DNA from: an uncultured Prochlorococcus sp.
GTDB lineage: Bacteria > Cyanobacteriota > Cyanobacteriia > PCC-6307 > Cyanobiaceae
Assembly: GCA_902527105.1 (NCBI GenBank)
Contig: CABZNT010000004.1
Location: 62,001-126,000, forward strand
Direction: 5' to 3'
Length of the DNA stretch: 64,000 nucleotides
Under the pieces are notes generated by a model. The model ran no database searches. It worked only from the letters and a program-made list of their open reading frames with translations, and was not told where the DNA came from. Positions within the stretch are counted from its first letter, which is position 1, and every line of letters starts with the position of its first letter. Made by a program: the position numbers and the translations under genes. This document shows positions 1 through 64,000 of the stretch, in pieces.

Positions 1-65
1 TCACATTAGCTGTTAAGAGAGCCAGAATTGTAGCTCTTTTACCCTTCGTAAATCCTGAAGGATAA
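1..65 (+). CDS. rpsR: 30S ribosomal protein S18, 3' end
   Basis: Only the last 20 codons lie in the window, read from position 3 and ending in TAA at 63-65. The tail reads ...KRARIVALLPFVNPEG, typical of the S18 C terminus with its basic patch followed by the LLPF segment. S18 binds the small ribosomal subunit platform beside S6. The gene is followed after 46 bp by an RNase II-type gene; rpsR next to an RNB-domain gene is a recurrent cyanobacterial arrangement. The start lies outside the window. Confidence 0.9.
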   Translation, partial: TLAVKRARIVALLPFVNPEG

Positions 66-111
66 TTTCATATTGGATATAAGTTGGCACAATAACTAAT
101 ATTTCAAATAT

Positions 112-1296
112 TTGAAAGATTTAACTAATTTAAAAACATATATTATTGACTCTGATGATCCACATGAGGTTGATGACGCTATTTCATTAGAAATAAAAGA
201 AGGAAATAAAAAAAATTTATGGATACATATTAGTAATCCATGCAAACTCTTTTTGCATGACTCTAATGTTGATTTAAATGCAAGAAAGAGAAATAGCAGT
301 TTATATTTAATTGATCAATATGTCCCAATGCTCCCTAAGGATATTCTTGAAAAGGCAAATCTAGCTCAAAATAAAGTATCAGAAACTATTAGTGCATCAA
401 TAGAATTCAATGAGGATGGATCAATAAATAAATATGAAATAACTGAAGCAATAATAAAACCAAAATATCAACTAACATATGAAGATGCAAATGAAATATT
501 AGAAATAGAACCTAAAGAAGAAATCGAATTAATTGAAATTAAAAATTTATTAGAAAAAAGTATTACATTCAGAAAGAAACAAGGAGCAATTATTTTTGAA
601 AGTCCTAATAATAAAATTAAATTATATGAGGATAAGATTATACTAACTAAATTAGAGAAAACAATTTCACAAATTATAGTTGCAGAATCAATGATATTAA
701 TGGGTTATGTAACTAGTTTATTTATAGATAAATATAATTTAGCGGCTGCATATAGGATTCAAAAAATAAATTGCAATCCATCTGAAATACTTGATAGATA
801 CAATGATAGTGATATTAAATATATAATATTAAAACAATATATGGGAAGAAGTTACATAACTACCAAGCCAGGAATACATGAATCATTAGGCCTTAAAATG
901 TATGTACAATGCACATCACCATTAAGAAGATATCTTGATTTGATTATACAAAGGCAAGTCTATAACAAAATTAATAATTACGAAGTTCTAAGTAAAGATT
1001 CAGTCTCTAACATTATTGATTATTCAAAAAATAGACAATCTGAGAATAATAATATAGTTAAAAATGATAAATTTAAGTATTTAACATTATTTTTTAAGAA
1101 TGAAAAAAAACCTTCTTATAAAATAATATTTGTTAAATGGATTAATCATAAAAAAAATATTGCTTTGGTTTATTTTCCAGATTATTCACTAGAAATACTT
1201 ATTACTCTTTTTGTATCAATAGAAATATATAGTAATAAAATATATAAAGTTAAATATATTATAAATGATAGTAATCTTTTAGAATTTATTTATTAA
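112..1296 (+). CDS. RNase II-type exoribonuclease (RNB domain), short form
   Basis: 394 aa from a TTG start; an in-frame TAA at 97-99 lies just upstream and no ATG is available. The RNB signature is near the N terminus (residues ~12-27): IDSDDPHEVDDAI keeps the first Asp and the DD pair that bind Mg2+ in RNase II/R enzymes, with Glu where E. coli RNase II has its second Asp, as in chloroplast-type members. The conserved 'TSPLRRYLDLIIQRQ' block is present near residues 266-285. There are no recognisable N-terminal cold-shock domains and only a diverged C-terminal beta-rich segment, so this is a minimal RNB protein, as usual in cyanobacteria. Expected role: processive 3'-5' RNA degradation. It lies between rpsR and metG. 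Contrast it with the catalytically degenerate RNB protein at 15927-18149. Confidence 0.8.
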   Translation: MKDLTNLKTYIIDSDDPHEVDDAISLEIKEGNKKNLWIHISNPCKLFLHDSNVDLNARKRNSSLYLIDQYVPMLPKDILEKANLAQNKVSETISASIEFNEDGSINKYEITEAIIKPKYQLTYEDANEILEIEPKEEIELIEIKNLLEKSITFRKKQGAIIFESPNNKIKLYEDKIILTKLEKTISQIIVAESMILMGYVTSLFIDKYNLAAAYRIQKINCNPSEILDRYNDSDIKYIILKQYMGRSYITTKPGIHESLGLKMYVQCTSPLRRYLDLIIQRQVYNKINNYEVLSKDSVSNIIDYSKNRQSENNNIVKNDKFKYLTLFFKNEKKPSYKIIFVKWINHKKNIALVYFPDYSLEILITLFVSIEIYSNKIYKVKYIINDSNLLEFIY

Positions 1297-1364
1297 TCAG
1301 ATAATAAATATAATAGGTTGTTATTGGTTTAAAAAATATCTGTTAGTATTAATAAAAAAGCTTT

Positions 1365-2909
1365 ATGACTTTTGTCATTACTACACCTTTATATTATGTT
1401 AATGATAAACCTCATTTAGGAAGTGTATATACAACCATAATTTGTGACTCAATAGCTAGATATAAAAGACTTGCAGGTGAAGATGTTATTTTCATCACTG
1501 GTGTTGATGAACATGGTTTGAAAATACAAAGAACAGCTAATGAAAAGGGTATTGAACCAAAAACACATTGTGATAAAATCTCAGAAGTCTTTAATAATAA
1601 TTGGAAAGATTGGAATATATCCTTTGACCAATTCATAAGAACAAGCTCAAAGAATCATGAATTTGTTGTTAATGAATTTTATGAAAGAGTAAAAGCATCA
1701 GATGATATCTATATGGGAGTTCAAAAAGGTTGGTATTGTGTCGGTTGTGAAGAATTTAAAGATAATCCAGAAAACTCATCAACATACAAGTGTCCAATAC
1801 ATCAAAAAAATCTAGAATGGAAAAATGAAGAGAATCTCTTTTTTAGGCTTTCAAAATATCAAAAAGAAATCGAGAAATTAATCAACGAACCTTCTTTTAT
1901 AGAACCAATAGAAAGAAAGAATGAAATTATAAATTTTGTTTCTAGAGGTTTAAAGGATTTTTCAATTTCAAGAACAAATGTTACATGGGGAATTCCAGTC
2001 CCTGGTTACGATAACCATACATTTTATGTGTGGTTTGATGCTTTACTTGGATATGTAAGTGCCATTAGTTCTGATGCGACAGAACATTCGTTGGAAAAAT
2101 CAATTAATGGAGGATGGCCAGCTGATGTTCATTTAATTGGTAAGGATATTCTGAGATTCCATGCTGTATATTGGCCTGCAATGCTCATTTCTGCCAAAAT
2201 GAAAGTTCCTAAAAAGGTTTTTGGGCACGGGTTTCTTACCAGAGAGGGGCAAAAAATGGGTAAAAGCTTAGGAAATGTACTCGATCCTGATTTATTGCTT
2301 TCAAAATATGGAAATGATCCTGTAAGGTGGTATCTCATTAAAGACATATCACTAGGAAATGATGGAAATTTTCAAGATAAAAGATTTGTTGACATCATCA
2401 ATAATGACTTAGCTAATACAATTGGTAATTTATTAAATAGAACATCATCAATGTCTAGAAAATGGTTTGATAATAAAGTGCCAAGTAATGAAAAAATTTT
2501 AAGTGAAAATAAATTAGAGAACTTCGCCAAAATTGCTGTTGAGAACTATATTTATAACTTTGATAACTACAAATTAGATTTAGCAGCTAATGAAGTACTT
2601 AGCCTAGCAATTAATACAAATTTGTATTTGAATGATAATCAGCCATGGCTGCTAATAAAAGAGAAAGATAATCTACCTCTAGTTAAAGAAATTATTTATA
2701 ACGTTTTAGAAAGTACCCGAATAATAGGATTATTATTACTACCTTTATTGCCCGAATTATCTACAAAAATTAATGAACAACTTGGCTCTATATATAGAGA
2801 GGAAATTCCTTGGAAAAAACAATTAATTTGGGGATTATTAGTTAGCAACACAAGTCTTCCTAAACCCACTCCAATCATAAATAAACTTGAGTATGAGCAA
2901 CAACTATAG
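1365..2909 (+). CDS. metG: Methionyl-tRNA synthetase
   Basis: 514 aa class I synthetase that charges tRNA-Met for initiation and elongation. The N terminus TTPLYYVNDKPHLGS carries the HIGH-equivalent HLGS. A zinc-type insertion has CVGCEEF and CPIHQ (residues ~126-147). The second signature reads KMGKSLGN instead of the usual KMSKSLGN, keeping both lysines. The anticodon-binding helical domain follows (~360-514), and there is no C-terminal tRNA-binding extension. Length fits the short bacterial form. The 3' end overlaps the next gene by 17 bp, implying cotranscription. Confidence 0.95.
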   Translation: MTFVITTPLYYVNDKPHLGSVYTTIICDSIARYKRLAGEDVIFITGVDEHGLKIQRTANEKGIEPKTHCDKISEVFNNNWKDWNISFDQFIRTSSKNHEFVVNEFYERVKASDDIYMGVQKGWYCVGCEEFKDNPENSSTYKCPIHQKNLEWKNEENLFFRLSKYQKEIEKLINEPSFIEPIERKNEIINFVSRGLKDFSISRTNVTWGIPVPGYDNHTFYVWFDALLGYVSAISSDATEHSLEKSINGGWPADVHLIGKDILRFHAVYWPAMLISAKMKVPKKVFGHGFLTREGQKMGKSLGNVLDPDLLLSKYGNDPVRWYLIKDISLGNDGNFQDKRFVDIINNDLANTIGNLLNRTSSMSRKWFDNKVPSNEKILSENKLENFAKIAVENYIYNFDNYKLDLAANEVLSLAINTNLYLNDNQPWLLIKEKDNLPLVKEIIYNVLESTRIIGLLLLPLLPELSTKINEQLGSIYREEIPWKKQLIWGLLVSNTSLPKPTPIINKLEYEQQL

Positions 2910-3516
2910 ATTAATAATTTTTCTTCCATTATTTATGCTTGGTTGCACCCCAAATGTAATTGATGAAAATAAAGTTATACAAAAAATAGACAGTTTAGAT
3001 ATGACTATTTTCTCTAAAAGTGGAGATAAAATATATTCTATTACCAGTCCAAATTCAAGTTATGACAATATTGAATTAAAATTCAAATTAAAAAAACCTA
3101 TTATTAATATTCTTAATGGGAAAGAAACTAAATTTATAATTAGTTCAGAAGAGTCTACATTATCAGACAATAATAAACTCTTGAAATTGAGAGGGAATGT
3201 TAAATTAAAAACTTTAAAAAAAAATGAGGAAATTTTAAATGCTGATAATTTTATTTGGAATATAGAAAATACTAATTATGTATTAGAGGGAAATATTAGA
3301 TTTGAAAATCAAAATATCATCTTAAATTCAGGAAAAGCCATATTGGGTTCAGATAACATAATTGAATTTTTCAATCCAGTAAAATATATAATTAAAGATG
3401 AAAATAACGAAAATAAATATGAAATAAACTCAGAAAATGCTTTCTATAATTTAAATACTGAATCAGTAAGCTTTGAAGCAAAAGATAAAAGAGTTAAATC
3501 AACAATATATTTTTAA
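2893..3516 (+). CDS. LptC-like lipoprotein (LPS transport, periplasmic)
   Basis: 207 aa from ATG 2893 (a TTG two codons earlier at 2887 is less likely). The first 17 residues are hydrophobic and end in a lipobox, FMLGC, so the protein should be a lipidated, membrane-anchored periplasmic protein. The rest is a repetitive beta pattern with NAxxxxWNxEN-type strands, as in the LptC/OstA-like jelly-roll family that passes LPS from the inner-membrane LptBFG complex to LptA. The start lies inside metG, and the stop overlaps the convergent gene by 4 bp. The family call rests on architecture and motif style rather than on a search. Confidence 0.65.
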   Translation: MSNNYRLIIFLPLFMLGCTPNVIDENKVIQKIDSLDMTIFSKSGDKIYSITSPNSSYDNIELKFKLKKPIINILNGKETKFIISSEESTLSDNNKLLKLRGNVKLKTLKKNEEILNADNFIWNIENTNYVLEGNIRFENQNIILNSGKAILGSDNIIEFFNPVKYIIKDENNENKYEINSENAFYNLNTESVSFEAKDKRVKSTIYF

Positions 3517-4139
3517 ATTTTATTTTTTGAGAAAATATTATTAATTTTTTTGGACCAGTTATTAATCCATTTTTCATCAGACTTCGTAAAACACTTAGCA
3601 CTCCAACCTCCAATCAATATAAAAGCCTTTTTATTTATAGGTACAACTAAAATAGATGGAATGTCAGCACAAAAATTAAAAAATTCATCTCTTCCAGGAT
3701 AAAATTTAGTGTTTGCCAATGATATTAATTTCATATCTTTAATAGATCTCAGACAAGTTTCCCCAGGTATAAAATCATTACTTGAAGTGATACCCCTCCT
3801 CAATATATTAACGCCATCATTGTGGATTAATATTGCTGCTGCCGCTGTAGAAGTTAATATCGCTTCAGAACCCCATGCAAGTTCATCAATAACTTCATCC
3901 GGCATGTTTCTATCGAAGAGAAACTTATTTTCTCCTTTTAAAACAGCTTTCTCACCAGCAATGGGTTGGAATTGTTTAAATAAAAAACCTATCAAAATAA
4001 TAATTAACGAAGCTATTGCAGCTAACACTTGTGCTCTTTCAAGCTCAGGAGTGATTGTTTCTATTGAAATGAAATTTGCTATCTGAAAAATAAAGAGTAT
4101 TGCACCGACTGATATTAATGATTTACCATTGAATCCCAT
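3513..4139 (-). CDS. Cofactor assembly of complex C subunit B (CCB2/CCB4 family)
   Basis: 208 aa. Two N-terminal membrane helices (residues ~8-25 and ~38-55) are followed by a soluble domain with the repeated 'LASIIIILIGFLFKQFQPIAGEKA' style junction and a GAF-like segment (EAILTSTAAAAILIH). This matches the cyanobacterial CCB2/CCB4-like family needed to attach haem c_i to cytochrome b6 of the b6f complex. It is convergent with lptC, sharing 4 bp. The call is by recollection of family sequence character; a profile search would settle it. Confidence 0.65.
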   Translation of the reverse strand: MGFNGKSLISVGAILFIFQIANFISIETITPELERAQVLAAIASLIIILIGFLFKQFQPIAGEKAVLKGENKFLFDRNMPDEVIDELAWGSEAILTSTAAAAILIHNDGVNILRRGITSSNDFIPGETCLRSIKDMKLISLANTKFYPGRDEFFNFCADIPSILVVPINKKAFILIGGWSAKCFTKSDEKWINNWSKKINNIFSKNKI

Positions 4140-4250
4140 ATTTAAAATATGTTATTTCTAATTAAATTATGCAAATATTATATTGTTTAGTACATTTAAA
4201 ATTACTCAAACATAAGGTTTTTAATATATAATTAATCAAAACTTCTTAAA

Positions 4251-4562
4251 ATGAACCTAAACATCAATAAATATATACTTACCCTTATCTTTACTGGCTT
4301 TATTTTTATTCTTATCCCTTCAAATACATACGCAAATGAAATTAGTAGCATAAACAAATATTTTGCTATTACTCAACAGAAGACTGTCATAAATTACGAA
4401 AAGAGTCAGCCCTCATCTATCGACAACCCTGTAGTAGATCCAAATTTTAACACTATGAGGTCAAAAGATACTGAGAGCTCAACTGCTACTTATATAGTTA
4501 TAGGTTTGTTAATTGCTGCCACAATTATTCCTTTAGCAACATGGTGGTATTTCTCTAAATAA
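4251..4562 (+). CDS. Conserved small membrane protein, unknown function
   Basis: 103 aa. The N-terminal signal peptide or anchor (~10-28) ends in SNTYANE, suggesting cleavage after ANA-like residues. A central polar region of about 45 residues follows, then a C-terminal helix (IVIGLLIAATIIPLATWWYF) reaching almost to the end. The likely topology is a short lumenal or periplasmic domain tethered by one helix. It sits 10 bp upstream of cobU on the same strand but shows no sequence link to cobalamin synthesis. Function not recognised. Confidence 0.7.
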   Translation: MNLNINKYILTLIFTGFIFILIPSNTYANEISSINKYFAITQQKTVINYEKSQPSSIDNPVVDPNFNTMRSKDTESSTATYIVIGLLIAATIIPLATWWYFSK

Positions 4563-4572
4563 TAGAGAATTT

Positions 4573-5133
4573 ATGAATGCCAATGCATCAAGTATTAATG
4601 AATATTCATCTCATATAGTTTTTATTACAGGTGGAACCAAAAGTGGCAAAAGTGAATTTGCAGAGTATCTCGCAAAGAAGTTAAATAAGTTGTCATATGT
4701 TGCTTTATCTGAAAACAATTTGGATGATAAAGAATGGCAAGATAAAATTAATTTACATCGAAAAAGAAGGCCAAAAGATTGGAAATTAATAGAAACTACA
4801 GATCTAATAAATACATTAAGGAAAGAAGAAGGTCCATTATTAATAGATTCGATTGGCGGATTCGTAATGAAAAGTATTGGAAAGGAACAAAATGAATGGT
4901 CAACAAAAATGAATTCACTTATAAGTCTCTTAATTAGAAGAAAAAGCATAACAATTATTGTTGGAGAACAAGTGGGTTGGAGTCTGGTCTCTGAATATAA
5001 AATTGGTAATACTTATATTGAAAGAATCGGCGAACTTCAAAAGAGAATAACCAAAATATCTAAAGATAATTGGCTTGCTATAAACGGCAGAGCAATCAAA
5101 ATAGATGAAATAAGTATTGAAATACCTACTTAA
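4573..5133 (+). CDS. cobU: Adenosylcobinamide kinase / adenosylcobinamide-phosphate guanylyltransferase
   Basis: 186 aa, the usual length. Near the N terminus FITGGTKSGKSEFAE matches the CobU P-loop (GGxxSGKS). A basic HRKRRPKDWKLIET segment follows, where the family has its catalytic histidine (H..RR...W.T.E). CobU phosphorylates adenosylcobinamide and transfers GMP in the lower-ligand loop assembly steps of the corrinoid pathway, in the cytosol. It is followed 2 bp later by trmL. Confidence 0.88.
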   Translation: MNANASSINEYSSHIVFITGGTKSGKSEFAEYLAKKLNKLSYVALSENNLDDKEWQDKINLHRKRRPKDWKLIETTDLINTLRKEEGPLLIDSIGGFVMKSIGKEQNEWSTKMNSLISLLIRRKSITIIVGEQVGWSLVSEYKIGNTYIERIGELQKRITKISKDNWLAINGRAIKIDEISIEIPT

Positions 5134-5135
5134 AA

Positions 5136-5618
5136 TTGGAAGTCGCTCTTTTTGAACCTAGAATCCCTCAAAATACTGGTAATATTGCCAGATCATGTGC
5201 TGCATTTAATATAGCTTTAAATCTTATAAAGCCTTTGGGTTTTAAGCTAGAAGATAAATATTTAAAAAGAGCAGGATTAGACTATTGGCCTCTAGTTACT
5301 GTTAATCAGTATGAGAATTTTGAAAAATTTTTAGCAGCAAAATCAACAAAAAGAATAATTTCTTTTAGTAAAAAAAATGGATTATATTTGAAGGATTTCA
5401 AATTTAAGCAAGATGATATTTTGCTATTTGGGAGAGAAGATTCAGGATTACCCGATTCCATTATTGATAAAAGCGACTTTTTAATATCAATATTTATGCC
5501 GAATATACAGACTAGAAACAATGATCAGAAAGGTGTCAGAAGCCTAAACCTTTCTGTAGCATGCGGAATTGCTATATATGAGGCACACAAACAAATAAAT
5601 TTTCAAAATGGCAATTAA
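5136..5618 (+). CDS. trmL: tRNA (cytidine/uridine-34-2'-O)-methyltransferase, SPOUT family
   Basis: 160 aa from a TTG start placed 2 bp after cobU. The trefoil-knot SPOUT signatures are visible: EPRIPQNTGNIARSCAA at the N terminus (motif 1), LLFGREDSGLP in the middle (motif 2) and RSLNLSVACGIAIYEA at the C terminus (motif 3, SAM-binding knot). The 'LKRAGLDYWP' segment is typical of TrmL/CspR, which methylates the wobble ribose of certain leucine tRNAs. The full-length knot is intact. Confidence 0.88.
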   Translation: MEVALFEPRIPQNTGNIARSCAAFNIALNLIKPLGFKLEDKYLKRAGLDYWPLVTVNQYENFEKFLAAKSTKRIISFSKKNGLYLKDFKFKQDDILLFGREDSGLPDSIIDKSDFLISIFMPNIQTRNNDQKGVRSLNLSVACGIAIYEAHKQINFQNGN

Positions 5619-5646
5619 GTACAACCAATGCCTTACAATATTCCCA

Positions 5647-5722
<76 letters not shown>

Positions 5723-5788
5723 TTTCAATACTTTTAAATTGAAGAACATTGGTGAAATTTTAATTTAATTAAACTATTAAAGACAATA

Positions 5789-6076
5789 ATGTTTAATTCA
5801 CTCGGCACAGTCTTAGATCCAAAAAAATCTAAAGCAAAATATCCAGAAGCAAGAGTTATAGTTCTTGATGACAATTTTAATACTTTTCAGCATGTCGCAA
5901 ATTGTCTTCTAACAATAATCCCAAGCATGAGTGAACAAAGAGCGTGGGATCTAACCATTAAAGTTGACAAGAAGGGATCTGCAGAGGTGTGGAGGGGTAA
6001 TCTTGAACAGGCAGAGCTATATCATGAGCAACTATTCAGCAAAGGATTAACAATGGCTCCAATTGAGAAAACATAA
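5789..6076 (+). CDS. clpS: ClpS, adaptor of the ClpAP/ClpCP protease
   Basis: 95 aa. VIVLDDNFNTFQHVANCL contains the N-degron-binding DDNFNTFxHV signature, followed by a helical segment and the 'AEVWRGNLEQAELYHEQL' region that contacts the Clp ATPase and the degron pocket. ClpS delivers substrates with bulky hydrophobic N termini to Clp. The start codon at 5789 follows 66 bp after the tRNA. Length and motifs are complete. Confidence 0.93.
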   Translation: MFNSLGTVLDPKKSKAKYPEARVIVLDDNFNTFQHVANCLLTIIPSMSEQRAWDLTIKVDKKGSAEVWRGNLEQAELYHEQLFSKGLTMAPIEKT

Positions 6077-6087
6077 ATTAAGTAAGA

Positions 6088-6339
6088 TTGACAGAAAGTT
6101 TTTGGCTTATAAATTCTAATCGTTCAAGGGTTAAAAGGTTTTCAAAGAATAATCAAAATAAAGATAAATTTTTTGAATATATGTTTATTGACTCTGGAAG
6201 AATACTTGGTGTTTTAGGAAAAGAACCACCTCTTATGACAACCAGAGAAGAACTTAATGTTGATAAAGCTAGAGATGAATGGAGAAAGTTAATCGCTCAA
6301 GGTTGGAGGAGAACCAAACCAGTTTGGGAAGACTATTAA
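6088..6339 (+). CDS. DUF1651 family small protein
   Basis: 83 aa from a TTG start 11 bp after clpS. The pattern 'WLINSNRSRVKRF...' at the N terminus, then a central LMTTREELNVDKARDEW segment and a final LIAQGWRRTKP, is that of DUF1651, a family largely confined to Prochlorococcus and marine Synechococcus. Function unknown. Its stop overlaps the tail of an opposing microORF (6336-6467). Confidence 0.7.
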   Translation: MTESFWLINSNRSRVKRFSKNNQNKDKFFEYMFIDSGRILGVLGKEPPLMTTREELNVDKARDEWRKLIAQGWRRTKPVWEDY

Positions 6340-6467
6340 TATCCAATATTGTTATTAGGATTAGTTATATAAATTATAAGATTTAGGACGTAGTTAGCGG
6401 GCAAATTTAGTGGCTTCAAAAGTAACAAAGCCATTCCTTGAGTCACATTAAATTCTTTATTTTTCAT
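6336..6467 (-). CDS. Putative 43-aa microprotein
   Basis: ATG at 6465-6467, TAA at 6336-6338. The 43-residue product has a hydrophobic centre (MALLLLKPLNLP...VLNLIIYIT), compatible with a single membrane helix. It overlaps the convergent DUF1651 stop by 4 bp, a packing style seen throughout this genome. No family recognised. Support is the intact frame, the position and the biased composition only. Confidence 0.45.
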   Translation of the reverse strand: MKNKEFNVTQGMALLLLKPLNLPANYVLNLIIYITNPNNNIGY

Positions 6468-6693
6468 AAAAAATAAAAGTCACAATTTAATTATAAAAAG
6501 TCTGTCAAATACAAACTAAAAATACTAAAAAAAAGTTATGTAAGCACTCATTGAATAGGGATTTTCAGGATATCTAATATCTAAAACACATTTTAAAAAA
6601 TTATAGATTTAGGGTTACTTGTTATTTTTTTTAAACAAAAAATCCACGTTATAATTTAATAATACCTATTTTTTAATACATAATAAATAATCA
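6468..6693. promoter_or_regulatory. AT-rich intergenic region with -10 box
   Basis: No gene seen. A perfect TATAAT lies at 6650-6655, 38 bp ahead of the ATG at 6694, a plausible sigma-70-type -10 element for the following microORF. No clear -35 hexamer at 17 bp spacing. Confidence 0.4.
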
Positions 6694-6843
6694 ATGAAGT
6701 ATCTCATCTCAAGCAAAAGATCAAGAGCTTTGTTTGGTAATGGAATAGTTGCTGTAAGTATTGGATTAATATCAAAAAAAGTAATTAACTATCCAGCTGG
6801 AGGATGTATGAAAGGTACTCAAGAAATAACCTTTAATATCTAG
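6694..6843 (+). CDS. Putative 49-aa microprotein
   Basis: ATG 6694, TAG 6841-6843. It begins MKYLISSKRSRALFGNG and has a mildly hydrophobic middle (GIVAVSIGLIS) and a GG-C motif near the end. It has its own TATAAT upstream. Not recognised. It is convergent with the thioredoxin-fold gene at 6867. Confidence 0.45.
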   Translation: MKYLISSKRSRALFGNGIVAVSIGLISKKVINYPAGGCMKGTQEITFNI

Positions 6844-6866
6844 CCATTAATCATCTTACATTTTCC

Positions 6867-7256
6867 TTAATTCTTAAATCCAGTCAACTTTGATAACTCT
6901 TTTAGTGAAAGTACACCTAAAATAAGTTTTCCATTTATTTCCCATGTAGGAAACCCTTTAATTTTTTTATCAATGCATAATTGAGTTTGACTGTTTATGC
7001 CATCTCTTGCACATTCAACTACATTAAGTTCTCTATAAGCTTGCTTACCAAATAATTCACTTTGATTAAGGCAATTAGGACACCAATATGCTGAATATTT
7101 AACTACACCATTATCCTTAAGGTATTTTGCTAACTCGATTGATTTCCTAGTGCTTTCTGAGGTAACTATAAGTTCTTTCTGATTATTTAAGTGGAAGCTA
7201 TTTACAACACCTGGTAAAGTAATCAAAACTAAAAGTGGGATTAATAGGCGTTTCAT
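6867..7256 (-). CDS. Exported thioredoxin-fold protein (VKOR C-terminal-like)
   Basis: 129 aa. A signal peptide or anchor (~1-20) is followed by a thioredoxin-like domain with redox motif WCPNC (residues ~58-62). A second CARD...CIDKKIKGFPTWEI part carries the cis-Pro region (GFPTW). This is the pattern of the thioredoxin-like domain often fused to vitamin K epoxide reductase in cyanobacteria, here as a stand-alone secreted protein, probably for disulfide chemistry in the lumen or periplasm. It is translationally coupled (ATGA overlap) to the small gene upstream. Confidence 0.75.
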   Translation of the reverse strand: MKRLLIPLLVLITLPGVVNSFHLNNQKELIVTSESTRKSIELAKYLKDNGVVKYSAYWCPNCLNQSELFGKQAYRELNVVECARDGINSQTQLCIDKKIKGFPTWEINGKLILGVLSLKELSKLTGFKN

Positions 7257-7405
7257 TTATTAACTACTTTTCCTCCATATTTTCTAACAATCTTATCAAG
7301 CAAAATTCGTATATCTTTATTTTTAAGTTTCTCTATTTGCTGAAGATTTTCAATAAGATCACATATTTGATCCTGTGTATCTTCATTTAATTCACTTACT
7401 GCCAT
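7253..7405 (-). CDS. 50-aa helical microprotein coupled to thioredoxin-fold gene
   Basis: ATG at 7403-7405 and TGA at 7253-7255, overlapping the ATG of the downstream redox gene in an ATGA tetranucleotide. The product (MAVSELNEDTQDQI...KYGGKVVNK) is hydrophilic and predicted helical, with leucine spacing that suggests a small coiled coil. No family recognised. The 4-bp overlap is the best evidence that it is translated. Confidence 0.6.
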   Translation of the reverse strand: MAVSELNEDTQDQICDLIENLQQIEKLKNKDIRILLDKIVRKYGGKVVNK

Positions 7406-7495
7406 TTATATTTAAAGTTTTTACAATTTAATTTTAAATCAAAAGTTAATTTACATACTTATTGTATTTATATTTTTTTATTGCTATTTTTTTAA

Positions 7496-7536
7496 AGCGG
7501 GCTAAGGTTCATATCTCCACGAGGATTTAGTCCGCT
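7496..7536. other. Stem-loop in 270-bp intergenic region
   Basis: AGCGGGCTAA (7496-7505) pairs with TTAGTCCGCT (7527-7536), ten pairs including one G-T, enclosing a loop that itself contains CTC/GAG. It is followed by GAATTTTTAAA. It could be a weak terminator or a small structured RNA. The remaining sequence from 7406 to 7674 shows no gene. Confidence 0.45.
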
Positions 7537-7660
7537 GAATTTTTAAAGATTCAAATTTATTTAGGATCTTTCTTTAAGAAGTTGATTAGCAATACTCAAA
7601 AATATTTATCTCTGCTTAATTTCTAAATTCCATTGAAAAGCATTCTCATATAAAAATTAA

Positions 7661-7673
7661 TAGTGTGACACTA
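7661..7673. promoter_or_regulatory. AGTGTnACACT palindrome, copy 1
   Basis: TAGTGTGACACTA is a perfect inverted repeat (6-1-6) directly beyond the stop of the regulator-like gene at 7675. It matches the two elements upstream of that gene. Confidence 0.5.
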
Positions 7674-7674
7674 T

Positions 7675-8040
7675 TTAATCAATAATGTTGTTATTTCGCT
7701 TCATAACTTTCTTAAAATACTTAAACTCAATAAATTCATGCATCATTTTGATATTGTCGGTTAATACTTTTTTATTAACTAAATATTCGTCCACATTAAG
7801 TGAGGATCTATTATTTTCAGAAAACGTTTCGTGATCAAAAGAAAAGTTTATAAAATCCCCTTTAACATTTTGATTTTGACAATAAGATTCACTTAACACA
7901 CCTCGAGACCTCAACGCTTCCTCAACCAATAAACCTGTGACTTTTGACTGACTAAACTCATTAGCTGTGCACAATTTTTCAATAATTTCATGCACTTCTT
8001 CACTTGGCAAAAAACCAATTCTTTTCCTCGGAGAGGGCAT
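7675..8040 (-). CDS. Ribbon-helix-helix-like putative regulator
   Basis: 121 aa. The first ~50 residues (RKRIGFLPSEEVHEIIEKL...SQSKVTGLLVEEALRSRG) follow the strand-helix-turn-helix pattern of CopG/Arc-type ribbon-helix-helix DNA-binding domains: a basic amphipathic strand, then two helices with a 'S.S.V...L..EAL' core. The C-terminal ~70 residues are polar and unassigned. Palindromic AGTGTnACACT elements lie 15-47 bp upstream of the start and again just past the stop, which suggests autoregulation. Family assignment is by pattern only. Confidence 0.6.
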   Translation of the reverse strand: MPSPRKRIGFLPSEEVHEIIEKLCTANEFSQSKVTGLLVEEALRSRGVLSESYCQNQNVKGDFINFSFDHETFSENNRSSLNVDEYLVNKKVLTDNIKMMHEFIEFKYFKKVMKRNNNIID

Positions 8041-8054
8041 AATAAAAAAAAATT

Positions 8055-8087
8055 AGTGTCACACTTGCACATTATAAGTGTTGCACT
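8055..8087. promoter_or_regulatory. AGTGTnACACT palindromes, copies 2 and 3
   Basis: AGTGTCACACT (8055-8065, perfect 5-1-5 inverted repeat) and AGTGTTGCACT (8077-8087, 4-bp arms) lie 22 bp apart centre to centre, about two helical turns, upstream of the RHH-like gene. This is the spacing expected for cooperative operator sites. Confidence 0.5.
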
Positions 8088-8116
8088 ATATTTGATTTAA
8101 GTCAACTAATTTTGCT

Positions 8117-8269
8117 ATGCATATTTTATTATTTCCTGTCGGATTTATTCTTTGGTATCTAGCTTATGAAGCAAAACCTATCATTAATGATGAAGTAACG
8201 CTTAATTGGGAAGAAAAAAATACAATTAAAAGAAATAAACTTTTAAATATAATCAAAGAAAGCTTTTAA
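8117..8269 (+). CDS. 50-aa single-pass membrane microprotein
   Basis: ATG 8117, TAA 8267-8269. The N-terminal helix MHILLFPVGFILWYLAYEA is followed by a charged tail ending LLNIIKESF. It is divergent from the RHH-like gene and downstream of its operator-like palindromes, so it may share their control. It overlaps the opposing microORF stop by 4 bp. Function unknown. Confidence 0.55.
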   Translation: MHILLFPVGFILWYLAYEAKPIINDEVTLNWEEKNTIKRNKLLNIIKESF

Positions 8270-8445
8270 AATTTTCTGTTAATCGATTTTGACCATTCCT
8301 TGTGCTTATTATCTAGATCTGAGATTAACTGTTTTTGATAAGTAAATTTGAGTTGATTTTCGTTAAGTGATTTTTTTGTGATAATCATCTCTTTAGAGAA
8401 AAAATAAGGAGTATTAGAACTACTAATTTTTTTTTTGACTTCCAT
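8266..8445 (-). CDS. Putative 59-aa hydrophilic microprotein
   Basis: ATG at 8443-8445, TAA at 8266-8268. The product MEVKKKISSSNTPYFFSKEM... is basic and hydrophilic and ends in EWSKSINRKF. The coding frame runs through a stretch of ten A's. It is convergent with the membrane microORF with a 4-bp overlap. No family recognised. Confidence 0.45.
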   Translation of the reverse strand: MEVKKKISSSNTPYFFSKEMIITKKSLNENQLKFTYQKQLISDLDNKHKEWSKSINRKF

Positions 8446-8608
8446 ATCAATGAATTCATCTATTTTTTTTATATGACTTAAAAGGTTATAGTCTCAATAT
8501 TTTTATATTCTTTTTATATTTCCTTCATATGTGTTTTTAGCACGTTTGTAAAAAATATTATTTTATTAAATAATAAAGGCTATATTTAAACAAAATATAT
8601 GTTTTATC

Positions 8609-8782
8609 ATGAATCTAAAGGAGAGAGGGATTACTGTTGGAGATTTACTTATTATATTAATAATAATAATTACATCTACAATATTAATTAAATCATTTAG
8701 CAAGGATAAGAAAACTACACTTAATTTTAGTAACCAAGAGCAAGTTTCTTATAAGAAAAATTACTATCAAAAATTAGTTTGA
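8609..8782 (+). CDS. 57-aa membrane microprotein
   Basis: ATG 8609 is preceded by no strong Shine-Dalgarno. MNLKERGITVGDLLIIL starts a product with one strongly hydrophobic helix (LLIILIIIITSTILI) and a Lys/Tyr-rich tail. The shape of a short polar N terminus, one helix and a basic tail recurs among the microproteins here. I believe this type is widespread in Prochlorococcus but cannot name it. Confidence 0.6.
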   Translation: MNLKERGITVGDLLIILIIIITSTILIKSFSKDKKTTLNFSNQEQVSYKKNYYQKLV

Positions 8783-8892
8783 ATAGCTTATACAAATTAT
8801 TTATAAAACTCTTAATTAATTCAATTAACTATTAAGTATCTCTTATGTAAATTTCAAGAATTAATAATTATTAAACAATGAGTTTATATATC

Positions 8893-9069
8893 TTAAAAAT
8901 TTTGATGAAATGATTTAGAACTTTCCCATTTCAAGTTATCCTTTAAATCATTGATATCATTTGATATAGAAACTAAATTAACCATTTGTAGAATTTGACT
9001 TTTATTTAGCCTATTAATAACAATAAGTTTATTAAGCATTTCTAACACAGACTTATCATTAATATTCAT
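8893..9069 (-). CDS. Putative 58-aa helical microprotein
   Basis: ATG at 9067-9069, TAA at 8893-8895. It is hydrophilic and predicted mostly helical (NKLIVINRLNKSQILQMV; ISNDINDLKDNLKWES). No membrane segment and no family recognised. Evidence is the uninterrupted frame and typical codon use. Confidence 0.45.
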   Translation of the reverse strand: MNINDKSVLEMLNKLIVINRLNKSQILQMVNLVSISNDINDLKDNLKWESSKSFHQNF

Positions 9070-9254
9070 TGTTTGTATAAAAAACTATGATCCTTCAATT
9101 CAAATACTTTATCTTATAATTTTGAAAATTTCATTGTATATTTTAAGCTAGAAAAAAAATATTTATAAAATCATCAAAAATAAAACTTTTTCTTATAAGA
9201 AAATAACCTAAGCTCACTTTCTTATAAATTCGTTTATTGTAAAAAGAAAAAAAA

Positions 9255-9425
9255 ATGAAAAAAAACTCCAAGAAAGAATACCTTAATAGAGATGAAGTTA
9301 ATGAAATGATTGAATCAGCTTTAAGGAGACATAATAGAAGATCTACAATAATATCAAGCGTACTAGGCTGGATTCTAATAGGAGGTTATTCGTTTGGACT
9401 TTTTCAAGCAGTTCAAAATGTCTAA
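9255..9425 (+). CDS. 56-aa membrane microprotein
   Basis: ATG 9255. A basic, charged N half (MKKNSKKEYLNRDEVNEMI...RRHNRRS) is followed by one C-terminal helix (IISSVLGWILIGGYSFGLF). The N terminus should stay cytoplasmic by the positive-inside rule. Function unknown. Confidence 0.55.
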   Translation: MKKNSKKEYLNRDEVNEMIESALRRHNRRSTIISSVLGWILIGGYSFGLFQAVQNV

Positions 9426-9488
9426 TTAATCTTTTCTTTAATTTAGAACTTGCTAGATGATAAATTAATATAAGACTAAGTATCTATT

Positions 9489-9710
9489 ATGAGGGAATAT
9501 ATTGAGGCAAATCTTACAGTAATTAGAAAATATTTAAAAAAACGAAAGCAATATACATCAAAATTAAATAATGCTTCGATAATGGAAGAATTTAAAGAAT
9601 GGAGCAAGGATCCATTACCCGAGACAGAATCAATTTGGACTTTACCTGACTTAACGAGAAATGAAAGACTTAAAAATTTTTGCCGCTCAATTAAGAAGGA
9701 AATAGGATAA
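9489..9710 (+). CDS. 73-aa conserved-type hypothetical protein
   Basis: Soluble, charged, and helical in its first half (IRKYLKKRKQYTSKLNNA), followed by a KDPLPETESIWTLPDL segment. The ATG at 9489 lies 63 bp after the previous microORF. No domain recognised. Confidence 0.55.
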   Translation: MREYIEANLTVIRKYLKKRKQYTSKLNNASIMEEFKEWSKDPLPETESIWTLPDLTRNERLKNFCRSIKKEIG

Positions 9711-9714
9711 GTTT

Positions 9715-9873
9715 TTAACTACCTAGTTGTATATGATTTACCTTTAAGTAAAAATAACCCGCAAACCCAACTATATTCAAAATTACAACGAAAATCCAAG
9801 CTCCAATTGGCTGATTAGAATCAAATTTTTTTATTTTAACTTTTTCCTTTAGTCTTTCAATATATTTAGTCAT
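9715..9873 (-). CDS. 52-aa membrane microprotein
   Basis: ATG at 9871-9873, TAA at 9715-9717. A charged N terminus (MTKYIERLKEKVKIKK) is followed by one helix (IGAWIFVVILNIVGFAGYFYL). The layout is similar to the product at 9255. It is convergent with the 9489 gene. Function unknown. Confidence 0.55.
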   Translation of the reverse strand: MTKYIERLKEKVKIKKFDSNQPIGAWIFVVILNIVGFAGYFYLKVNHIQLGS

Positions 9874-9951
9874 AATTAAAAATATTAAAAAGAATATTTC
9901 TAATTATAGAGAGTTAAATTTTAAGGAATCTTAAATAAAATAAAATTTCTT

Positions 9952-10077
9952 TTAATTCGAATTTTTATTATCAAGCCTGTTAATGGGATATTTAATTAAC
10001 TCCTTTTTGAGATTTTTTAAAAGCTTATTATGATTCAAAATTGTAAATTTCCTAGTAAAGGGGTAGTGCCATTTCAT
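9952..10077 (-). CDS. Putative 41-aa basic microprotein
   Basis: ATG at 10075-10077, TAA at 9952-9954. Lys/Asn-rich, starting MKWHYPFTRKFTILNHN. Weak evidence: an intact frame in an otherwise empty stretch between 9874 and 10176. Confidence 0.3.
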   Translation of the reverse strand: MKWHYPFTRKFTILNHNKLLKNLKKELIKYPINRLDNKNSN

Positions 10078-10176
10078 TGAATTAAAAAAAAACTTGCTAA
10101 TTCATTATTTATAAAATTATAATACTTATTACGGTCAATCAGACCATACATAATTTAAATAAGGACAAATTTTTTC

Positions 10177-10761
10177 ATGAGCTTAAGAGTTGGCCAAGAA
10201 GCACCAGACTTTAGTGCTACAGCAGTATACGATCAAGAGTTTAAGGAGATTACACTTTCAGGTCTAAGAGGTAAATGGGTTGTTCTATTCTTTTACCCGC
10301 TAGATTTTACATTTGTATGTCCAACTGAAATCACTGCATTTAGCGATAGATACCAAGATTTCTCGGAACTTAATACGGAAATACTTGGGGTATCAGTTGA
10401 TAGCAAACACTGTCATTTAGCTTGGATACAAACCCCAAGAAATGAAGGTGGTATAGGTGATATTAACTATCCGTTAGTTTCTGACTTAAAAAGAGAAATT
10501 TGCCAGGCATACAATGTTCTAAATGATGATGGAGAGGCTGATAGAGGTTTATTTCTTATCAATCCCGAAGGAGTAGTTATGCATACGACTGTTAACAAGG
10601 CTCCTGTAGGTAGAAATGTTGATGAAACGCTAAGAATTCTTCAAGGTTATCAATACGTTGCGGCAAACCCCGATGAAGTATGCCCAGCAAACTGGACACC
10701 CGGGGAGAAAACAATGTTAGAAGACCCCAAAGGTAGTAAGGAATATTTTTCTGCGCTATAG
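10177..10761 (+). CDS. 2-Cys peroxiredoxin (AhpC/TSA family)
   Basis: 194 aa, the usual length. The peroxidatic Cys lies in DFTFVCPTE (residue ~51) and the resolving Cys in [10 protein letters not shown] (~169), so this is a typical 2-Cys enzyme that reduces H2O2 and alkyl hydroperoxides with thioredoxin-type donors. Active-site Arg and the [13 protein letters not shown] segment are present. Probably one of the main peroxide scavengers of the cell. A perfect terminator hairpin follows at 10832. Confidence 0.95.
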
Positions 10762-10776
10762 ATGAATTAGAAACAT

Positions 10777-11529
10777 TTAAGTAAGTATTGAGTAGTAAAT
10801 AATTATAAATAAATAAAAAACAAGCATATTCAAAAAGGGGATTACATCCCCTTTTTGAGGTTTGGACACCATCCAATCGCTCAAATTAGTTTTATATGAT
10901 AGGAAAGACCACGTATAAAAAGAAATTTCTATGGCGACTAGGATAAAAAGATTAATTAAATTTAAGTCATTTAAACCAAAATATCTATAAATATGAAACT
11001 GATCATCAATACTAATATTATTAATTTGAACATGCCAAAGATAGAGAGAAATCAAAATAAAATTTACCAATATTATTTTTTTTAACAGAAACTTAGATTT
11101 CTTAAAAATTAATAGGATAGAAATTAAAAATATTAAAAAACATAACTCTGTAATATCCAGTTTTGGTAGAGTAATTCCTTCAAGAAATAAATTAAATATA
11201 AGATCAAAATTTATAAATATATAATCAGCTATTAGGTAAGAGAGAAATATTAAATTTATTGCTACTAAGAATAATAATCTTTTTCCTTTAATTATTTTTA
11301 TACTATGGATTTTATCCTCAGTAAAATTAAAGTATGTATAGTTTTTTAGAGAGTTTACATACACCAAAGATGGACATATTGCACCGCTCAAATAGTAAAG
11401 GGTTGAATAAAAGGTAATATCATTAATATTGAGTGAATACAAATTAAACCATTGTTTTTGTACAAAAGGAAAAATAAGTAAAAATGAAAGTGTAACTAAT
11501 AACTTCGTCGTATTGTTTTTAATTATCAA
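10777..11529 (-). CDS. Conserved multi-pass membrane protein, unknown
   Basis: 250 aa, very hydrophobic, with about six to seven membrane helices (e.g. LLVTLSFLLIFPFVQ; LLFLVAINLIFLSYLIADYIF; LCFLIFLISILLIF). Motif-like: YLSGAICPSLVYVNSL. No transporter family recognised. Oddity: the last ~25 codons run through the bidirectional terminator hairpin of the convergent peroxiredoxin gene, so the native stop may once have been further upstream (near DWMVS). It lies downstream of the FtsH-like gene on the same strand. Confidence 0.65.
   Translation of the reverse strand: MIIKNNTTKLLVTLSFLLIFPFVQKQWFNLYSLNINDITFYSTLYYLSGAICPSLVYVNSLKNYTYFNFTEDKIHSIKIIKGKRLLFLVAINLIFLSYLIADYIFINFDLIFNLFLEGITLPKLDITELCFLIFLISILLIFKKSKFLLKKIILVNFILISLYLWHVQINNISIDDQFHIYRYFGLNDLNLINLFILVAIEISFYTWSFLSYKTNLSDWMVSKPQKGDVIPFLNMLVFYLFIIIYYSILT
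10832..10856. terminator. Bidirectional rho-independent terminator
   Basis: AAAAAGGGGAT (10832-10842), loop TAC, ATCCCCTTTTT (10846-10856): a perfect 11-bp stem with A- and T-runs on either side. It terminates the peroxiredoxin gene, and lies within the annotated 3' end of the opposing gene. Confidence 0.85.
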
Positions 11530-11561
11530 GAAAATATTTTTTTTAATTTAAAGCAATTAAA

Positions 11562-13316
11562 TCAAACTTTCAACAATTTAGAAGTTGTTAATTTAAAAAC
11601 TTTTTTATCTATAGTTTCTTGATTTAAAAGTATATCAACTAATTTATCTAGTAAGACTCTATTTTTTTTCAAAATTTTTATTGAATTATTTAATGAAATT
11701 TTAGAAATATTTATGATTTCATTATCAATTCTAGAACTGGTATTTTCTGCTATAAGAGGCTTTCTTCTAAATAATCCATCTCCTAAATACATTGCATTAT
11801 TATCAGAATCCATTGAAATTGGGCCAATAATTGAAAATCCATATTTTGTAACCATTTCTCTTACGATATTTGTCGCATAAGAGATCTCATTTATGGAGCA
11901 TTGTGTAATTTCACCTTCACCAAAAACTATCGTTTCTGCTGCTCTTCCAGCTAGAGCAATTTCAATTTTTGAAAATAATAATTTTTTTGAAATCAATCCA
12001 CTAGAAATTACATCTTCGTCAGGGCATATTTTTGTATATCCTCCTATAGATCCAGATCTAGGTAAAATCGTAATTTTATCAACTGATTCAATTCCATTTC
12101 TCACAGCAGATACAATTGCTCTACCTACTTCGTTATAAGCAATAATTTTTTTCATATTTGGAGAAGTTATTAATGAGCTTCTCAGGCCAATAGTAATTTT
12201 ATCAAGAGCATTTTCTATATGAAGATCACTGATAAATTTAGATTCGTCTCTTGCACAGTGAATAGCACTCTCGTTCATCAAGTTTGCAAGATCTGCTCCC
12301 GAAAATCCAACTGTTCTAGAAGCCCAATATCCTAAGTCAACTTCGCTTGAAAGTGGTTTGGAAAGTGAGTGAACTGAAAGAATTTTTTTTCTTCCATCTA
12401 AATCTGGAAGCATTACTTCAATTTTCCTATCAAATCTACCTGGTCTTAATAATGCTGCATCCAAAATATCTGGTCTATTTGTTGCTGCTAAAACAATAAT
12501 CCCAGAATTATCAGCAAAACCATCTAATTCAGTTAGAAGCTGATTGAGGGTTTGTTCCCTTTCATCATTTCCACCTCCGATCCCAGACCCTCTTTGCCTA
12601 CCAATGGAATCAATTTCATCAATGAAAATTATACAAGGAGATTTTTCCTTAGCCTTAGAGAACAGATCACGAACTCGGCTTGCTCCAACACCAACAAAAA
12701 GTTCTACAAATTCTGATGCCGATATCGAGAGAAAAGGCACTCCTGATTCACCAGCAATTGCTTTAGCTAATAATGTTTTACCTGTTCCTGGTGGACCAAT
12801 TAGAAGAACTCCCTTAGGAACTTTTGCTCCAAGATTTTCAAATTTCTTTGGTTCTTTCAAAAATGTTATTACCTCTTTTAATTCCTCAGCGGCTTCAGGG
12901 ACGCCAGCTACATCATCGAATCTCGTTTCTACATCATCAATAGTTACAAATTTAGCTTGATTTTTGGTAAAACCAAAAGCTCTGGAAGCCAATTTTGATG
13001 TACTCCTCAAGATTAAGACTATAGCTAATATGAAAATCAGGAAAAGACTTATTGAAGCAAATGAATTAGCAGCTGAGGTTTCCTTTCTACTATTGTTAAT
13101 AGTTAGATCTACCTTATTTTCAGTAGCCTTTTCAAGGATTAATTGATCGTTGTAAAGGATAGGTATTTTAAATTTATTCCCATTTTTATACAGAACATCA
13201 ATTTCTCTCTGCCTTGGATAGAAAAATATTGATTCTATTTTCCCCGTCTCTATATCTTCTAGAAGATCCGAATAACTTGATTTAGAATCTGAATATGAGA
13301 ATTTTGATCTAAACAC
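11562..13316 (-). CDS. FtsH-family AAA+ protein lacking the protease zinc site
   Basis: 584 aa. A short N-terminal domain and one clear membrane helix (~89-105) precede an intact AAA+ module: Walker A GPPGTGKT, Walker B IIFIDEID and the second region of homology ([13 protein letters not shown]). In the M41 peptidase domain the zinc motif HEAGH/HEVGH is replaced by NEVGR (AYNEVGRAI), losing both histidine ligands. The later acidic ligand position reads INE instead of SND. The protein should therefore unfold or remodel but not cleave, like the FtsHi proteins of plant chloroplasts. FtsH normally acts on thylakoid proteins such as D1. The usual first N-terminal helix is also not obvious. Confidence 0.88.
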
Positions 13317-13447
13317 TAATCTTTATAAGTTATTAATAAAGCATATATGCTTATTTAAAAAATTGACGTATATAAACAAAATATACTCAAAAGTTTTGGA
13401 GATAACCAGTTAAAGGTTATATTATTATATGGAAATAAATAAACAGA

Positions 13448-13618
13448 ATGGCTGTACCAAAGAAGAAAAAATCCAAGAGCAAAAGGAACCAAAGGCACGC
13501 TGTTTGGAAAGGAAAAGCAGCAATAGCAGCTCAAAAAGCAATATCTTTAGGTAAATCAGTTCTAACTGGGAAAGCTCAAGGATTTGTTTATCCTATTGAA
13601 GAAGAAGAAGAAGAGTAG
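13448..13618 (+). CDS. rpmF: 50S ribosomal protein L32
   Basis: 56 aa. [20 protein letters not shown] is the L32 N terminus. The zinc-binding cysteines of some L32 proteins are absent, giving the Cys-free form. The acidic C terminus (a run of six Glu) is a lineage feature. Start ATG 13448, stop TAG 13616-13618. Convergent with ycf20, 3 bp apart. Confidence 0.95.
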
Positions 13619-13621
13619 CTT

Positions 13622-13948
13622 TTAAGATCCTAATTTAAATGCTTCAAGTATAACGGCATAAATTGCACCGATTCTTAATTTATCAACTAAGGTCCATAGA
13701 TAATAAAATTTTGAACTTGTGGCAGGTTTAATTCTTATAATAATTTCAATAAAAATAATAATTATTGGAACCATTATCAACTCATTTTTACCTTCAGATA
13801 TAAATTTTGTAATAAAATTTGCGAACAGAAAATAACCTGTCAAAACAGAAATTAGACCAATAGATTTTGTTCTCCAAGTATCACTTAGAAAACCAAAAAA
13901 TAAATTATTTAACTGGTAGGTAATTCTTGAAAAATTAGTTTTTTGCAT
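13622..13948 (-). CDS. ycf20: Ycf20-like protein (DUF565)
   Basis: 108 aa with two to three membrane helices. It ends in the diagnostic 'KLRIGAIYAVILEAFKLGS', and TWRTKSIGLISVLTGYF lies near residue 25. Ycf20 is conserved in cyanobacteria and plastids; the plant homologue affects non-photochemical quenching. It overlaps the upstream HAD gene by 14 bp. Confidence 0.82.
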   Translation of the reverse strand: MQKTNFSRITYQLNNLFFGFLSDTWRTKSIGLISVLTGYFLFANFITKFISEGKNELIMVPIIIIFIEIIIRIKPATSSKFYYLWTLVDKLRIGAIYAVILEAFKLGS

Positions 13949-14699
13949 TACTAAAAGACACTAAGTAATCACTTAGAAAGTTATAGTCAATATATGTTTT
14001 TTTTAGTTTAGGGCCTTTAATTACATTTGCCACATTATTCTGATCACCAAGACTGTCTAAAATACAATCTAATTTAATATTTTCCTCAAGAACAATTGGG
14101 ATATTTGAAGGAACAAAAATTGTTGGCAAGTTAGCTGCCAAGGAGGATTTCAATCCTGGATTAGAGTCTTCAAAAACAATTGAGTTGTTTTTGTTTATAC
14201 CACTTAATTGGATTGCCTTTAAATATGGTGATGGATTTGGTTTCTTTAATTCAACGTCTTCGCTTGAAATAATGAACTCAAAAGGGTTGAAGCCATTAAA
14301 AAGATAATCAACAAGTAGATTTACTTGAATTCTTGAACTTGAAGTAACAATAAATTGTCTTACTTTTTTTCTATGTAATTCATTTATTAATCTAAAAACA
14401 CCAGTTTTTAAACTAACGCAATTTTTTTTTATAATTTCTAAATAATGAAACTGCTTTGTTTCATGAATTTTGAGAATTAAATCTTCTGAGAAATTATCAT
14501 TATTAGATTTAGCGTAATAAGCAATCCTATTTTTGCCCCCATTTACCTTCAGAAGTTTTATATATGTATTAGTATCCCAATTCCAGTCAATACGAAGGTC
14601 ATTAAAAGCATTATTAAAAGCAGGTAAATGAGCCTCTAATTCAGTATTTGCGATGGTACCATCTAAATCCCAATAAACACCCTTCAGATAAGTCACCAA
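13935..14699 (-). CDS. HAD-family hydrolase, CbbY/phosphoglycolate-phosphatase-like
   Basis: 254 aa. Motif I DLDGTIANTE (nucleophile Asp at the start of DxD), a helical cap domain, motif II IVTSSSR, motif III Lys in ELKKPNPSPYL, and motif IV VFEDSNPGL are all in order. The CbbY subgroup acts on sugar phosphates such as xylulose-1,5-bisphosphate in Calvin-cycle organisms; the exact substrate is not readable here. Its stop lies inside the ycf20 start. Confidence 0.85.
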   Translation of the reverse strand: MVTYLKGVYWDLDGTIANTELEAHLPAFNNAFNDLRIDWNWDTNTYIKLLKVNGGKNRIAYYAKSNNDNFSEDLILKIHETKQFHYLEIIKKNCVSLKTGVFRLINELHRKKVRQFIVTSSSRIQVNLLVDYLFNGFNPFEFIISSEDVELKKPNPSPYLKAIQLSGINKNNSIVFEDSNPGLKSSLAANLPTIFVPSNIPIVLEENIKLDCILDSLGDQNNVANVIKGPKLKKTYIDYNFLSDYLVSFSNAKN

Positions 14700-14711
14700 A
14701 AAGAATTTCTT

Positions 14712-14789
14712 TTATTTACGGTAAAAAACAAGTGCAATTATTGCTGGTCCTGCTAACGCAACTACAGCCAAAGGAATAAGTGTTGCCAT
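14712..14789 (-). CDS. psb30: Photosystem II protein Psb30 (Ycf12)
   Basis: 25 aa, too short for a routine ORF cutoff. The product is a single helix with the Ycf12-type core LAVVALAGPAIIAL followed by a short basic tail (FYRK). Psb30 is a one-helix subunit at the edge of the PSII core near cytochrome b559. ATG at 14787-14789, TAA at 14712-14714, 12 bp before the HAD gene. Recognised by the LAGPxxI pattern and size. Confidence 0.72.
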   Translation of the reverse strand: MATLIPLAVVALAGPAIIALVFYRK

Positions 14790-14871
14790 GATTAATGAAT
14801 ATGTTTTGTGATACTATTTTTACAAATAAATGATGAAACTGTACTGATACGTTACAAGATTGAATTAAATT

Positions 14872-15219
14872 ATGAAATCATGGACTTGTATAGAAAATTG
14901 TGGAGCTTGTTGTAAATTCGACTTGAACGAAAGAAGCGATTTAGCTAACAAACTTAACAAAGAGGATATAGCTTTGATAAATTCGATGACGGCTAAAGAC
15001 GGTTGGTGTAAAAACCTAGATAGAGAAAATAAAAAATGCTTAATTTATGAAACCAGACCACATTTTTGCCGTGTAAGTGAATTTTCAACTTCATTTAAAG
15101 GATATTTGAAATCTGGTGATAAATTTTTAATAGATTGCTGCAAGCAACATATTTCATCAAATTATGGATACCAAAGTAAAGAGATGAAAACTTTTAGAAT
15201 TGCTGTTTCAGGAAAATGA
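14872..15219 (+). CDS. YkgJ-family cysteine-cluster protein
   Basis: 115 aa. The CIENCGACCKFDL cluster at the N terminus, a later GWCKNLDRENKKCLIY, and RPHFCR give the CxxxCxxCC...C...C...RPxxC pattern of UPF0153/YkgJ proteins, thought to bind zinc or an Fe-S cluster. Function unknown. The stop overlaps the start of the next gene (ATGA), coupling it to the transporter pair. Confidence 0.82.
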   Translation: MKSWTCIENCGACCKFDLNERSDLANKLNKEDIALINSMTAKDGWCKNLDRENKKCLIYETRPHFCRVSEFSTSFKGYLKSGDKFLIDCCKQHISSNYGYQSKEMKTFRIAVSGK

Positions 15220-15542
15220 ATAGTAAATTAGAAAAAAAAGAAAACAATTTAGAAAAAAGTTTTTTTTCAATATTTATAACGACTTTTACGACAATTTTTA
15301 TTGCTGAACTTGGCGATAAAACTCAGATAGCCACATTAATGCTTTCTGCAGAATCGGGCAGGCCAATAGTTGTTTTTTTGGGAAGTTCTCTAGCATTAAT
15401 AAGCTCTAGCATAGTAGGAGTTCTTATTGGTAAATGGGTATCAAAAAAAATATCTCCTAGCAAATTTGCTTTATCTACTGGTACTTTAATGATATTGATA
15501 AGTATATTTTTAGCTTATGAAACATTCAAAAATTATTTATAA
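15216..15542 (+). CDS. GDT1/UPF0016 membrane transporter, first half-protein
   Basis: 108 aa with three membrane helices and one copy of the E-x-G-D-K-T motif (IAELGDKTQIATL). The UPF0016 (TMEM165/Gdt1) family exports Mn2+ or transports Ca2+. Most members fuse two such repeats; here they are separate genes. It is coupled to the YkgJ gene (4-bp overlap) and abuts the second half without a gap, so a heteromeric pore is likely. In cyanobacteria, family members protect against Mn2+ overload. Confidence 0.88.
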   Translation: MNSKLEKKENNLEKSFFSIFITTFTTIFIAELGDKTQIATLMLSAESGRPIVVFLGSSLALISSSIVGVLIGKWVSKKISPSKFALSTGTLMILISIFLAYETFKNYL

Positions 15543-15854
15543 ATGGTTTTAAGTTTATTACTATCAACATTTCTGACCGTTTTCATAGCTGAATTAGGTG
15601 ACAAAACTCAACTAGCTACTTTAACTATAAGTGGCACTTCAAATAAACCATTAGCAGTTTTTCTAGGATCTTCTTCAGCACTTGTTTTTGCAAGTTTACT
15701 AGGAGCTTTAACAGGTGGTTCTATTTCAAGTTTTTTACCCGAAGTAGTTCTTAAGTCAATAGCGTCCATTACATTTTTCATCATTGGTATAAGGCTTTTT
15801 ATCAACTCTTTCACCATCGAAATAGAAGAAAAAGAAGAGAAAGAAAATAATTAG
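15543..15854 (+). CDS. GDT1/UPF0016 membrane transporter, second half-protein
   Basis: 103 aa, three helices, and the second copy of the motif (IAELGDKTQLATL). Its start codon directly follows the TAA of the first half (taa-atg). The shared motif and helix layout with the neighbour indicate a gene duplication giving an inverted-topology dimer. The acidic tail EIEEKEEKEN is lineage-specific. Confidence 0.88.
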   Translation: MVLSLLLSTFLTVFIAELGDKTQLATLTISGTSNKPLAVFLGSSSALVFASLLGALTGGSISSFLPEVVLKSIASITFFIIGIRLFINSFTIEIEEKEEKENN

Positions 15855-15926
15855 TTTTAAGCTTGGATAATAAGGTGTAATAATGAAGTGTATACCCTTA
15901 AATTAATTTATAATTGCATATAGATT

Positions 15927-18149
15927 ATGTTCACATCATCAACAATAATTGATAATCTTAATCAGTCAGAAGGTTTAGAATATAAAAAATTATGCAGATT
16001 ATTAAAAATAACAAAGAAATCTGATAAGGATAAATTAGATATAGCTTTAACAGCTCTAGAAAAACTTGAAATAATTAATAAAAATGAAAATGATGAATAT
16101 ACTTGCATAAAGGATAATGATCATCTTGTCGCCAAAATAAGATGTAGTAGCAAAGGCTATTGCTTTGCTGTAAGAGGGAAAGACAAAGAAGATATCTACA
16201 TTAAAGAAAATCTACTTAACTATGCATGGAATGGAGATAAAGTTTTAGTAAGGATAATAAAAGAGGGATATAGAAGAAGATCACCTGAAGGAATAGTTGA
16301 TTGTATTCTTGAAAGATCAAATCAAATACTTCTTTCTAAAGTAGAAATAATAAACAATGATGTATATGCAATCCCAATAGACGATAGGATCCTTTCTAAA
16401 ATTAAACTTCCAAAAGAAAATAAAAAATACACTTTCAATCCAGACAATAAGAATATAGTAAAAGTTGAAATTGATAGATTCCCCATAGGTCAAGAAGAGG
16501 GACTAGGTCATGTGATACAAGAACTAAAACTAAACAATAATGAAGACTATGATACAGACTTTGTTTTATCTAAAAGCAATATCGTTAAATCATATGATTT
16601 AAATCATATTGAATCAAAAAAAATAGAACAAAGGGAGAGGATAGACCTTACAGATAAAAACTCTTATTTATTCAAAAGTTGGAATTCTAATAATTCTCCA
16701 ATGCTCCCAATGCTTCAAATAGAGCAGGGGAAAAATAAAAATACTAAATTATGGATACATACAAATAATCTTGCTGAAAGAGTAGATCTAAATAGTAAAA
16801 AATCTCTAGAAATATTATTCAAAGGCTTTGAATCATTGCCCTTATTAAATGATTGGCAAAACTACCTTGGTGAAGCCATAAGAAATGATTCTGAATTTAA
16901 ATTTGGTGAAAAGAATGAAGCAATAAGCCTCTGTGTCAATTTAAATAGTGATAATGAAATAATTGATTGGTCATTTCATCTTACTTTAGTAAAGTGCACT
17001 CTTATTGTTGGAAGTGATCATACTAACGCGCTACTATCTAGGAAAAGCAAATCAAGAATAACCTCTCGGGTATTAAAACCTATAAAGGAATATGTCGACG
17101 ATTTAGATAAAATACTAGAAATTTCATGTTCATTCAGAGAAAACCAACTTTTGGAGGGTAAGGTGGAAATTCCTGCGGCACTGAATAAGATTGAAGCACT
17201 AGAAGAATTTTTCATTCACAATCCAGCTGAATATTCAAAAGGATATTTTGAATCATTAAATAAAGAAGATTGCCAAACCTACCTTTCACCAATATTATAT
17301 GAAGCTAATTTAATTTGGTTCAAACATTCAAATCAATATGGCTTAAAAAGTGCTGGATACATCTCAAATGGAATAGATAACGTAAATGCTAATGAAATTA
17401 TCAAATATTCTGAATTTATTGATAATGATGTAGAGCTTAATGAAGATGGCAATTTGACATTTAGTCAAGTAATTAAATTATGTGACGACGATAATAAAAA
17501 AAGAATCATACATAAACTTCTAATTAGTGAATTTAAGGACAATGAAATAAGGTTGATATCTAAAGATCCTGATAATGATGAATCAGAAAAATTATTTATT
17601 TCTCCATGGACAATTCCTGGATTTGACTTCACAAATCTTATAAATCAGTACTGTATTTTTAATATGATAATAAACGGTAAGAAATCAAAGAAAAATAATA
17701 TAAATGGAATCAATATATCTGAGAGTAATTCATTAGAATTAGTAAGTTGGGATATATTTAATTCATCAATTTCAAAAAATCTAGAAATATTATTTAACAA
17801 GTTTTTGATTGATAAACTTAATGAATTCAAGTACAAAGTTAACCAATATAAATCTAATATGATAAATATAAAAAAAGTAAGAAAAGCAGAAGAATTACTA
17901 GGTAATATTTATAGTGGTTTTATTTCATCAGTGCAAACATATGGTTTCTTTGTTGTGATATCAGAGCTAAATGTAGAGGGTTTAGTACACGTAAGTACTC
18001 TTAATAATGATTGGTATGAATACAGGTCAAGGCAAAACCTATTGATTGGAAGAAAATCTAAAAAATCATATAAAGTTGGAGATGCAATAGAAGTAAAAAT
18101 AATAAAAGTCGATATTCTAAAATATCAAATTGATTTAGAATTAACATAA
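15927..18149 (+). CDS. RNase R-like protein with degenerate RNB domain
   Basis: 740 aa. The order is RNase R-like: an N-terminal winged-helix-like segment (~1-70), a cold-shock/OB region (~70-130, SSKGYCFAVRG), a central RNB-like region (~220-560) and a C-terminal S1 domain (~655-740, 'GFISSVQTYGFFVVI...EGLVHVSTL'). The RNB start, where active enzymes read (T)IDxxxAxDxDDA, here reads RIDLTDKNSYLFKSW with no Asp cluster, so Mg2+-dependent cleavage is unlikely. The LWIHTNNLAERVD segment aligns with the conserved strand after the motif. It probably binds RNA as a scaffold or regulator. The active-looking paralogue is at 112-1296. Confidence 0.75.
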   Translation: MFTSSTIIDNLNQSEGLEYKKLCRLLKITKKSDKDKLDIALTALEKLEIINKNENDEYTCIKDNDHLVAKIRCSSKGYCFAVRGKDKEDIYIKENLLNYAWNGDKVLVRIIKEGYRRRSPEGIVDCILERSNQILLSKVEIINNDVYAIPIDDRILSKIKLPKENKKYTFNPDNKNIVKVEIDRFPIGQEEGLGHVIQELKLNNNEDYDTDFVLSKSNIVKSYDLNHIESKKIEQRERIDLTDKNSYLFKSWNSNNSPMLPMLQIEQGKNKNTKLWIHTNNLAERVDLNSKKSLEILFKGFESLPLLNDWQNYLGEAIRNDSEFKFGEKNEAISLCVNLNSDNEIIDWSFHLTLVKCTLIVGSDHTNALLSRKSKSRITSRVLKPIKEYVDDLDKILEISCSFRENQLLEGKVEIPAALNKIEALEEFFIHNPAEYSKGYFESLNKEDCQTYLSPILYEANLIWFKHSNQYGLKSAGYISNGIDNVNANEIIKYSEFIDNDVELNEDGNLTFSQVIKLCDDDNKKRIIHKLLISEFKDNEIRLISKDPDNDESEKLFISPWTIPGFDFTNLINQYCIFNMIINGKKSKKNNINGINISESNSLELVSWDIFNSSISKNLEILFNKFLIDKLNEFKYKVNQYKSNMINIKKVRKAEELLGNIYSGFISSVQTYGFFVVISELNVEGLVHVSTLNNDWYEYRSRQNLLIGRKSKKSYKVGDAIEVKIIKVDILKYQIDLELT

Positions 18150-18215
18150 ATAAATTTTCACAAAATATATTATGGAAATATTAACCAAAAAAATTTAAGA
18201 TAACTTTTTATAATT

Positions 18216-18659
18216 ATGTTTAAGAAAAAATATTTACTTTTAACTCTTTTTTTAATAATTATTTTTCAAATTTTATTATATACAAATAATAACCAGAAGA
18301 CTTCATTTAGATACTTTAAATGGACCTTCAAAGAAGTAAGTATAGGTAAGTTAATCAGTATTTCGTTTTTTTCTGGTTTATTTGTAAGCACTTTATTAAA
18401 TACAACAATTACTAGTACTAGTTTCAGAAAAAAAACTTTCGAAAATGTGGAAGATAATTTTGTATCTAACAATAATGAGGAAGAAATGGAACAAAACGTT
18501 GAGATGCCGCCACAAAGGGATATTAGAGAAACTCAACCAACAATTTCTGTTAATTACAGAGTAGTCAAAAATACTAAGGATAATAATTTTAAAAAAGATC
18601 AAAGTTATTCAAATCAAGATATTAAAGATGACTGGGATAATGCTGATAATGATTGGTAG
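18216..18659 (+). CDS. Conserved two-helix membrane protein with acidic tail
   Basis: 147 aa. Two helices (~5-21 and ~44-62, IGKLISISFFSGLFVSTLL) are followed by an 80-residue cytoplasm-like hydrophilic tail rich in Asn, Glu and Asp, ending DWDNADNDW. The first part resembles small LapA-type membrane proteins, but I cannot assign it firmly. It is followed by the DUF2996 gene. Confidence 0.65.
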   Translation: MFKKKYLLLTLFLIIIFQILLYTNNNQKTSFRYFKWTFKEVSIGKLISISFFSGLFVSTLLNTTITSTSFRKKTFENVEDNFVSNNNEEEMEQNVEMPPQRDIRETQPTISVNYRVVKNTKDNNFKKDQSYSNQDIKDDWDNADNDW

Positions 18660-18718
18660 AAAAATAAATTAATTAAAAAATGTTTTTTTAATTTATAATG
18701 TAATAAATAGTTTTTTTT

Positions 18719-19285
18719 ATGGAAAAGGATTCAGACAAAAATAATGAAGTAAATAAAGAAATATCTGACAAAACTACTGAATCAAACTCTGAGGAAATAA
18801 AAAGACCTAAATCAGAAAAAGTTATCAATATGGATATAAATAATGGTGATTCTGCTACTAAAGTTGTTATAAAAAATGAAATTAATACTCCCGAAAAACC
18901 TATAACAAAACCAAAAAAAGAACTCCCAGTAGAGAAAAAGCCTTTCCAAGAATTTATTAACATACACCTAATTCCTTCACTTACTGAGGAAATTAATAAA
19001 AGAGGATTAGAAATAAACAATATTAACCTCACTAACACAAATAGACCTATTGCTGGAGATAAATGTTGGGTAATAAATTGTGAAATTAAAGATACATGTA
19101 ACTTTTGGTTATCCTTTGAGAAGGATGACATTAGTTCATTAAAAAGTATTTCTTTATCAAAACCTAATCAAAAACCAAGTATTATTGAATCTTTTCTTAT
19201 TGACGAAAAAAGAATTACCCTAAAATTAATTATTTCAAGAGTACTTCAAAGATTGAATGGGCAAAAGTTAATAGGAGTTAATTAG
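18719..19285 (+). CDS. DUF2996 family protein
   Basis: 188 aa. A low-complexity charged N terminus (~1-75, Lys/Glu/Pro-rich) precedes a conserved domain starting KPFQEFINIHLIPSL, with GDKCWVINCEI and a C-terminal helix. This is the layout of the cyanobacterial DUF2996 family. Function unknown. It sits 80 bp upstream of acsF on the same strand. Confidence 0.72.
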   Translation: MEKDSDKNNEVNKEISDKTTESNSEEIKRPKSEKVINMDINNGDSATKVVIKNEINTPEKPITKPKKELPVEKKPFQEFINIHLIPSLTEEINKRGLEINNINLTNTNRPIAGDKCWVINCEIKDTCNFWLSFEKDDISSLKSISLSKPNQKPSIIESFLIDEKRITLKLIISRVLQRLNGQKLIGVN

Positions 19286-19365
19286 AAAAACAATAACACC
19301 AAGTTAACTTTTCCCTCGAAAATACAAATCATAGTAAATAATAGTATTAATAAACCGAATAAAAA

Positions 19366-20538
19366 ATGGCTCAGTCAACTGTTGAATCAAAAAATAAAAA
19401 AGATATTAATAATGGAAAGATACCAGCAAAAGAAACAATTTTGTCTCCAAGATTCTATACAACAGACTTTGAGGCCATGGAAAATATGGATTTATCAATA
19501 AACGAGGAGGAATTGGAAGCTATATGTGAGGAATTTAGGAAAGATTACAATAGACATCATTTTGTAAGAAATAGTGAATTTGAAGGCGCTGCAGAAAAAT
19601 TAAATCCTGAGACAAGAGAGCTTTTTGTTGATTTTCTCGAGGGGAGTTGTACTTCAGAATTTTCAGGTTTTTTACTTTATAAGGAACTTAGTAAGAGAAT
19701 TAAAGTCAAAAACCCACTACTTGCTGAATGTTTTGCTCATATGGCCAGAGATGAAGCAAGACATGCAGGTTTTTTAAATAAATCAATGAGTGACTTTGGA
19801 CTTCAGTTAGATTTAGGTTTTTTAACAGCCAATAAAGATTACACTTATTTCCCTCCAAGAAGTATTTTTTACGCTACTTATTTATCCGAAAAAATAGGTT
19901 ATTGGAGATACATAGCAATTTATAGGCATCTCGAAAAGAACCCTGATAGCAAAATTTTTCCACTATTTAATTACTTTGAAAATTGGTGTCAGGATGAAAA
20001 TAGACATGGGGATTTCTTTGACGCACTAATGAAAGCACAGCCACGTACTGTTAAATCTTTAAGCCAAAAAATTACCATTGGTGGCTCTACTTTTACACAC
20101 CCATTATTTGACTACTTCCATAGGTTTAGATATTTTTTGAATAATCTTCCATTAACATCGAAGTTATGGTCTAGATTCTTTCTGTTAGCTGTATTTGCAA
20201 CTATGTATGCAAGGGATTTGGGAATTAAAAAAGATTTCTATACTTCTCTAGGTTTAGATGCCAGAGATTACGACCAGTTTGTTATTAATAAAACAAATGA
20301 AACTGCAGCAAGAGTTTTCCCTGTAGTAATGGACGTTTATAATAAATCTTTTTATGGAAGATTAGATAAAATAGTCGAGAATAATATGGTTCTTTCCGAT
20401 ATTGCAAATAGTGATCAAATTAAAGTATCTAAAATTTTTAAAAAATTACCTAAATATTTATCAAACGGTTACCAGTTATTAAGACTATACTTATTAAAAC
20501 CTCTTGATAGCAAAGATTTTCAACCTTCAATTAGATAA
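19366..20538 (+). CDS. acsF: Mg-protoporphyrin IX monomethyl ester oxidative cyclase (aerobic)
   Basis: 390 aa. A di-iron ferritin-like enzyme: the DEARH and DENRH metal-binding motifs are visible, with flanking [16 protein letters not shown] and [15 protein letters not shown]. AcsF (CHL27, ChlE) forms the isocyclic ring of chlorophyll at the thylakoid membrane, using O2. Length fits the family and the protein is complete. The pathway partner chlH lies at 33442. Confidence 0.97.
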
Positions 20539-20569
20539 TCTTTAATACAGAGAAGATTTATAGACTCAT

Positions 20570-21991
20570 ATGCTTTCGTCACAAATCAAATCAAATGAAA
20601 TCGATTTTGGTAGTTGCAATAAAGATTTATTAGAAGAAATTATTTTCTACGGCATTGGACTTGGTGCTGATTTTGTAGAAATATTTATAGAGAATACTGA
20701 CAACTCAAGTGTTTTAGCTGAAGAAGATTTTATTACAAGTGTAAGTCCATCATTTGGAAAGGGTGCTGGCATTAGAATCTTCAAGGGTAAAAAGGATGGA
20801 TTTGTAAGTACAAATGATTTAACAAAGCATGGCTTGATGAGATCGGTATCTCAGGCTATTGAGATGTTAGACATAACAGATAACAAAAGAGAAGTATTTA
20901 GCGGTTTAAATAAACATAGGGACTATAGTTTATCCAAGAAAAAATGGATTAATGAAGTCCCATCTATTCATGAGATAAGTGAAAAACTATTAGTCAGCAC
21001 AAAGTCTTTAAAAAGAAATAATAAAATAATAACTAGAAAAGGAAGTTACTCAAGAAATCTTCAAGAAGTAATTATAGCCTCCAGCGACGGAACCTATGTC
21101 TCAGATATTAGATTGCATCAAACAGTTGGACTCAACCTAATTGCAAGTGATGCCCAATATAGATCTAGTGGAAGTAGAAGATTTGGATCATCAGGTATGC
21201 CTAATGAATTTAGATTATGGGATCACGAAAAAGCAGCTAATGATGTGTTTGAAAGCTCAATGAACATGTTGTATGCAGATTATGTTGATGCGGGACAAAT
21301 GCCTGTTGTATTAGCTAATAAATTTGGTGGCGTTATATTCCACGAAGCCTGCGGTCATTTACTTGAGACTACTCAAATAGAGAGAGGAACAACACCATTT
21401 GAGAATAAATTGAATGAAAAAATTGCACATGAATCCGTAACAGCAATAGATGAAGGGATTTCAGAAGGATCCTTTGGTTCATTATCAGTAGATGATGAAG
21501 GTATGGAGCCCGAAAAATCAGTTCTTATAAAAGATGGTATCTTAAAAAAATTTATATCAGACAGGGCAGGTGAATTAAGAACTGGCCATAAAAGAACAGG
21601 GAGTGGAAGAAGACAAAATTATTCTTTTGCTGCAGCTTCAAGAATGAGGAATACATATATAGCTAAAGGTGAGCACTCTAAAGAGGATTTAATCAATAGT
21701 ATTAGTGATGGTCTTTACTGCAAATCAATGGGGGGTGGCAGTGTAGGTGCTACAGGACAATTTAATTTTGCGGTAGAAGAAGGATATCTTATCAAAAATG
21801 GAAAATTAACTAGTCCAGTAAAGGGAGCAACCTTGATTGGCGAGGCTAAAGAAGTTATGCCAAAAATATCAATGTGCGGAAACGACCTCGAATTAGCTCC
21901 TGGATTTTGCGGATCCATTAGTGGAAGTGTCAACGTAACTGTTGGTCAACCTCATATTAAGGTTGATTCAATCACTGTTGGCGGAAGATAG
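20570..21991 (+). CDS. tldD: TldD metallopeptidase subunit
   Basis: 473 aa. The zinc motif HEACGH lies near residue ~262 (GGVIFHEACGHLLE), followed by the downstream SVGATGQFNFAVEEGYLI and the C-terminal GFCGSISGSVNVTVGQPHI, which are hallmarks of TldD. TldD and TldE form a heterodimeric protease that degrades unfolded peptides and processes modified peptides. Its partner gene follows after 3 bp. Confidence 0.95.
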   Translation: MLSSQIKSNEIDFGSCNKDLLEEIIFYGIGLGADFVEIFIENTDNSSVLAEEDFITSVSPSFGKGAGIRIFKGKKDGFVSTNDLTKHGLMRSVSQAIEMLDITDNKREVFSGLNKHRDYSLSKKKWINEVPSIHEISEKLLVSTKSLKRNNKIITRKGSYSRNLQEVIIASSDGTYVSDIRLHQTVGLNLIASDAQYRSSGSRRFGSSGMPNEFRLWDHEKAANDVFESSMNMLYADYVDAGQMPVVLANKFGGVIFHEACGHLLETTQIERGTTPFENKLNEKIAHESVTAIDEGISEGSFGSLSVDDEGMEPEKSVLIKDGILKKFISDRAGELRTGHKRTGSGRRQNYSFAAASRMRNTYIAKGEHSKEDLINSISDGLYCKSMGGGSVGATGQFNFAVEEGYLIKNGKLTSPVKGATLIGEAKEVMPKISMCGNDLELAPGFCGSISGSVNVTVGQPHIKVDSITVGGR

Positions 21992-21994
21992 GAT

Positions 21995-23347
21995 ATGAAT
22001 TCAAGAGAAATTACAACTCAAATCTCAAAAGCTGCAGATTTCCTAAATCTAAAAAAATGGGATTATGGTGCAAGCTTTTCTAATGATTATTCTGTGCAAG
22101 TAGATAAAGGTGAGGCTAAACAACTTAAGGCATCACAAAAGCAAATTTTAACTTTAAGAGTTTGGAACGAATCTAATTTAGTTGGTATAACAACAACTAG
22201 TGATATCAGTGTATCTGGTATTAAAAAGGCTCTAAATCAAGCGAATATCGCATCTGATTTTGGTAATAAGAATGAAATAACAGAATTCTCACCACTAGCC
22301 AAGGTTCCTATTGAAATTAAGGACGCAAAAAAAAGAAATCCTGTTGGAATTAAAAAATTACTTACGATTTTAAGAGAAGCAGAAATAAAACTATTAGAAA
22401 GCCATGAATCAATAAAATCTGTTCCGTATAATGGTCTATCTGAGAGTTTTTATGAGAGAGTTTATGCAAATAGTGATGGTGCCTTTCGTAGTTATACCAA
22501 AAGTCAAGCTGCACTTTATTTATATGCAAGAGCAGAAGAGAGAAATAAGAAACCTCGTAGCTCAGGTTCTGTAAAACTTGGATATGGAGTTGAAGATATA
22601 GATATAGAGTCGTGCATTAAAGACGCTTCTAATAAAACAATTTCTCATCTAAATTATTCATCAATTAAAACTGATAAATATTTAATATGTTTTTCCCCAG
22701 AATCTTTTTTGACGATCATTAATGCCTTTAGTTCAATGTTTAATGCTAGAAGCATTTTAGATGGAGTCAGCTTATCTAATAAAAATTCCATTGGAGAGAA
22801 GCTATCTACAGAAGCACTCAATATTTATGATGATGGTCTTCACGAAAAGAATATTTCTTCATCACCATTTGATGGAGAGGGAACTCCTACAAAAAGACTA
22901 TGTTTAATAGACAAAGGAAGAATTAAAAATTTTATACATTCTGAATCAACTGCAAGAATATTTAAAACAAACCCTACTGGCCACGCTGGACTAGGGTCAA
23001 AAGTTTCAGTATCTCCTGATTGGATAGTAGTTGAAAAATCAAAGGAAAACTCTGATCTGAAATCATCATTAGAACACTCTACTTATGAGGGAGAATTTGT
23101 TTATATTGAAGAATTAAATGCAATCCATGCAGGTGTCAGAGCAAGTCAAGGTTCATTCTCTCTTCCATTTGATGGTTGGCTTTATAAAAACGGCAAAAAA
23201 ATCTCAATAGAATCTGCAACTGTAGCAGGGGATATCAAATATCTTTTGAAAAATATAGTAAATATTGAATCAAGCCAGGAGGTAACAACAAGTGGGATTT
23301 CTCCGCATATATGGGTAGATGAATTATCAATAACTGGTGACGCGTGA
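21995..23347 (+). CDS. tldE: TldE/PmbA protease subunit
   Basis: 450 aa, homologous in fold to TldD but without HExxxH, as expected for the non-catalytic PmbA/TldE partner. Conserved C-terminal blocks are present: 'FDGEGTPTKRLCLID', 'ARIFKTNPTGHAG' and 'GISPHIWVDELSITGDA'. It starts 3 bp after tldD and its stop overlaps the GTG start of fmt. Confidence 0.93.
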   Translation: MNSREITTQISKAADFLNLKKWDYGASFSNDYSVQVDKGEAKQLKASQKQILTLRVWNESNLVGITTTSDISVSGIKKALNQANIASDFGNKNEITEFSPLAKVPIEIKDAKKRNPVGIKKLLTILREAEIKLLESHESIKSVPYNGLSESFYERVYANSDGAFRSYTKSQAALYLYARAEERNKKPRSSGSVKLGYGVEDIDIESCIKDASNKTISHLNYSSIKTDKYLICFSPESFLTIINAFSSMFNARSILDGVSLSNKNSIGEKLSTEALNIYDDGLHEKNISSSPFDGEGTPTKRLCLIDKGRIKNFIHSESTARIFKTNPTGHAGLGSKVSVSPDWIVVEKSKENSDLKSSLEHSTYEGEFVYIEELNAIHAGVRASQGSFSLPFDGWLYKNGKKISIESATVAGDIKYLLKNIVNIESSQEVTTSGISPHIWVDELSITGDA

Positions 23348-24330
23348 GAATTATATTCTGGGGAACACCTGAATATTCAATTGAGAGCCTTGATATTTTA
23401 GTTAAATCTAAGCACGAGGTAATTGCAGTAGTTAGCCAACCGGATAAGAAGAGATCTAGAGGGAAAAATTTAACCCCCTCACCTGTTAAAAGCTTTGCCG
23501 AGCAAGAATCAATAAAAATTTATACTCCAGCAAAAATCAGAGACAATATAAATTTTATAAATGAACTTAAATCACTATCTTGTGATTTATTTATTGTTAT
23601 AGCTTACGGGAAAATTTTACCAAAAGAGATATTGGAAATCCCAAAATTTGGTTGTTGGAACGCACATGCTTCATTACTTCCAAGATGGCGTGGTGCTGCC
23701 CCAATCCAATGGTCCCTTATCAAAGGCGATGAATTTACCGGTGTAGGAATTATGAAAATGAATGAGGGACTAGATACTGGAGACTTATTATTGGAAGAAA
23801 AAATTAAAATCGATAATGACGATAATTTAAATACACTATCGGAAAAACTTAGTATTTTATCTGCAAAATTATTTTTAAATGCTATATCACTTCTCGAAGA
23901 AAATATTAATAAAAATAAAAATTCTCAATTAACAAAACAAGATACCCTTGGAAGAAAAATTACTTACGCAAGAATGATTGAAAAATCAGACTTTAAAGTT
24001 GATTGGGGAAATGAGGCAATTAAAATTTCTCAAAAAATAAAAGCATTATACCCACGAGCAAATACAACTTTTAGAGGTAAGAACCTAAAAATACTTAAAA
24101 TCAAAGTTTTGAATAGCGATGAAATTAAAAATGAAAAATACCTTTTCACGAGCAATTATTCAAGACCAGGTATTATTCTCGCTGTAATAGAAAATGATGG
24201 AATAATAATTTCAACTAAAACTGATCCGATTATTTTGTTAGAAGCAAAACTTGAAGGCAAAAACATTTCTAGCAAAAAGCAATTGATACAACAGTTAAAG
24301 CCGTCAGTAGGTGAATATCTCTCAGATTAA
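23344..24330 (+). CDS. fmt: Methionyl-tRNA formyltransferase
   Basis: 328 aa from a GTG start that overlaps the tldE stop (GTGA). The formyl-THF domain has the FWGTPEYS start, NAHASLLPRWRGAAPIQ (catalytic Asn/His/SLLP) and EGLDTGD. The C-terminal OB-like tRNA-binding domain follows (~210-328). It formylates Met-tRNA-fMet; the initiator tRNA gene is at 47153. The 3' end shares 4 bp with the convergent terC. Confidence 0.95.
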   Translation: MRIIFWGTPEYSIESLDILVKSKHEVIAVVSQPDKKRSRGKNLTPSPVKSFAEQESIKIYTPAKIRDNINFINELKSLSCDLFIVIAYGKILPKEILEIPKFGCWNAHASLLPRWRGAAPIQWSLIKGDEFTGVGIMKMNEGLDTGDLLLEEKIKIDNDDNLNTLSEKLSILSAKLFLNAISLLEENINKNKNSQLTKQDTLGRKITYARMIEKSDFKVDWGNEAIKISQKIKALYPRANTTFRGKNLKILKIKVLNSDEIKNEKYLFTSNYSRPGIILAVIENDGIIISTKTDPIILLEAKLEGKNISSKKQLIQQLKPSVGEYLSD

Positions 24331-25040
24331 GTTTTAGATTCTTTTTTAGAGAATCCCCAAATGAAAGCTAAAAGAATCAAAAAATAAAAATAATAGTCTG
24401 GAAGAATAGATTCTTTAATTAACGTATTTAGTAATAGTTTAATCCCAACTATTAAGATAGCTACGTAACCTGCTGTTTCTAATCTAGAAAATAAATCTAG
24501 AAGTTTTAGAAAAATCCCTGATGTAAATCTTAAGGCCAATACTCCAATCACTGCTCCAAATATAATTAATATGTATTGATCGCTGATAGCTACTGCAGTA
24601 GTGATACTGTCTATGGAAAAAGCAAAATCAGTAATTGAAAGAAGCGCTACAACCCTTAAGAACTTAAAATTTTTTTTATTATTATTTGTCCCAGTTTCAG
24701 CGTTTTCTAAATCTGAATTTAAAAAAACATTAGAGAAGAATAAGTATATTAAATAAATACCTGCAAAAACTCTTATAAGAATAAACTTTAGAAGAACATT
24801 AGATAATATGATGAGAATAATTCTAAATAATAAAGATATCGTTATACCAATATTTAATGCTCTTGACCTTAATTCTGAACTGTTGAGGGATTTAGTAAGA
24901 GAAGCTAGTGCTACAGCATTATCTGCCGATAATAATAATTCTAGAGCAATTAATATTGGTAAAAGTGTAAAGATTTCGTACCAACTGTCTACCTGATCTA
25001 GTGTGGGTATAAAAGAATTTATTGCGGCTGAATCCATCAA
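24327..25040 (-). CDS. TerC-family membrane protein
   Basis: 237 aa with seven predicted helices. The TerC signatures ELLLSADNAVALA and ITDFAFSIDSITTAVAI carry the intramembrane acidic residues (SADN, SxDS) proposed to bind metal. The family exports Mn2+ or supports thylakoid biogenesis in plastids; the substrate is not readable here. This is a second possible manganese transporter besides the UPF0016 pair. Confidence 0.85.
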   Translation of the reverse strand: MMDSAAINSFIPTLDQVDSWYEIFTLLPILIALELLLSADNAVALASLTKSLNSSELRSRALNIGITISLLFRIILIILSNVLLKFILIRVFAGIYLIYLFFSNVFLNSDLENAETGTNNNKKNFKFLRVVALLSITDFAFSIDSITTAVAISDQYILIIFGAVIGVLALRFTSGIFLKLLDLFSRLETAGYVAILIVGIKLLLNTLIKESILPDYYFYFLILLAFIWGFSKKESKT

Positions 25041-25111
25041 ATATTATTCACAATCAGTATAAAATCTAATATAATGTATCGGATATTTGTAATCAAGATT
25101 GATAACTATAA

Positions 25112-28100
25112 ATGAGTTTAAATACTTTAGTTGATTATATTTCTAACTCACAAATTACTTCTGAATTAATAAAAAGAATATCAAAAAACAAAGAATTAAA
25201 TATTATTGGTTCAAGTAGATATGCAAAATCAATAATCTTAGATAGCATCGCAAAAAAAGAGGGGAAAAATATATTATTAATTTGTCCTAATGTAGAAATT
25301 GCCTACAAATGGATTGGTTATTTTGAAAGTATAAATGATAAAGAAGTTTTATATTATCCTCCAATAGAACATTTACCATACGCATCGATTAATAAATCCA
25401 AAGAGATCGAATTTAGTCAGCTCACTGTTTTATCCAAATTAATCAAAAAAGAAAAAAATAAACCTAATATTGTTATATCTACAGAGAGATCACTACAACC
25501 TCATCTAATAAATAAAAACTTATTAATCGAAAACAACTTAGATTTACAAAAAGGGGTTCAAATCGAGATTCAAGAATTAGCAAATAAACTTACTTTGCTT
25601 GGTTATACAAAGGATAATGTAACTTCAATAGAAGGATTCTGGAGTAGGAGAGGGGAAATAATAGATATTTATCCTGTCAATAATGAGTTTCCTGTTAGAT
25701 TAGAATTTTTTGATAATGTAATTGAGAAAATAAGAGAATATGATCCTCATACACAGAAAACATTAGAAAGTATCAATAACATTGAAATAATACAGGCTGG
25801 ATTTGATTTGTTAATAAAAGATAAGTTAAATAATTTATCCAAGAACAATATTTTTAATTCAGAAGATATAAATAAAAATAATCTTGATCGTTATTTAGGA
25901 ATAATTGAAAAACAACCCTCAAATTTAATAGATTTTATAAATAAGGAAACGTTTCTTGTAATTGATGAATTAGAAGATTGTAAAAAATTTGCAAATAATT
26001 GGTATCTAGATTCAGAAAGTAATTTTGATAATTGTGCGTATGAATTAAATAAGAACCTTAAAAATAATGACATTAATTTAGAGGCCAAACCTAATTTGCA
26101 TTTTAAGTTTGACGAAATATTAAATTCACTTGGAAATTTTAATTTAATAAAATTTTACGAATTTGAATCTAAAATCAATATTGATAATAGGTTTCTATTA
26201 AGCGATAAAAGATTAAATTCATATTCTAAAAATATAGGAAAATTATCCAATGATATAAATAAAAACATAAAAAATAATGAAAAAGTATGGATTTTATCAG
26301 CACAGCCATTGAGAACTAGGACTCTACTTTTTGAGCACGAATGTAATACAAACATCCTAAACAATGCTTATGATATTGATGAAGCATTTAAGTCAATTAA
26401 TAATTCAACTCCTTTAATTTTAAAAAATAAGAACAATTATGAAATCGAGGGTTTTTATCTTCCGATATGGAAAGTTGTCCTAATAACAGATAAAGAATTA
26501 TTTTCTCAACAATCTCTTTTTAATAATGTATTTATAAGAAGAAAAAAGAGAAGTGTCAATTCAAATATAAATGTAAATAAGATTAGTCCTGGCGATTTTA
26601 TAGTTCATAAAAATCATGGAATAGGAAAATTTCTTAAAATAGAAAAAATAAATATAACTGGGGATTCAAGAGATTATTTAGTCATTCAGTATCAGGATGG
26701 GAAGATAAGTGTTGCAGCTGATCAACTTGGCAGTGTCAACAGATATAGATCTAGCGGAAAAATAAAGCCAAAAATAAATAAATTAGGCGGGACAGAATGG
26801 GAAAGAATAAAAGATAAAAATAAGAAACAAATCAAAAAAGTTGCTGTCGATATTTTAAAACTTTATGCAAAGAGAGAAAAATTAAAGGGGTACATTTATC
26901 CAGAAGATGGTCCTTGGCAAAATGAATTAGAGGAATCATTCCCTTATCAACCAACACCTGATCAAATTACTGCTGTGGAAGAAATTAAATGTGATATGGA
27001 AAGCGATAAGCCAATGGACAGACTAGTTTGTGGAGATGTAGGATTTGGCAAAACAGAAGTCGCTGTTCGGGCTATTTTTAAGGCTATTACATCTGGTAAA
27101 CAGGTAATATTACTAGCACCAACAACAATCCTAGCTCAGCAACATTGGAGAACAATAAACAATAGATTTTCACCTTACCCAATAAAAGTATCATTACTCA
27201 ATAGATTCAAAACCGTTAATGAAAGAAAGGAAATCTATGCAGGTTTGAAAAATAACAAAATTGATTTAGTTGTAGCAACTCACCAAATTTTAGGTAAAGA
27301 AATAGAAATCAAAAACTTAGGACTACTTGTTATTGATGAAGAACAAAGATTTGGTGTAAGGCAAAAAGAGAAAATTAAAAAAATCAAAAACAACATAGAC
27401 GTTTTAACTCTCTCGGCAACTCCAATTCCAAGAACTCTTTATATGAGCTTATCTGGACTAAGACAAATGAGCTTACTAAATACTCCTCCTCCATCAAGAA
27501 GATCAATAAAAACATATTTATCAGAAATAGATATGGATGTTATAAGAACTGCAATTAATCAAGAACTTGATAGGGGAGGTCAAATTTTTTATGTTCTTCC
27601 AAGAATTTCTGATATTGATCAAGCCGTAAACAAATTAACAAATATGTTTCCCAGTTTAAAATTTATTGTTGCTCATGGGCAAATGAACGAAACAGAGCTT
27701 GAAAATGCAATGATTGCTTTTAATAATGGAGAAGTAGATCTAATGATATGCACTACGATAATTGAAAGTGGATTAGACATTCCTAAAGTAAATACAATCA
27801 TTATTGAAGATTCTCACAAATTTGGCCTTTCACAACTTTATCAACTTAGAGGAAGAGTTGGTAGAAGTGGTGTACAAGCACATGCTTGGTTATTTTATCC
27901 AAATATAAATAAAATTAATGACGCTGCAAAACAAAGATTGAGAGCGATAAAAGACTTTTCAGAACTAGGAAGTGGATACCAACTTGCAATGAAAGACATG
28001 GAAATAAGAGGTGTTGGTAGTTTACTAGGTGAAGAACAAAGTGGAAAGGTTAATGCTATTGGATATGATTTATATATAGAAATGCTCCATGAAGCTATTT

Positions 28101-28621
28101 CAGAAATCAGTGGCCAAGAAATACCTGAAGTCAAGGATACTCAAATAGATCTACCAATAAATGCATTTATACCTGCAACATGGATTTTAAACAGAGAAGA
28201 GAAGCTGGAGGCTTACAAATCTGCTACTGAATGTTCAAATAATGATGAATTAACAGAATTAGCTACAGATTGGGTGAATAGATATGGAAACTTACCCAAA
28301 CCTGTTGAGTCTTTAATTATGATAATGAGACTAAAATTATTAGCTAAAAAATGTGGTTTTAATAAGATCAAGCTCAAAAAGCCAAACATCGTAATAGAGA
28401 CAAAATTAAAAAATTCTACATTTAAAATTCTTAAAAATTCATTGGCAAGTAGTGTTCAAAATAAATTTAATTTTAATGAAGGCGAACAATTATCAATCAT
28501 CACTATAAGGGGTTTAGGTGCAACTGAAATTCAAAATCAAATTGATCAACTAATGTTGTGGTTTGGATCTTTTGAAAGAGAAATAAGGAATTTCGATAAA
28601 GAACTTATTAAAAGAGAATAA
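25112..28621 (+). CDS. mfd: Transcription-repair coupling factor Mfd
   Basis: 1169 aa. The order is a UvrB-homology module (~10-330), a CarD-like RNA-polymerase-interacting domain (~495-560, SPGDFIVHKNHGIGKF), a translocase with Walker A GDVGFGKTEVA (~645) and DEEQ box VIDEEQRFG, motif III LSATPIPRTLYM, and motif VI QLRGRVGRSG. The C-terminal TRCF domain ends the protein. Mfd removes stalled RNA polymerase at DNA lesions and recruits UvrA. Complete and of normal length. Confidence 0.97.
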   Translation: MSLNTLVDYISNSQITSELIKRISKNKELNIIGSSRYAKSIILDSIAKKEGKNILLICPNVEIAYKWIGYFESINDKEVLYYPPIEHLPYASINKSKEIEFSQLTVLSKLIKKEKNKPNIVISTERSLQPHLINKNLLIENNLDLQKGVQIEIQELANKLTLLGYTKDNVTSIEGFWSRRGEIIDIYPVNNEFPVRLEFFDNVIEKIREYDPHTQKTLESINNIEIIQAGFDLLIKDKLNNLSKNNIFNSEDINKNNLDRYLGIIEKQPSNLIDFINKETFLVIDELEDCKKFANNWYLDSESNFDNCAYELNKNLKNNDINLEAKPNLHFKFDEILNSLGNFNLIKFYEFESKINIDNRFLLSDKRLNSYSKNIGKLSNDINKNIKNNEKVWILSAQPLRTRTLLFEHECNTNILNNAYDIDEAFKSINNSTPLILKNKNNYEIEGFYLPIWKVVLITDKELFSQQSLFNNVFIRRKKRSVNSNINVNKISPGDFIVHKNHGIGKFLKIEKINITGDSRDYLVIQYQDGKISVAADQLGSVNRYRSSGKIKPKINKLGGTEWERIKDKNKKQIKKVAVDILKLYAKREKLKGYIYPEDGPWQNELEESFPYQPTPDQITAVEEIKCDMESDKPMDRLVCGDVGFGKTEVAVRAIFKAITSGKQVILLAPTTILAQQHWRTINNRFSPYPIKVSLLNRFKTVNERKEIYAGLKNNKIDLVVATHQILGKEIEIKNLGLLVIDEEQRFGVRQKEKIKKIKNNIDVLTLSATPIPRTLYMSLSGLRQMSLLNTPPPSRRSIKTYLSEIDMDVIRTAINQELDRGGQIFYVLPRISDIDQAVNKLTNMFPSLKFIVAHGQMNETELENAMIAFNNGEVDLMICTTIIESGLDIPKVNTIIIEDSHKFGLSQLYQLRGRVGRSGVQAHAWLFYPNINKINDAAKQRLRAIKDFSELGSGYQLAMKDMEIRGVGSLLGEEQSGKVNAIGYDLYIEMLHEAISEISGQEIPEVKDTQIDLPINAFIPATWILNREEKLEAYKSATECSNNDELTELATDWVNRYGNLPKPVESLIMIMRLKLLAKKCGFNKIKLKKPNIVIETKLKNSTFKILKNSLASSVQNKFNFNEGEQLSIITIRGLGATEIQNQIDQLMLWFGSFEREIRNFDKELIKRE

Positions 28622-28642
28622 ATTATTAAATAATTATTTAAA

Positions 28643-28654
28643 ATCCGCGGATTA
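28643..28654. promoter_or_regulatory. AATCCGCGGATT palindrome
   Basis: A perfect 12-bp palindrome in the 72-bp gap between mfd and the small acidic gene. It could be an operator or the core of a short hairpin. No further evidence. Confidence 0.3.
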
Positions 28655-28693
28655 GTTTGATTTCGGTTAGGTTTATAAAAATTTATTTATTTT

Positions 28694-28855
28694 ATGGGTG
28701 AATATATAGACGTCGGAATCCAAACTTCGATTTTACCCTTATCAATTATTCTTTCATCAATTGTACTTGGCATATTCGCATTATTTGGAGAAGAAACAGA
28801 AAATGATGATGATGATTCGGATTCAGGAAGTGGTGGCCTAATGCAACCTATTTAA
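28694..28855 (+). CDS. 53-aa acidic single-pass membrane protein
   Basis: ATG 28694, TAA 28853-28855. One N-terminal helix (TSILPLSIILSSIVLGIFAL), then ENDDDDSDSGSGGLMQPI. The helix + Asp-run + Gly-Gly-Leu-x-x-Pro layout is shared with the island gene at 48280-48462, so the two look like paralogues. Convergent with the next gene, 2 bp apart. Function unknown. Confidence 0.65.
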   Translation: MGEYIDVGIQTSILPLSIILSSIVLGIFALFGEETENDDDDSDSGSGGLMQPI

Positions 28856-28857
28856 TA

Positions 28858-29226
28858 TTATTTATAAATAATTTGTTTTGACTTTCTCCTAGAGACTTTA
28901 AATAACCTATAAAAAGAACCTATCATTAAAATAAGAGCAGAAAAAGAGGAGACAAAAATAAAAATCACCAAAAATATTTGATAGAGATACGAAAAGAGAT
29001 CAATTAATAATAAAAAAGATTTATTAAATGTAGAAGGTAGATTTTGTAACAGCATGTTTTTATTAGGTATTAAATAATTTATATAAACTAATAAAAGACT
29101 CAAGATAAACAAAAAGAAAGATTCAGTAAATAATCTACTTTTTGATTTTCTTCTTAATTTTAATTTTTTTTTAAAAATATATTTATCAGATTTAATATTC
29201 AAATTTGGGATGTTTAGATCTGCCAT
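28858..29226 (-). CDS. Conserved membrane protein, unknown
   Basis: 122 aa. A very basic N terminus (~15-32, KKKLKLRRKSKSR) is followed by two strong helices (~35-50 and ~83-105). The basic C terminus reads SRRKSKQ. Positive-inside topology puts both termini in the cytoplasm. No family recognised. Confidence 0.6.
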   Translation of the reverse strand: MADLNIPNLNIKSDKYIFKKKLKLRRKSKSRLFTESFFLFILSLLLVYINYLIPNKNMLLQNLPSTFNKSFLLLIDLFSYLYQIFLVIFIFVSSFSALILMIGSFYRLFKVSRRKSKQIIYK

Positions 29227-29314
29227 AAATCACAGCTCAAAGAATAAATTTGAATAACTCTGAAACGAAATTAACCCATAGTATCGTGTTTGTATTTAAT
29301 ATGCTAATTGCTCT

Positions 29315-29902
29315 TTAATCAGCATTTATTAGTTCTTTTTTTTCTATACTTTCAAAAGGATTGTAAAAATAAATAAAGGAAGAAGAGAGTAGAATTAAAG
29401 AACAAATTGCAATAAACGGTGGAATAAAGAAATTGGAAAATTTAAGTTTTTTATTCAATCCATTTCTTAATTTTCCAGGAAAGTTATTGGGTACATCAGG
29501 TTTTTTTATTATTACTTTAGGCGATTCATTTAACTGATCAAAACAATTTATTGTATCTGAAAGTAATGAATTCCCAATCTTTAAAATTAAAGGCTTAACA
29601 TTTGGTTTAGAACTCTTAAGAACAATATTATGTATGTGAAGATTGTCGGCTTTTATATCAATTAATTTAGACTCAAATATTGGAATTTCGTTTTTTATTA
29701 AAAGATTTGAATAAATATAAAAAGCATTCATAATAGGTCCCAAATGCTCAATTTTACCTTCAATAAGTGGTTTATCAATTATGGTTAATTTCCATTGAGA
29801 AATTATAGATATTTGATCTTTATTTTCATTATTGGAATAATCTGGCAATCCGATTATTTCGAGATTTACTGAAGATTGATGAAATGACAATTTATTTTGC
29901 AT
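29315..29902 (-). CDS. DUF4335-like membrane-anchored protein
   Basis: 195 aa. A soluble beta-rich N domain (~1-115) starts with short strands such as SSVNLEIIGLPDYS. A proline-containing linker and one helix (~160-178, FIPPFIAICSLILLSSSFIYF) follow. In cyanobacteria DUF4335 genes lie directly downstream of DUF3038 genes, as here (4 bp gap), which is the main support. Function unknown. Confidence 0.6.
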   Translation of the reverse strand: MQNKLSFHQSSVNLEIIGLPDYSNNENKDQISIISQWKLTIIDKPLIEGKIEHLGPIMNAFYIYSNLLIKNEIPIFESKLIDIKADNLHIHNIVLKSSKPNVKPLILKIGNSLLSDTINCFDQLNESPKVIIKKPDVPNNFPGKLRNGLNKKLKFSNFFIPPFIAICSLILLSSSFIYFYNPFESIEKKELINAD

Positions 29903-29906
29903 GATA

Positions 29907-30431
29907 TTAAAATTCGTATAAAAAATTCTTCAACTTTTGATAACCCTGATTTGAAATGCAAAATGATAAAGTAAGCAAAGATTTAATGATAATTTCATCA
30001 TTTTCAGCTTTATTTAAAAGCTTCTTCACTCTCATACTATCCATATTAAATCTCTCTTTAATCAACTCAATAAATCTTTTATTAAAATCATTCCAAATAA
30101 TTGAATTCTCTTCAAGATCTTCTTTAGATTTTAGTATCTCTCTGATATAAGGATATAAGTATTTAGACATTTCAACTGTAACTCTAATTAATGCATCGAA
30201 TTCGTTTAATTTAATATTGTTGCCAACATAAGATTTTCTCAATGGATTATTGTTCCTTAATTTCCAAATAGTAACTTTATTTGGTATAACATTATTTAAA
30301 TTAAGTTTATTTGATAAGGCGTAAATGGACTGTATGCCATTTAAATCAATAGTTTCTAATATTAATAAAAATAAATCAAGCTTCTCTATAGATTTTCTTG
30401 ATACCTGTTTTCCTCTAGTTAAAACTGTAAT
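29907..30431 (-). CDS. DUF3038 family protein with apparent non-canonical AUU start
   Basis: The first usual start in frame is TTG at 30240-30242, giving 111 aa. The same frame stays open for 63 more codons to an in-frame TAA at 30438-30440, and that extension contains the conserved DUF3038 N-terminal region (KLDLFLLILETIDLNG; VTIWKLRNNNPLRK). No ATG, GTG or TTG exists in the extension. ATT at 30429-30431 is the best candidate, 25 bp downstream of a TATAAT at 30456-30461. The full product would be 174 aa. Alternatives are initiation at TTG with loss of the N half, or a point mutation of an ancestral ATG. DUF4335 follows 4 bp later. Confidence 0.65.
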   Translation of the reverse strand: MTVLTRGKQVSRKSIEKLDLFLLILETIDLNGIQSIYALSNKLNLNNVIPNKVTIWKLRNNNPLRKSYVGNNIKLNEFDALIRVTVEMSKYLYPYIREILKSKEDLEENSIIWNDFNKRFIELIKERFNMDSMRVKKLLNKAENDEIIIKSLLTLSFCISNQGYQKLKNFLYEF

Positions 30432-30455
30432 TGTTCTTTATTAGAATATGTACTA

Positions 30456-30461
30456 ATTATA
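30456..30461 (-). promoter_or_regulatory. -10 box for the DUF3038/DUF4335 genes
   Basis: TATAAT on the minus strand in the 39-bp gap after the DUF2949 stop. The expected RNA start lies ~7 nt downstream, leaving an 18-nt leader before the ATT codon at 30431. This fits initiation there rather than at the TTG almost 190 nt further on. Confidence 0.5.
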
Positions 30462-30470
30462 ACAGAATTA

Positions 30471-30668
30471 TTAATCCATTTTTTGAAATAAAAATGAATA
30501 TAACTTATCCAGTTCTTCAATAGTTAGCATTCCATAACTCCATAATAATATTGGTAGTGGAGTGTTATTTTTTATCGATAATTTTATAGCGAGTTCAATA
30601 GAAGACTCATCTAAACCTACTACATTTAATAAATAAACTATCATTTCTCTAGATACATAATTATTCAT
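30471..30668 (-). CDS. DUF2949 family small protein
   Basis: 65 aa. The pattern LLNVVGLDESSIELAIK...PLPILLWSYGMLTIEELDKLYSFL matches the DUF2949 family of cyanobacteria: two helices, then 'LPxxLWxYGLxxxxQLxxL'. Soluble. Function unknown. Spaced 5 bp after the UbiH-like gene downstream of it. Confidence 0.75.
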   Translation of the reverse strand: MNNYVSREMIVYLLNVVGLDESSIELAIKLSIKNNTPLPILLWSYGMLTIEELDKLYSFLFQKMD

Positions 30669-30673
30669 GAGTT

Positions 30674-31828
30674 CTATTTAATACTTGAATAAATTAGAGA
30701 TTTAGTCATTTGATTGAGGACTAATTTTCTTATAAAAAGAAAATTATTTAAAAGTAAAAATGCAAATTTCCTTATTGGAAATAAAAAAAGATTTCTATTA
30801 GCAAAAATTGAGATCAATGAGTCAGTTATGAAAATAGTAACGATAATATCTAAAATCCTGCTTGAAACATATTTAAATTTAAATAAAAACAATTGCATTT
30901 TAGTGATAGCATTATTTTCATTAAAAATATCAAAAATAGTATTAACGTCTCTCCAACAAGTATTTAGACCCTGACCTCCAACAGGATGAAATGTATGAAA
31001 TGCATCCCCTACAAAAACAAATTTTTTAAGATTTAAAACTGGTAAATTTAAAGATAATGAAACAGGAAAAATATTACATTCGCCAATTATTTGATCCAAC
31101 TTAAATTCATCAGGCAAGATAGTTGATAAATTATCCATTAAAAAATTCTTATCAGAATTTAACCTTTCAATAGCCTTTAATGTATTGGAAGTCCAAATTA
31201 CTTGATATAAGTTTTTTTCTAAAGGTAATAATGCAAGTGGGCCTTCTTTTCTAAAAATTTCATAAGCTCGCTTTTCGCAATGCCCTCTAAGAGAAACTTT
31301 AAAAGTTAAACAAGACTGGCTATAAGATTTTTTTATAACTATATAATTCAACAATTTTTTATCAAGTGAGTTTGCTCCTGTAGAAAAGAATTGATAATCA
31401 AATAATATTTTTTTACTTAACAATCTCTGTGGCGTTATAAAAAAAATATTTTCATAATTATCAATCTCCTGAAAAAAAACATTCATAAGATCTGAATGTT
31501 TAACTACCCAGCCAATATTTTCGGCAGAACTTATATCTTCATCTAAATCAAAAGTGGATAAGTTGGTCAAAGCAGAAGTTACGCTATCTGAAATAGAAAG
31601 GGTATCAAAGCCAAATAAAAATGGCTCTAATTTTTCCCAAAGTCTGAATTTAGATAAGATTTTTTTTGTTGAGTGAGTAATGGCATAAGTTTTATCTTTA
31701 TAAATTAATCTATCTTTTGTTAATAAATCAGTTAAAAAAATATTGCAATCAAATTTTGAAAGTGCAATAGAAAGTAATAAACCTGTGGGACCCGATCCAA
31801 CAATTTTAAAATTGAATTTATTTTTCAT
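30674..31828 (-). CDS. FAD-dependent aromatic-ring hydroxylase (UbiH/Coq6-like)
   Basis: 384 aa. The N-terminal dinucleotide-binding motif GSGPTGLLLSIALS binds ADP of FAD. Near residue ~270, VGDAFHTFHPVGGQGLNT is the GD box of UbiH-type flavin monooxygenases. A C-terminal hydrophobic helix may tether it to the membrane. The family hydroxylates quinone precursors; the actual substrate in Prochlorococcus cannot be told from sequence. Confidence 0.8.
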   Translation of the reverse strand: MKNKFNFKIVGSGPTGLLLSIALSKFDCNIFLTDLLTKDRLIYKDKTYAITHSTKKILSKFRLWEKLEPFLFGFDTLSISDSVTSALTNLSTFDLDEDISSAENIGWVVKHSDLMNVFFQEIDNYENIFFITPQRLLSKKILFDYQFFSTGANSLDKKLLNYIVIKKSYSQSCLTFKVSLRGHCEKRAYEIFRKEGPLALLPLEKNLYQVIWTSNTLKAIERLNSDKNFLMDNLSTILPDEFKLDQIIGECNIFPVSLSLNLPVLNLKKFVFVGDAFHTFHPVGGQGLNTCWRDVNTIFDIFNENNAITKMQLFLFKFKYVSSRILDIIVTIFITDSLISIFANRNLFLFPIRKFAFLLLNNFLFIRKLVLNQMTKSLIYSSIK

Positions 31829-31847
31829 CAGATAATATAAATATCAA

Positions 31848-32489
31848 CTATCTATTCAAATAAATATAACAAATTTCCTCAAATGCTGGTCTTAATAAAT
31901 AGGGATACTCACCAACCCATAAGTTAATTTCAGGAAGCCAAGCATCGGTCAAATAAAAATCTCTGTCAAAATTACGGTTATCAGATGTTAATAAACATCT
32001 AATACTAGAACCCACTCTAATTTGACTGTGCTTATTTTCCATGGGAAAACTTAACTTTTCCAAATAACCATCTTCATCTTCTAATTCAAGTACTAACCAA
32101 GTCCTTTTGTTTTCAATAACTTCTAATCGTCCTTCTCTATTAGATTGTTCTCTTGAACTTTCAATCTTTTCTGTTTTATAGATGTCTGATACATAACCAT
32201 CAAATATAGAAAAAAATTTATATTTTCTTAATTGCAAATTTTTTCTACTTGATTCAAGAATTGGTCCCCAGATGATATACAAAAAGAAGGCTACACAAAG
32301 CAATAACCAGAAGTTATTTGTTTGATCTCCCGTCGAACTAATGATTAATGAGATAAATCCACCAATTGAAGAAACTATTACTCTTTGAAGAATTTTTCTT
32401 GGATTACCCAAAGTGTACTTAAATTGAGTTCCGGTACCCACCGCAGGAATAAGTTTTGAAATTTGATTTGAATTAATTGGAATGAGCAT
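31848..32489 (-). CDS. Conserved cyanobacterial membrane protein
   Basis: 213 aa. Two helices (~38-54 and ~60-76) follow a polar N terminus with PAVGTGTQFKYTLGNPRKILQR. A ~130-residue soluble C domain includes GYVSDIYKTEK and WLPEINLWVGEYPYL near the end. Complete, and just 1 bp downstream of dapB. The family is familiar as a conserved cyanobacterial hypothetical, but I know no demonstrated function. Confidence 0.65.
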   Translation of the reverse strand: MLIPINSNQISKLIPAVGTGTQFKYTLGNPRKILQRVIVSSIGGFISLIISSTGDQTNNFWLLLCVAFFLYIIWGPILESSRKNLQLRKYKFFSIFDGYVSDIYKTEKIESSREQSNREGRLEVIENKRTWLVLELEDEDGYLEKLSFPMENKHSQIRVGSSIRCLLTSDNRNFDRDFYLTDAWLPEINLWVGEYPYLLRPAFEEICYIYLNR

Positions 32490-32490
32490 T

Positions 32491-33339
32491 TTAAAAAATC
32501 AATTTTTCAAGTCCGTAAACTAAAGTTTCATAATTACCTATTTTTTTAATAGCTTGTAAAACACCTGGCATATATGCCTTTCGATCAATAGTGTCATGCT
32601 TAATTGTGTAAGTTTCACCAGGAGATCCCATAATTACTAACTGATGTGCTAATAATCCAGGTAATCGTACAGAATGTATGTTAATTCCTGAATCTCTGAC
32701 CCCTCCTCGCACACCTTTCAATGACTCAGACTCTTTCACTAAACTCTGATTAAATTTCTTTGGATATTCTTCAATCATTTCTGCAGTTTTTATACAAGTC
32801 CCACTAGGGGAATCAGCTTTTTGATTATGATGCATCTCTATTAATTCAATATTGTCATAAAACTTTGCGGCTACAGATGCTGCCTGTTGAAGAAGAACCA
32901 TTCCTACTGAAAAATTAGGAATTATTGCACAACCAACAGATGCCTTCTCAGCAAAAACAGACAAATCTTTTATTTGCGAAGGAGAAAGTCCTGTAGTTCC
33001 GATCACTGGTGAAATACCGTATGCGATAGCAGATCTAGTATTTTCATAAACAGAATCAGGATGAGTAAAATCTACCAGAACAGGTTTGATATTTTCATTT
33101 CTATAATTTTGACTAACAGAACATAAAGTTCCTTCAAAATCATTAGAAACAAAAACATCACAATTTTTTACCTTCAATAGTTCAGAAATATTTGAGCCAT
33201 TATTTTTTTCATTTATGTCAATTGCTGCAACAAGTTCACAATCCGTAGAATTTAATACTGTATTCACAACTTCGCCACCCATTCTGCCTAAAGCTCCGGA
33301 TACTAGTACTGGTATAGGTTTTTGAGAATTTTCAATCAT
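32491..33339 (-). CDS. dapB: 4-hydroxy-tetrahydrodipicolinate reductase
   Basis: 282 aa. The N-terminal Rossmann motif [11 protein letters not shown] binds NAD(P)H, and [14 protein letters not shown] carries the catalytic histidines and substrate-binding KxDxPSGT. DapB reduces dihydrodipicolinate in lysine and peptidoglycan (diaminopimelate) synthesis. Divergent from chlH with a 102-bp shared regulatory gap. Confidence 0.95.
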
Positions 33340-33441
33340 TTTTGTAAAAAATTTTTTTTTAAAGGTTGTTACACGCTATTTATATTGCACACAATAACGT
33401 CTTTTCACTCGTAGGCTGGTAGAAATACTCAAAGAAAATCA

Positions 33442-36400
33442 ATGTTTACGCAGGTCCGCTCAGCAAACCGCAGAGTATCTCCTGTTGAGGATAACAGACA
33501 CAAAGTTGTAATAAAAGCAGTTTATGTTGTCCTTGAGCCACAATACCAAAATTCCTTAACGGAAGCTGCAAAGTCAATAAATAAGATGAATGGGCCAATA
33601 GGTATAGATCTTAGCGGCTATCTTATCGAAGAACTTAGAAATGAAAGTAATTTTGAAGATTTTAAGGAAGACATAGCTAAAGCAGATATTTTTGTTGCTT
33701 CATTAATCTTCATCGAAGACCTAGCTCAAAAAGTAGTTGATGCAGTATCCCCATACAAAGAAAAGCTTAAAGCCTCAATTATTTTTCCCTCTATGCCAGA
33801 GGTAATGAGATTAAATAAGTTAGGTTCATTTAGTATGGCTCAACTTGGTCAATCTAAAAGTATTATTGGAGATTTAATAAAAAAGAAAAAAGAATCTGAT
33901 GGAGCAAGCTTCCAAGATTCAATGTTGAAGTTATTAAATACCCTACCTTCAATACTTAAATATTTACCAGTTGAAAAAGCTCAAGATGCAAGGACATTCA
34001 TTCTCAGTTTTCAGTACTGGTTAGGAGGTACTACTGAGAACTTAAAAAACTTCTTGTTAATGATTTCTGAAAAATATGCGGTTTCAGAGAGCATAAAAGA
34101 TCAAATCGAAGAATTCAAAATTCAAGACCCCGAAACCTTCCCGGATTTAGGAATTTGGCATCCTCTTGCGCCTTGCATGTTTGAAAGTCTTAAAGAATAT
34201 CAAAATTGGGAGAATAATAGGAAAGATATAAATCCTAAAGATGACAAAACTCCAACAATAGGTTTAGTGCTTCAAAGAAGTCATATAGTTACAGGGGATG
34301 ATGCTCATTACGTTGCCGTAATTCAGGAATTAGAATACAGAGGTGCGAGAGTACTTCCTATTTTCTGCGGGGGTCTAGATTTTTCTAAACCAGTTAATGA
34401 ATTTTATTATGATTCAATAAATAAGGATAAACCTATAGTAGACGGAGTTGTATCTCTAACTGGATTTGCACTAGTTGGTGGACCAGCAAGACAAGACCAT
34501 CCTAGAGCTATTGAAGCGCTTAAAAGACTAAACAGACCATATATGGTTGCACTTCCATTAGTCTTCCAAACCACTCAAGAATGGGAAGATAGTGATTTAG
34601 GTTTACACCCAGTACAGGTAGCACTTCAAATTGCAATTCCAGAGCTTGATGGTGCTATCGAACCTATTATTCTCTCAGGTCGTGATGATGCTACAGGTAA
34701 GGCTCATACACTCCAAGATCGAGTTGATGTAATAGCTGAAAGAGCGATAAAATGGTCAACTTTAAGGGTTAAGCAAAGAAAGGACAAAAAATTAGCTATT
34801 ACTGTATTTAGTTTTCCACCAGACAAAGGAAATGTTGGTACTGCAGCATACTTAAATGTTTTTGGTTCAATTTATAGAGTTCTTCTTGAAATGAAATCGA
34901 AAGGTTATCAAATTGATGAACTTCCAAGTAATTCAAAAGAATTAATGGAAAAGGTAATTAACAACCCTGATGCTATGGATGGCTCTCCAGAGTTAAATAT
35001 AGCTCATAAGATGTCAGTAAAAGAATATGAAGAGTTCACACCATATTCAAAAAGACTTGAAGAGAATTGGGGTAAACCTCCTGGAAACCTAAATAGTGAC
35101 GGACAAAACCTTCTTATCTATGGTAAACATTTTGGAAATGTTTTTATAGGAGTTCAACCTACATTCGGTTATGAAGGTGATCCAATGAGGTTATTATACT
35201 CAAGAAGCGCCAGTCCTCATCACGGTTTTGCTGCTTACTATACGTATGTAGAAAAAATTTGGGGGGCTGATGCTGTTCTTCATTTTGGAACTCACGGCTC
35301 ACTTGAATTTATGCCTGGAAAACAGATGGGCATGAGTGAAACTTGCTATCCGGATTCTCTCATTGGATCATTACCCAATTTGTATTACTATGCTGCGAAT
35401 AATCCTTCTGAAGCAACAATTGCGAAGAGAAGAGGGTATGCTTCAACTATTAGTTATCTGACTCCTCCAGCCGAAAATGCAGGACTATACAAAGGACTTA
35501 AAGAACTAAGTGAACTCGTTGGTTCTTATCAACAATTAAGAGAAAATAGTAGGGGTATTCAAATTGTAAATGCAATAGTTGAGACTTCTAAACAATGCAA
35601 CCTTGACAAAGATGTAGAGCTCCCTTCAAAAGACGTAGAAGAACTTTCAATAGATGAAAGAGATTTATTTGTTGGTAATGTCTATAAACAGTTGATGGAA
35701 ATTGAAAGTAGATTATTGCCTTGCGGTCTTCATACTATTGGAGAAGCTCCAACAGCAGAAGAAGCTGTTGCGACACTTGTAAATATTGCATCTTTAGAGA
35801 GAGAACAAGAGGGATTAAGATCCCTTCCTGGATTACTAGCAGAATCCATGGATCTAACTATTGAACAAATTTATGATGGCAATAATAAAGGTGAACTTAA
35901 ATTTGTAGAGTTAAATGAAAAAATCATAAAGACAGCAAGAGAATCGATTTTTGCGATGGTCAACTCTTTAAAAATTGTTGATGGCAGAGTTTATTTAGAA
36001 AAATCACTTCTTTCCAAACTTTTCGATTTACTTAAAGTTTTTGGTATAAATCTACCTACACCTTGGTTAAGAGTCTGCAGATTAAATGGATTTAATGAAG
36101 TTAATCAGAAGGAATTAAATAAATTATTTGATTACTTACTTTTCTGTCTGGAACAAGTCTGTGCAGACAAAGAAATGGATAGCCTCATTAAAGCACTAGA
36201 TGGAAATTATGTTTTACCTGGACCAGGTGGAGATCCCATAAGAAATCCAGGTGTTTTGCCCAGTGGTAAAAATATCCATGCACTTGATCCTCAATCAATT
36301 CCAACTACGGCAGCAGTAGCTGCAGCAAAGTCTGTTGTAGACAAATTAATTGAAAGACAAAAAGAAGAGCAAGGAACCTGGCCTGAAACAATAGCTTGTG

Positions 36401-37452
36401 TTTTATGGGGTACTGATAATATCAAAACTTACGGAGAATCACTGGCACAAATATTATGGTTTGTAGGAGTAAAACCAAAACCTGATTCTGTTGGAAGAAT
36501 AAACAAACTAGAATTAATCCCTTTAGAAGAATTAGGTAGGCCAAGAATAGATGTAGTTGTTAATTGTTCAGGAGTATTTAGAGATCTATTTATCAATCAA
36601 ATGGCATTAATAGATCAGGCTGTCAAATTAGCTGCTGAAGCTGATGAACCGTTGGAATCTAACTTTGTAAGGAAACATTCAATAGAACAAGCAGAAAAAG
36701 AAGGCACCTCTATTAGAGAAGCTTCAGCGAGAGTATTCTCAAATGCAAGTGGAAGTTACAGTTCAAATGTCAATTTAGCAGTAGAAAATTCAACATGGGA
36801 GGAAGAAAATGAATTACAAGAAATGTATTTATCACGCAAAACATATGCTTTTAATGCCGATAATCCAGGTGAAATGAATCAAAAAAGAGAGGTATTTGAG
36901 TCAGTAATGAAAACAGCGGATGTTACATTTCAAAACCTTGATTCCTCGGAGATTTCATTAACAGATGTTAGTCATTATTTTGATTCAGATCCAACAAAAT
37001 TGATAAAGACACTAAGAGATGACGGAAAAGAGCCAAGTAGCTACATAGCTGACACAACAACTTCTAATGCTCAAGTTAGAACACTTGGAGAAACTATCAG
37101 ATTAGACTCAAGAACAAAACTCTTAAATCCTAAGTGGTATGAAGGTATGCTCAAATCTGGTTACGAAGGAGTCAGAGAACTTTCTAACAGATTAAACTAC
37201 ACCCTTGGTTGGAGTGCGACAAGTGGTCAAGTAGATAATTTTGTATATGAAGAAACTAATGAAACATTTATAAATGACGAGGAGATGAGGAAAAGATTAA
37301 TGGATCTTAATCCTAATAGTTTCAGAAGAATTGTTGGAACTTTGCTAGAAGTCAATGGAAGGGGATATTGGGAAACTTCAGATGAAAATATAGAACAGTT
37401 GAAAGAACTATACCAAGAGGTAGAGGATAAAATCGAAGGAGTTAAAGAATAA
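33442..37452 (+). CDS. chlH: Magnesium chelatase subunit H
   Basis: 1336 aa, full length. CobN/ChlH-type porphyrin-binding subunit: an N-terminal domain (~1-190), then the large catalytic body with [19 protein letters not shown] (~617-635), whose His and Glu bind porphyrin/metal, and the C-terminal [21 protein letters not shown]. ChlH carries protoporphyrin IX for Mg2+ insertion by ChlI/ChlD, the first committed chlorophyll step. Divergent from dapB. Confidence 0.98.
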
Positions 37453-37460
37453 TTAATTCA

Positions 37461-38315
37461 TTATTTTCTGTAGATTTTATCAGCTACTTTCAAGATTTGA
37501 TAATTTAGTTTAACGTTGTGAACCCTCACAATCTCAATATTAAATTGAGAACAAAGACAACTTATTGCAAGGGTTCCTATATCCCTTTCTTTTGGATTTT
37601 TTTCATTCAAAATTTCTCCTATAAATCTTTTCCTAGATGCACCTATCAATATTGGCAAATTCCATTTTTTAAATACATCTAAGTTTCTCAAGATTTCCAA
37701 ATTATGGATGATATCCTTTGAAAACCCAATTCCAGGATCAACTATTATATTTCTTTCAGATATATTTTTTTCTAAAGCATTCTTTATTAAATTATCAAGC
37801 GAGCACTTAACATCACTCAATACATTCTGATAATTAGAGAGTTGATTCATATTTTGACTATTACCACGACTATGAGTTATAACGAATGGACAGTTGAATT
37901 TTGATACAACATCCAAAATATTTATATCTCTTCTTCCTCCCGTGACATCATTTATCCAATTAGCACCATTTAAAAGAGCTTCGTAAGCTACTTCAGAATT
38001 AAAAGTATCAACAGAAATTAAAGCATTGGGATATTCAGATTTTATTAATTTCAGATATGGGATCAATCTTTTTATTTCTATACTAGATCCAACTTCTTCA
38101 GCCCCAGGTCTCGTACTTTGAGCACCAAGATCAATAACATCAACACCATTACTCAAGAAATGATTTACTTGCTCTAAAACTTTTTCTGAAGAGTTTAATT
38201 CACCACCATCACTAAATGAATCAGGAGTTAAATTAATAACTCCCATAATTGAAGTTTTTTGTCTCCAGCCTTTTGGCCATGGATTTTTCTTATTGATAAT
38301 TTGCAATTCTCGCAA
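37461..38315 (-). CDS. folP: Dihydropteroate synthase
   Basis: 284 aa TIM barrel. [14 protein letters not shown] (loop 1, pABA/pterin), [11 protein letters not shown] (loop 2), NWINDVTGG and [10 protein letters not shown] are the family blocks in order. It joins p-aminobenzoate to the pterin diphosphate in folate synthesis and is the sulfonamide target. The 5' end overlaps the 3' end of tpiA by 26 bp. Confidence 0.96.
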
Positions 38316-39015
38316 AACTAATTGGATCTAATGAAGCCCCTCCAACTAACACCCCATCGATATCACTCATTGACATAATTTCGTCAATATTATTTGGTTT
38401 AACAGATCCTCCATATTGAATAATTACATCATCAAAACCTATTAATTTACGGATCAAAGAACATATTTTATTAGCGTCTTCTGCCTCACACGTTTTACCA
38501 GTGCCAATAGCCCATATCGGTTCATAGGCAACAATTAAATTAGATGGATCTGTATTTTCTAATCCTTGTTCAACCTGTCTAGTAATAACTCTATCAGCTT
38601 CTCCTCTCTCCCTTTGTTCTAATGTTTCTCCAACACAAACTATTGGAGTAAGTCCACTAGATTGAGCAAAAACTGCTCTTTTATTTATTTGTTCATCACT
38701 TTCACTAAAATATTTTCTTGGTTCACTGTGTCCAACGATTGCATATGAGACACCGTGTTCAAGAAGCATTTTTGGAGATATTTCTGCAGTAAATGCTCCT
38801 TGATCTTCCCAATGAATATTTTGACTAGAAATATTTACATAATCAAAATTAGAATAATCAGAAAAGGTTGAAATAGCGGTAAAAGGAGGAGCAATAACAA
38901 CTTTTCGATCATCTTTTATGTTTTTTATTAAAGGGATAAACTCTTCTAAATAGGATTTAGCTTCAGCACAAGTCATGTGCATTTTCCAATTACCAGCAAT
39001 TACAGATTTTCTCAA
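38290..39015 (-). CDS. tpiA: Triose-phosphate isomerase
   Basis: 241 aa. AGNWKMH (catalytic Lys), VGHSEPR (catalytic His) and [12 protein letters not shown] (catalytic Glu) are all present, plus the C-terminal phosphate loop GVLVGGASL. Interconverts DHAP and GAP for the Calvin cycle and glycolysis. Cotranscribed with folP (26-bp overlap). Confidence 0.97.
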
Positions 39016-39067
39016 AATACTATCTCCAAGAAAAATATATTAATACAAAGTGAGTTGAATAAGCTAA

Positions 39068-39244
39068 CTATTCAAAAATTAATTCATTTTTTAGAAATAT
39101 TACTTTATCTCCCTTGTTTAACTTCCTTCCTCTCCTAGTCTCAATTAAACCATTAACCTTAACAGAACCGGATTTAATAAAGATTTTTGCTTCGGCGCCA
39201 GAAGATACCAAATTTTTCCATTTTAAGAATTGATCCAATTTCAT
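39068..39244 (-). CDS. S4-domain RNA-binding protein (YaaA/RlbA-like)
   Basis: 58 aa, ATG at 39242-39244. MKLDQFLKWKNLVSSGAEAK followed by SGSVKVNGLIETRRGRKLNKGDKV is a stand-alone S4 RNA-binding fold with the typical 'G.V.VNG..E.R.G.KL..GD' core. Stand-alone S4 proteins bind rRNA or tRNA. It lies 52 bp upstream of tpiA on the same strand. Confidence 0.85.
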   Translation of the reverse strand: MKLDQFLKWKNLVSSGAEAKIFIKSGSVKVNGLIETRRGRKLNKGDKVIFLKNELIFE

Positions 39245-39302
39245 TGTTTTTTAAACCCAAAGATATTGATAAAGTAGGATAAGCAATTAAATATATAATA
39301 TC

Positions 39303-41009
39303 TTGAGACTATTACCACCATTCAGACCATATTCAAATAGGTTTATAAAGGGTCTTATATGCATGCTTATTTATGTAGCTTGTTGGCCTTTATTAGCTTA
39401 TTTAGCTGGAAACTTAATCCCAGCAATTGGGTCTGGTGATCTCTCAAAAGTTTCTAGCATAATTATTAAGTCTTTATTTGTATTTTTAGTTCAGAAAACT
39501 GCTCAATTTGGACAGGATGTATTCATAGCAAAACCATCATTAGAAATTAGTGAGGTGATGAGAGGAAATTTATTTAGCAGAATTCAAAAAATAAAGATGA
39601 AATCTGTTGAAAAGATTTCAGCCGGGGACATCACATATAGACTTACAGAAGATGCAGACAGAGTAAGCGAAGTTATTTATAAAACGGCACAGGATACTAT
39701 TCCATGCACTTTACAGTTAATTGCAGTAGTAATCTATATGTTTTATTTAGATTGGTCACTAACATTATCAACTTTTATTTTAGCACCGTTGATTATTCTT
39801 TCAGTTAATAGTTTTGGAAGAAGAGTTTTATTCGCATCTGAGAAAAGTCAAGAATCAACAAGTAATTTAGCAGGATTAATAGGTGAATCTATAAATGGAA
39901 TGTCGACTGTAAGAGCTTTTGCTGCAGAAAACTGGATTGAGAATAGATTTTATAAAAGATTAAGTGCAAATAAAAAGGCGAAATATAAAACATTAAAATT
40001 ACTTGCATTTCAACATCCAGTTGTAGGATTTGTTGAAGCATTTGGAATATTAGCAATATTAGGTTTAGGAGCCGCAAGAATTAATCTAGGCCTCCTAACA
40101 AGTGAAGAATTTAGCAGTTTCTTTGCTGCAATTTTGATGCTTATTGATCCAATAAGCCATGTAAGTACAAATTTTAATGACTACAAACAGGCAGAAGCAT
40201 CGATAAAAAGGTTAAAAAACATAAATCTAGAACCTATCGAAGACTATAAAGAAAACTTAATAAGGACATACAATATTATTGGAAAAATAAGTTTCAAAAA
40301 AGTTAATTTCGCTTACAAAAAAGACGATCAAGTACTTAAAAATATCAATTTAGAAATTAAAAGAGGGGAAGTCACAGCTTTCGTTGGAGCTTCTGGGGCT
40401 GGTAAAAGTACAATGTTGGCTTTAATATTAAAGTTTATAACTCCAGATAATGGAGACATTTTTATAGATGATAAAAATCTCAAAATATTAAATACAAAAG
40501 ATATTAGAAAAAATATTGCATTAGTACAACAACAGCCTTTTTTGTTTTCAGGAACAATTTTTGATGTAATAAGAATGGGGAGAAATTTTACCAAAGAAGA
40601 AGTTATAGAATCAGCAAGAAAAGCAAATGCTCACAACTTCATACAAAAGCTTCCTGAGAAATATGAAACCAAGATAACTGAAAGAGGATCAAATTTCTCG
40701 GGAGGTCAGATCCAGAGAATAGCAATTGCAAGAGCGATACTTGGGAACCCATCAATTCTTCTTTTAGACGAGGCAACAAGTGCATTAGATGCAGAATCAG
40801 AATTTGAAGTTCAAGAAGGTCTTAATAGAGCAATGAAAGATAGAACAGTTATTGTAATTGCTCATAGATTAGCCACTACTCAAGAGGCAAATAAAATAGT
40901 TGTTTTCGATAAAGGTGAAATTATTGAAGTTGGGAAACATGTTGATTTAATCAAAAAACCTGGAATTTATAAAGAATTATGTGAAAAACAATTGATTAAA
41001 AAATTATAA
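39303..41009 (+). CDS. ABC exporter, fused permease-ATPase half-transporter
   Basis: 568 aa from a TTG start. Six membrane helices (~15-290) precede a nucleotide-binding domain: Walker A GASGAGKST (~360), Q-loop QQQPFLFSGTI, signature SGGQIQRIAIARAIL and Walker B ILLLDEATSALDAE. MsbA/TAP-type organisation, so it should act as a homodimer exporting a lipid, peptide or drug; the substrate is unknown. Followed 29 bp later by the DUF6447 gene. Confidence 0.92.
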   Translation: MRLLPPFRPYSNRFIKGLICMLIYVACWPLLAYLAGNLIPAIGSGDLSKVSSIIIKSLFVFLVQKTAQFGQDVFIAKPSLEISEVMRGNLFSRIQKIKMKSVEKISAGDITYRLTEDADRVSEVIYKTAQDTIPCTLQLIAVVIYMFYLDWSLTLSTFILAPLIILSVNSFGRRVLFASEKSQESTSNLAGLIGESINGMSTVRAFAAENWIENRFYKRLSANKKAKYKTLKLLAFQHPVVGFVEAFGILAILGLGAARINLGLLTSEEFSSFFAAILMLIDPISHVSTNFNDYKQAEASIKRLKNINLEPIEDYKENLIRTYNIIGKISFKKVNFAYKKDDQVLKNINLEIKRGEVTAFVGASGAGKSTMLALILKFITPDNGDIFIDDKNLKILNTKDIRKNIALVQQQPFLFSGTIFDVIRMGRNFTKEEVIESARKANAHNFIQKLPEKYETKITERGSNFSGGQIQRIAIARAILGNPSILLLDEATSALDAESEFEVQEGLNRAMKDRTVIVIAHRLATTQEANKIVVFDKGEIIEVGKHVDLIKKPGIYKELCEKQLIKKL

Positions 41010-41038
41010 TTCTATTTTATTTATTAAAAAGTAAATCT

Positions 41039-41257
41039 ATGAGCGAAAAATCAAACGATTCTGCAAATCCAGTTTTAACCTTTGAAGGCAAAAAATATTT
41101 AATAAATGAACTTTCTAATGAAATAAAAGAATCTTTAAAGATATTGCAAATAGCGGAAACACAACTAAAAATGCATCAAGATACTCTCAAATTACTTTCG
41201 ATAAGTCGAAACTCTTTAGTTAATCAATTAAGAGAAAAACTAAAAAACTTAAAATAA
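41039..41257 (+). CDS. DUF6447-like small coiled-coil protein
   Basis: 72 aa. The pattern 'LTFEGKKYLINELSNEIKESLKILQIAETQLKMHQDTLKLL' combines a short beta hairpin and a long helix, with 'Q..E..L...Q..L......R' spacing as in the DUF6447 family. Probably cytosolic. Unknown function. Same strand as the ABC exporter. Confidence 0.6.
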   Translation: MSEKSNDSANPVLTFEGKKYLINELSNEIKESLKILQIAETQLKMHQDTLKLLSISRNSLVNQLREKLKNLK

Positions 41258-41261
41258 AATT

Positions 41262-44200
41262 TTAATAATTATGGATTTCTTGTAGAGAGTAAGTATTAAT
41301 TTTATTACATTGCAAAGCTTTGATCGCCTTAATGGCAGCCTTTGCTCCAGGAATAGTTGTAAAAGTTGGAATATTATATTCTAAAGCAGCACGTCTTAAA
41401 TAAGCATCATCATGAAGAGCCTGTGATCCAATTGGAGTATTAATTATTAATTGAACAAGTCCCGAGCGAATTAGGTCTTCAATATTTGGTCTCCCTTCAT
41501 GAACTTTTAGGACTTCTTCAACTTGAATTCCTAAATTCACCAAATACGCAGCTGTACCTTTTGTTGCGATTAATTTAAATCCTAAAATCAAAAGTTCTCT
41601 AGCAACTTCCTCAAGATTTTTTTTATCTAGGTCATTTGTAGACAAAAAAGCTACTCCTTCTGAAGGAACACCATTACCTGCTGCCAATTCCGACTTGGCA
41701 TAAGCAATTCCAAAATCTTTAGCCAAACCCATTACTTCTCCAGTAGATCTCATTTCAGGCCCAAGTAATGTATCAGATCCAGGAAACCTTTTAAAAGGTA
41801 AAACGGCCTCTTTTACTGCCTGAAATTTTGGAGAAAATTCCTCTGTGAAATTAAGATCTTCTAATGTAAAACCTTGCATTAACTGAGTAGCTAATTTTGC
41901 AACTGGTTTACCTATCGCTTTTGAAACAAATGGAACTGTTCTAGATGCTCTTGGATTTGCTTCAAGAATAAATAATTTATTTTCCTTATTATTTGTATTT
42001 GTTACTGCAAATTGCAAATTAATTAAACCAACAACATTTAATCTTTGTGCAATTAATTTAGTCCAGTTCCTTACATTTTCAATTGTGGATTTTGAAAGAG
42101 AAATGGATGGTAAGCAACAAGCTGAATCTCCTGAATGAATTCCTGCAGGTTCAACATGTTCCATTAAGCCAGCAATTACAACCGATCCCTCTGAATCGCA
42201 TAAAGCATCAACATCTATTTCAATTGCATTATTCAAATATTGATCAAGAAGGATTGGATGATCAGGCGATACCTTAACTGCTTCAGAGATGTATCTCGAT
42301 AATTCATTCTCATCTTTAACAATTTCCATTGCCCTTCCACCTAAAACATAAGAAGGTCTCACAACTAAGGGGAATCCAATATTTTTTGCTACTATTTCTG
42401 CTTCTCTTTGATTACGTGCAATACCATTTAAAGGCTGTCTAATACTTAATTCTTCGAGAATTTTTGTAAATTCCTCTCTATCTTCTGCTAAATCGATAGA
42501 TGTTGGAGAAGTTCCAAGAATTTTTGATCCAGTTTTAATCCCATCATTAGATTTAAGCCATTCAAATAAAGGTAATGATAATTTCAGTGGGGTTTGACCT
42601 CCAAATTGAACAATCAAACCATAAGGATTTTCAGCTTCTATTATGTTGAGCACATCCTCAAAAGTTACAGGCTCAAAATATAAAATATCGCTAGTATCAT
42701 AATCTGTTGATACAGTTTCGGGGTTACTATTAACCATTATTGTTTTATGACCATTTGTAGAAGCTTGATATGATGCATGACAACAACAGTAATCAAATTC
42801 TATTCCCTGACCAATTCTGTTGGGGCCTCCTCCTAAAATCATAATTTTTTTTGATTTACTATTTTTTGAAATCTCGCTATCAAAAATTTGAGAATTAAGA
42901 TTAATGAAAGATTCTTCGTAAGTTGAATAATGATAGGGAGTTGAGGATGAGAATTCTGCTGAACAAGTATCAACAGTTTTATAAATTGGAATTATATCAA
43001 GTTTTTTTCTATATCTTCTTACTTCAAAAAACTCAGAATTAGTTAACTTTGCTATCTGTTGATCTGAAAAGCCTAATTGCTTAGCATGTAACATTAAATC
43101 CCTATCTAGGGTGTAAAGTTCCTTATTTTTCAAAAAATCATTTTCAAAATTAAAGATATTTCGTAATTTTTCAATAAACCATAAATCTATATTTGTAACT
43201 TCTTGAATATATGTATCAGTTTTACCAAGCTGCATAGCTTTTTTAATTAGGAGAATTCTTTCAGATGTAGGGCTTCTTAAACTATTTTTAATTTGACTCT
43301 CATTTTTAAATTCATCTCGTGAATCACATTCCCACCCAAAAACACCTATTTCTAATGACCTTAATGCTTTCTGAAATGATTCTTCAAAAGAACGACCTAT
43401 TGCCATTGACTCACCAACGGATTTCATAGCAGTGCTTAAAGTATTAGAAGAGCCTTTAAATTTTTCAAAGGCAAATCTTGGGATCTTAGTAACTACGTAA
43501 TCAATTGATGGCTCAAAACATGCAGGTGTTTTTTTTGTAATGTCATTAATAATCTCATCAAGCGTGAAGCCAACAGATAATAAAGCTGCAATCTTAGCTA
43601 TGGGGAATCCAGTTGCTTTACTTGCTAAAGCAGAGGATCTACTTACACGGGGATTCATTTCTATGACAATTACTTCTCCATTAGATGGATTTATTGCAAA
43701 TTGAATATTACTGCCTCCTGTTTCAACTCCTACCTCTCTAATGATTTTCAATGACAAATCCCTTAATCTCTGATACTCCTTATCTGTTAAAGTCTGTGCA
43801 GGAGCTACAGTAATCGAATCTCCAGTATGGACACCCATTGGGTCTAAATTTTCAATACTGCAAACTATTACTACATTGTCAGCAGTGTCTCTCATTACCT
43901 CTAGTTCAAACTCTTTCCATCCAATAAGTGATTTTTCAATCAATATTTGATTGCTTGGACTTTCCTCTAAACCTGATTTACACAACTCGACAAATTCTTC
44001 AAGATTAAAAGCAATTCCACCACCAACGCCGCCTAATGTAAATGCAGGCCTTATGATAATAGGATAAGAGTTAATTTTTTTAGATACCTCCCTAGCTTCA
44101 TCGAGGTTAGATGCTATACCAGATGGACAAACATTTACATTTATTTTCTCCATCGATTCTTTAAACAATTTTCTATCTTCAGCTTTATTAATAGCTCTTA

Positions 44201-44558
44201 AATCAGCACCAATTAATTCAATATTATTTTGCTTTAAAAAATCTGACTCTGATAATTTAACCGCAAGATTCAAAGCGGTTTGACCTCCCATAGTGGGAAG
44301 AATCGCGTCAGGTTTTTCTCTTAAAATTATCTGAGAAACAATTTCAGGAGTCAATGGTTCAATATATGTTTTGCTTGCGATCTCAGGATCAGTCATTATT
44401 GACGCTGGATTTGAATTTATTAAAACAATTTCATAACCAGCATTTCTTAAAGCTTTACAAGCTTGAGTGCCAGAGTAATCAAATTCGCATGCTTGTCCTA
44501 TAACAATCGGTCCCGAACCTAGAATAAGAATTTTTTTTAGATCACCTCTTTGAGGCAT
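41262..44558 (-). CDS. carB: Carbamoyl-phosphate synthase, large subunit
   Basis: 1098 aa, with two homologous ATP-grasp halves: N half (~1-400, [20 protein letters not shown]), oligomerisation region, C half (~555-930, [19 protein letters not shown]), and a C-terminal MGS-like allosteric domain (~945-1080, '[16 protein letters not shown]'). Makes carbamoyl phosphate for arginine and pyrimidines using ammonia from CarA. Complete; convergent with the DUF6447 gene. Confidence 0.97.
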
Positions 44559-44666
44559 AATTTAAACCCTTCATTTATCACATGCTACTTATAAATCATC
44601 AGATGTTAATCAACTTACTTGAAAAGCAACATTTGTTTCTATAGTATTGAAAGAAAATAATATTTT

Positions 44667-45305
44667 ATGAGCGAACTTCAGCGACTTAAAAATTTGTTGC
44701 CTCCAGAGAACGAAAGTTGGGTATTTGTTGAAGCTGCTGCTGCTATAGATCCACCCTTAATAACACTTGAGGAAATAGGTCGTGACGAAGTAGAAATTCA
44801 AATAGATTTAGATGAATGGGATAACTTTGCTATTGACCACAGAAATCTATTGTTTTGGCACGAGGTTGGGAAAATTCAAAATGACACAATTCCTAGAGAT
44901 GGATGGGAAATGGCAGCTCTCGCCATAGGACTTGGAGGAGCTATTGGAGAGTTATGGGTGCAAGATGGTTTACTTTTATTACTTGCTCTTGGTTTATCAA
45001 GTTTTGCAGGTTATAGATTATATTTAAAAAATAATTCTGAAAAGAAACTTCAAGATGCTATTTATGCAGATGAAAGAGCTATAGATCTTGCTTGTAGATT
45101 TGGATACAGCATTCCAAATGCTTACAAAAGTCTTGGAGGAGCATTAAAGGAGTTAATAGATAAGACACGAAAAAAGAAAAAAAGGAGTTTTTTTGAAGAT
45201 AGATTAGATGCCTTAAGAAAAAGCGCTGAAAAAGCAAGATCAGAACTATCTCAGCAAGAAGGTTCAGAAAAGTCAGTTTCAAGTGAAAATGTTTATGGAC
45301 AATAA
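44667..45305 (+). CDS. DUF3318 family membrane protein
   Basis: 212 aa. The N-terminal 'MSELQRLKNLLPPENESWV' start, WHEVGKIQNDTIPRDGWE, two helices in ~92-122, and a long basic/acidic C-terminal helix match the cyanobacterial DUF3318 family. Function unknown. The 3' end overlaps rsfS by 11 bp. Confidence 0.8.
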   Translation: MSELQRLKNLLPPENESWVFVEAAAAIDPPLITLEEIGRDEVEIQIDLDEWDNFAIDHRNLLFWHEVGKIQNDTIPRDGWEMAALAIGLGGAIGELWVQDGLLLLLALGLSSFAGYRLYLKNNSEKKLQDAIYADERAIDLACRFGYSIPNAYKSLGGALKELIDKTRKKKKRSFFEDRLDALRKSAEKARSELSQQEGSEKSVSSENVYGQ

Positions 45306-45639
45306 AAGTTTGGTATTAATGGCAGCTAGAGCATGTGATGAAAAAAAAGCAAAAGATATTAAACTTATAAAAATTGACAAAGTATCCTTTATAAGTGAAT
45401 GGATTTTGATTGCAGAAGGATTATCTGATGTACAAGTAAGATCTATAACTAACTCTGTAGAAGGAGAACTTAGAGAGAAGGCTAAAATTGAACCTATACG
45501 AAAAGAAGGGGTTAACGAAGCGAAATGGGCTTTACTTGATTATGGAGATCTGATAGTAAATATTTTTCAACCAGAAATACGAAAATATTATGACCTTGAA
45601 TCTTTCTGGAGTAATGGAGATAATCTTATATTTCCATAA
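45295..45639 (+). CDS. rsfS: Ribosome silencing factor (Iojap)
   Basis: 114 aa from ATG 45295; GTG 45283 and ATG 45289 in the same frame are alternatives. The RsfS core 'KAKDIKLIKIDKVSFISEW' and the C-terminal KWALLDYGDLIVNIFQPEIRKYYDLE are diagnostic. RsfS binds L14 and blocks subunit joining under starvation. In line with DUF3318 and CGLD27 genes. Confidence 0.92.
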   Translation: MDNKSLVLMAARACDEKKAKDIKLIKIDKVSFISEWILIAEGLSDVQVRSITNSVEGELREKAKIEPIRKEGVNEAKWALLDYGDLIVNIFQPEIRKYYDLESFWSNGDNLIFP

Positions 45640-45647
45640 TATATTTT

Positions 45648-46142
45648 ATGAACGAATCTAAGTGTCCTGTCCCTAGAGAGCAACAACCTACGAATGAATT
45701 CATAGAATTATCAAAATCTAAAATTTTTTCTTGGCCAAAAACAAAAAAGTCACTAATTCTTATTTTGATAAAATTTTGGGTAGGAGCTTTTCTTCTATTT
45801 CTCGTCATTTCTTCAGGAAGTGTATATTTTAAAACATCTACTTTAAAATATATTTTATTAAGCTTTTTTAGTAGCTTATCAATACCTCTTTTAATTTCAA
45901 TAAGGTTATATTTAGGATGGAATCATATATTTAATAGATTAATATCTGAAAAAGTTGAATACGAGGAATCCGGATGGTATGACGGTCAAGTATGGGAAAA
46001 GCCTATAGTTTTGAAAGAAAAAGAATCACTTATTGCCTCAATTGAGGTAAAGCCTATTTTAAAAAATTTAATTCAAATTTTTTCTATTATTTCGGTCTTA
46101 GCTTTGTCTGGTATTTTGATTTTTCAATATAACAATTTCTAA
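45648..46142 (+). CDS. CGLD27 family protein (DUF1230)
   Basis: 164 aa. CPVPREQQPTNEFIELSKSKIFSW is the family's N-terminal signature. Two helices (~42-60, ~66-82), a conserved ESGWYDGQVWEKP box and a C-terminal helix follow. Conserved in the green lineage and cyanobacteria and linked to photosynthetic tissue; molecular role unknown. The asparaginase gene starts directly after its stop. Confidence 0.85.
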   Translation: MNESKCPVPREQQPTNEFIELSKSKIFSWPKTKKSLILILIKFWVGAFLLFLVISSGSVYFKTSTLKYILLSFFSSLSIPLLISIRLYLGWNHIFNRLISEKVEYEESGWYDGQVWEKPIVLKEKESLIASIEVKPILKNLIQIFSIISVLALSGILIFQYNNF

Positions 46143-47108
46143 ATGAGTTCTAATTTCAAAAACCTTTACACCTCTAACAATCCTCCCTTACAAGCAACCT
46201 TAATGAGAGGATCAAATATTGAGTCGATCCATAAAATTCATGCTGTTATTACTGATAAAAAAGGGAGGGTTTTAATGTGCGCAGGAAATCCAGAATATAA
46301 AAGTTTCATAAGGTCAGCACTAAAACCGTTTCAAGCGATACCTTTCGTTAGTAGTGGAGCTGCATCAAAAATTAATAATGAATCAAAATCAATTGCTTTA
46401 GCATGCGGGTCACATAGTGGATCAAAGCTTCATTCAAGGGAAGCATTCAAAATTTTATGGGAATATGACATTGACATCAATAATCTTAAATGTCCAAAAT
46501 CTAAGACAAGTCCATTAGAACACAATTGTTCGGGTAAACATGCTGCTTTTTTAGCTACATGCAAAAAAATGAATTGGCCATTAGATAGTTACTTAAAGGG
46601 GGATCATCCTCTTCAAAAAGAAATATTCAGAATTGTTTCTGAATTACTTGAGATCCCGTCATCTGAAATAAACGCAGAACGCGATGATTGTGGTGCACCC
46701 ACTCTTTATTTAAAACTATTAGAAATGTCGAGGTTGTATTCACTTCTGAGCAGTTCCGAAAATGCTGAATTAGAACAAATCAGTAGAGCGATGATAATAA
46801 ACCCAACAATGATAAGTGATAATAATAAATTTGATACAGAAATAATTAAAGCTTCTCATGGGAACGTTATAGGTAAAGGTGGAGCCGAGGGAATACAGTG
46901 TCTATGTAAAGTAAATGAAGGGATAGGTATAGCTTTAAAAGTAGAAGACGGTTCAAAGAGAGCAAAGCATGCTGTTAGTCTTCACTTACTAAAACAGTTG
47001 GAATGGATATCTGACTTAAGAATTCAAGACATCGAAGAAAAGGTGTTTAATTTTTCTGAAGGAGTGCGACTTGAAGTTAAAGGTAAAGTAAAATTCCAAG
47101 AATCCTAA
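46143..47108 (+). CDS. L-asparaginase (asparaginase II family)
   Basis: 321 aa. ALACGSHSGSKLHSREAF, LEHNCSGKHAAFLATC, ERDDCGAPTLYL and GKGGAEGIQCLC are the conserved blocks of the COG4448-type asparaginase II family found in Rhizobium and cyanobacteria. Hydrolyses asparagine to aspartate and ammonia. Its 3' end is the last core gene before the tRNA-fMet and the island. Confidence 0.88.
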   Translation: MSSNFKNLYTSNNPPLQATLMRGSNIESIHKIHAVITDKKGRVLMCAGNPEYKSFIRSALKPFQAIPFVSSGAASKINNESKSIALACGSHSGSKLHSREAFKILWEYDIDINNLKCPKSKTSPLEHNCSGKHAAFLATCKKMNWPLDSYLKGDHPLQKEIFRIVSELLEIPSSEINAERDDCGAPTLYLKLLEMSRLYSLLSSSENAELEQISRAMIINPTMISDNNKFDTEIIKASHGNVIGKGGAEGIQCLCKVNEGIGIALKVEDGSKRAKHAVSLHLLKQLEWISDLRIQDIEEKVFNFSEGVRLEVKGKVKFQES

Positions 47109-47152
47109 AAAACAGAAAAAATAACCCTTGCAGATGTATGCTATGTATATGA

Positions 47153-47229
<77 letters not shown>

Positions 47230-47234
47230 TTTTG

Positions 47235-47258
47235 AAGCAGCTTCACAGCTGCTTTTTT
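47235..47258 (+). terminator. tRNA-fMet terminator
   Basis: AAGCAGCT (47235-47242), loop TCAC, AGCTGCTT (47247-47254), then T's. Eight perfect pairs. A near-identical hairpin follows the tRNA remnant at 53623. Confidence 0.9.
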
Positions 47259-47432
47259 AGTGTTTGCAATTAGTTTCATATAGTTATATCCCTGAATATC
47301 TTAAGAAAACTACTTCAAAAAAACCAAAAACTCTTTTTAAAAATCATTTAAATATTGACTGATAATACTAAATTCGTGAAATCAGGATATCAATCAGAAA
47401 AAATGATTAAGGGATTCGGATAATTTTTTCAT
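47259..47432. other. Left island margin, no gene seen
   Basis: AT-rich. The first ~20 bp still resemble the sequence beyond the right tRNA remnant (AGTRTTTGC...TTAGTT). Nothing else recognised. Confidence 0.4.
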
Positions 47433-47814
47433 TTATTCCCAAGTTTTCATATCAGTAGTTCCTTGTGATCTTTGCATCCAAGAATATTTCCAAGTACCAT
47501 TTACATTTTTAAAAATACACGTGTAAGTTGAAAGATCTTTATTTTGATTCCCTTTATAACTAAAGATTTCATTTAAGGTAAAAACTGCGTAAGCTATCTC
47601 ACCGTAAATTTCAATCTTGTGGGTTTTGATTAGTTCTGATGATTCTGCAACTAAGTCTTTACTATCAAACATTCCCACTAATCCCTTTGAAGATTGGATT
47701 TCCACTCGGTCTTACAGCCAAAAAATCCTCAGTTACGTTTGGTATTAGAAAAGAAGAATCTTCACTGGTTGCATAACCATTAATTAAATCTTCTATGGCT
47801 TTAGTATTTGACAT
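47433..47814 (-). pseudogene. Frameshifted NTF2/SnoaL-like protein gene
   Basis: Reading from ATG 47812-47814, one frame encodes MSNTKAIEDLINGYATSEDS...FLAVRPSGNPI. It then runs into a TGA, while the family-like continuation (SSKGLVGMFDSKDLVAESSEL...YAVFTLNEIFSYKG...WMQRSQG) is in the adjacent frame to the stop at 47433. One base missing near 47690 would explain this. The joined product (~126 aa) has the cone-shaped NTF2-like pattern with WKYSWMQR near the end. An ORF finder sees only the 90-codon 3' part from a GTG. Sequencing error cannot be excluded. Confidence 0.75.
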
Positions 47815-47841
47815 TAAAAAAGGAGCTAATTTCTCCTTAGT

Positions 47842-47852
47842 TTAGATCGACT
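47842..47852. repeat. TTAGATCGACT island repeat, copy 1
   Basis: Extended match TTTAGATCGACTTTCAAT at 47841-47858, directly after a hairpin AAGGAG...CTCCTT. Other copies lie at 50664, 50869 and 51232. Confidence 0.7.
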
Positions 47853-48038
47853 TTCAATTGAAGTCTTATAAAACTACTTGACCTAAATCTTTAAAAATTT
47901 TTGCGCAGATACACAATAAAATACAATTATGTAACAGTAACGTATAGATTTAATATAAATACAAGTATATTTGACTAATTTCTTTACATTAATTAATATT
48001 AATGTTACATTAGTTTACATAAATTACTTTTCATAAAA

Positions 48039-48146
48039 ATGACCCCAGAAGCAGAAAGATTTAACGGTTGGGCAGCAATGCTCGGTTTCGTTGCAGCTGT
48101 TGGCGCATACGTAACAACTGGTCAAATTATTCCTGGTTGGTTCTAA
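48039..48146 (+). CDS. High-light-inducible protein (HLIP), 35 aa
   Basis: One-helix chlorophyll-binding protein with AERFNGWAAMLGF followed by the helix and the TTGQIIPGWF tail. The ExxNGRxAM motif has Trp instead of Arg, a known short-form variant. HLIPs bind chlorophyll and carotenoid at photosystem assembly intermediates and protect under high light. The stop overlaps the next hli start (TAATG). The 190 bp upstream are AT-rich and probably hold the operon promoter. Confidence 0.92.
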   Translation: MTPEAERFNGWAAMLGFVAAVGAYVTTGQIIPGWF

Positions 48147-48280
48147 TGAAAAACACAAAAACAGTTGAGAAGGAAAAGGTTATAGCTGAGAAGCTTAACG
48201 GCAGATTTGCAATGATGGGTTTTATTGCTCTTGTTGGCGCTTATCTAACAACTGGTCAAATAATTCCTGGCTTTGTGTAA
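48146..48280 (+). CDS. High-light-inducible protein (HLIP), 44 aa
   Basis: ATG 48146 overlaps the previous TAA by one base. Canonical motif AEKLNGRFAMMGF, helix, and TTGQIIPGFV. Longer in-frame starts (e.g. 48068) lie inside the previous hli gene and are not credible. Its C-terminal ~40 residues are nearly the same as in the hli at 50307, so the two are recent duplicates. Its stop overlaps the next start (TAATG). Confidence 0.94.
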   Translation: MKNTKTVEKEKVIAEKLNGRFAMMGFIALVGAYLTTGQIIPGFV

Positions 48281-48462
48281 TGCTTGAGGCAGGAATTAAC
48301 ACTTGTATTAACACTATACTTTTTCCTTTTATGCCAGTCATAACATTATTTATTGTTAGTGCATTAATGTTGAGTGATTTGCCATGGAATGATGATGATG
48401 ACGATGATGATGGCGGTGGATTAATCTCCCCGGTATATAACTACGTTCCCCAAGGAGCTTAG
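48280..48462 (+). CDS. 60-aa acidic single-pass membrane protein
   Basis: The start overlaps the hli stop by one base. One helix (FPFMPVITLFIVSALML), then WNDDDDDDDGGGLISPV and a short tail. It shares the helix + Asp-run + GGL architecture with the core gene at 28694-28855. Coupling to hli genes hints at a role near photosystem membranes, but this is inference. Confidence 0.72.
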   Translation: MLEAGINTCINTILFPFMPVITLFIVSALMLSDLPWNDDDDDDDGGGLISPVYNYVPQGA

Positions 48463-48477
48463 AGGATATATATCAAA

Positions 48478-48591
48478 ATGGTTTTCATCTCATCTTTATT
48501 TAACACAGTCCCTTCAAGTGCTAAAGACCTTTTAGAGTTTGGTTTCTTTCTTACTGTGGGTTTTACAGCAGGAAAAGTAGGACTCTTATGA
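48478..48591 (+). CDS. 37-aa membrane microprotein
   Basis: ATG 48478, TGA 48589-48591, 15 bp after the previous gene and overlapping the next in ATGA. MVFISSLFNTVPSSAKDLLE then a hydrophobic FGFFLTVGFTAGKVGLL. Position inside the tight operon is the main evidence. Confidence 0.55.
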   Translation: MVFISSLFNTVPSSAKDLLEFGFFLTVGFTAGKVGLL

Positions 48592-48674
48592 AAACATATC
48601 TAATTGCCATATCACTATTTGGCATCGCAATAATAACAACTGCGATAGCACCAAGTATTGCTTACGCACTATAA
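48588..48674 (+). CDS. 28-aa membrane microprotein
   Basis: ATG 48588 in an ATGA overlap. Almost entirely hydrophobic (YLIAISLFGIAIITTAIAPS) and ending in IAYAL; it reads like a bare signal anchor. One of the smallest plausible genes in the window. Confidence 0.5.
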   Translation: MKTYLIAISLFGIAIITTAIAPSIAYAL

Positions 48675-48709
48675 AAATTTATTCACTCTTATTAACGAAC
48701 AATTAAAAA

Positions 48710-48838
48710 ATGGAAAACTCAAAACCAACTTATTGGCAAAATGCCGAGAGAACCAATGGAAGAATGGCAATGATGGGTTTATTCGCATTGGTTGTAAACT
48801 ACGGTCTTTTTGGCTGGATCATCCCAGGTATTTTTTAA
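48710..48838 (+). CDS. High-light-inducible protein (HLIP), 42 aa
   Basis: ATG 48710. YWQNAERTNGRMAMMGLF carries the canonical NGRxAM chlorophyll-binding motif; the helix then reads ALVVNYGLFGWIIPGIF. More divergent from the other island HLIPs, so not a recent duplicate. The next gene starts 1 bp after its stop. Confidence 0.92.
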   Translation: MENSKPTYWQNAERTNGRMAMMGLFALVVNYGLFGWIIPGIF

Positions 48839-48839
48839 A

Positions 48840-49112
48840 ATGAATATAGATATTTTCTTAATCTCTTTTTTTACATATCTATTAGTGCCAGTGGTAATGG
48901 TTGCTAAGGGTAGAAAAAAAAGGGGGCATTTTAAAATGTCTTATTTCGCAAAAAATAATTATATAAAATATGACGAATGGTTTGATGAGAATATTTCTCC
49001 ACTTGATTTAAAATTTTATTACGAAGAAAAACGATTCTCAAATACTCTTCATGAAAAATTTTATTTATTGTCAACCTCAAAAATATTCATTGGGGGTTCT
49101 GAAAAAAAATGA
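48840..49112 (+). CDS. 90-aa membrane-anchored hypothetical protein
   Basis: The true start is ATG 48840, right after the hli stop; the same frame opens earlier inside the hli gene. The N-terminal helix (IFLISFFTYLLVPVVMVA) is followed by a basic KGRKKRGH and a soluble tail with KYDEWFDENISPLDLKFYY. Last gene of the seven-gene operon. Not recognised. Confidence 0.65.
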   Translation: MNIDIFLISFFTYLLVPVVMVAKGRKKRGHFKMSYFAKNNYIKYDEWFDENISPLDLKFYYEEKRFSNTLHEKFYLLSTSKIFIGGSEKK

Positions 49113-49189
49113 TTAATATAAAATATTTTTTTTAATTACTGCTCCTAATAATAATTAAAGAAAAATAAGGTAAGTGATTATTTTATCAA

Positions 49190-49214
49190 CAAAAAAAGGA
49201 CGTAAGATACGTCC
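49190..49214 (-). terminator. Minus-strand terminator hairpin
   Basis: On the minus strand GGACGTA-TCT-TACGTCC (49214-49198) is followed by seven T's (49197-49191). Perfect 7-bp stem with 3-nt loop. It would end a leftward transcript from the candidate RNA region or the minus-strand microORFs. Confidence 0.6.
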
Positions 49215-49254
49215 GATTAAAAGCTTGATAATCCCCATCACCCAGCCTTTTTAA

Positions 49255-49379
49255 AATAATAGCACTACATATGGTGTTTGTATGTAATAAATTTTACCTA
49301 TTGATGGGGTTGTAAGTTTCCATTTATTTTGTCATGATAGGAATCCCCATCACCTAGGCTCGCAAGAGTCTTTTTTTTT
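49255..49379 (+). ncRNA. Candidate small RNA A with CCCCATCACC-terminator module
   Basis: Non-coding. GATGGGG (49313-49319) can pair with CCCCATC (49345-49351). The latter continues into CACCT and a terminator hairpin AGGCTC-GCAA-GAGTCT (49356-49371) with a nine-T tail. A second CCCCATCACC occurs at 49233-49242. The same decamer precedes the terminator of candidate RNA B at 57990, and both candidates contain GCACTACA. The 5' end is a guess. Confidence 0.5.
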
Positions 49380-49505
49380 GCTTGTAATAACAAATAAGTG
49401 AAGGATTGAAAAAACAACAAAAGAAACATATAACAGTCTCTCTAGATACACAATAATTCCATCACAAAGTATTAGTATGCCTTTACTGAAGTTAAGGTAT
49501 TTAAT

Positions 49506-49760
49506 ATGTCACTAAAAAATCAAACTAATGTTATTTATCCATGGGATTATCAAATAGGAGATGATAATTTCCAATTTGAGCCTTGGATTCTAAAGAAAGG
49601 AAAGGAATATGTAACTATTGAGAAAAACATAGATAACAAAGGATTTTTTTATTTACAAAAGAATGAAGAAAAACGTCTTTCTCTTAACGCTTTACAAACA
49701 AAATCTACATTTAACCAATTAATGAATTTTGGATATAAGCTACGAAAAAGTAAGTTCTAA
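49506..49760 (+). CDS. 84-aa hypothetical protein
   Basis: ATG 49506. Soluble, probably beta-rich in the middle (PWILKKGKEYVTIEKNIDNKG), ending in basic GYKLRKSKF. No domain recognised. Preceded by ~125 bp without genes after candidate RNA A. Confidence 0.55.
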   Translation: MSLKNQTNVIYPWDYQIGDDNFQFEPWILKKGKEYVTIEKNIDNKGFFYLQKNEEKRLSLNALQTKSTFNQLMNFGYKLRKSKF

Positions 49761-49799
49761 TTTTCTAAAACTACATTTTATTGAGATATAACTTGGATT

Positions 49800-49919
49800 T
49801 TAGATTATTAATAAGAATCGGAGTCCTAACGGTAACCACAGACATAGAAGCATCAATAGTAAAAGTGTAATAGCATGCACATTTGGAATGTAATGCTCTT
49901 TAAAAACTTTAGCCTTCAT
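49800..49919 (-). CDS. Putative 39-aa membrane microprotein
   Basis: ATG at 49917-49919, TAA at 49800-49802. MKAKVFKEHYIPNVHAIT followed by one helix (LLLLMLLCLWLPLGL). Lies 3 bp downstream of another minus-strand microORF, suggesting a pair. Confidence 0.45.
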   Translation of the reverse strand: MKAKVFKEHYIPNVHAITLLLLMLLCLWLPLGLRFLLII

Positions 49920-49922
49920 GAT

Positions 49923-50012
49923 CTATCTAGCTTTCATTAATTTTATCTCTCTTCTAATTAGTAAAGCTATAACAACTACACACATATTCATAAGAAATAC
50001 GTCTAATGGCAT
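49923..50012 (-). CDS. Putative 29-aa microprotein
   Basis: ATG at 50010-50012, TAG at 49923-49925. A short hydrophobic stretch (VFLMNMCVVVIALLI) and a basic tail RREIKLMKAR. Supported by spacing only. The 295 bp between 50013 and the next hli hold no further gene that I can support, and probably contain its promoter. Confidence 0.35.
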   Translation of the reverse strand: MPLDVFLMNMCVVVIALLIRREIKLMKAR

Positions 50013-50306
50013 TAAATAAAAATGTATTTAATTAATTGATAGCAAGAATGCTAGTCTGCAAATATTAAGATTTACTGATAGAGAGAAAAAACATCAAACA
50101 TGGGTGAAAAAAGATGCAAAAAGTTAATTATTTGTTGAAAGAAATTAAATTTTAGAAAGGGTAACTAAATAAAGAATATTGATGAATTTGACTCATAACT
50201 GTGACAGTTTATTTTAATTTATTTAAAATCTAAGATAAATAGTAATATTACTTTACAGTAAGTAATATAAATGTTAAATTTGTAAATGTAGGATTCCATT
50301 CTTCTT

Positions 50307-50462
50307 ATGAACTCAAAAAAAGTTAAAGTTCTCGAAACAAAAACAGTTGAGAAGGAAAAAGTTGTTGCTGAAAAGCTCAATGGCAGATTTGCCATGATTG
50401 GCTTCATAGCTGCTATTGGTGCTTACTTAACAACAGGTCAAATTATTCCTGGGTTCGTCTAA
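50307..50462 (+). CDS. High-light-inducible protein (HLIP), 51 aa
   Basis: ATG 50307. The N-terminal extension MNSKKVKVLETKTVEKEK precedes the canonical AEKLNGRFAMIGF, helix and TTGQIIPGFV. Closely matches the hli at 48146 over the whole C-terminal part, including the TVEKEK lead-in, indicating duplication inside the island. The next microORF starts immediately after its stop. Confidence 0.94.
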   Translation: MNSKKVKVLETKTVEKEKVVAEKLNGRFAMIGFIAAIGAYLTTGQIIPGFV

Positions 50463-50573
50463 ATGGACTTTATTTCTAAACGCCAAGGATATGTTCCTTT
50501 TAAGGTAGTTCCTTACATTTTCTTTATTTCTGTAATTTTAAGTATCACTACAGCAACAGAAGTGTTCGTATAA
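50463..50573 (+). CDS. 36-aa membrane microprotein behind hli
   Basis: ATG 50463 directly follows the hli TAA. A basic start MDFISKRQGYVPFK and one helix (VVPYIFFISVILSITTA). Parallel to the small membrane genes that follow hli genes in the first operon. Confidence 0.55.
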   Translation: MDFISKRQGYVPFKVVPYIFFISVILSITTATEVFV

Positions 50574-50641
50574 ATTTTCAACAAACATATTCGTGAGAGC
50601 TTGCTTCTAGAAATATAATCGAGCTTTTTTTTCTTTCTGTG

Positions 50642-50722
50642 ATGAGTGTGTTCATAAAAAAGTTTAGATCGACTATCAATCAAAAAAAGCTAGAACGAGA
50701 ATTATTAGCTATTAATAAATAA
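50642..50722 (+). CDS. Putative 26-aa microprotein containing the repeat
   Basis: ATG 50642, TAA 50720-50722. MSVFIKKFRSTINQKKLERE...; the FRSTIN part is encoded by the TTAGATCGACT repeat. It may be a real short peptide, or the repeat may simply be open here. The other copies are in frames with nearby stops, which favours a DNA- or RNA-level role. Confidence 0.3.
   Translation: MSVFIKKFRSTINQKKLERELLAINK
50664..50674. repeat. TTAGATCGACT island repeat, copy 2
   Basis: Extended match TTTAGATCGACTATCAAT, 50663-50680. No strong hairpin directly upstream. Confidence 0.7.
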
Positions 50723-50731
50723 AGGATACTA

Positions 50732-50830
50732 ATGAAGCTAAAAATCAATATAAATTTTATAGAAAAATATTTATCTTATTTAATAAACGATATTGAATAT
50801 AAGCGTATTACAAAATTTAAAAAAATATGA
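50732..50830 (+). CDS. Putative 32-aa microprotein
   Basis: ATG 50732 with AAAGGA 6-11 bp upstream, the clearest Shine-Dalgarno among the island microORFs. Lys/Ile/Tyr-rich (MKLKININFIEKYLSYL...). Weak evidence otherwise. Confidence 0.35.
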   Translation: MKLKININFIEKYLSYLINDIEYKRITKFKKI

Positions 50831-50868
50831 TTTAATGGCGGACGTTGACTATCAAAGATTTCATCATT

Positions 50869-50879
50869 TTAGATCGACT
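50869..50879. repeat. TTAGATCGACT island repeat, copy 3
   Basis: Extended match TTTAGATCGACTGTTAAT, 50868-50885. A GACTATCAA string 20 bp upstream resembles the tail of copy 2. Confidence 0.7.
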
Positions 50880-50971
50880 GTTAATTAATTATTTCCCTTA
50901 ATAACAACTTAATATAAGTAATTATCAAATTAAATTTATGCTTAAATATTTCAGTTCTCATTAACTTACAA

Positions 50972-51190
50972 ATGTATTATTCAGAAACTAAAGTGATAAT
51001 GGGTGGTCTAGCCCATGTTCCAATATTAATCTTCATAGTAAATTTTATTAAAGGAAAGTTTGAATCTATAGCATCAAAAGTAGTTGAAGTTAAAGCGGAA
51101 GAGCCAAAGGTAAAATTAGTTGAAGTTAAAGAAGAGGAAGTAAAAGCGGAAGAGGTAAACGCAAGTGAAGTTAAAGAAGAAGCAGAATAA
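50972..51190 (+). CDS. 72-aa membrane protein with Val-Glu-Val-Lys repeats
   Basis: ATG 50972. One helix (GGLAHVPILIFIVNFI), then a repetitive charged tail made of VEVKxEE / VKAEE units (about four imperfect repeats), ending KEEAE. The tail is probably an extended or helical charged segment. Downstream hairpin and repeat copy 4 follow. Unknown function. Confidence 0.6.
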   Translation: MYYSETKVIMGGLAHVPILIFIVNFIKGKFESIASKVVEVKAEEPKVKLVEVKEEEVKAEEVNASEVKEEAE

Positions 51191-51231
51191 CAGGAAGAAA
51201 TAATTAAGAAAGAGGTTTTAATCCCTCTACG

Positions 51232-51242
51232 TTAGATCGACT
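51232..51242. repeat. TTAGATCGACT island repeat, copy 4
   Basis: Extended match GTTAGATCGACTTTAAAT, 51231-51248. As in copy 1 it follows a small hairpin, AGAGG...CCTCT (51211-51228). Confidence 0.7.
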
Positions 51243-51295
51243 TTAAATCAATTAAAAGTGCGAATAAAGTGTGAATAGAAAAATTTTTTTTTAAA

Positions 51296-51439
51296 TTACC
51301 TTTTATAGATAAATTTTTGTATGTCTTCGAATAGATTAGATTCTGATTTAAAAAATCCGTTACTTTTTAAATAAGATTTTCCTTTTTCTATATTTTCAAT
51401 TCTTTTTTCATAAGAATTTTCATCTAAATTTTTTTGCAT
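51296..51439 (-). CDS. Putative 47-aa microprotein
   Basis: ATG at 51437-51439, TAA at 51296-51298. Hydrophilic (MQKNLDENSYEKRIENIEKG...FEDIQKFIYKR), likely helical. Not recognised. From 51440 to 51702 nothing else is seen except the probable hli promoter region. Confidence 0.45.
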   Translation of the reverse strand: MQKNLDENSYEKRIENIEKGKSYLKSNGFFKSESNLFEDIQKFIYKR

Positions 51440-51702
51440 AAAAACTAGTCGGAATCTTATTCTGAATAATGCTCACAAAAAAGTGGTTACCTTAAATACA
51501 AAATTTAAATTCTTTTTTGAATTGCTTCTTATTCAAACTAAAGATCTAATAAAAAAATTTCTTTCTTAAATTTCGAAAATTATTAATGAAAAATAAATTA
51601 AAAATAAAATTCTTAGAAAAAATGTAATTTAGGTAGGAAACACTACATCAATTACCTATTAGGAATAATTAACTTGTAAATATAAATCTATCTCGCATAA
51701 TT

Positions 51703-51831
51703 ATGGAATTCTTTAAAAAATTCATGACCGAAAAAGCTGAAAAGCTTAACGGTAAAGCTGCAATGCTTGGAATGTTTGCTCTAATAGGGGCTTACTATTT
51801 TACAGGTCAAATTGTTCCAGGTATTTTCTAA
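51703..51831 (+). CDS. High-light-inducible protein (HLIP), 42 aa
   Basis: ATG 51703. MEFFKKFMTEKAEKLNGKAAMLGMF, with Lys in place of Arg in the NGRxAM motif, then helix and FTGQIVPGIF. A single-gene unit. Five HLIPs in this island show three motif variants (Arg, Trp, Lys). Confidence 0.92.
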   Translation: MEFFKKFMTEKAEKLNGKAAMLGMFALIGAYYFTGQIVPGIF

Positions 51832-51894
51832 GAAAAAGCTTATTAAGACTTTTGGGGGGGGTTGGTAATTTTCAGCCTCTTTTTTATTTAATGA

Positions 51895-52032
51895 CTAAGA
51901 ATCTCTTGATAACTTGTTTTTCATATCTTCAATATTCTTGATTAATTTTTCTATCCATTCTGTATTGTCATCTTGTTTTAGATATGTAATTTTTGGTTGA
52001 TTAATTTCAAGTGTTTCGAAATCTCCACTCAT
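51895..52032 (-). CDS. Putative 45-aa soluble microprotein
   Basis: ATG at 52030-52032, TAG at 51895-51897. MSGDFETLEINQPKITYLKQ then an amphipathic helix (EWIEKLIKNIEDMKNKL). Not recognised. 52033-52259 shows no gene. Confidence 0.45.
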   Translation of the reverse strand: MSGDFETLEINQPKITYLKQDDNTEWIEKLIKNIEDMKNKLSRDS

Positions 52033-52259
52033 AAATTCTCCTTTGTATATTTGTTTAGCTACATCTTTGTTCTAATTGATTTGACTAAAATAGTGCGTAT
52101 CTAATGTGTGCGGTTTGAGGAACATTTAGGTACGGAAAGAGGTATGTTTTTTTAGTCATTTAAATCTATGGCTGACCTAAATTAGAAATATGGTTGTCAT
52201 GAGTCGGTTGCATTGCTACAACTGAAATCAACCATAAACTTTAAATTACATTTAATAAA

Positions 52260-52442
52260 ATGACTTACTACAGTTGCTTTGATCAAAAAGGTAACATAAT
52301 TGCTCGCTGTCAGACTAAAGAAGATATAGATGTTCTTAAGAAAATGGGCAGACCAATAATGGAAATAAAAGAAATGAAAAAAGAGGAATCAGTTGTTTGT
52401 TCTTTAACTGGTAGTCCATCCGATTACAACGAAGATTATTAA
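52260..52442 (+). CDS. 60-aa hypothetical protein
   Basis: ATG 52260. MTYYSCFDQKGNIIARCQTK, a short beta-hairpin-like start, then a helix (EDIDVLKKMGRPIMEIKEM) and an acidic end. The composition is that of a real small soluble protein. The next microORF starts 5 bp downstream. Confidence 0.6.
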   Translation: MTYYSCFDQKGNIIARCQTKEDIDVLKKMGRPIMEIKEMKKEESVVCSLTGSPSDYNEDY

Positions 52443-52446
52443 GAGT

Positions 52447-52578
52447 ATGACTCAAAGATCACTTCAATTAAATCAACATGGAAGATCAGTAGTTTTTTTG
52501 TTGGTTGCATTGAATAGCATTTGTACTTTCTTTTCTACTTTTGAAAAAGCATTAACTGATCGCGAAAGAGCGAGATAA
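52447..52578 (+). CDS. 43-aa membrane microprotein
   Basis: ATG 52447. Polar start MTQRSLQLNQHGRS, one helix (VVFLLVALNSICTFFSTF) and a charged end ALTDRERAR. Probably cotranscribed with the 60-aa gene and ended by the terminator at 52631. Confidence 0.55.
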   Translation: MTQRSLQLNQHGRSVVFLLVALNSICTFFSTFEKALTDRERAR

Positions 52579-52630
52579 AAATATTTAGTTATTTGTGGAT
52601 TAACAGTCAATCAATAAAATTTAAGACATA

Positions 52631-52658
52631 AAAAAAGACCCTTTTAGAGGTCTTTTTT
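52631..52658. terminator. Bidirectional terminator
   Basis: AAAAAAGACC (52631-52640), loop CTTTTAGA, GGTCTTTTTT (52649-52658): perfect 10-bp stem with U-run in either direction. Confidence 0.85.
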
Positions 52659-53008
52659 AAATGGTGACGACAGAAAGGAGATCTATTTAATAATCAGATT
52701 AAGAATTTTCTTAGAAATTAGTTTTGAAAGTAAAAGTGATTACTCACATCTTCATGCTTTACAAACGACTTTATTTTTAAGATAGTTCAGAATTAATCCC
52801 GAAAGTTTAATTTCTGATCATTTAACTTTCTTTCCGTAAAGGTTAGTTAAGTTAATTTACCTTGGTGTTTCTGACCAGGGACTAGTGAAGATCTAGTTGG
52901 TCAACCTTAGTCGAGTCGATCACCAGAACTGTCGTATAAATAAATTAATCGGTCTCAAATATTTTGCATGAATCCTTAAGATTGATTTAATCATGATTAA
53001 TTAAATCT
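52659..53008. other. 350-bp gene-free stretch with structured element
   Basis: No ORF of note. A stem at 52873-52902 pairs GACCA with TGGTC and ACTAG with CTAGT, with a GGG bulge and 7-nt loop; a GC-richer stretch (CGAGTCGATCACC) follows. Possibly a small RNA or a protein-binding structure near the island end. Confidence 0.35.
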
Positions 53009-53158
53009 TTAATAATCAGACCACATCATCTCGTAGCTATCAAATTTATTTTTTAACTTTGCTGCCTTATGAATTAAAGCCACCGCTTCTTTTCTTCCAG
53101 TAGCATTATTAGCTTGGAGTATAAGGTCAGCATATTTTTTTACGATTTTCTCTTTCAT
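53009..53158 (-). CDS. 49-aa soluble microprotein
   Basis: ATG at 53156-53158, TAA at 53009-53011. MKEKIVKKYADLILQANNATG then RKEAVALIHKAAKLKNKFDSYEMMW, mostly helical. Good coding character for its size. Not recognised. Confidence 0.55.
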   Translation of the reverse strand: MKEKIVKKYADLILQANNATGRKEAVALIHKAAKLKNKFDSYEMMWSDY

Positions 53159-53356
53159 AGTTTAGATTAAATAAATACCGTTTTTAAATCTGCCAGGAGT
53201 AGGAGATCTACTGCTTGAGATAAGGAATCAACGGTAAAACCTCAGAGTAAACAAATTGGAACGGGTTCACTCGTAGGATTTATTTATAAACGATCAAATT
53301 GATTTTTGTAGGTATTTATTACTACATTGTTCTCAAATAAAGACGGAATTTTTATC

Positions 53357-53377
53357 AACCCGAATTTTTTTCGGGTT
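53357..53377. other. Perfect inverted repeat AACCCGAA
   Basis: AACCCGAA, five T's, TTCGGGTT: 8-bp perfect stem. It could be a terminator for leftward or rightward transcripts, or part of the recombination region with the repeats that follow. Confidence 0.5.
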
Positions 53378-53397
53378 AAAGAAAATTGCCTGATTTT

Positions 53398-53522
53398 GTT
53401 ACACGTGTAATATTGGTATCCTTAAAATCACTTGATATATCTTTTAATTTTAAAAAGTAGTTGTAACACGTGTAACATCGAAAAACTGTTAAAGGTGGTG
53501 TAACAAGCCGTGTAACATCAGA
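53398..53522. repeat. GTGTAACA repeat cluster near the right island end
   Basis: Three related elements: GTTACACGTGTAAT (53398-53411), GTAACACGTGTAACATCG (53463-53480), and GTAACAAGCCGTGTAACATC (53502-53521 region). The first two are built on the palindrome ACACGTGT; the last two share GTGTAACATC. They lie 45-170 bp inside the right att-like repeat, where arm-type integrase or excisionase sites are found in other elements. Confidence 0.5.
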
Positions 53523-53565
53523 AGTTAAACTCATTACTATCAATGGTTTACAAGGAAAATAAGTA

Positions 53566-53617
53566 GGGCTCATAACCCGAAGGTCGGAAGTTCAAATCTC
53601 CCCCCCCCCCGCCACCA
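53566..53617 (+). repeat. Right island repeat: decayed 3' half of tRNA-fMet
   Basis: Identical to 47182-47215 for 34 bp. Then an eleven-C run replaces TTCTCCCC, followed by GCCACCA. It lacks the 5' half of a tRNA and so is not functional. It is probably the original tRNA 3' end displaced by integration. Confidence 0.88.
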
Positions 53618-53622
53618 TATAG

Positions 53623-53647
53623 AAGCAGCTTCAAAGCTGCTTTTTTT
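53623..53647 (+). terminator. Duplicate of the tRNA-fMet terminator
   Basis: AAGCAGCT-TCAA-AGCTGCTT plus T's, differing from 47235 by one loop base. Confidence 0.85.
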
Positions 53648-53720
53648 AGTATTTGCGTTAGTTCCAGTAATAATAAAAATAAAGATTATAACTTCTTTAC
53701 TAAAAGAAGTTTATTAAAAA

Positions 53721-53822
53721 TCATTTGAGATCTTTTTGAATAGAGAATTTCAAGTCAACTCTAACTACTAGACCAGTAATTATAAAAAGTATCCCAATGT
53801 ATGAATTCAAAGATAGATCCAA
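53721..53822 (-). CDS. Putative 33-aa membrane microprotein
   Basis: TTG start at 53820-53822, TGA at 53721-53723. One helix (YIGILFIITGLVVRV) and a basic tail. TTG start and small size make this tentative. The rest of 53648-53978 shows nothing else. Confidence 0.3.
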   Translation of the reverse strand: MDLSLNSYIGILFIITGLVVRVDLKFSIQKDLK

Positions 53823-53978
53823 AATATAAAATTTTATTTCTAACTAAATCTTAGCTCACAATTCATATCTATTAAATACGTCGAAAAAAGAATTTAAAAA
53901 AATCTAAATTTTGAACATTTACATCTTTAATAAGCAATTTAATAAAGTAGAGTTAAATTAACTAATATAAAAAATTAC

Positions 53979-54125
53979 ATGCAGAACTTGCTACAGCGTG
54001 ATTTAGGTTCAAGCATGTTATCAATAGCAGTCATTTTAGGATGGTTAGGACTGTTTTTTGTATTCTTGAGAGTATTAACAATTTCAATAAAAAGACTCCT
54101 TGAAACTGTTTTCAAAAAATCGTAA
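53979..54125 (+). CDS. 48-aa membrane microprotein
   Basis: ATG 53979, TAA 54123-54125. Polar start MQNLLQRDLGSSM, one helix (AVILGWLGLFFVFLRVL) and a basic amphipathic tail. Not recognised. Just outside the island. Confidence 0.5.
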   Translation: MQNLLQRDLGSSMLSIAVILGWLGLFFVFLRVLTISIKRLLETVFKKS

Positions 54126-54196
54126 ATATTTAAGTAAATCAATAATTCTGAATTAATCGCATAAATCCTTTGTCACTAGGTATAATAACCTAAAAA

Positions 54197-54586
54197 ATGT
54201 CAATTTTAGATAAGGCTAAGATAGGAAATTCTGTTCAAGTTAACCTAGAACTATCTAAGGATAGACTTACCAAAGAAACTATTGATGCAATAAATGTTTC
54301 TTCATTGGGTAAGATAAGTGATTTCAGAATAACTGATGGCAAAGGTATAGGAGTTGTCTTGCAATTATCTAATGGAAAAGAACAATGGTTTTTTGAAGAA
54401 GAAATTGATCTTCTCGACGAAAATGGTAATGTAATTAAAAAAAATAATTTTAAAAAAGAGAAAAGTAATTTTATATTTGATTTTTTAAGAGGATTAAATT
54501 ATGAAAATAAAAATAAGGTAAGCGAGTTACTTAATCCAATTAACTTTTTTATCTGGCTGGTTGTATCGTTTAAAGACATTTTTTAA
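54197..54586 (+). CDS. DUF2862 (PetP-like) protein with C-terminal extension
   Basis: 129 aa. The first ~75 residues (AKIGNSVQVNLELSKDRLTKE...LGKISDFRITDGKGIGVVLQLSNGKEQWFFEEEIDLL in parts) follow the DUF2862 pattern: an SH3-like barrel ending 'WFFEEE'. Short DUF2862 proteins include PetP, a peripheral cytochrome b6f subunit in some cyanobacteria. Here a ~50-residue extension with a hydrophobic end (NFFIWLVVSF) is added. Function is inferred from family only. Confidence 0.68.
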   Translation: MSILDKAKIGNSVQVNLELSKDRLTKETIDAINVSSLGKISDFRITDGKGIGVVLQLSNGKEQWFFEEEIDLLDENGNVIKKNNFKKEKSNFIFDFLRGLNYENKNKVSELLNPINFFIWLVVSFKDIF

Positions 54587-54665
54587 TTCTTTATAAAATT
54601 TTCTAAAATAAAAAAATTATTTAACAATTTATTTAAATATAAAATTTCAGTAACTAAAAATTTAA

Positions 54666-55661
54666 ATGGTAAAAAATATTATCGATGTAAAAAATTTATC
54701 TAAGTCATTTGACATCTCTTACAAAGAAACAGGCTTAAAAGGAACAATTAAACATTTTTTTAGAAGACAAACAAAAAGTTTAAAAGTTATAAAAAATATA
54801 AGTTTTGAAATTAAAGAAGGAGAAATAGTAGGTTTTCTAGGTGCTAATGGAGCCGGGAAAACAACAATACTAAAAATGCTTTGTGGCTTAATATATCCAA
54901 GTGAAGGTTCGATTTTGGTCTCAGGTTACTTACCTTTCAGGAGAAAAGAAAATTTCCTAAAAAATATCACCTTAATAATGGGACAAAAGCAACAGCTTAT
55001 TTGGGATCTTCCGCCAATTGAATCATTCTATTTGAATGCATCAATATATGACTTAGATAAGTTCGAAGCTAAAAAGAGAATAAAAAAACTATCGGAAATG
55101 CTTGAAATTGATAAAGAGCTATTCATACCTGTTAGAAAACTTTCACTTGGCCAACGCATGAAATCAGAATTACTAGCAGCTTTGATACATGAACCAAATA
55201 TTCTATTTTTAGACGAGCCGACACTTGGATTAGATATTAATGCACAGAGAAATCTAAGAAAATTTCTTCAAAAATATAATAAGGAAACTAACGCAACGAT
55301 ATGTCTTACCAGTCACTACATGAAAGATATTACATCGCTTTGCAAGAGAGTTATATGTGTGCACGAAGGGGCGATATCATATGATGGAAAACTTGACCTA
55401 TTATTAAAAAAACTATCTCCTGTTAAAGAAATATTAATAGTTTGTCGCTCAGAAGAGGATGCAATTAAATTAGAAAATTACGGTTTTACTGTTAAAAATA
55501 AAATAAAGAATGAAATCACCATAAAAATTGAAAACAACTCTATTACTTCTTCACTAAAAACCATCCTAAATAATTTCGATATTGAAGACCTTTTTATAAA
55601 TGAACCGCCTATAGATGAAGTTATTGGGAAGGTATTAATCAAAAAAGATTATGATATCTAA
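54666..55661 (+). CDS. ABC-2-type transporter ATPase
   Basis: 331 aa. Walker A GANGAGKTT (~residue 60), an unusual IMGQKQQLIWDLPP Q-loop, signature LSLGQRMK, Walker B ILFLDEPTLGLD, and H-loop LTSHYM. The Q-loop style belongs to the ABC-2 exporters with DUF990-type permeases. Two permease genes follow in overlap (11 bp, then 4 bp), so the three form one heteromeric exporter. Substrate unknown. Confidence 0.9.
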   Translation: MVKNIIDVKNLSKSFDISYKETGLKGTIKHFFRRQTKSLKVIKNISFEIKEGEIVGFLGANGAGKTTILKMLCGLIYPSEGSILVSGYLPFRRKENFLKNITLIMGQKQQLIWDLPPIESFYLNASIYDLDKFEAKKRIKKLSEMLEIDKELFIPVRKLSLGQRMKSELLAALIHEPNILFLDEPTLGLDINAQRNLRKFLQKYNKETNATICLTSHYMKDITSLCKRVICVHEGAISYDGKLDLLLKKLSPVKEILIVCRSEEDAIKLENYGFTVKNKIKNEITIKIENNSITSSLKTILNNFDIEDLFINEPPIDEVIGKVLIKKDYDI

Positions 55662-56445
55662 TTTGATTAAACGTAAAATATTCACTTTATTAAAAGTCCA
55701 ATATTCAAACATGTTGGAATATAGGGTAGAAATTGCATTATGGGCAATTTCAGGGATTATTCCTTTTTTCATGTTAAATATTTGGACAAATAATAATCTA
55801 AATGAATCCATAAACATTAGTGATATTATGCTTTCTAGGTATTTCTTATGTGCCTTTTTTGTAAGACAGTTTTCTGTAGTTTGGGTTGTATTTAGTTTTG
55901 AAGAGGATTCTCTTATGGGGAAAGTATCTCCTTATTTAATCCAACCTTTAAATCCATTTTTCAGATATTTTGCACAACATCTTGCTGAACAAATAACAAG
56001 ATTTCCTTTCGCACTAATAATCGCATTTTTCTTTTTTATTTTTAATCCAGAAAGTATATGGATACCAAATTTAGGTATTTTAATCTTATCGATAGTATCT
56101 ACTTTCTTATCCTTCCTGATCCAATTTTTAATTCAGTCAATAGTTGCATGTCTATGTTTCTGGACAGAGAAAGCATCTTCGATAGAAAGATTGTTATTTA
56201 TTCCCACTTTATTTCTATCAGGTCTTCTAGCACCAGTAGTTTCATTTCCCAAATATGTTAAATCTTGGATTTATTTGACTCCTTTTCCATATCTAATTGA
56301 TTTCCCTGCGAACTTACTGTCAGGTAATGAAACAAATATTGTTGGAGGCTTAAGTATGCAAATTCTATGGATTTTGTTACTGTTCCCACTATTTAAGAAA
56401 ATCTGGTCTGAAGGAACGAAAAAATATACAGCGATGGGCTCATGA
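55651..56445 (+). CDS. ABC-2-type permease subunit (DUF990 type), first
   Basis: 264 aa with six predicted helices and 'KVSPYLIQPLNPFFRYFAQHLAEQ', a conserved cytoplasmic loop of this family. The N-terminal MLEYRVEIALWAISGIIPFFM is typical. The start lies within the ATPase 3' end. Confidence 0.87.
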   Translation: MISNLIKRKIFTLLKVQYSNMLEYRVEIALWAISGIIPFFMLNIWTNNNLNESINISDIMLSRYFLCAFFVRQFSVVWVVFSFEEDSLMGKVSPYLIQPLNPFFRYFAQHLAEQITRFPFALIIAFFFFIFNPESIWIPNLGILILSIVSTFLSFLIQFLIQSIVACLCFWTEKASSIERLLFIPTLFLSGLLAPVVSFPKYVKSWIYLTPFPYLIDFPANLLSGNETNIVGGLSMQILWILLLFPLFKKIWSEGTKKYTAMGS

Positions 56446-57236
56446 TTTTAAGAAAATATCTAAAAGTTTATAAAAAATTCTTACATACTTCTTTTGCTTC
56501 TGAATTGGAGTATAAGACAAATATATTAGTTGATTTAATAACTGCAATTTTAAGTTTAGTAGGGAGTATTTTTCTACTATCTATTTTCTTTCAAAATAGT
56601 GGATATATTGGAGGATGGAAATTTGAACAGGCACTAATAATCCAAGCTATTTATACAATTTTGAATGGAATAACAAATACATGGTTCAATCCTAATCTTA
56701 CAGAAATAGTTAAACACATTAGAGAAGGAACATTAGACTTCGTACTTTTAAAACCTATTGATAGTCAATTTTTTATTTCATTAAAAAAAATAAATCCATC
56801 TGGATTTTTAGAAATAATGCTTGGATTTTTACTTTTGTTCTTTTGCGTAAGAATAAATCAAATAGATTTAAATTTAATTTTTCTGACTCTATCCTTGATT
56901 ACGATAAGCTGCTCGATTTGTATTTTATATAGCTTATGGTTTTTTATCTCTACTACTACTATTTGGTTTGTTAAGACTTGGAATGCAATAGAAGTATTAA
57001 GATCATTCCTTTATATTGGAAGATTTCCTCTAAATTCATTTTCATTTTCTTTAAGGATTTTTTTTAGTGTTTTCATTCCTATTGCTTTTATAACTACAAT
57101 TCCTTCTGAAGTTTTTCTAGGATATTCAGTATTATGGAAAATAGTGCTTGAAGTTATTGTTGCGACGGTATTTCTTATAACTTCAAGAAAGTTCTGGTTA
57201 TTTGCATTAAAATTCTATACATCAGCATCTAGTTAA
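56442..57236 (+). CDS. ABC-2-type permease subunit (DUF990 type), second
   Basis: 264 aa, six helices, same length as its partner. IREGTLDFVLLKPIDSQFF corresponds to the loop of the first permease, and SELEYKTNILVDLI to its N terminus, so both derive from one ancestor. ATGA overlap with the preceding gene. Convergent with the next minus-strand pair. Confidence 0.87.
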   Translation: MILRKYLKVYKKFLHTSFASELEYKTNILVDLITAILSLVGSIFLLSIFFQNSGYIGGWKFEQALIIQAIYTILNGITNTWFNPNLTEIVKHIREGTLDFVLLKPIDSQFFISLKKINPSGFLEIMLGFLLLFFCVRINQIDLNLIFLTLSLITISCSICILYSLWFFISTTTIWFVKTWNAIEVLRSFLYIGRFPLNSFSFSLRIFFSVFIPIAFITTIPSEVFLGYSVLWKIVLEVIVATVFLITSRKFWLFALKFYTSASS

Positions 57237-57239
57237 GTA

Positions 57240-57506
57240 TTATTTAATAACCTCGCTGCAAAATTCCCAAATTTGTTGTTTACTTTTCAGATTAGAAAGC
57301 CTAGACAATTTTTTAAAAAGAGGCTTAGATTTTTCAACAGCTAAAAGCCTACAGTTATATTCAATTTTATGATTTCTAGATAAGATTCCTAATTTTAGTG
57401 AAACATCACAAAGGATAATTATTAAAGTAAGAAAAAAAAATATACCGAAAAATTGTAAAAATGATTTTGAATGATTTTCTTTTTCAGTTTTTAGTTCAAA
57501 CTTCAT
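57240..57506 (-). CDS. 88-aa single-helix hypothetical protein
   Basis: One helix (~20-40, FFGIFFFLTLIIILCDVSLKL), then a basic soluble region with two Cys and QQIWEFCSEVIK at the end. The start overlaps the stop of the upstream gene by one base (TAATG), so the two are coupled. Not recognised. Confidence 0.6.
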   Translation of the reverse strand: MKFELKTEKENHSKSFLQFFGIFFFLTLIIILCDVSLKLGILSRNHKIEYNCRLLAVEKSKPLFKKLSRLSNLKSKQQIWEFCSEVIK

Positions 57507-57733
57507 TACTTAACTATATGCTGAGGGCACTTAATTGCAGCAATAGCAACAGCCGTAACTTTAAAATTATCAGACTTCTCAATAACCTTTTTAACCTCTA
57601 ATGGCCCAAATTTATTACTTGCATCACTGTATGAAAGAAGTAAAGATTTATAGTTATCATGACCTAGATTTCTATATTCACAGAAATTATCTCCAACATA
57701 ATTCAAAAGAGTTAGTAAAGTTAATTCAATCAT
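57506..57733 (-). CDS. 75-aa soluble hypothetical protein
   Basis: MIELTLLTLLNYVGDNFCEYRN begins a helical protein with KFGPLEVKKVIEKSDNFK and ends AAIKCPQHIVK. Coupled to the single-helix protein downstream. Conserved-looking composition, no family recognised. Confidence 0.6.
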   Translation of the reverse strand: MIELTLLTLLNYVGDNFCEYRNLGHDNYKSLLLSYSDASNKFGPLEVKKVIEKSDNFKVTAVAIAAIKCPQHIVK

Positions 57734-57905
57734 TAAAGCATCTTACTAGCAAAGTTCTTACGAATGATACTGTGCAGAACATTTTTAACAAGTAAAAATA
57801 CCAAAAACATTTGAAATTATGAAATAAGATTTTTATTCATAAAGTTTAAAGTATCAAAATTATTTCAGAATTTATTAATTAACACATAAGAAAATCATTA
57901 AAGCG

Positions 57906-58030
57906 CTATCTGTAGTGTACAAAGGTAATGAAGAATGCACTACAGATAGGGGGTTGCATTTTTTAAGAAATTGGTTTAAAAATAAGGTTCCCCATCACCC
58001 GGCCACACTTATGTGAGGCCTTTTTTTTTT
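57906..58030 (+). ncRNA. Candidate small RNA B: long stem + CCCCATCACC-terminator module
   Basis: CTATCTGTAGTG (57906-57917) pairs perfectly with CACTACAGATAG (57938-57949), extendable by two pairs. A linker follows, then CCCCATCACC (57990-57999) and a terminator stem GGCCACAC/GTGAGGCC (one mismatch, 58001-58020) with ten T's (58021-58030). No ORF crosses it. It shares the decamer-terminator module and GCACTACA with candidate A in the island. Likely a stand-alone regulatory RNA. Confidence 0.65.
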
Positions 58031-58149
58031 AGTTTTTTTTATAAGGGTTCTCTAAAGGCATTACTTGATAAAAATAGTTATTCATTAACCCCTTTGATAA
58101 TGAATAATGAAAAGAATGAATTTATTTTGTTAACTAATGAACCTGCTTT

Positions 58150-58177
58150 AGACTTTTCACTAAAAGTCTAGTGAAAA
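58150..58177. other. Two mutually exclusive hairpins
   Basis: AGACTTTT (58150-58157) pairs with AAAAGTCT (58162-58169). TTTTCACT (58154-58161) pairs equally well with AGTGAAAA (58170-58177). The segments overlap, so only one can form. It lies just beyond the stop of the TauE/SafE gene and may be its terminator. Confidence 0.5.
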
Positions 58178-58188
58178 TCTCAATTAAT

Positions 58189-59001
58189 TTATAAAAAACT
58201 TTTTATGGATTTAATCAATAAGCTAATTCCAACTAAAATACAAACTGTTATAAAAGTTTTCTTAATTAGAGTATTCCCATTTAATTTTGACAGGTGAGCC
58301 CCGAAATATCCTCCTGTAAAGGAACCAATTATTAACACTATCAATATATTTGAGGGAACCGATCCTATTCTTGCCAAAAAAACTGCCCCGATAAAATTCC
58401 AAAAAATCCCAACAGTAAAGAATGTCATACTTATAGCTCGAAGAAAATCCATTTCAAAAGTTTTTATTAAAAGTATTGTTACAAGCAATCCAGTTCCTGA
58501 GGAAATAGAACCATTTAATATACCTATAAGAAAAATAAAAATTAAAAATCTAATTTTATGAACTAAATTGAGCTTTTTATTACCAGAAGATAAACCTAAA
58601 TTTGGTTTAAGGAATGAGTAAAAAGCTAATAATATGGATATTATTCCTAAAATCAAGTACAAATACTTTTCTGATATATATTCAACTACAGAAGCTCCTA
58701 AAATTACTCCTGGTAATCCAAAAATTAAAATTTGCCAAGCAACACTTATATCATTGCCTAAAGATTTGTAATTTCTTAATGAACCTCCTATACCTAATGC
58801 GACTGTTGCTAATTTATGACTAGCCAGAGCCTGATAATAAGGAACTCCAGATAAAATCAATGCAGGCAATTGTAATAACCCCGCTCCTCCTCCAGAAATC
58901 GCTGAGAATGTATTAGAAAAAAACGATATCAAAAAGATATAAATACTTTTAAATAAAGAATGATCAAAATTTCCTAATAATATTGTTAATAAATAAAGCA
59001 T
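58189..59001 (-). CDS. TauE/SafE-family sulfite/anion exporter (TSUP)
   Basis: 270 aa with about eight helices. The conserved N-terminal FFSNTFSAISGGGAGLLQLPAL and its repeat GILNGSISSGTGLLVTIL are the two TSUP signature halves. Members move sulfite, organosulfonates or other sulfur anions across the inner membrane. The substrate is not readable. Confidence 0.88.
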   Translation of the reverse strand: MLYLLTILLGNFDHSLFKSIYIFLISFFSNTFSAISGGGAGLLQLPALILSGVPYYQALASHKLATVALGIGGSLRNYKSLGNDISVAWQILIFGLPGVILGASVVEYISEKYLYLILGIISILLAFYSFLKPNLGLSSGNKKLNLVHKIRFLIFIFLIGILNGSISSGTGLLVTILLIKTFEMDFLRAISMTFFTVGIFWNFIGAVFLARIGSVPSNILIVLIIGSFTGGYFGAHLSKLNGNTLIKKTFITVCILVGISLLIKSIKSFL

Positions 59002-59112
59002 TAACTATTAATTGCCTTTGTATTAATAAGTGAAATTATTCTTTTCATAAGAAGCATATGACTTAAAAAGTCTAATATTATCTTTTTCAATCATACATTT
59101 AAAAAAACTGTT

Positions 59113-59481
59113 ATGATCAGAGAATTAATCAAGAATTTTATGCATAGAAAAGATGCAATTTACCTTGATCAGTTTTGTCCAAAGATAAGTAATAAAAATT
59201 GGAGAGAGTCCCTTAATAAAGTCACTAATTATAAATGTATTTATTGCGGTAAACCATCAGAATCACTTGACCACCTTCACCCTATGTCAAAAGGGGGGAT
59301 TAGCAGTACAAGTAATTGCGTGCCATGTTGTTTGTCATGTAATGGGATGAAATCAGATTCAGAAGTCCTTAGTTGGTACAGAAAACAAAATTTTTATGAT
59401 CCTCGAAGAGCTATGGCGATTAGAGCATGGTTTAATGACAATTTGAAACTTGCGTCAGTACTTTTAAACTACTTAAATTAA
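59113..59481 (+). CDS. HNH-domain protein
   Basis: 122 aa. YKCIYCGKPSESLDHLHPMSKGG, then NCVPCCLSCNGMKSD: a CxxC...(D)H...N...CxxCN HNH with two zinc-binding CxxC knuckles and the DH catalytic pair. Related stand-alone HNH proteins are found in cyanobacteria and phages, but the target here is unknown. It is not next to an island boundary or methylase. Confidence 0.85.
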   Translation: MIRELIKNFMHRKDAIYLDQFCPKISNKNWRESLNKVTNYKCIYCGKPSESLDHLHPMSKGGISSTSNCVPCCLSCNGMKSDSEVLSWYRKQNFYDPRRAMAIRAWFNDNLKLASVLLNYLN

Positions 59482-59574
59482 AAATGAAATGATAAATTGA
59501 TTGAGATTCGAAATAAAATTTTTGTATATGGTTGAATAGAAATTTCTTATTATGTTAAATATTTAATTTTTGCT

Positions 59575-59769
59575 TTAAATTAATCTTTTTATATCTGAAT
59601 TTATTTTATTTCTCCTGAAAAGCGTAATATTAGAGTAGTCATCTTTCCACATTATTGGCGAATCTAAAACCTTTCTCTCTGGCGACTTTACTGAAAAAAT
59701 TAATCCAAATACAATAAGAATAGTGACCAATATGATTGTCATTACTAATTTGTCTGAAATATTATTCAT
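59575..59769 (-). CDS. 64-aa membrane microprotein
   Basis: One helix (LVMTIILVTILIVFGLIFSV) after a short polar N terminus; charged C half with SPIMWKDDYSNITLFRR. Lies 9 bp downstream of the exported-protein gene on the same strand. Not recognised. Confidence 0.55.
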   Translation of the reverse strand: MNNISDKLVMTIILVTILIVFGLIFSVKSPERKVLDSPIMWKDDYSNITLFRRNKINSDIKRLI

Positions 59770-59778
59770 TAACTAAAT

Positions 59779-60180
59779 CTATCTAGAAAAATTTTTGTCA
59801 GGAGTGGTTTTTTCATAAATTTCAAGAAAATATGATTTAAAATAATTAACTCCCTCCTTTCCAATTAATCCTATTGACTGGCCACAATCATTTACTACTT
59901 GCAATGAAATTTGATTAGCCAAGTCACTTTTTTCAATCCATTTTTTCTGAGGATTGTAAGAGAAAGATATAATGTTTTCAGTTTTTACAATAGCTGATTT
60001 CATTGCTTCATCTTTAGAAAGACCATTTTGGATAGCATTGCAATATTTTTTAGAGAAATTATTAGAGATCCTATTTTGTAGCAAACTAACACTAGGATCG
60101 GACGTATCAAAAGCTAAACCTATTGCAGGTTTTAATTGAAAAATTATAAATAAAAGTAATACAAAAAATAATTTTAACAA
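59779..60180 (-). CDS. Exported protein, unknown
   Basis: 133 aa. A signal peptide (~1-22, FFVLLLFIIFQLKPAIGLA) precedes a soluble helical domain with two Cys (YCNAI; VNDCGQS) that could form a disulfide in the periplasm or lumen. Similar small exported proteins are common in marine picocyanobacteria. No named family. Confidence 0.62.
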   Translation of the reverse strand: MLKLFFVLLLFIIFQLKPAIGLAFDTSDPSVSLLQNRISNNFSKKYCNAIQNGLSKDEAMKSAIVKTENIISFSYNPQKKWIEKSDLANQISLQVVNDCGQSIGLIGKEGVNYFKSYFLEIYEKTTPDKNFSR

Positions 60181-60332
60181 CAGCTATTAATCAATAGTTT
60201 ATAAGTAATATAATAGTATTTTAAAATTTTCTTTTCAATTAAATCTGATAATTATTAAAAGCAAATTAAATTTCAATTTATTAATAATTAAAAGTATTGC
60301 GATAAGTTCAGTAATAATAGTCAGAGGTTTAT

Positions 60333-60566
60333 TTGACTACAAATATGTACGAATCATTGATGACATTGCTATTTTTTCCTGATTGGACAAATGGATTACC
60401 TTCAGATTTCTTAATTCTTCATTTTTTTGTAGGAGCTGTGATTTTCCCATTCAACATGATTCATGCTAAAGCGAGAAAAATTGACAGTCAAAACCCACAG
60501 GAAGCCGCTAATGGGTATAAAAATTCAGATAATGCCACATTTTTTGGATACGAGGAAATCAATTAG
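60333..60566 (+). CDS. 77-aa small membrane protein
   Basis: The TTG at 60333 has AGAGG 5-9 bp upstream; ATG 60345 is an alternative. One helix (FLILHFFVGAVIFPFNMI) sits between a hydrophobic N terminus and a soluble tail ending in FFGYEEIN. Not recognised. Confidence 0.55.
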   Translation: MTTNMYESLMTLLFFPDWTNGLPSDFLILHFFVGAVIFPFNMIHAKARKIDSQNPQEAANGYKNSDNATFFGYEEIN

Positions 60567-60602
60567 ATTTCCATAAAATTTATTTAAGGAATTAGTTTAT
60601 TG

Positions 60603-60827
60603 ATGATAATTTCCCTAAATACAGGTTTAGATCTTAAAATATTCAGTCCCAGTGAACCTATAGGAATATTCATAATTTTTGTAGGATTAATATTTACTGG
60701 CATGATTTTCTATATTATTTATGCTGTAAGTACTAATAAAGAATCCTTAGAAGACAAAAAAATAAGAACTAAAAAGGAATACTTGCAAAAGGAGAGAATA
60801 GGAAAATTATTTCCTAAGAAAAAATAA
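60603..60827 (+). CDS. 74-aa small membrane protein
   Basis: ATG 60603 (a TTG lies one codon upstream), with AAGGA upstream. One helix (IGIFIIFVGLIFTGMIFYIIYAV), then a very basic tail (KKIRTKKEYLQKERIGKLFPKKK). Probably cytoplasmic tail. Follows the previous gene by 36 bp. 60828-61051 is gene-free. Confidence 0.55.
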   Translation: MIISLNTGLDLKIFSPSEPIGIFIIFVGLIFTGMIFYIIYAVSTNKESLEDKKIRTKKEYLQKERIGKLFPKKK

Positions 60828-61051
60828 ATTTAATTGCTTTATTACTATAAAGATATTTATTTATATTATTAATTATTAAATCAGTAGGATCTAAAAACAT
60901 TAGTTTTAGTTCTCTTAAATCAAACATTTCCTAAAAATTTAACTATAACAACAAAGATATTTTTTCGAGGACTTCATATTGTTAATTGCTAAGCTAAATT
61001 ATTTTCATATCAAACAAAAAATGTTAAAAATGGAAAAAATAATTTGAAATC

Positions 61052-61555
61052 TTGGAGAATTCACCTCAATATCTATTTCTTGCTAGTGGAGTGAATAATG
61101 GAGAAGGGTTTTGGATTGTGGGTATAAAAAATTGCGATGAAAATATCCTTGAGGATGAAAATCTTTTAGATTGCCATAGAAAAGAATTAATAGGTACTGA
61201 ATCAGCAAAAGATATTCTTTTAGCTATTAATTTAAACGTAAATAATTTATTAAATGAACTAAGAAACAAAAAATATTTAATTTCAAGGCCTTCAATGGGG
61301 ATTCCATTTGATATCCCTTTAGAAATCTTGGAAAATATTTTTGATTTTTGGTTAGATATTTATAAAAATCATGAAGCCTGGGAAGCTTGTTTAGGACTTC
61401 TTAAAGTTAGAAAAAGGATTCCCCTAACAAACCTAATTGAAAGCGAAAGTTTAAAGGGAAACTCTAAAAAATGGGCTATAAAAATTGAAGCTCTACATAC
61501 TTATGTTCCTTCTTCACTTAAAAATGAAAAATTAAATAACCCCATGTGGGAATAA
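61052..61555 (+). CDS. 167-aa hypothetical soluble protein
   Basis: TTG is the only start after an in-frame stop. It contains IPLEILENIFDFWLDIYKNHEAWEACLGLL and a basic RKRIPLTN, mostly helical. No catalytic pattern seen and no family recognised. First of four same-strand genes leading to the salvage-enzyme-like pair. Confidence 0.6.
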   Translation: MENSPQYLFLASGVNNGEGFWIVGIKNCDENILEDENLLDCHRKELIGTESAKDILLAINLNVNNLLNELRNKKYLISRPSMGIPFDIPLEILENIFDFWLDIYKNHEAWEACLGLLKVRKRIPLTNLIESESLKGNSKKWAIKIEALHTYVPSSLKNEKLNNPMWE

Positions 61556-61629
61556 TTTTATCTTTAAATACTAAAAATATTTACTTCGTTAGATATTTAA
61601 GTAAAAATAAAATAACTAATAATTTAAAA

Positions 61630-61800
61630 ATGAATAAACCATATTCTTTTAGTATCGATCAAATGAACGGGATAGTTGAGGATACATATACCAAGATAAT
61701 AAATGAATGTGAAAATTTAAAAAAAATTACTAATTGTCCAAATGAGCAAGTAGTAGCACTGTTAAGTGTAATTGCTTCAAATTACGCTACTACATCATAA
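61630..61800 (+). CDS. 56-aa soluble microprotein
   Basis: ATG 61630 is preferred over the upstream in-frame start at 61546 because the preceding residues look non-coding and overlap the previous gene. MNKPYSFSIDQMNGIVEDTY..., helical, with Cys pair (ECENLKKITNC). Unknown. Confidence 0.5.
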   Translation: MNKPYSFSIDQMNGIVEDTYTKIINECENLKKITNCPNEQVVALLSVIASNYATTS

Positions 61801-61816
61801 AAATACGAAAATTAAG

Positions 61817-62212
61817 ATGATAAGTTATTTTACTTGGAGCGAATTTGATAAGAGCGTAGAACAAATAGCTAATAAATGTAGGTTTAAGGAATTTTCTGGA
61901 ATATATGGAGTTCCTCGTGGCGGATTATGTCTTGCTGTAGCACTAAGCCATAAATTAAAAGTTGAATTAATTTCAGAACCATTAAAGAATTCACTAATAG
62001 TAGATGATGTTTATGAAACAGGCATTACATTGACGACCTTCAAGAATATTGAAGGAGCAATGTTTTTTGTATTATTTAGTAAAATCAATCCTACATGGTG
62101 GAATACAGTACATGTGACAAAAAAAAGTCAATGGATTGTTTTCCCTTGGGAAAATACTTTAAATTCAAAAAGTGACCGCGAAAATTACATCAAAAAAAGA
62201 GGTTTAAGTTGA
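61817..62212 (+). CDS. Phosphoribosyltransferase-fold protein, compact
   Basis: 131 aa. IYGVPRGGLCLAVALSHKL (PRTase hood/first strand) and LIVDDVYETGITL (PRPP-binding loop, VDDVxxTGxT) are clear. The protein is shorter than standard xanthine/hypoxanthine PRTases and ends in a short WWNTVHVTKKSQWIVFPWE segment like XGPRT C termini. Start ATG 61817 rather than the upstream 61772. The stop overlaps the TTG start of the next gene (TTGA). Substrate base unknown. Confidence 0.8.
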   Translation: MISYFTWSEFDKSVEQIANKCRFKEFSGIYGVPRGGLCLAVALSHKLKVELISEPLKNSLIVDDVYETGITLTTFKNIEGAMFFVLFSKINPTWWNTVHVTKKSQWIVFPWENTLNSKSDRENYIKKRGLS

Positions 62213-62667
62213 GAAAGAAATTGTATTTAGCTAATCCATATGGATTTTCAAAACAAACTAAAACCCTCTTACATGAATTTATTGAAATCTTCAATGATTT
62301 AAATGTAGAAGTATATGAACCTTTTGAGAGAGCAAAACCATTTACGCAACAAAAAAGTCAATGGGCATATGAAGTTGCAAATAGTAATTTCCATGATTTA
62401 AAAGAATGTGATTGTATTTTTGCGATTGTCAATGGAAATCCTCCAGATGAAGGGGTTATGATTGAATTGGGTATCGCAATTGCTTTAAAAAAGGAAATCT
62501 TTTTATTCAGGGATGATTTTAGAAATTGTTCTGATAGTGATCAATATCCACTAAATCTAATGTTATTTCTTGGCCTGCCTAAAGATAATTGGGAAAAATA
62601 TTATTTTGAATCATTACAAGACATAAAAAGTAATAAAAAAAGATTTATGGAGTGGGCAAAAAATTAG
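62209..62667 (+). CDS. Nucleoside 2-deoxyribosyltransferase-like protein
   Basis: 152 aa from TTG overlapping the PRTase stop. YLANPYGFSKQTK resembles the NDT N-terminal strand (aLAgPf). NGNPPDEGVMIELGIAIAL contains the D-x-G-x-x-x-E-x-G motif with the likely nucleophile Glu. KKEIFLFRDD follows as in the family. NDT enzymes cleave or exchange N-glycosidic bonds of (deoxy)nucleosides. With a PRTase this suggests base salvage or removal of an odd nucleotide. Confidence 0.8.
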   Translation: MRKKLYLANPYGFSKQTKTLLHEFIEIFNDLNVEVYEPFERAKPFTQQKSQWAYEVANSNFHDLKECDCIFAIVNGNPPDEGVMIELGIAIALKKEIFLFRDDFRNCSDSDQYPLNLMLFLGLPKDNWEKYYFESLQDIKSNKKRFMEWAKN

Positions 62668-62752
62668 CCAAATAAACCATTAACCGCCAATTAGATGTTT
62701 TGAGTTTAAATATATCTGTTAAGGTGCTAGAATAATATTTATTTAGAAAATT

Positions 62753-62929
62753 TTGACACAGGTTACAGTTGGAGAGAACGAGGGAATTGAGTCAGCCCTT
62801 AGAAGATTTAAAAGACAAGTATCTAAGTCGGGAATCTTTGCAGATTTAAAAAGACTTAGACATCACGAAACTCCTATTGAGAAATATAAAAGAAAGTTGC
62901 AACAAAGAAGAAAAGCAAGAAGAAGATAG
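62753..62929 (+). CDS. rpsU: 30S ribosomal protein S21
   Basis: 58 aa from a TTG start. '[21 protein letters not shown]' and the C-terminal [11 protein letters not shown] are the S21 hallmarks. S21 binds near the 3' end of 16S rRNA. TTG is unusual for a ribosomal protein but no ATG is available in frame. Confidence 0.93.
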
Positions 62930-63008
62930 TCTGCTACAGCTTATAAATTTTTTGATTATCAGTTGATATTACAAATTATTTTAAAAAGGTTTAAAAATAA
63001 AATTTTAA

Positions 63009-63314
63009 CTACTTAAGCTTTTTAAGCTTCTTAACAAGATTTATTCCAACTCCGGACACAGCAAGAAGATCTTTTTCATCTGCAGCGATAACTGCCTTTG
63101 TTGTTTTAAATCCAGCCTCATACAAAGCTTTTGCGCTTTTTGCTCCAACACCTGGAAGTGTAGTCAAAGTTTCAATATTTTTCTTAGAATTTACCGCTTT
63201 GGTTTTTGTTTTTGCAGACTTTACTGCTTTTTTTTCTTTCTTTAAAGGAGTTTCAGAAGTTACTGCACTTTTAAATAAAATTGACTTTAGTTTGCTGAGA
63301 AATTTAGAAATCAT
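63009..63314 (-). CDS. Helix-hairpin-helix protein with Lys-rich linker
   Basis: 101 aa. A basic N half (~20-48, Lys/Ala/Val-rich, histone-tail-like) leads to a double HhH: TLTTLPGVGAKSAKALYEAG and LLAVSGVGINLVKKL, both with the GVG turn that contacts DNA backbone. Probably a small DNA-binding protein; no nuclease residues seen. Confidence 0.75.
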   Translation of the reverse strand: MISKFLSKLKSILFKSAVTSETPLKKEKKAVKSAKTKTKAVNSKKNIETLTTLPGVGAKSAKALYEAGFKTTKAVIAADEKDLLAVSGVGINLVKKLKKLK

Positions 63315-63447
63315 TGCAATATATAAGTAATAAAATTAGCTATTCAGTTTAATATTATCAAATTCCAGTGGAATTAATTACAAGATAAAAACTAACTGCA
63401 TAGAAATAATTTATTTACAATTATATAAAGACACACATTTAATATTT

Positions 63448-63579
63448 ATGCAAGCTTACGAGCCATTGCAAGGTATTATAAATTATTTTAAAAACTTAAA
63501 AAAATTTAAAATGAATATTCAAAATTTAAAGGTATTTATTAATAGTAAAGTTAAAATCTTATTAAAGAACAGATCATAA
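63448..63579 (+). CDS. Putative 43-aa basic microprotein
   Basis: ATG 63448, TAA 63577-63579, 2 bp before the kinase start. MQAYEPLQGIINYFKNLKKF... with many Lys. Could be a leader ORF; tentative. Confidence 0.35.
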   Translation: MQAYEPLQGIINYFKNLKKFKMNIQNLKVFINSKVKILLKNRS

Positions 63580-63581
63580 AA

Positions 63582-64000
63582 ATGAAGCTTATTTTTATAA
63601 GTGGACCTTCCGGAAGCGGGAAAACAACTTTATCTAATCAAATAATAAAAAAAAATAAAAATGGTGTTGTGTTAAGTACCGACAATTACTATAAGACAGG
63701 TTTAATAAGTAAATTACTACCAAAATTTATAGAAGGGTTTTTTGATAGAAGTATTAGTTTTAATAACAAACTATTCAAAAAAGATTTTGATTTCATTTAT
63801 AAGAATGGAATTTCAATCTGTGATCGTTGTTATAATTTCGAAAAGAAAACAATTCAAAATATCTTAAACGAAACAAATAATATTAGTTTTTTAATAGTTG
63901 AGGGTATATTTGCTAAAGAATTCTCAAACACTTTAAATAATAAGGATTATATTTTTTTAGAAATAAAAACTAAAAAAAATGAGTGCATGAAAAGAGTTGT
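63582..64000 (+). CDS. Uridine-kinase-like P-loop kinase, 5' part
   Basis: The reading frame is open to the window end (139 codons seen). Walker A GPSGSGKTT at residues ~7-15, STDNYYKTG (the 'DxxYY' substrate motif of uridine/PRK kinases) and LIVEGIFA (Walker B-like VEG) are in place. The family phosphorylates uridine, cytidine or related sugars; the exact substrate is open. Given the nearby NDT/PRTase pair, a nucleoside role is attractive but unproven. Confidence 0.75.
   Translation, partial: MKLIFISGPSGSGKTTLSNQIIKKNKNGVVLSTDNYYKTGLISKLLPKFIEGFFDRSISFNNKLFKKDFDFIYKNGISICDRCYNFEKKTIQNILNETNNISFLIVEGIFAKEFSNTLNNKDYIFLEIKTKKNECMKRV

Follow-up and report, generated by a model that had tools for sequence, protein, structure and literature searches.

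Prochlorococcus and cyanophage genomes routinely contain genes for high-light-inducible proteins (Hlips). The tiny genes interwoven with these hli genes are hypothetical or go unmentioned in the accessible parts of the literature. In Synechocystis, Psb35 is reported to stabilise the CP47 module together with its HliA/B; Psb34 seems to compete with HliA/B (available portions of PMC9458560 and PMC9145668). A further small protein, SliP4 (37 aa), is reported to act in cyclic electron flow in the same organism. According to the accessible text of PMC6331805, RpaB bound to a core-promoter HLR1 represses hli-type genes of Synechocystis in low light and departs in high light. Light enrichment of MED4 hli5, 6, 7, 11, 14, 17 and 19 was much greater in infected than in uninfected cells (PMC5082946, available in part). 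The multi-copy hlis of MED4 lie in islands and are thought to be phage-derived, as stated in the accessible portion of PMC2663038.

Here, we analysed an hli array within a stretch of 64,000 nucleotides of Prochlorococcus DNA (the window), which belongs to contig C4 of a 1.45-Mb, 39-contig genome. Its named relatives are mostly Prochlorococcus single cells. We propose that the locus is a light-stress, phage-shaped Hlip array that also encodes small accessory proteins, mostly of one helix, which would aid the Hlips. This reading, drawn from sequence comparison, is given a probability of roughly 0.55.

Organisation of the hli array

The initial annotation had described positions 48039-49112 as a seven-gene operon of overlapping small genes built around three hli genes. 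The ORF list and the sequence confirm three hli genes and four other ORFs with the overlaps described, and the junctions, order and spacing recur in 48 named loci. The gaps measure 15 nt between o60 and o37, 35 nt between o28 and hliC, and 1 nt between hliC and o90. All features are collected in Table 1.

Table 1. Features of the hli array and its surroundings in the window
Feature	Position	Strand	Basis
hliA, 35 aa	48039..48146	+	ORF list, PHROG_178
hliB, 44 aa, TAATG shared with hliA	48146..48280	+	ORF list, PHROG_178
o60, acidic-tail (D-tail) one-helix protein, TAATG shared with hliB	48280..48462	+	PHROG_7843
o37, family motif FF..G.TAG	48478..48591	+	PHROG_17067
o28, tiny hydrophobic ORF, ATGA overlap with o37	48588..48674	+	likeness to P-SSM7/P-SSM2 ORFs; host codon statistics not in support
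hliC, 42 aa	48710..48838	+	PHROG_178, PF00504
o90, 31-aa one-helix ORF fused to 58-aa ORF via shorter A-run	48840..49112	+	alignment, codon counts
58-aa ORF inside o90, PHROG_17144 family	48936..49112	+	separate in 11/13 aligned relatives sharing this DNA
Terminator-like hairpin and T run, 3' of array	49356..49381	+	sequence scan
53-aa D-tail paralogue of o60, beside 1169-aa ORF	28694..28855	+	profile match, neighbourhood
HLR1 (RpaB-type) box GTTACATTAGTTTACATA, 35 to 18 nt before hliA ATG	48004..48021	+	pattern match, zero mismatches, conserved
Candidate promoter TTTACA-17-TACATT, TG before second hexamer	47983..48011	+	pattern scan
tRNA-Met, left end of island	47153..47229	+	Rfam
Copy of tRNA-Met 3' part and following terminator, right end of island	53563..53656	+	repeats D4 and D5
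Second small array: hliD (51 aa), then directly 36-aa ORF	50307..50573	+	ORF list, PHROG

All three hli products matched the PHROG_178 profile (high light inducible protein) with E values of 3.8e-19 (hliA), 9.8e-19 (hliB) and 3.1e-16 (hliC), and hliC alone among them passed the PF00504 cut-off in Pfam. The chlorophyll-ligand motif of Hlips contains E, N and R. Read in the sequence, it is AEKLNGRFAM in hliB and AERTNGRMAM in hliC; hliA is atypical (AERFNGWAAM), with W replacing the R. By family profile, the products of hliA, hliB and hliC are Hlip (small CAB-like) proteins.

No credible family emerged from Pfam or NCBIfam searches, either for the non-hli ORFs of the window or for related small ORFs. 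A PsbW match to the 53-aa paralogue (E 0.042) and a CFEM match to a 64-aa ORF (E 0.018) were dismissed as weak. The non-hli members had been described initially as one-helix proteins. This description fits o60, o28, o37 and the 31-aa part of o90, each with one hydrophobic stretch (best 19-residue Kyte-Doolittle means of 2.4, 2.1, 1.4 and 2.3, respectively), and does not fit the 58-aa half of o90, which is not hydrophobic (0.3). The structure model of o60 comprises one helix (residues 2-32) and a low-confidence acidic tail (mean pLDDT 70.5, pTM 0.35) and carries no information on partners. Neither o60 nor o37 carries a CAB motif.

The ORF of 90 aa had been taken as one gene, a view that the relatives contradict. 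Starting from the o90 ATG, the ORF spans 90 codons in one of 62 copies, which is the window itself, and 14-37 codons in the other 61 (29-31 in 57); the named and unnamed sets behind these copies overlap, and some genomes are probably counted twice. The A-run in the window is one base shorter than in L133, L137, L144 and L145, the four most similar of 15 aligned relatives, so that o90 appears as a 31-aa one-helix ORF joined to the ORF starting at 48936. The PHROG_17144 match, from residue 33 of o90, begins exactly at this start. A separate downstream ORF of 57-61 aa with its own ATG was found in 11 of the 13 aligned relatives having the same downstream DNA; L118 and L130 share this DNA and have no separate ATG-started ORF of that length. 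L122 and L127 carry different DNA here, including a 59-aa ORF, and L136 has an early break in the first ORF. The fusion may be a real frameshift or an assembly error.

Linkage of the small ORFs to hli genes in hosts and viruses

Conservation beside hli genes, both in other strains and among cyanophages, had been named as one test of the small families, with conservation nowhere as a refuting outcome. Such an outcome did not arise, and the non-hli ORFs were found beside hli genes in both. Strong matches to o60 (E < 1e-25) occur in 33 of 151 genus genomes, or in 105 of 151 when weak, paralogue-level matches are counted. The o37 family was matched in 119/151 genus genomes and in 51/51 good genomes, with 26 of these close to the o37 of the window. 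The 48 named loci were found with o60 and come from 47 genomes; the cultured strain MIT 9302 (L160) is among the carriers of the array. An hli gene lies directly upstream of o60 in 47 of them, in 46 with the exact TAATG; o37 follows o60 in 37/48, and a further hli lies within 500 nt downstream in 37 of the 47 loci having room. No o37 was found 3' of o60 in 11 of the 48 loci. Three of these (L120, L121 and L147) retain the downstream hli, and by the same test eight (L154-L156, L159, L161-L163 and L165) have neither; the set is therefore not fixed. The recurrence of order, overlaps and spacing indicates that the occurrence of the non-hli ORFs is not due to chance.

Among phage records, the window proteins matched 9 (o60) and 25 (o37). 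Phage-type queries detected the D-tail gene in 20 named phages, including metaG-MbCM1, known from a metagenome, and in some unnamed single-cell virus records. In all 20 named phages a hliA-like match lies on the same strand at most 0.8 kb away. Matches of the hliA type were present in 518 phage records, 391 of them from Synechococcus phages; most of the 518 gave no D-tail match with the queries used. Eight cyanomyovirus hli regions were examined (P-SSM2, P-HM2, P-TIM68, S-SSM7, P-SSM7, S-SSM6b, P-RSM4 and S-SSM5). A D-tail ORF lies 3' of the hlis in all eight. An o37 homologue is present in six (P-HM2, P-SSM2, P-TIM68, S-SSM7, P-SSM7 and S-SSM6b), each time with an ORF of 24-27 aa directly 5' of it. 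Phage hli arrays with D-tail or o37 genes adjoin the photosynthesis genes psbA, ferredoxin and heme oxygenase. Many small phage ORFs of hli regions are unannotated in the records.

A broader set of 289 viral loci was fetched with D-tail or o37 queries; hli was not used as a query. On viral contigs the D-tail profile, with its Asp run, returned at least two loci, and single phage proteins were used as queries instead. A same-strand hli gene was found within 1 kb of 149 of 152 distinct viral D-tail ORFs and of 126 of 127 distinct viral o37 ORFs (at least 1 kb available on each side). The two families were paired in 118/152 and 127/127 cases, a figure that is partly built in, as both served as queries. 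A D-tail ORF lies at most 400 nt upstream of 169 of 192 distinct viral o37 ORFs. In 76 of these 169 an ORF ends at the o37 start, in 70 cases via a 4-nt overlap, and this ORF is most often 24 aa long; in the remaining 93 no such ORF was found by this test.

Both families also have members at other places. In a search of 194 class genomes, the D-tail profile matched 22, namely every one of the 21 genomes listed for the window's family plus a weak case outside it (E 0.002), and the o37 profile matched 12 from four genera, all within that family. D-tail paralogues off hli genes lie beside the 1169-aa ORF in the window or near a 359-aa ORF (L055, L056) that, from its sequence, we take to be PsbA-like. 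A 34-aa paralogue of o37 mostly has no hli nearby. These paralogues point to a possible role apart from Hlips. In a genome of another genus (G175, locus L054) the order hli-hli-hliA-hli-o37-33aa-D-tail is found within 1.6 kb.

The small proteins might thus be co-regulated with Hlips and act elsewhere, at NDH-1, cytochrome b6f or photosystem I, in the manner of SliP4. The positions of the D-tail and o37 paralogues away from hli genes and the lack of a CAB motif in o60 and o37 speak for this possibility, whereas the near-complete hli linkage in viral contigs and the direct TAATG coupling to hli in hosts speak against it. We regard it as unlikely, though it is the alternative that survives best.

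Selection, origin and predicted regulation

Codon statistics were used to separate the small ORFs further. In hosts, dN/dS was 0.07 for hliA, 0.14 for hliB, 0.14 for o60, 0.12 for hliC and 0.38 for o37, with a third-position excess present. The length of o60 is constant, with 60 codons in 77 of 78 copies. The host statistics support coding of hliA, hliB, o60 and hliC, and more weakly that of o37. For o28, dN/dS in hosts was 0.93 with no third-position excess, hence no signal of purifying selection, and o28 is thus unsupported as a selected protein in hosts. It resembles a 26-aa ORF of P-SSM7 (shuffle p 0.0004) and a 28-aa ORF of P-SSM2 (p 0.0076); most of the remaining comparisons, eight having been run in all, gave no signal. 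Equal support for all non-hli ORFs was rejected, since o28 fails the host codon test despite this likeness. In viruses, dN/dS was 0.13 for o37, 0.24 for the 24-aa ORF and 0.14-0.31 for the D-tail gene, in sequences that are related and do not represent independent events. The viral values support coding of the o60 and o37 families. Taken with the linkage data, the comparisons show that o60 and o37 accompany hli genes in hosts and cyanomyoviruses and evolve under purifying selection. The idea of conserved non-hli microproteins therefore stands for o60 and o37 and falls short for o28 in hosts.

The same data bear on a second alternative, in which the host non-hli ORFs are decaying leftovers of a phage cassette, carried along with useful hlis. 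Such decay would fit the dN/dS of o28, the loss of o37-o28 from three arrays that retain hliC, the frame-breaking length variants of o28 and o90, and the island setting. It is hard to reconcile with the low dN/dS and constant length of o60 or with the third-position excess of o37, and we consider it improbable.

In a tree of 90 rows, 36 host o60 rows form one clade (support 99/96) that adjoins phage rows through a weak joining branch (82/77), and other host paralogues group with the other phage type. Having few columns and an arbitrary root, the tree supports, and does not prove, a single phage-to-host transfer of o60. At least o60 was probably returned from phage to host. Such a transfer fits the view of MED4 hlis as phage-derived put forward in the accessible part of PMC2663038.

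Upstream of hliA, the HLR1 box overlaps the second hexamer of the candidate promoter. Promoter-like patterns are no commoner in the window sequence than in shuffles. By chance, 0.90 HLR1 matches with at most one mismatch are expected in 64 kb, so that the argument for the box rests on its position and conservation. Among 32 named loci with an hliA start and enough upstream sequence, the box has no mismatch in 24 (all at -35), one in 7 and two in 1; random 80-nt stretches of the same loci gave zero or one mismatch in 210 of 20,000 cases. Four loci without such an hliA start, scored individually, had 1, 1, 3 and 3 mismatches. The combination of HLR1, 10-40 nt and an hliA start was found in 58/151 genomes, and the backwards pattern in 0/151.

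Viral arrays carry similar sites. An HLR1-like box (at most two mismatches) precedes the first hli in 104 of 191 viral arrays, compared with 2 of 518 other viral ORFs. On the same 191 stretches, the reversed control pattern gave 0 matches, the complement 12, a version with a longer spacer 13 and one with no spacer 19. Among the eight phages examined, there are no more than two mismatches in P-HM2, P-SSM2, P-TIM68, S-SSM7 and P-SSM7, and three to five in P-RSM4, S-SSM6b and S-SSM5. The site of S-SSM7 and P-SSM7 starts with TTGACA, around -54, and may represent a conventional -35 box. In the window, the array is probably under high-light control via the predicted HLR1 box. For induction of the window's hlis by high light, the box is an indirect sign.

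The microproteins could also be membrane-active phage peptides serving lysis, phage exclusion or toxicity and unrelated to photosynthesis; their tiny size, their hydrophobicity and their occurrence in phages as well as in a mobile island would suit this idea, which is made very improbable by their place in hli arrays near psbA, ferredoxin and heme oxygenase, by D-tail genes in all 21 family genomes seen, and by the HLR1 box on the host array.

A co-regulated unit is suggested by viral hli linkage together with the signs of selection and the HLR1 boxes. For the preferred reading, that of an Hlip array with accessory proteins, we propose the following sequence of events. Light or infection would overreduce the electron chain, RpaB would leave the HLR1 box, and the polycistron would be transcribed. 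Overlapping stop and start codons would couple translation, such that Hlips and accessory helices arise together in the thylakoid. The Hlips would pair, bind pigment and quench, while the accessory helices, the acidic-tail protein foremost, would dock or stabilise them on assembly or repair intermediates of the photosystems. Phages carrying a similar set could sustain photosynthesis during infection. A physical complex of the accessory proteins with Hlips is a hypothesis.

A wider proposal is tentative. Picocyanobacteria and their myoviruses may share a set of Hlip-partner microproteins (the acidic-tail protein, the FF..G.TAG protein of 31-38 aa and helices of 24-28 aa). Host RpaB might switch on viral photoprotection via a host-type HLR1 in many viruses, and at least the acidic-tail partner might have been handed back into mobile host hli arrays. 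Two findings appear to be new, namely the microprotein families that accompany hli genes in both host and virus, and the HLR1-like boxes preceding viral arrays. In the accessible portions of open-licence PMC full texts, neither the D-tail and o37 families nor cyanophage HLR1 boxes were found described. The families offer candidate partners for studying the placement of Hlips on photosystems and the handling of host photosynthesis by phages.

Comparison with known arrays and small proteins

A 6.4-kb island holds the array, the hliD array with its 36-aa ORF and a further hli-like ORF at 51703-51831. It is flanked by tRNA-Met and by a repeat of the 3' part of this tRNA (87% over 94 nt, E 2e-27). 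Besides the tRNA, an Rfam search of 44000-54000 gave one match, below the gathering score. Like other tRNA-bounded Prochlorococcus islands, this one has a tRNA gene, here tRNA-Met, at one end and the 3' copy at the other; it differs in lacking an intact integrase, as its longest ORF has 100 aa. The tRNA region is present in only 2 of the 48 named loci (L133 and L141) within the stretch fetched, so the array is not always at this place, and genomes G258 and G106 have their o60 array elsewhere.

Two genomes of 1,657,990 bp and 1,704,176 bp, which by their size we take to be MED4 and MIT9515, each have two arrays of the order hliA-69/72aa-86/90aa-hliC. Three of these four copies continue after hliC with a one-helix ORF of 29-32 aa and an ORF of 59 aa, and the fourth (L502) has another ORF. 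In either genome, one of the two arrays is situated some 3 kb away from the homologue of the window gene at 46143-47108, which indicates the same chromosomal place as the window array. The window array shares with this type the leading hliA and the 29-32-aa one-helix ORF after hliC, and has hliB-o60-o37-o28 where the others have two longer hlis. By gene order, it is a variant of the known multi-copy hliA...hliC array of the genus.

The likeness to the cyanomyovirus hli module lies in the run of hlis followed by the D-tail gene and then the o37 homologue, with overlaps of the TAATG/ATGA type. In six phages the 24-27-aa ORF comes before o37, whereas host o28 comes after it. Thus, unlike the viral module, the window has no small ORF overlapping the o37 start by ATGA and has a small ORF downstream instead. 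The cyanomyovirus sets contain other ORFs too, several of them unannotated. With respect to the RpaB/HLR1 regulon of Synechocystis, as described in the accessible text, the predicted box of the window sits in a similar kind of place.

SliP4 (HliR1) is, in the available descriptions, a tiny membrane-bound, high-light-induced protein of 37 aa. Set against SliP4 by distribution, o37 differs (12/194 genomes, the window's family only), and an identity of the two is not supported by this spread over four genera of one family. The window's o37 gave no match among solved chains, where a composite query resembling o37 found only two weak matches, to rhodopsin; the D-tail profile gave six matches, none credible (best E 0.1, large structural phosphoprotein), in a test that is weak for short helices. 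Homology of o60 to Psb34 or Psb35 found no support in this search of solved chains, with its best E of 0.1. Psb34 (Ssl1498) and Psb35 (Ssl2148) of Synechocystis are described in the accessible reports as small proteins that modulate or stabilise the binding of Hlips to CP47 complexes. With no sequence relation found among solved chains, it is in such an accessory role that the small proteins of the array would resemble Psb35 and Psb34.

Features 3' of the array

The features lying 3' of the hli (high light inducible) array are compiled in the table. The first may be a small RNA. It has no match in Rfam, and a second copy of AATCCCCATCACC is found near 49229. The two hydrophobic ORFs have close counterparts at two other loci (L114 and L115), where a very similar tandem lies near hli and o37-like genes. 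The 72-aa ORF, whose acidic tail consists of KVEEVKAEE-type repeats, is also present in several named relatives.

Features 3' of the hli array
Feature	Position in window	Strand
Arms GATGGGG / CCCCATC, then terminator hairpin	49303-49381	
39-aa hydrophobic ORF, in tandem with the 29-aa ORF	49800-49919	minus
29-aa hydrophobic ORF, in tandem with the 39-aa ORF	49923-50012	minus
72-aa ORF, one hydrophobic stretch and acidic tail	50972-51190	

Paralogues of the array proteins at other loci

In two genomes from another genus of the same family (L055, L056), a paralogue of the acidic-tail one-helix protein o60 was observed close to a 359-aa ORF that we read as PsbA-like.

A 34-aa paralogue of o37, the 37-aa ORF of the array, stands alone at seven loci (L103, L105, L107, L109, L112, L113, L117). 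In several of these it lies near an ORF that resembles an adenine phosphoribosyltransferase. The role of this solitary paralogue might give a clue to that of o37.

Mini-operon with an o37-like ORF

At seven further loci (L104, L106, L108, L110, L111, L114, L115) a 34-aa o37-like ORF forms a mini-operon with a 64-aa ORF, and several of them carry an additional ORF of 30-34 aa. The N-terminus of the 64-aa ORF, IAFACLTGFTATTGLP, resembles the 24-aa ORF that stands just before the o37 homologue in cyanomyovirus P-HM2, with a similarity above that of all 5000 shuffles.
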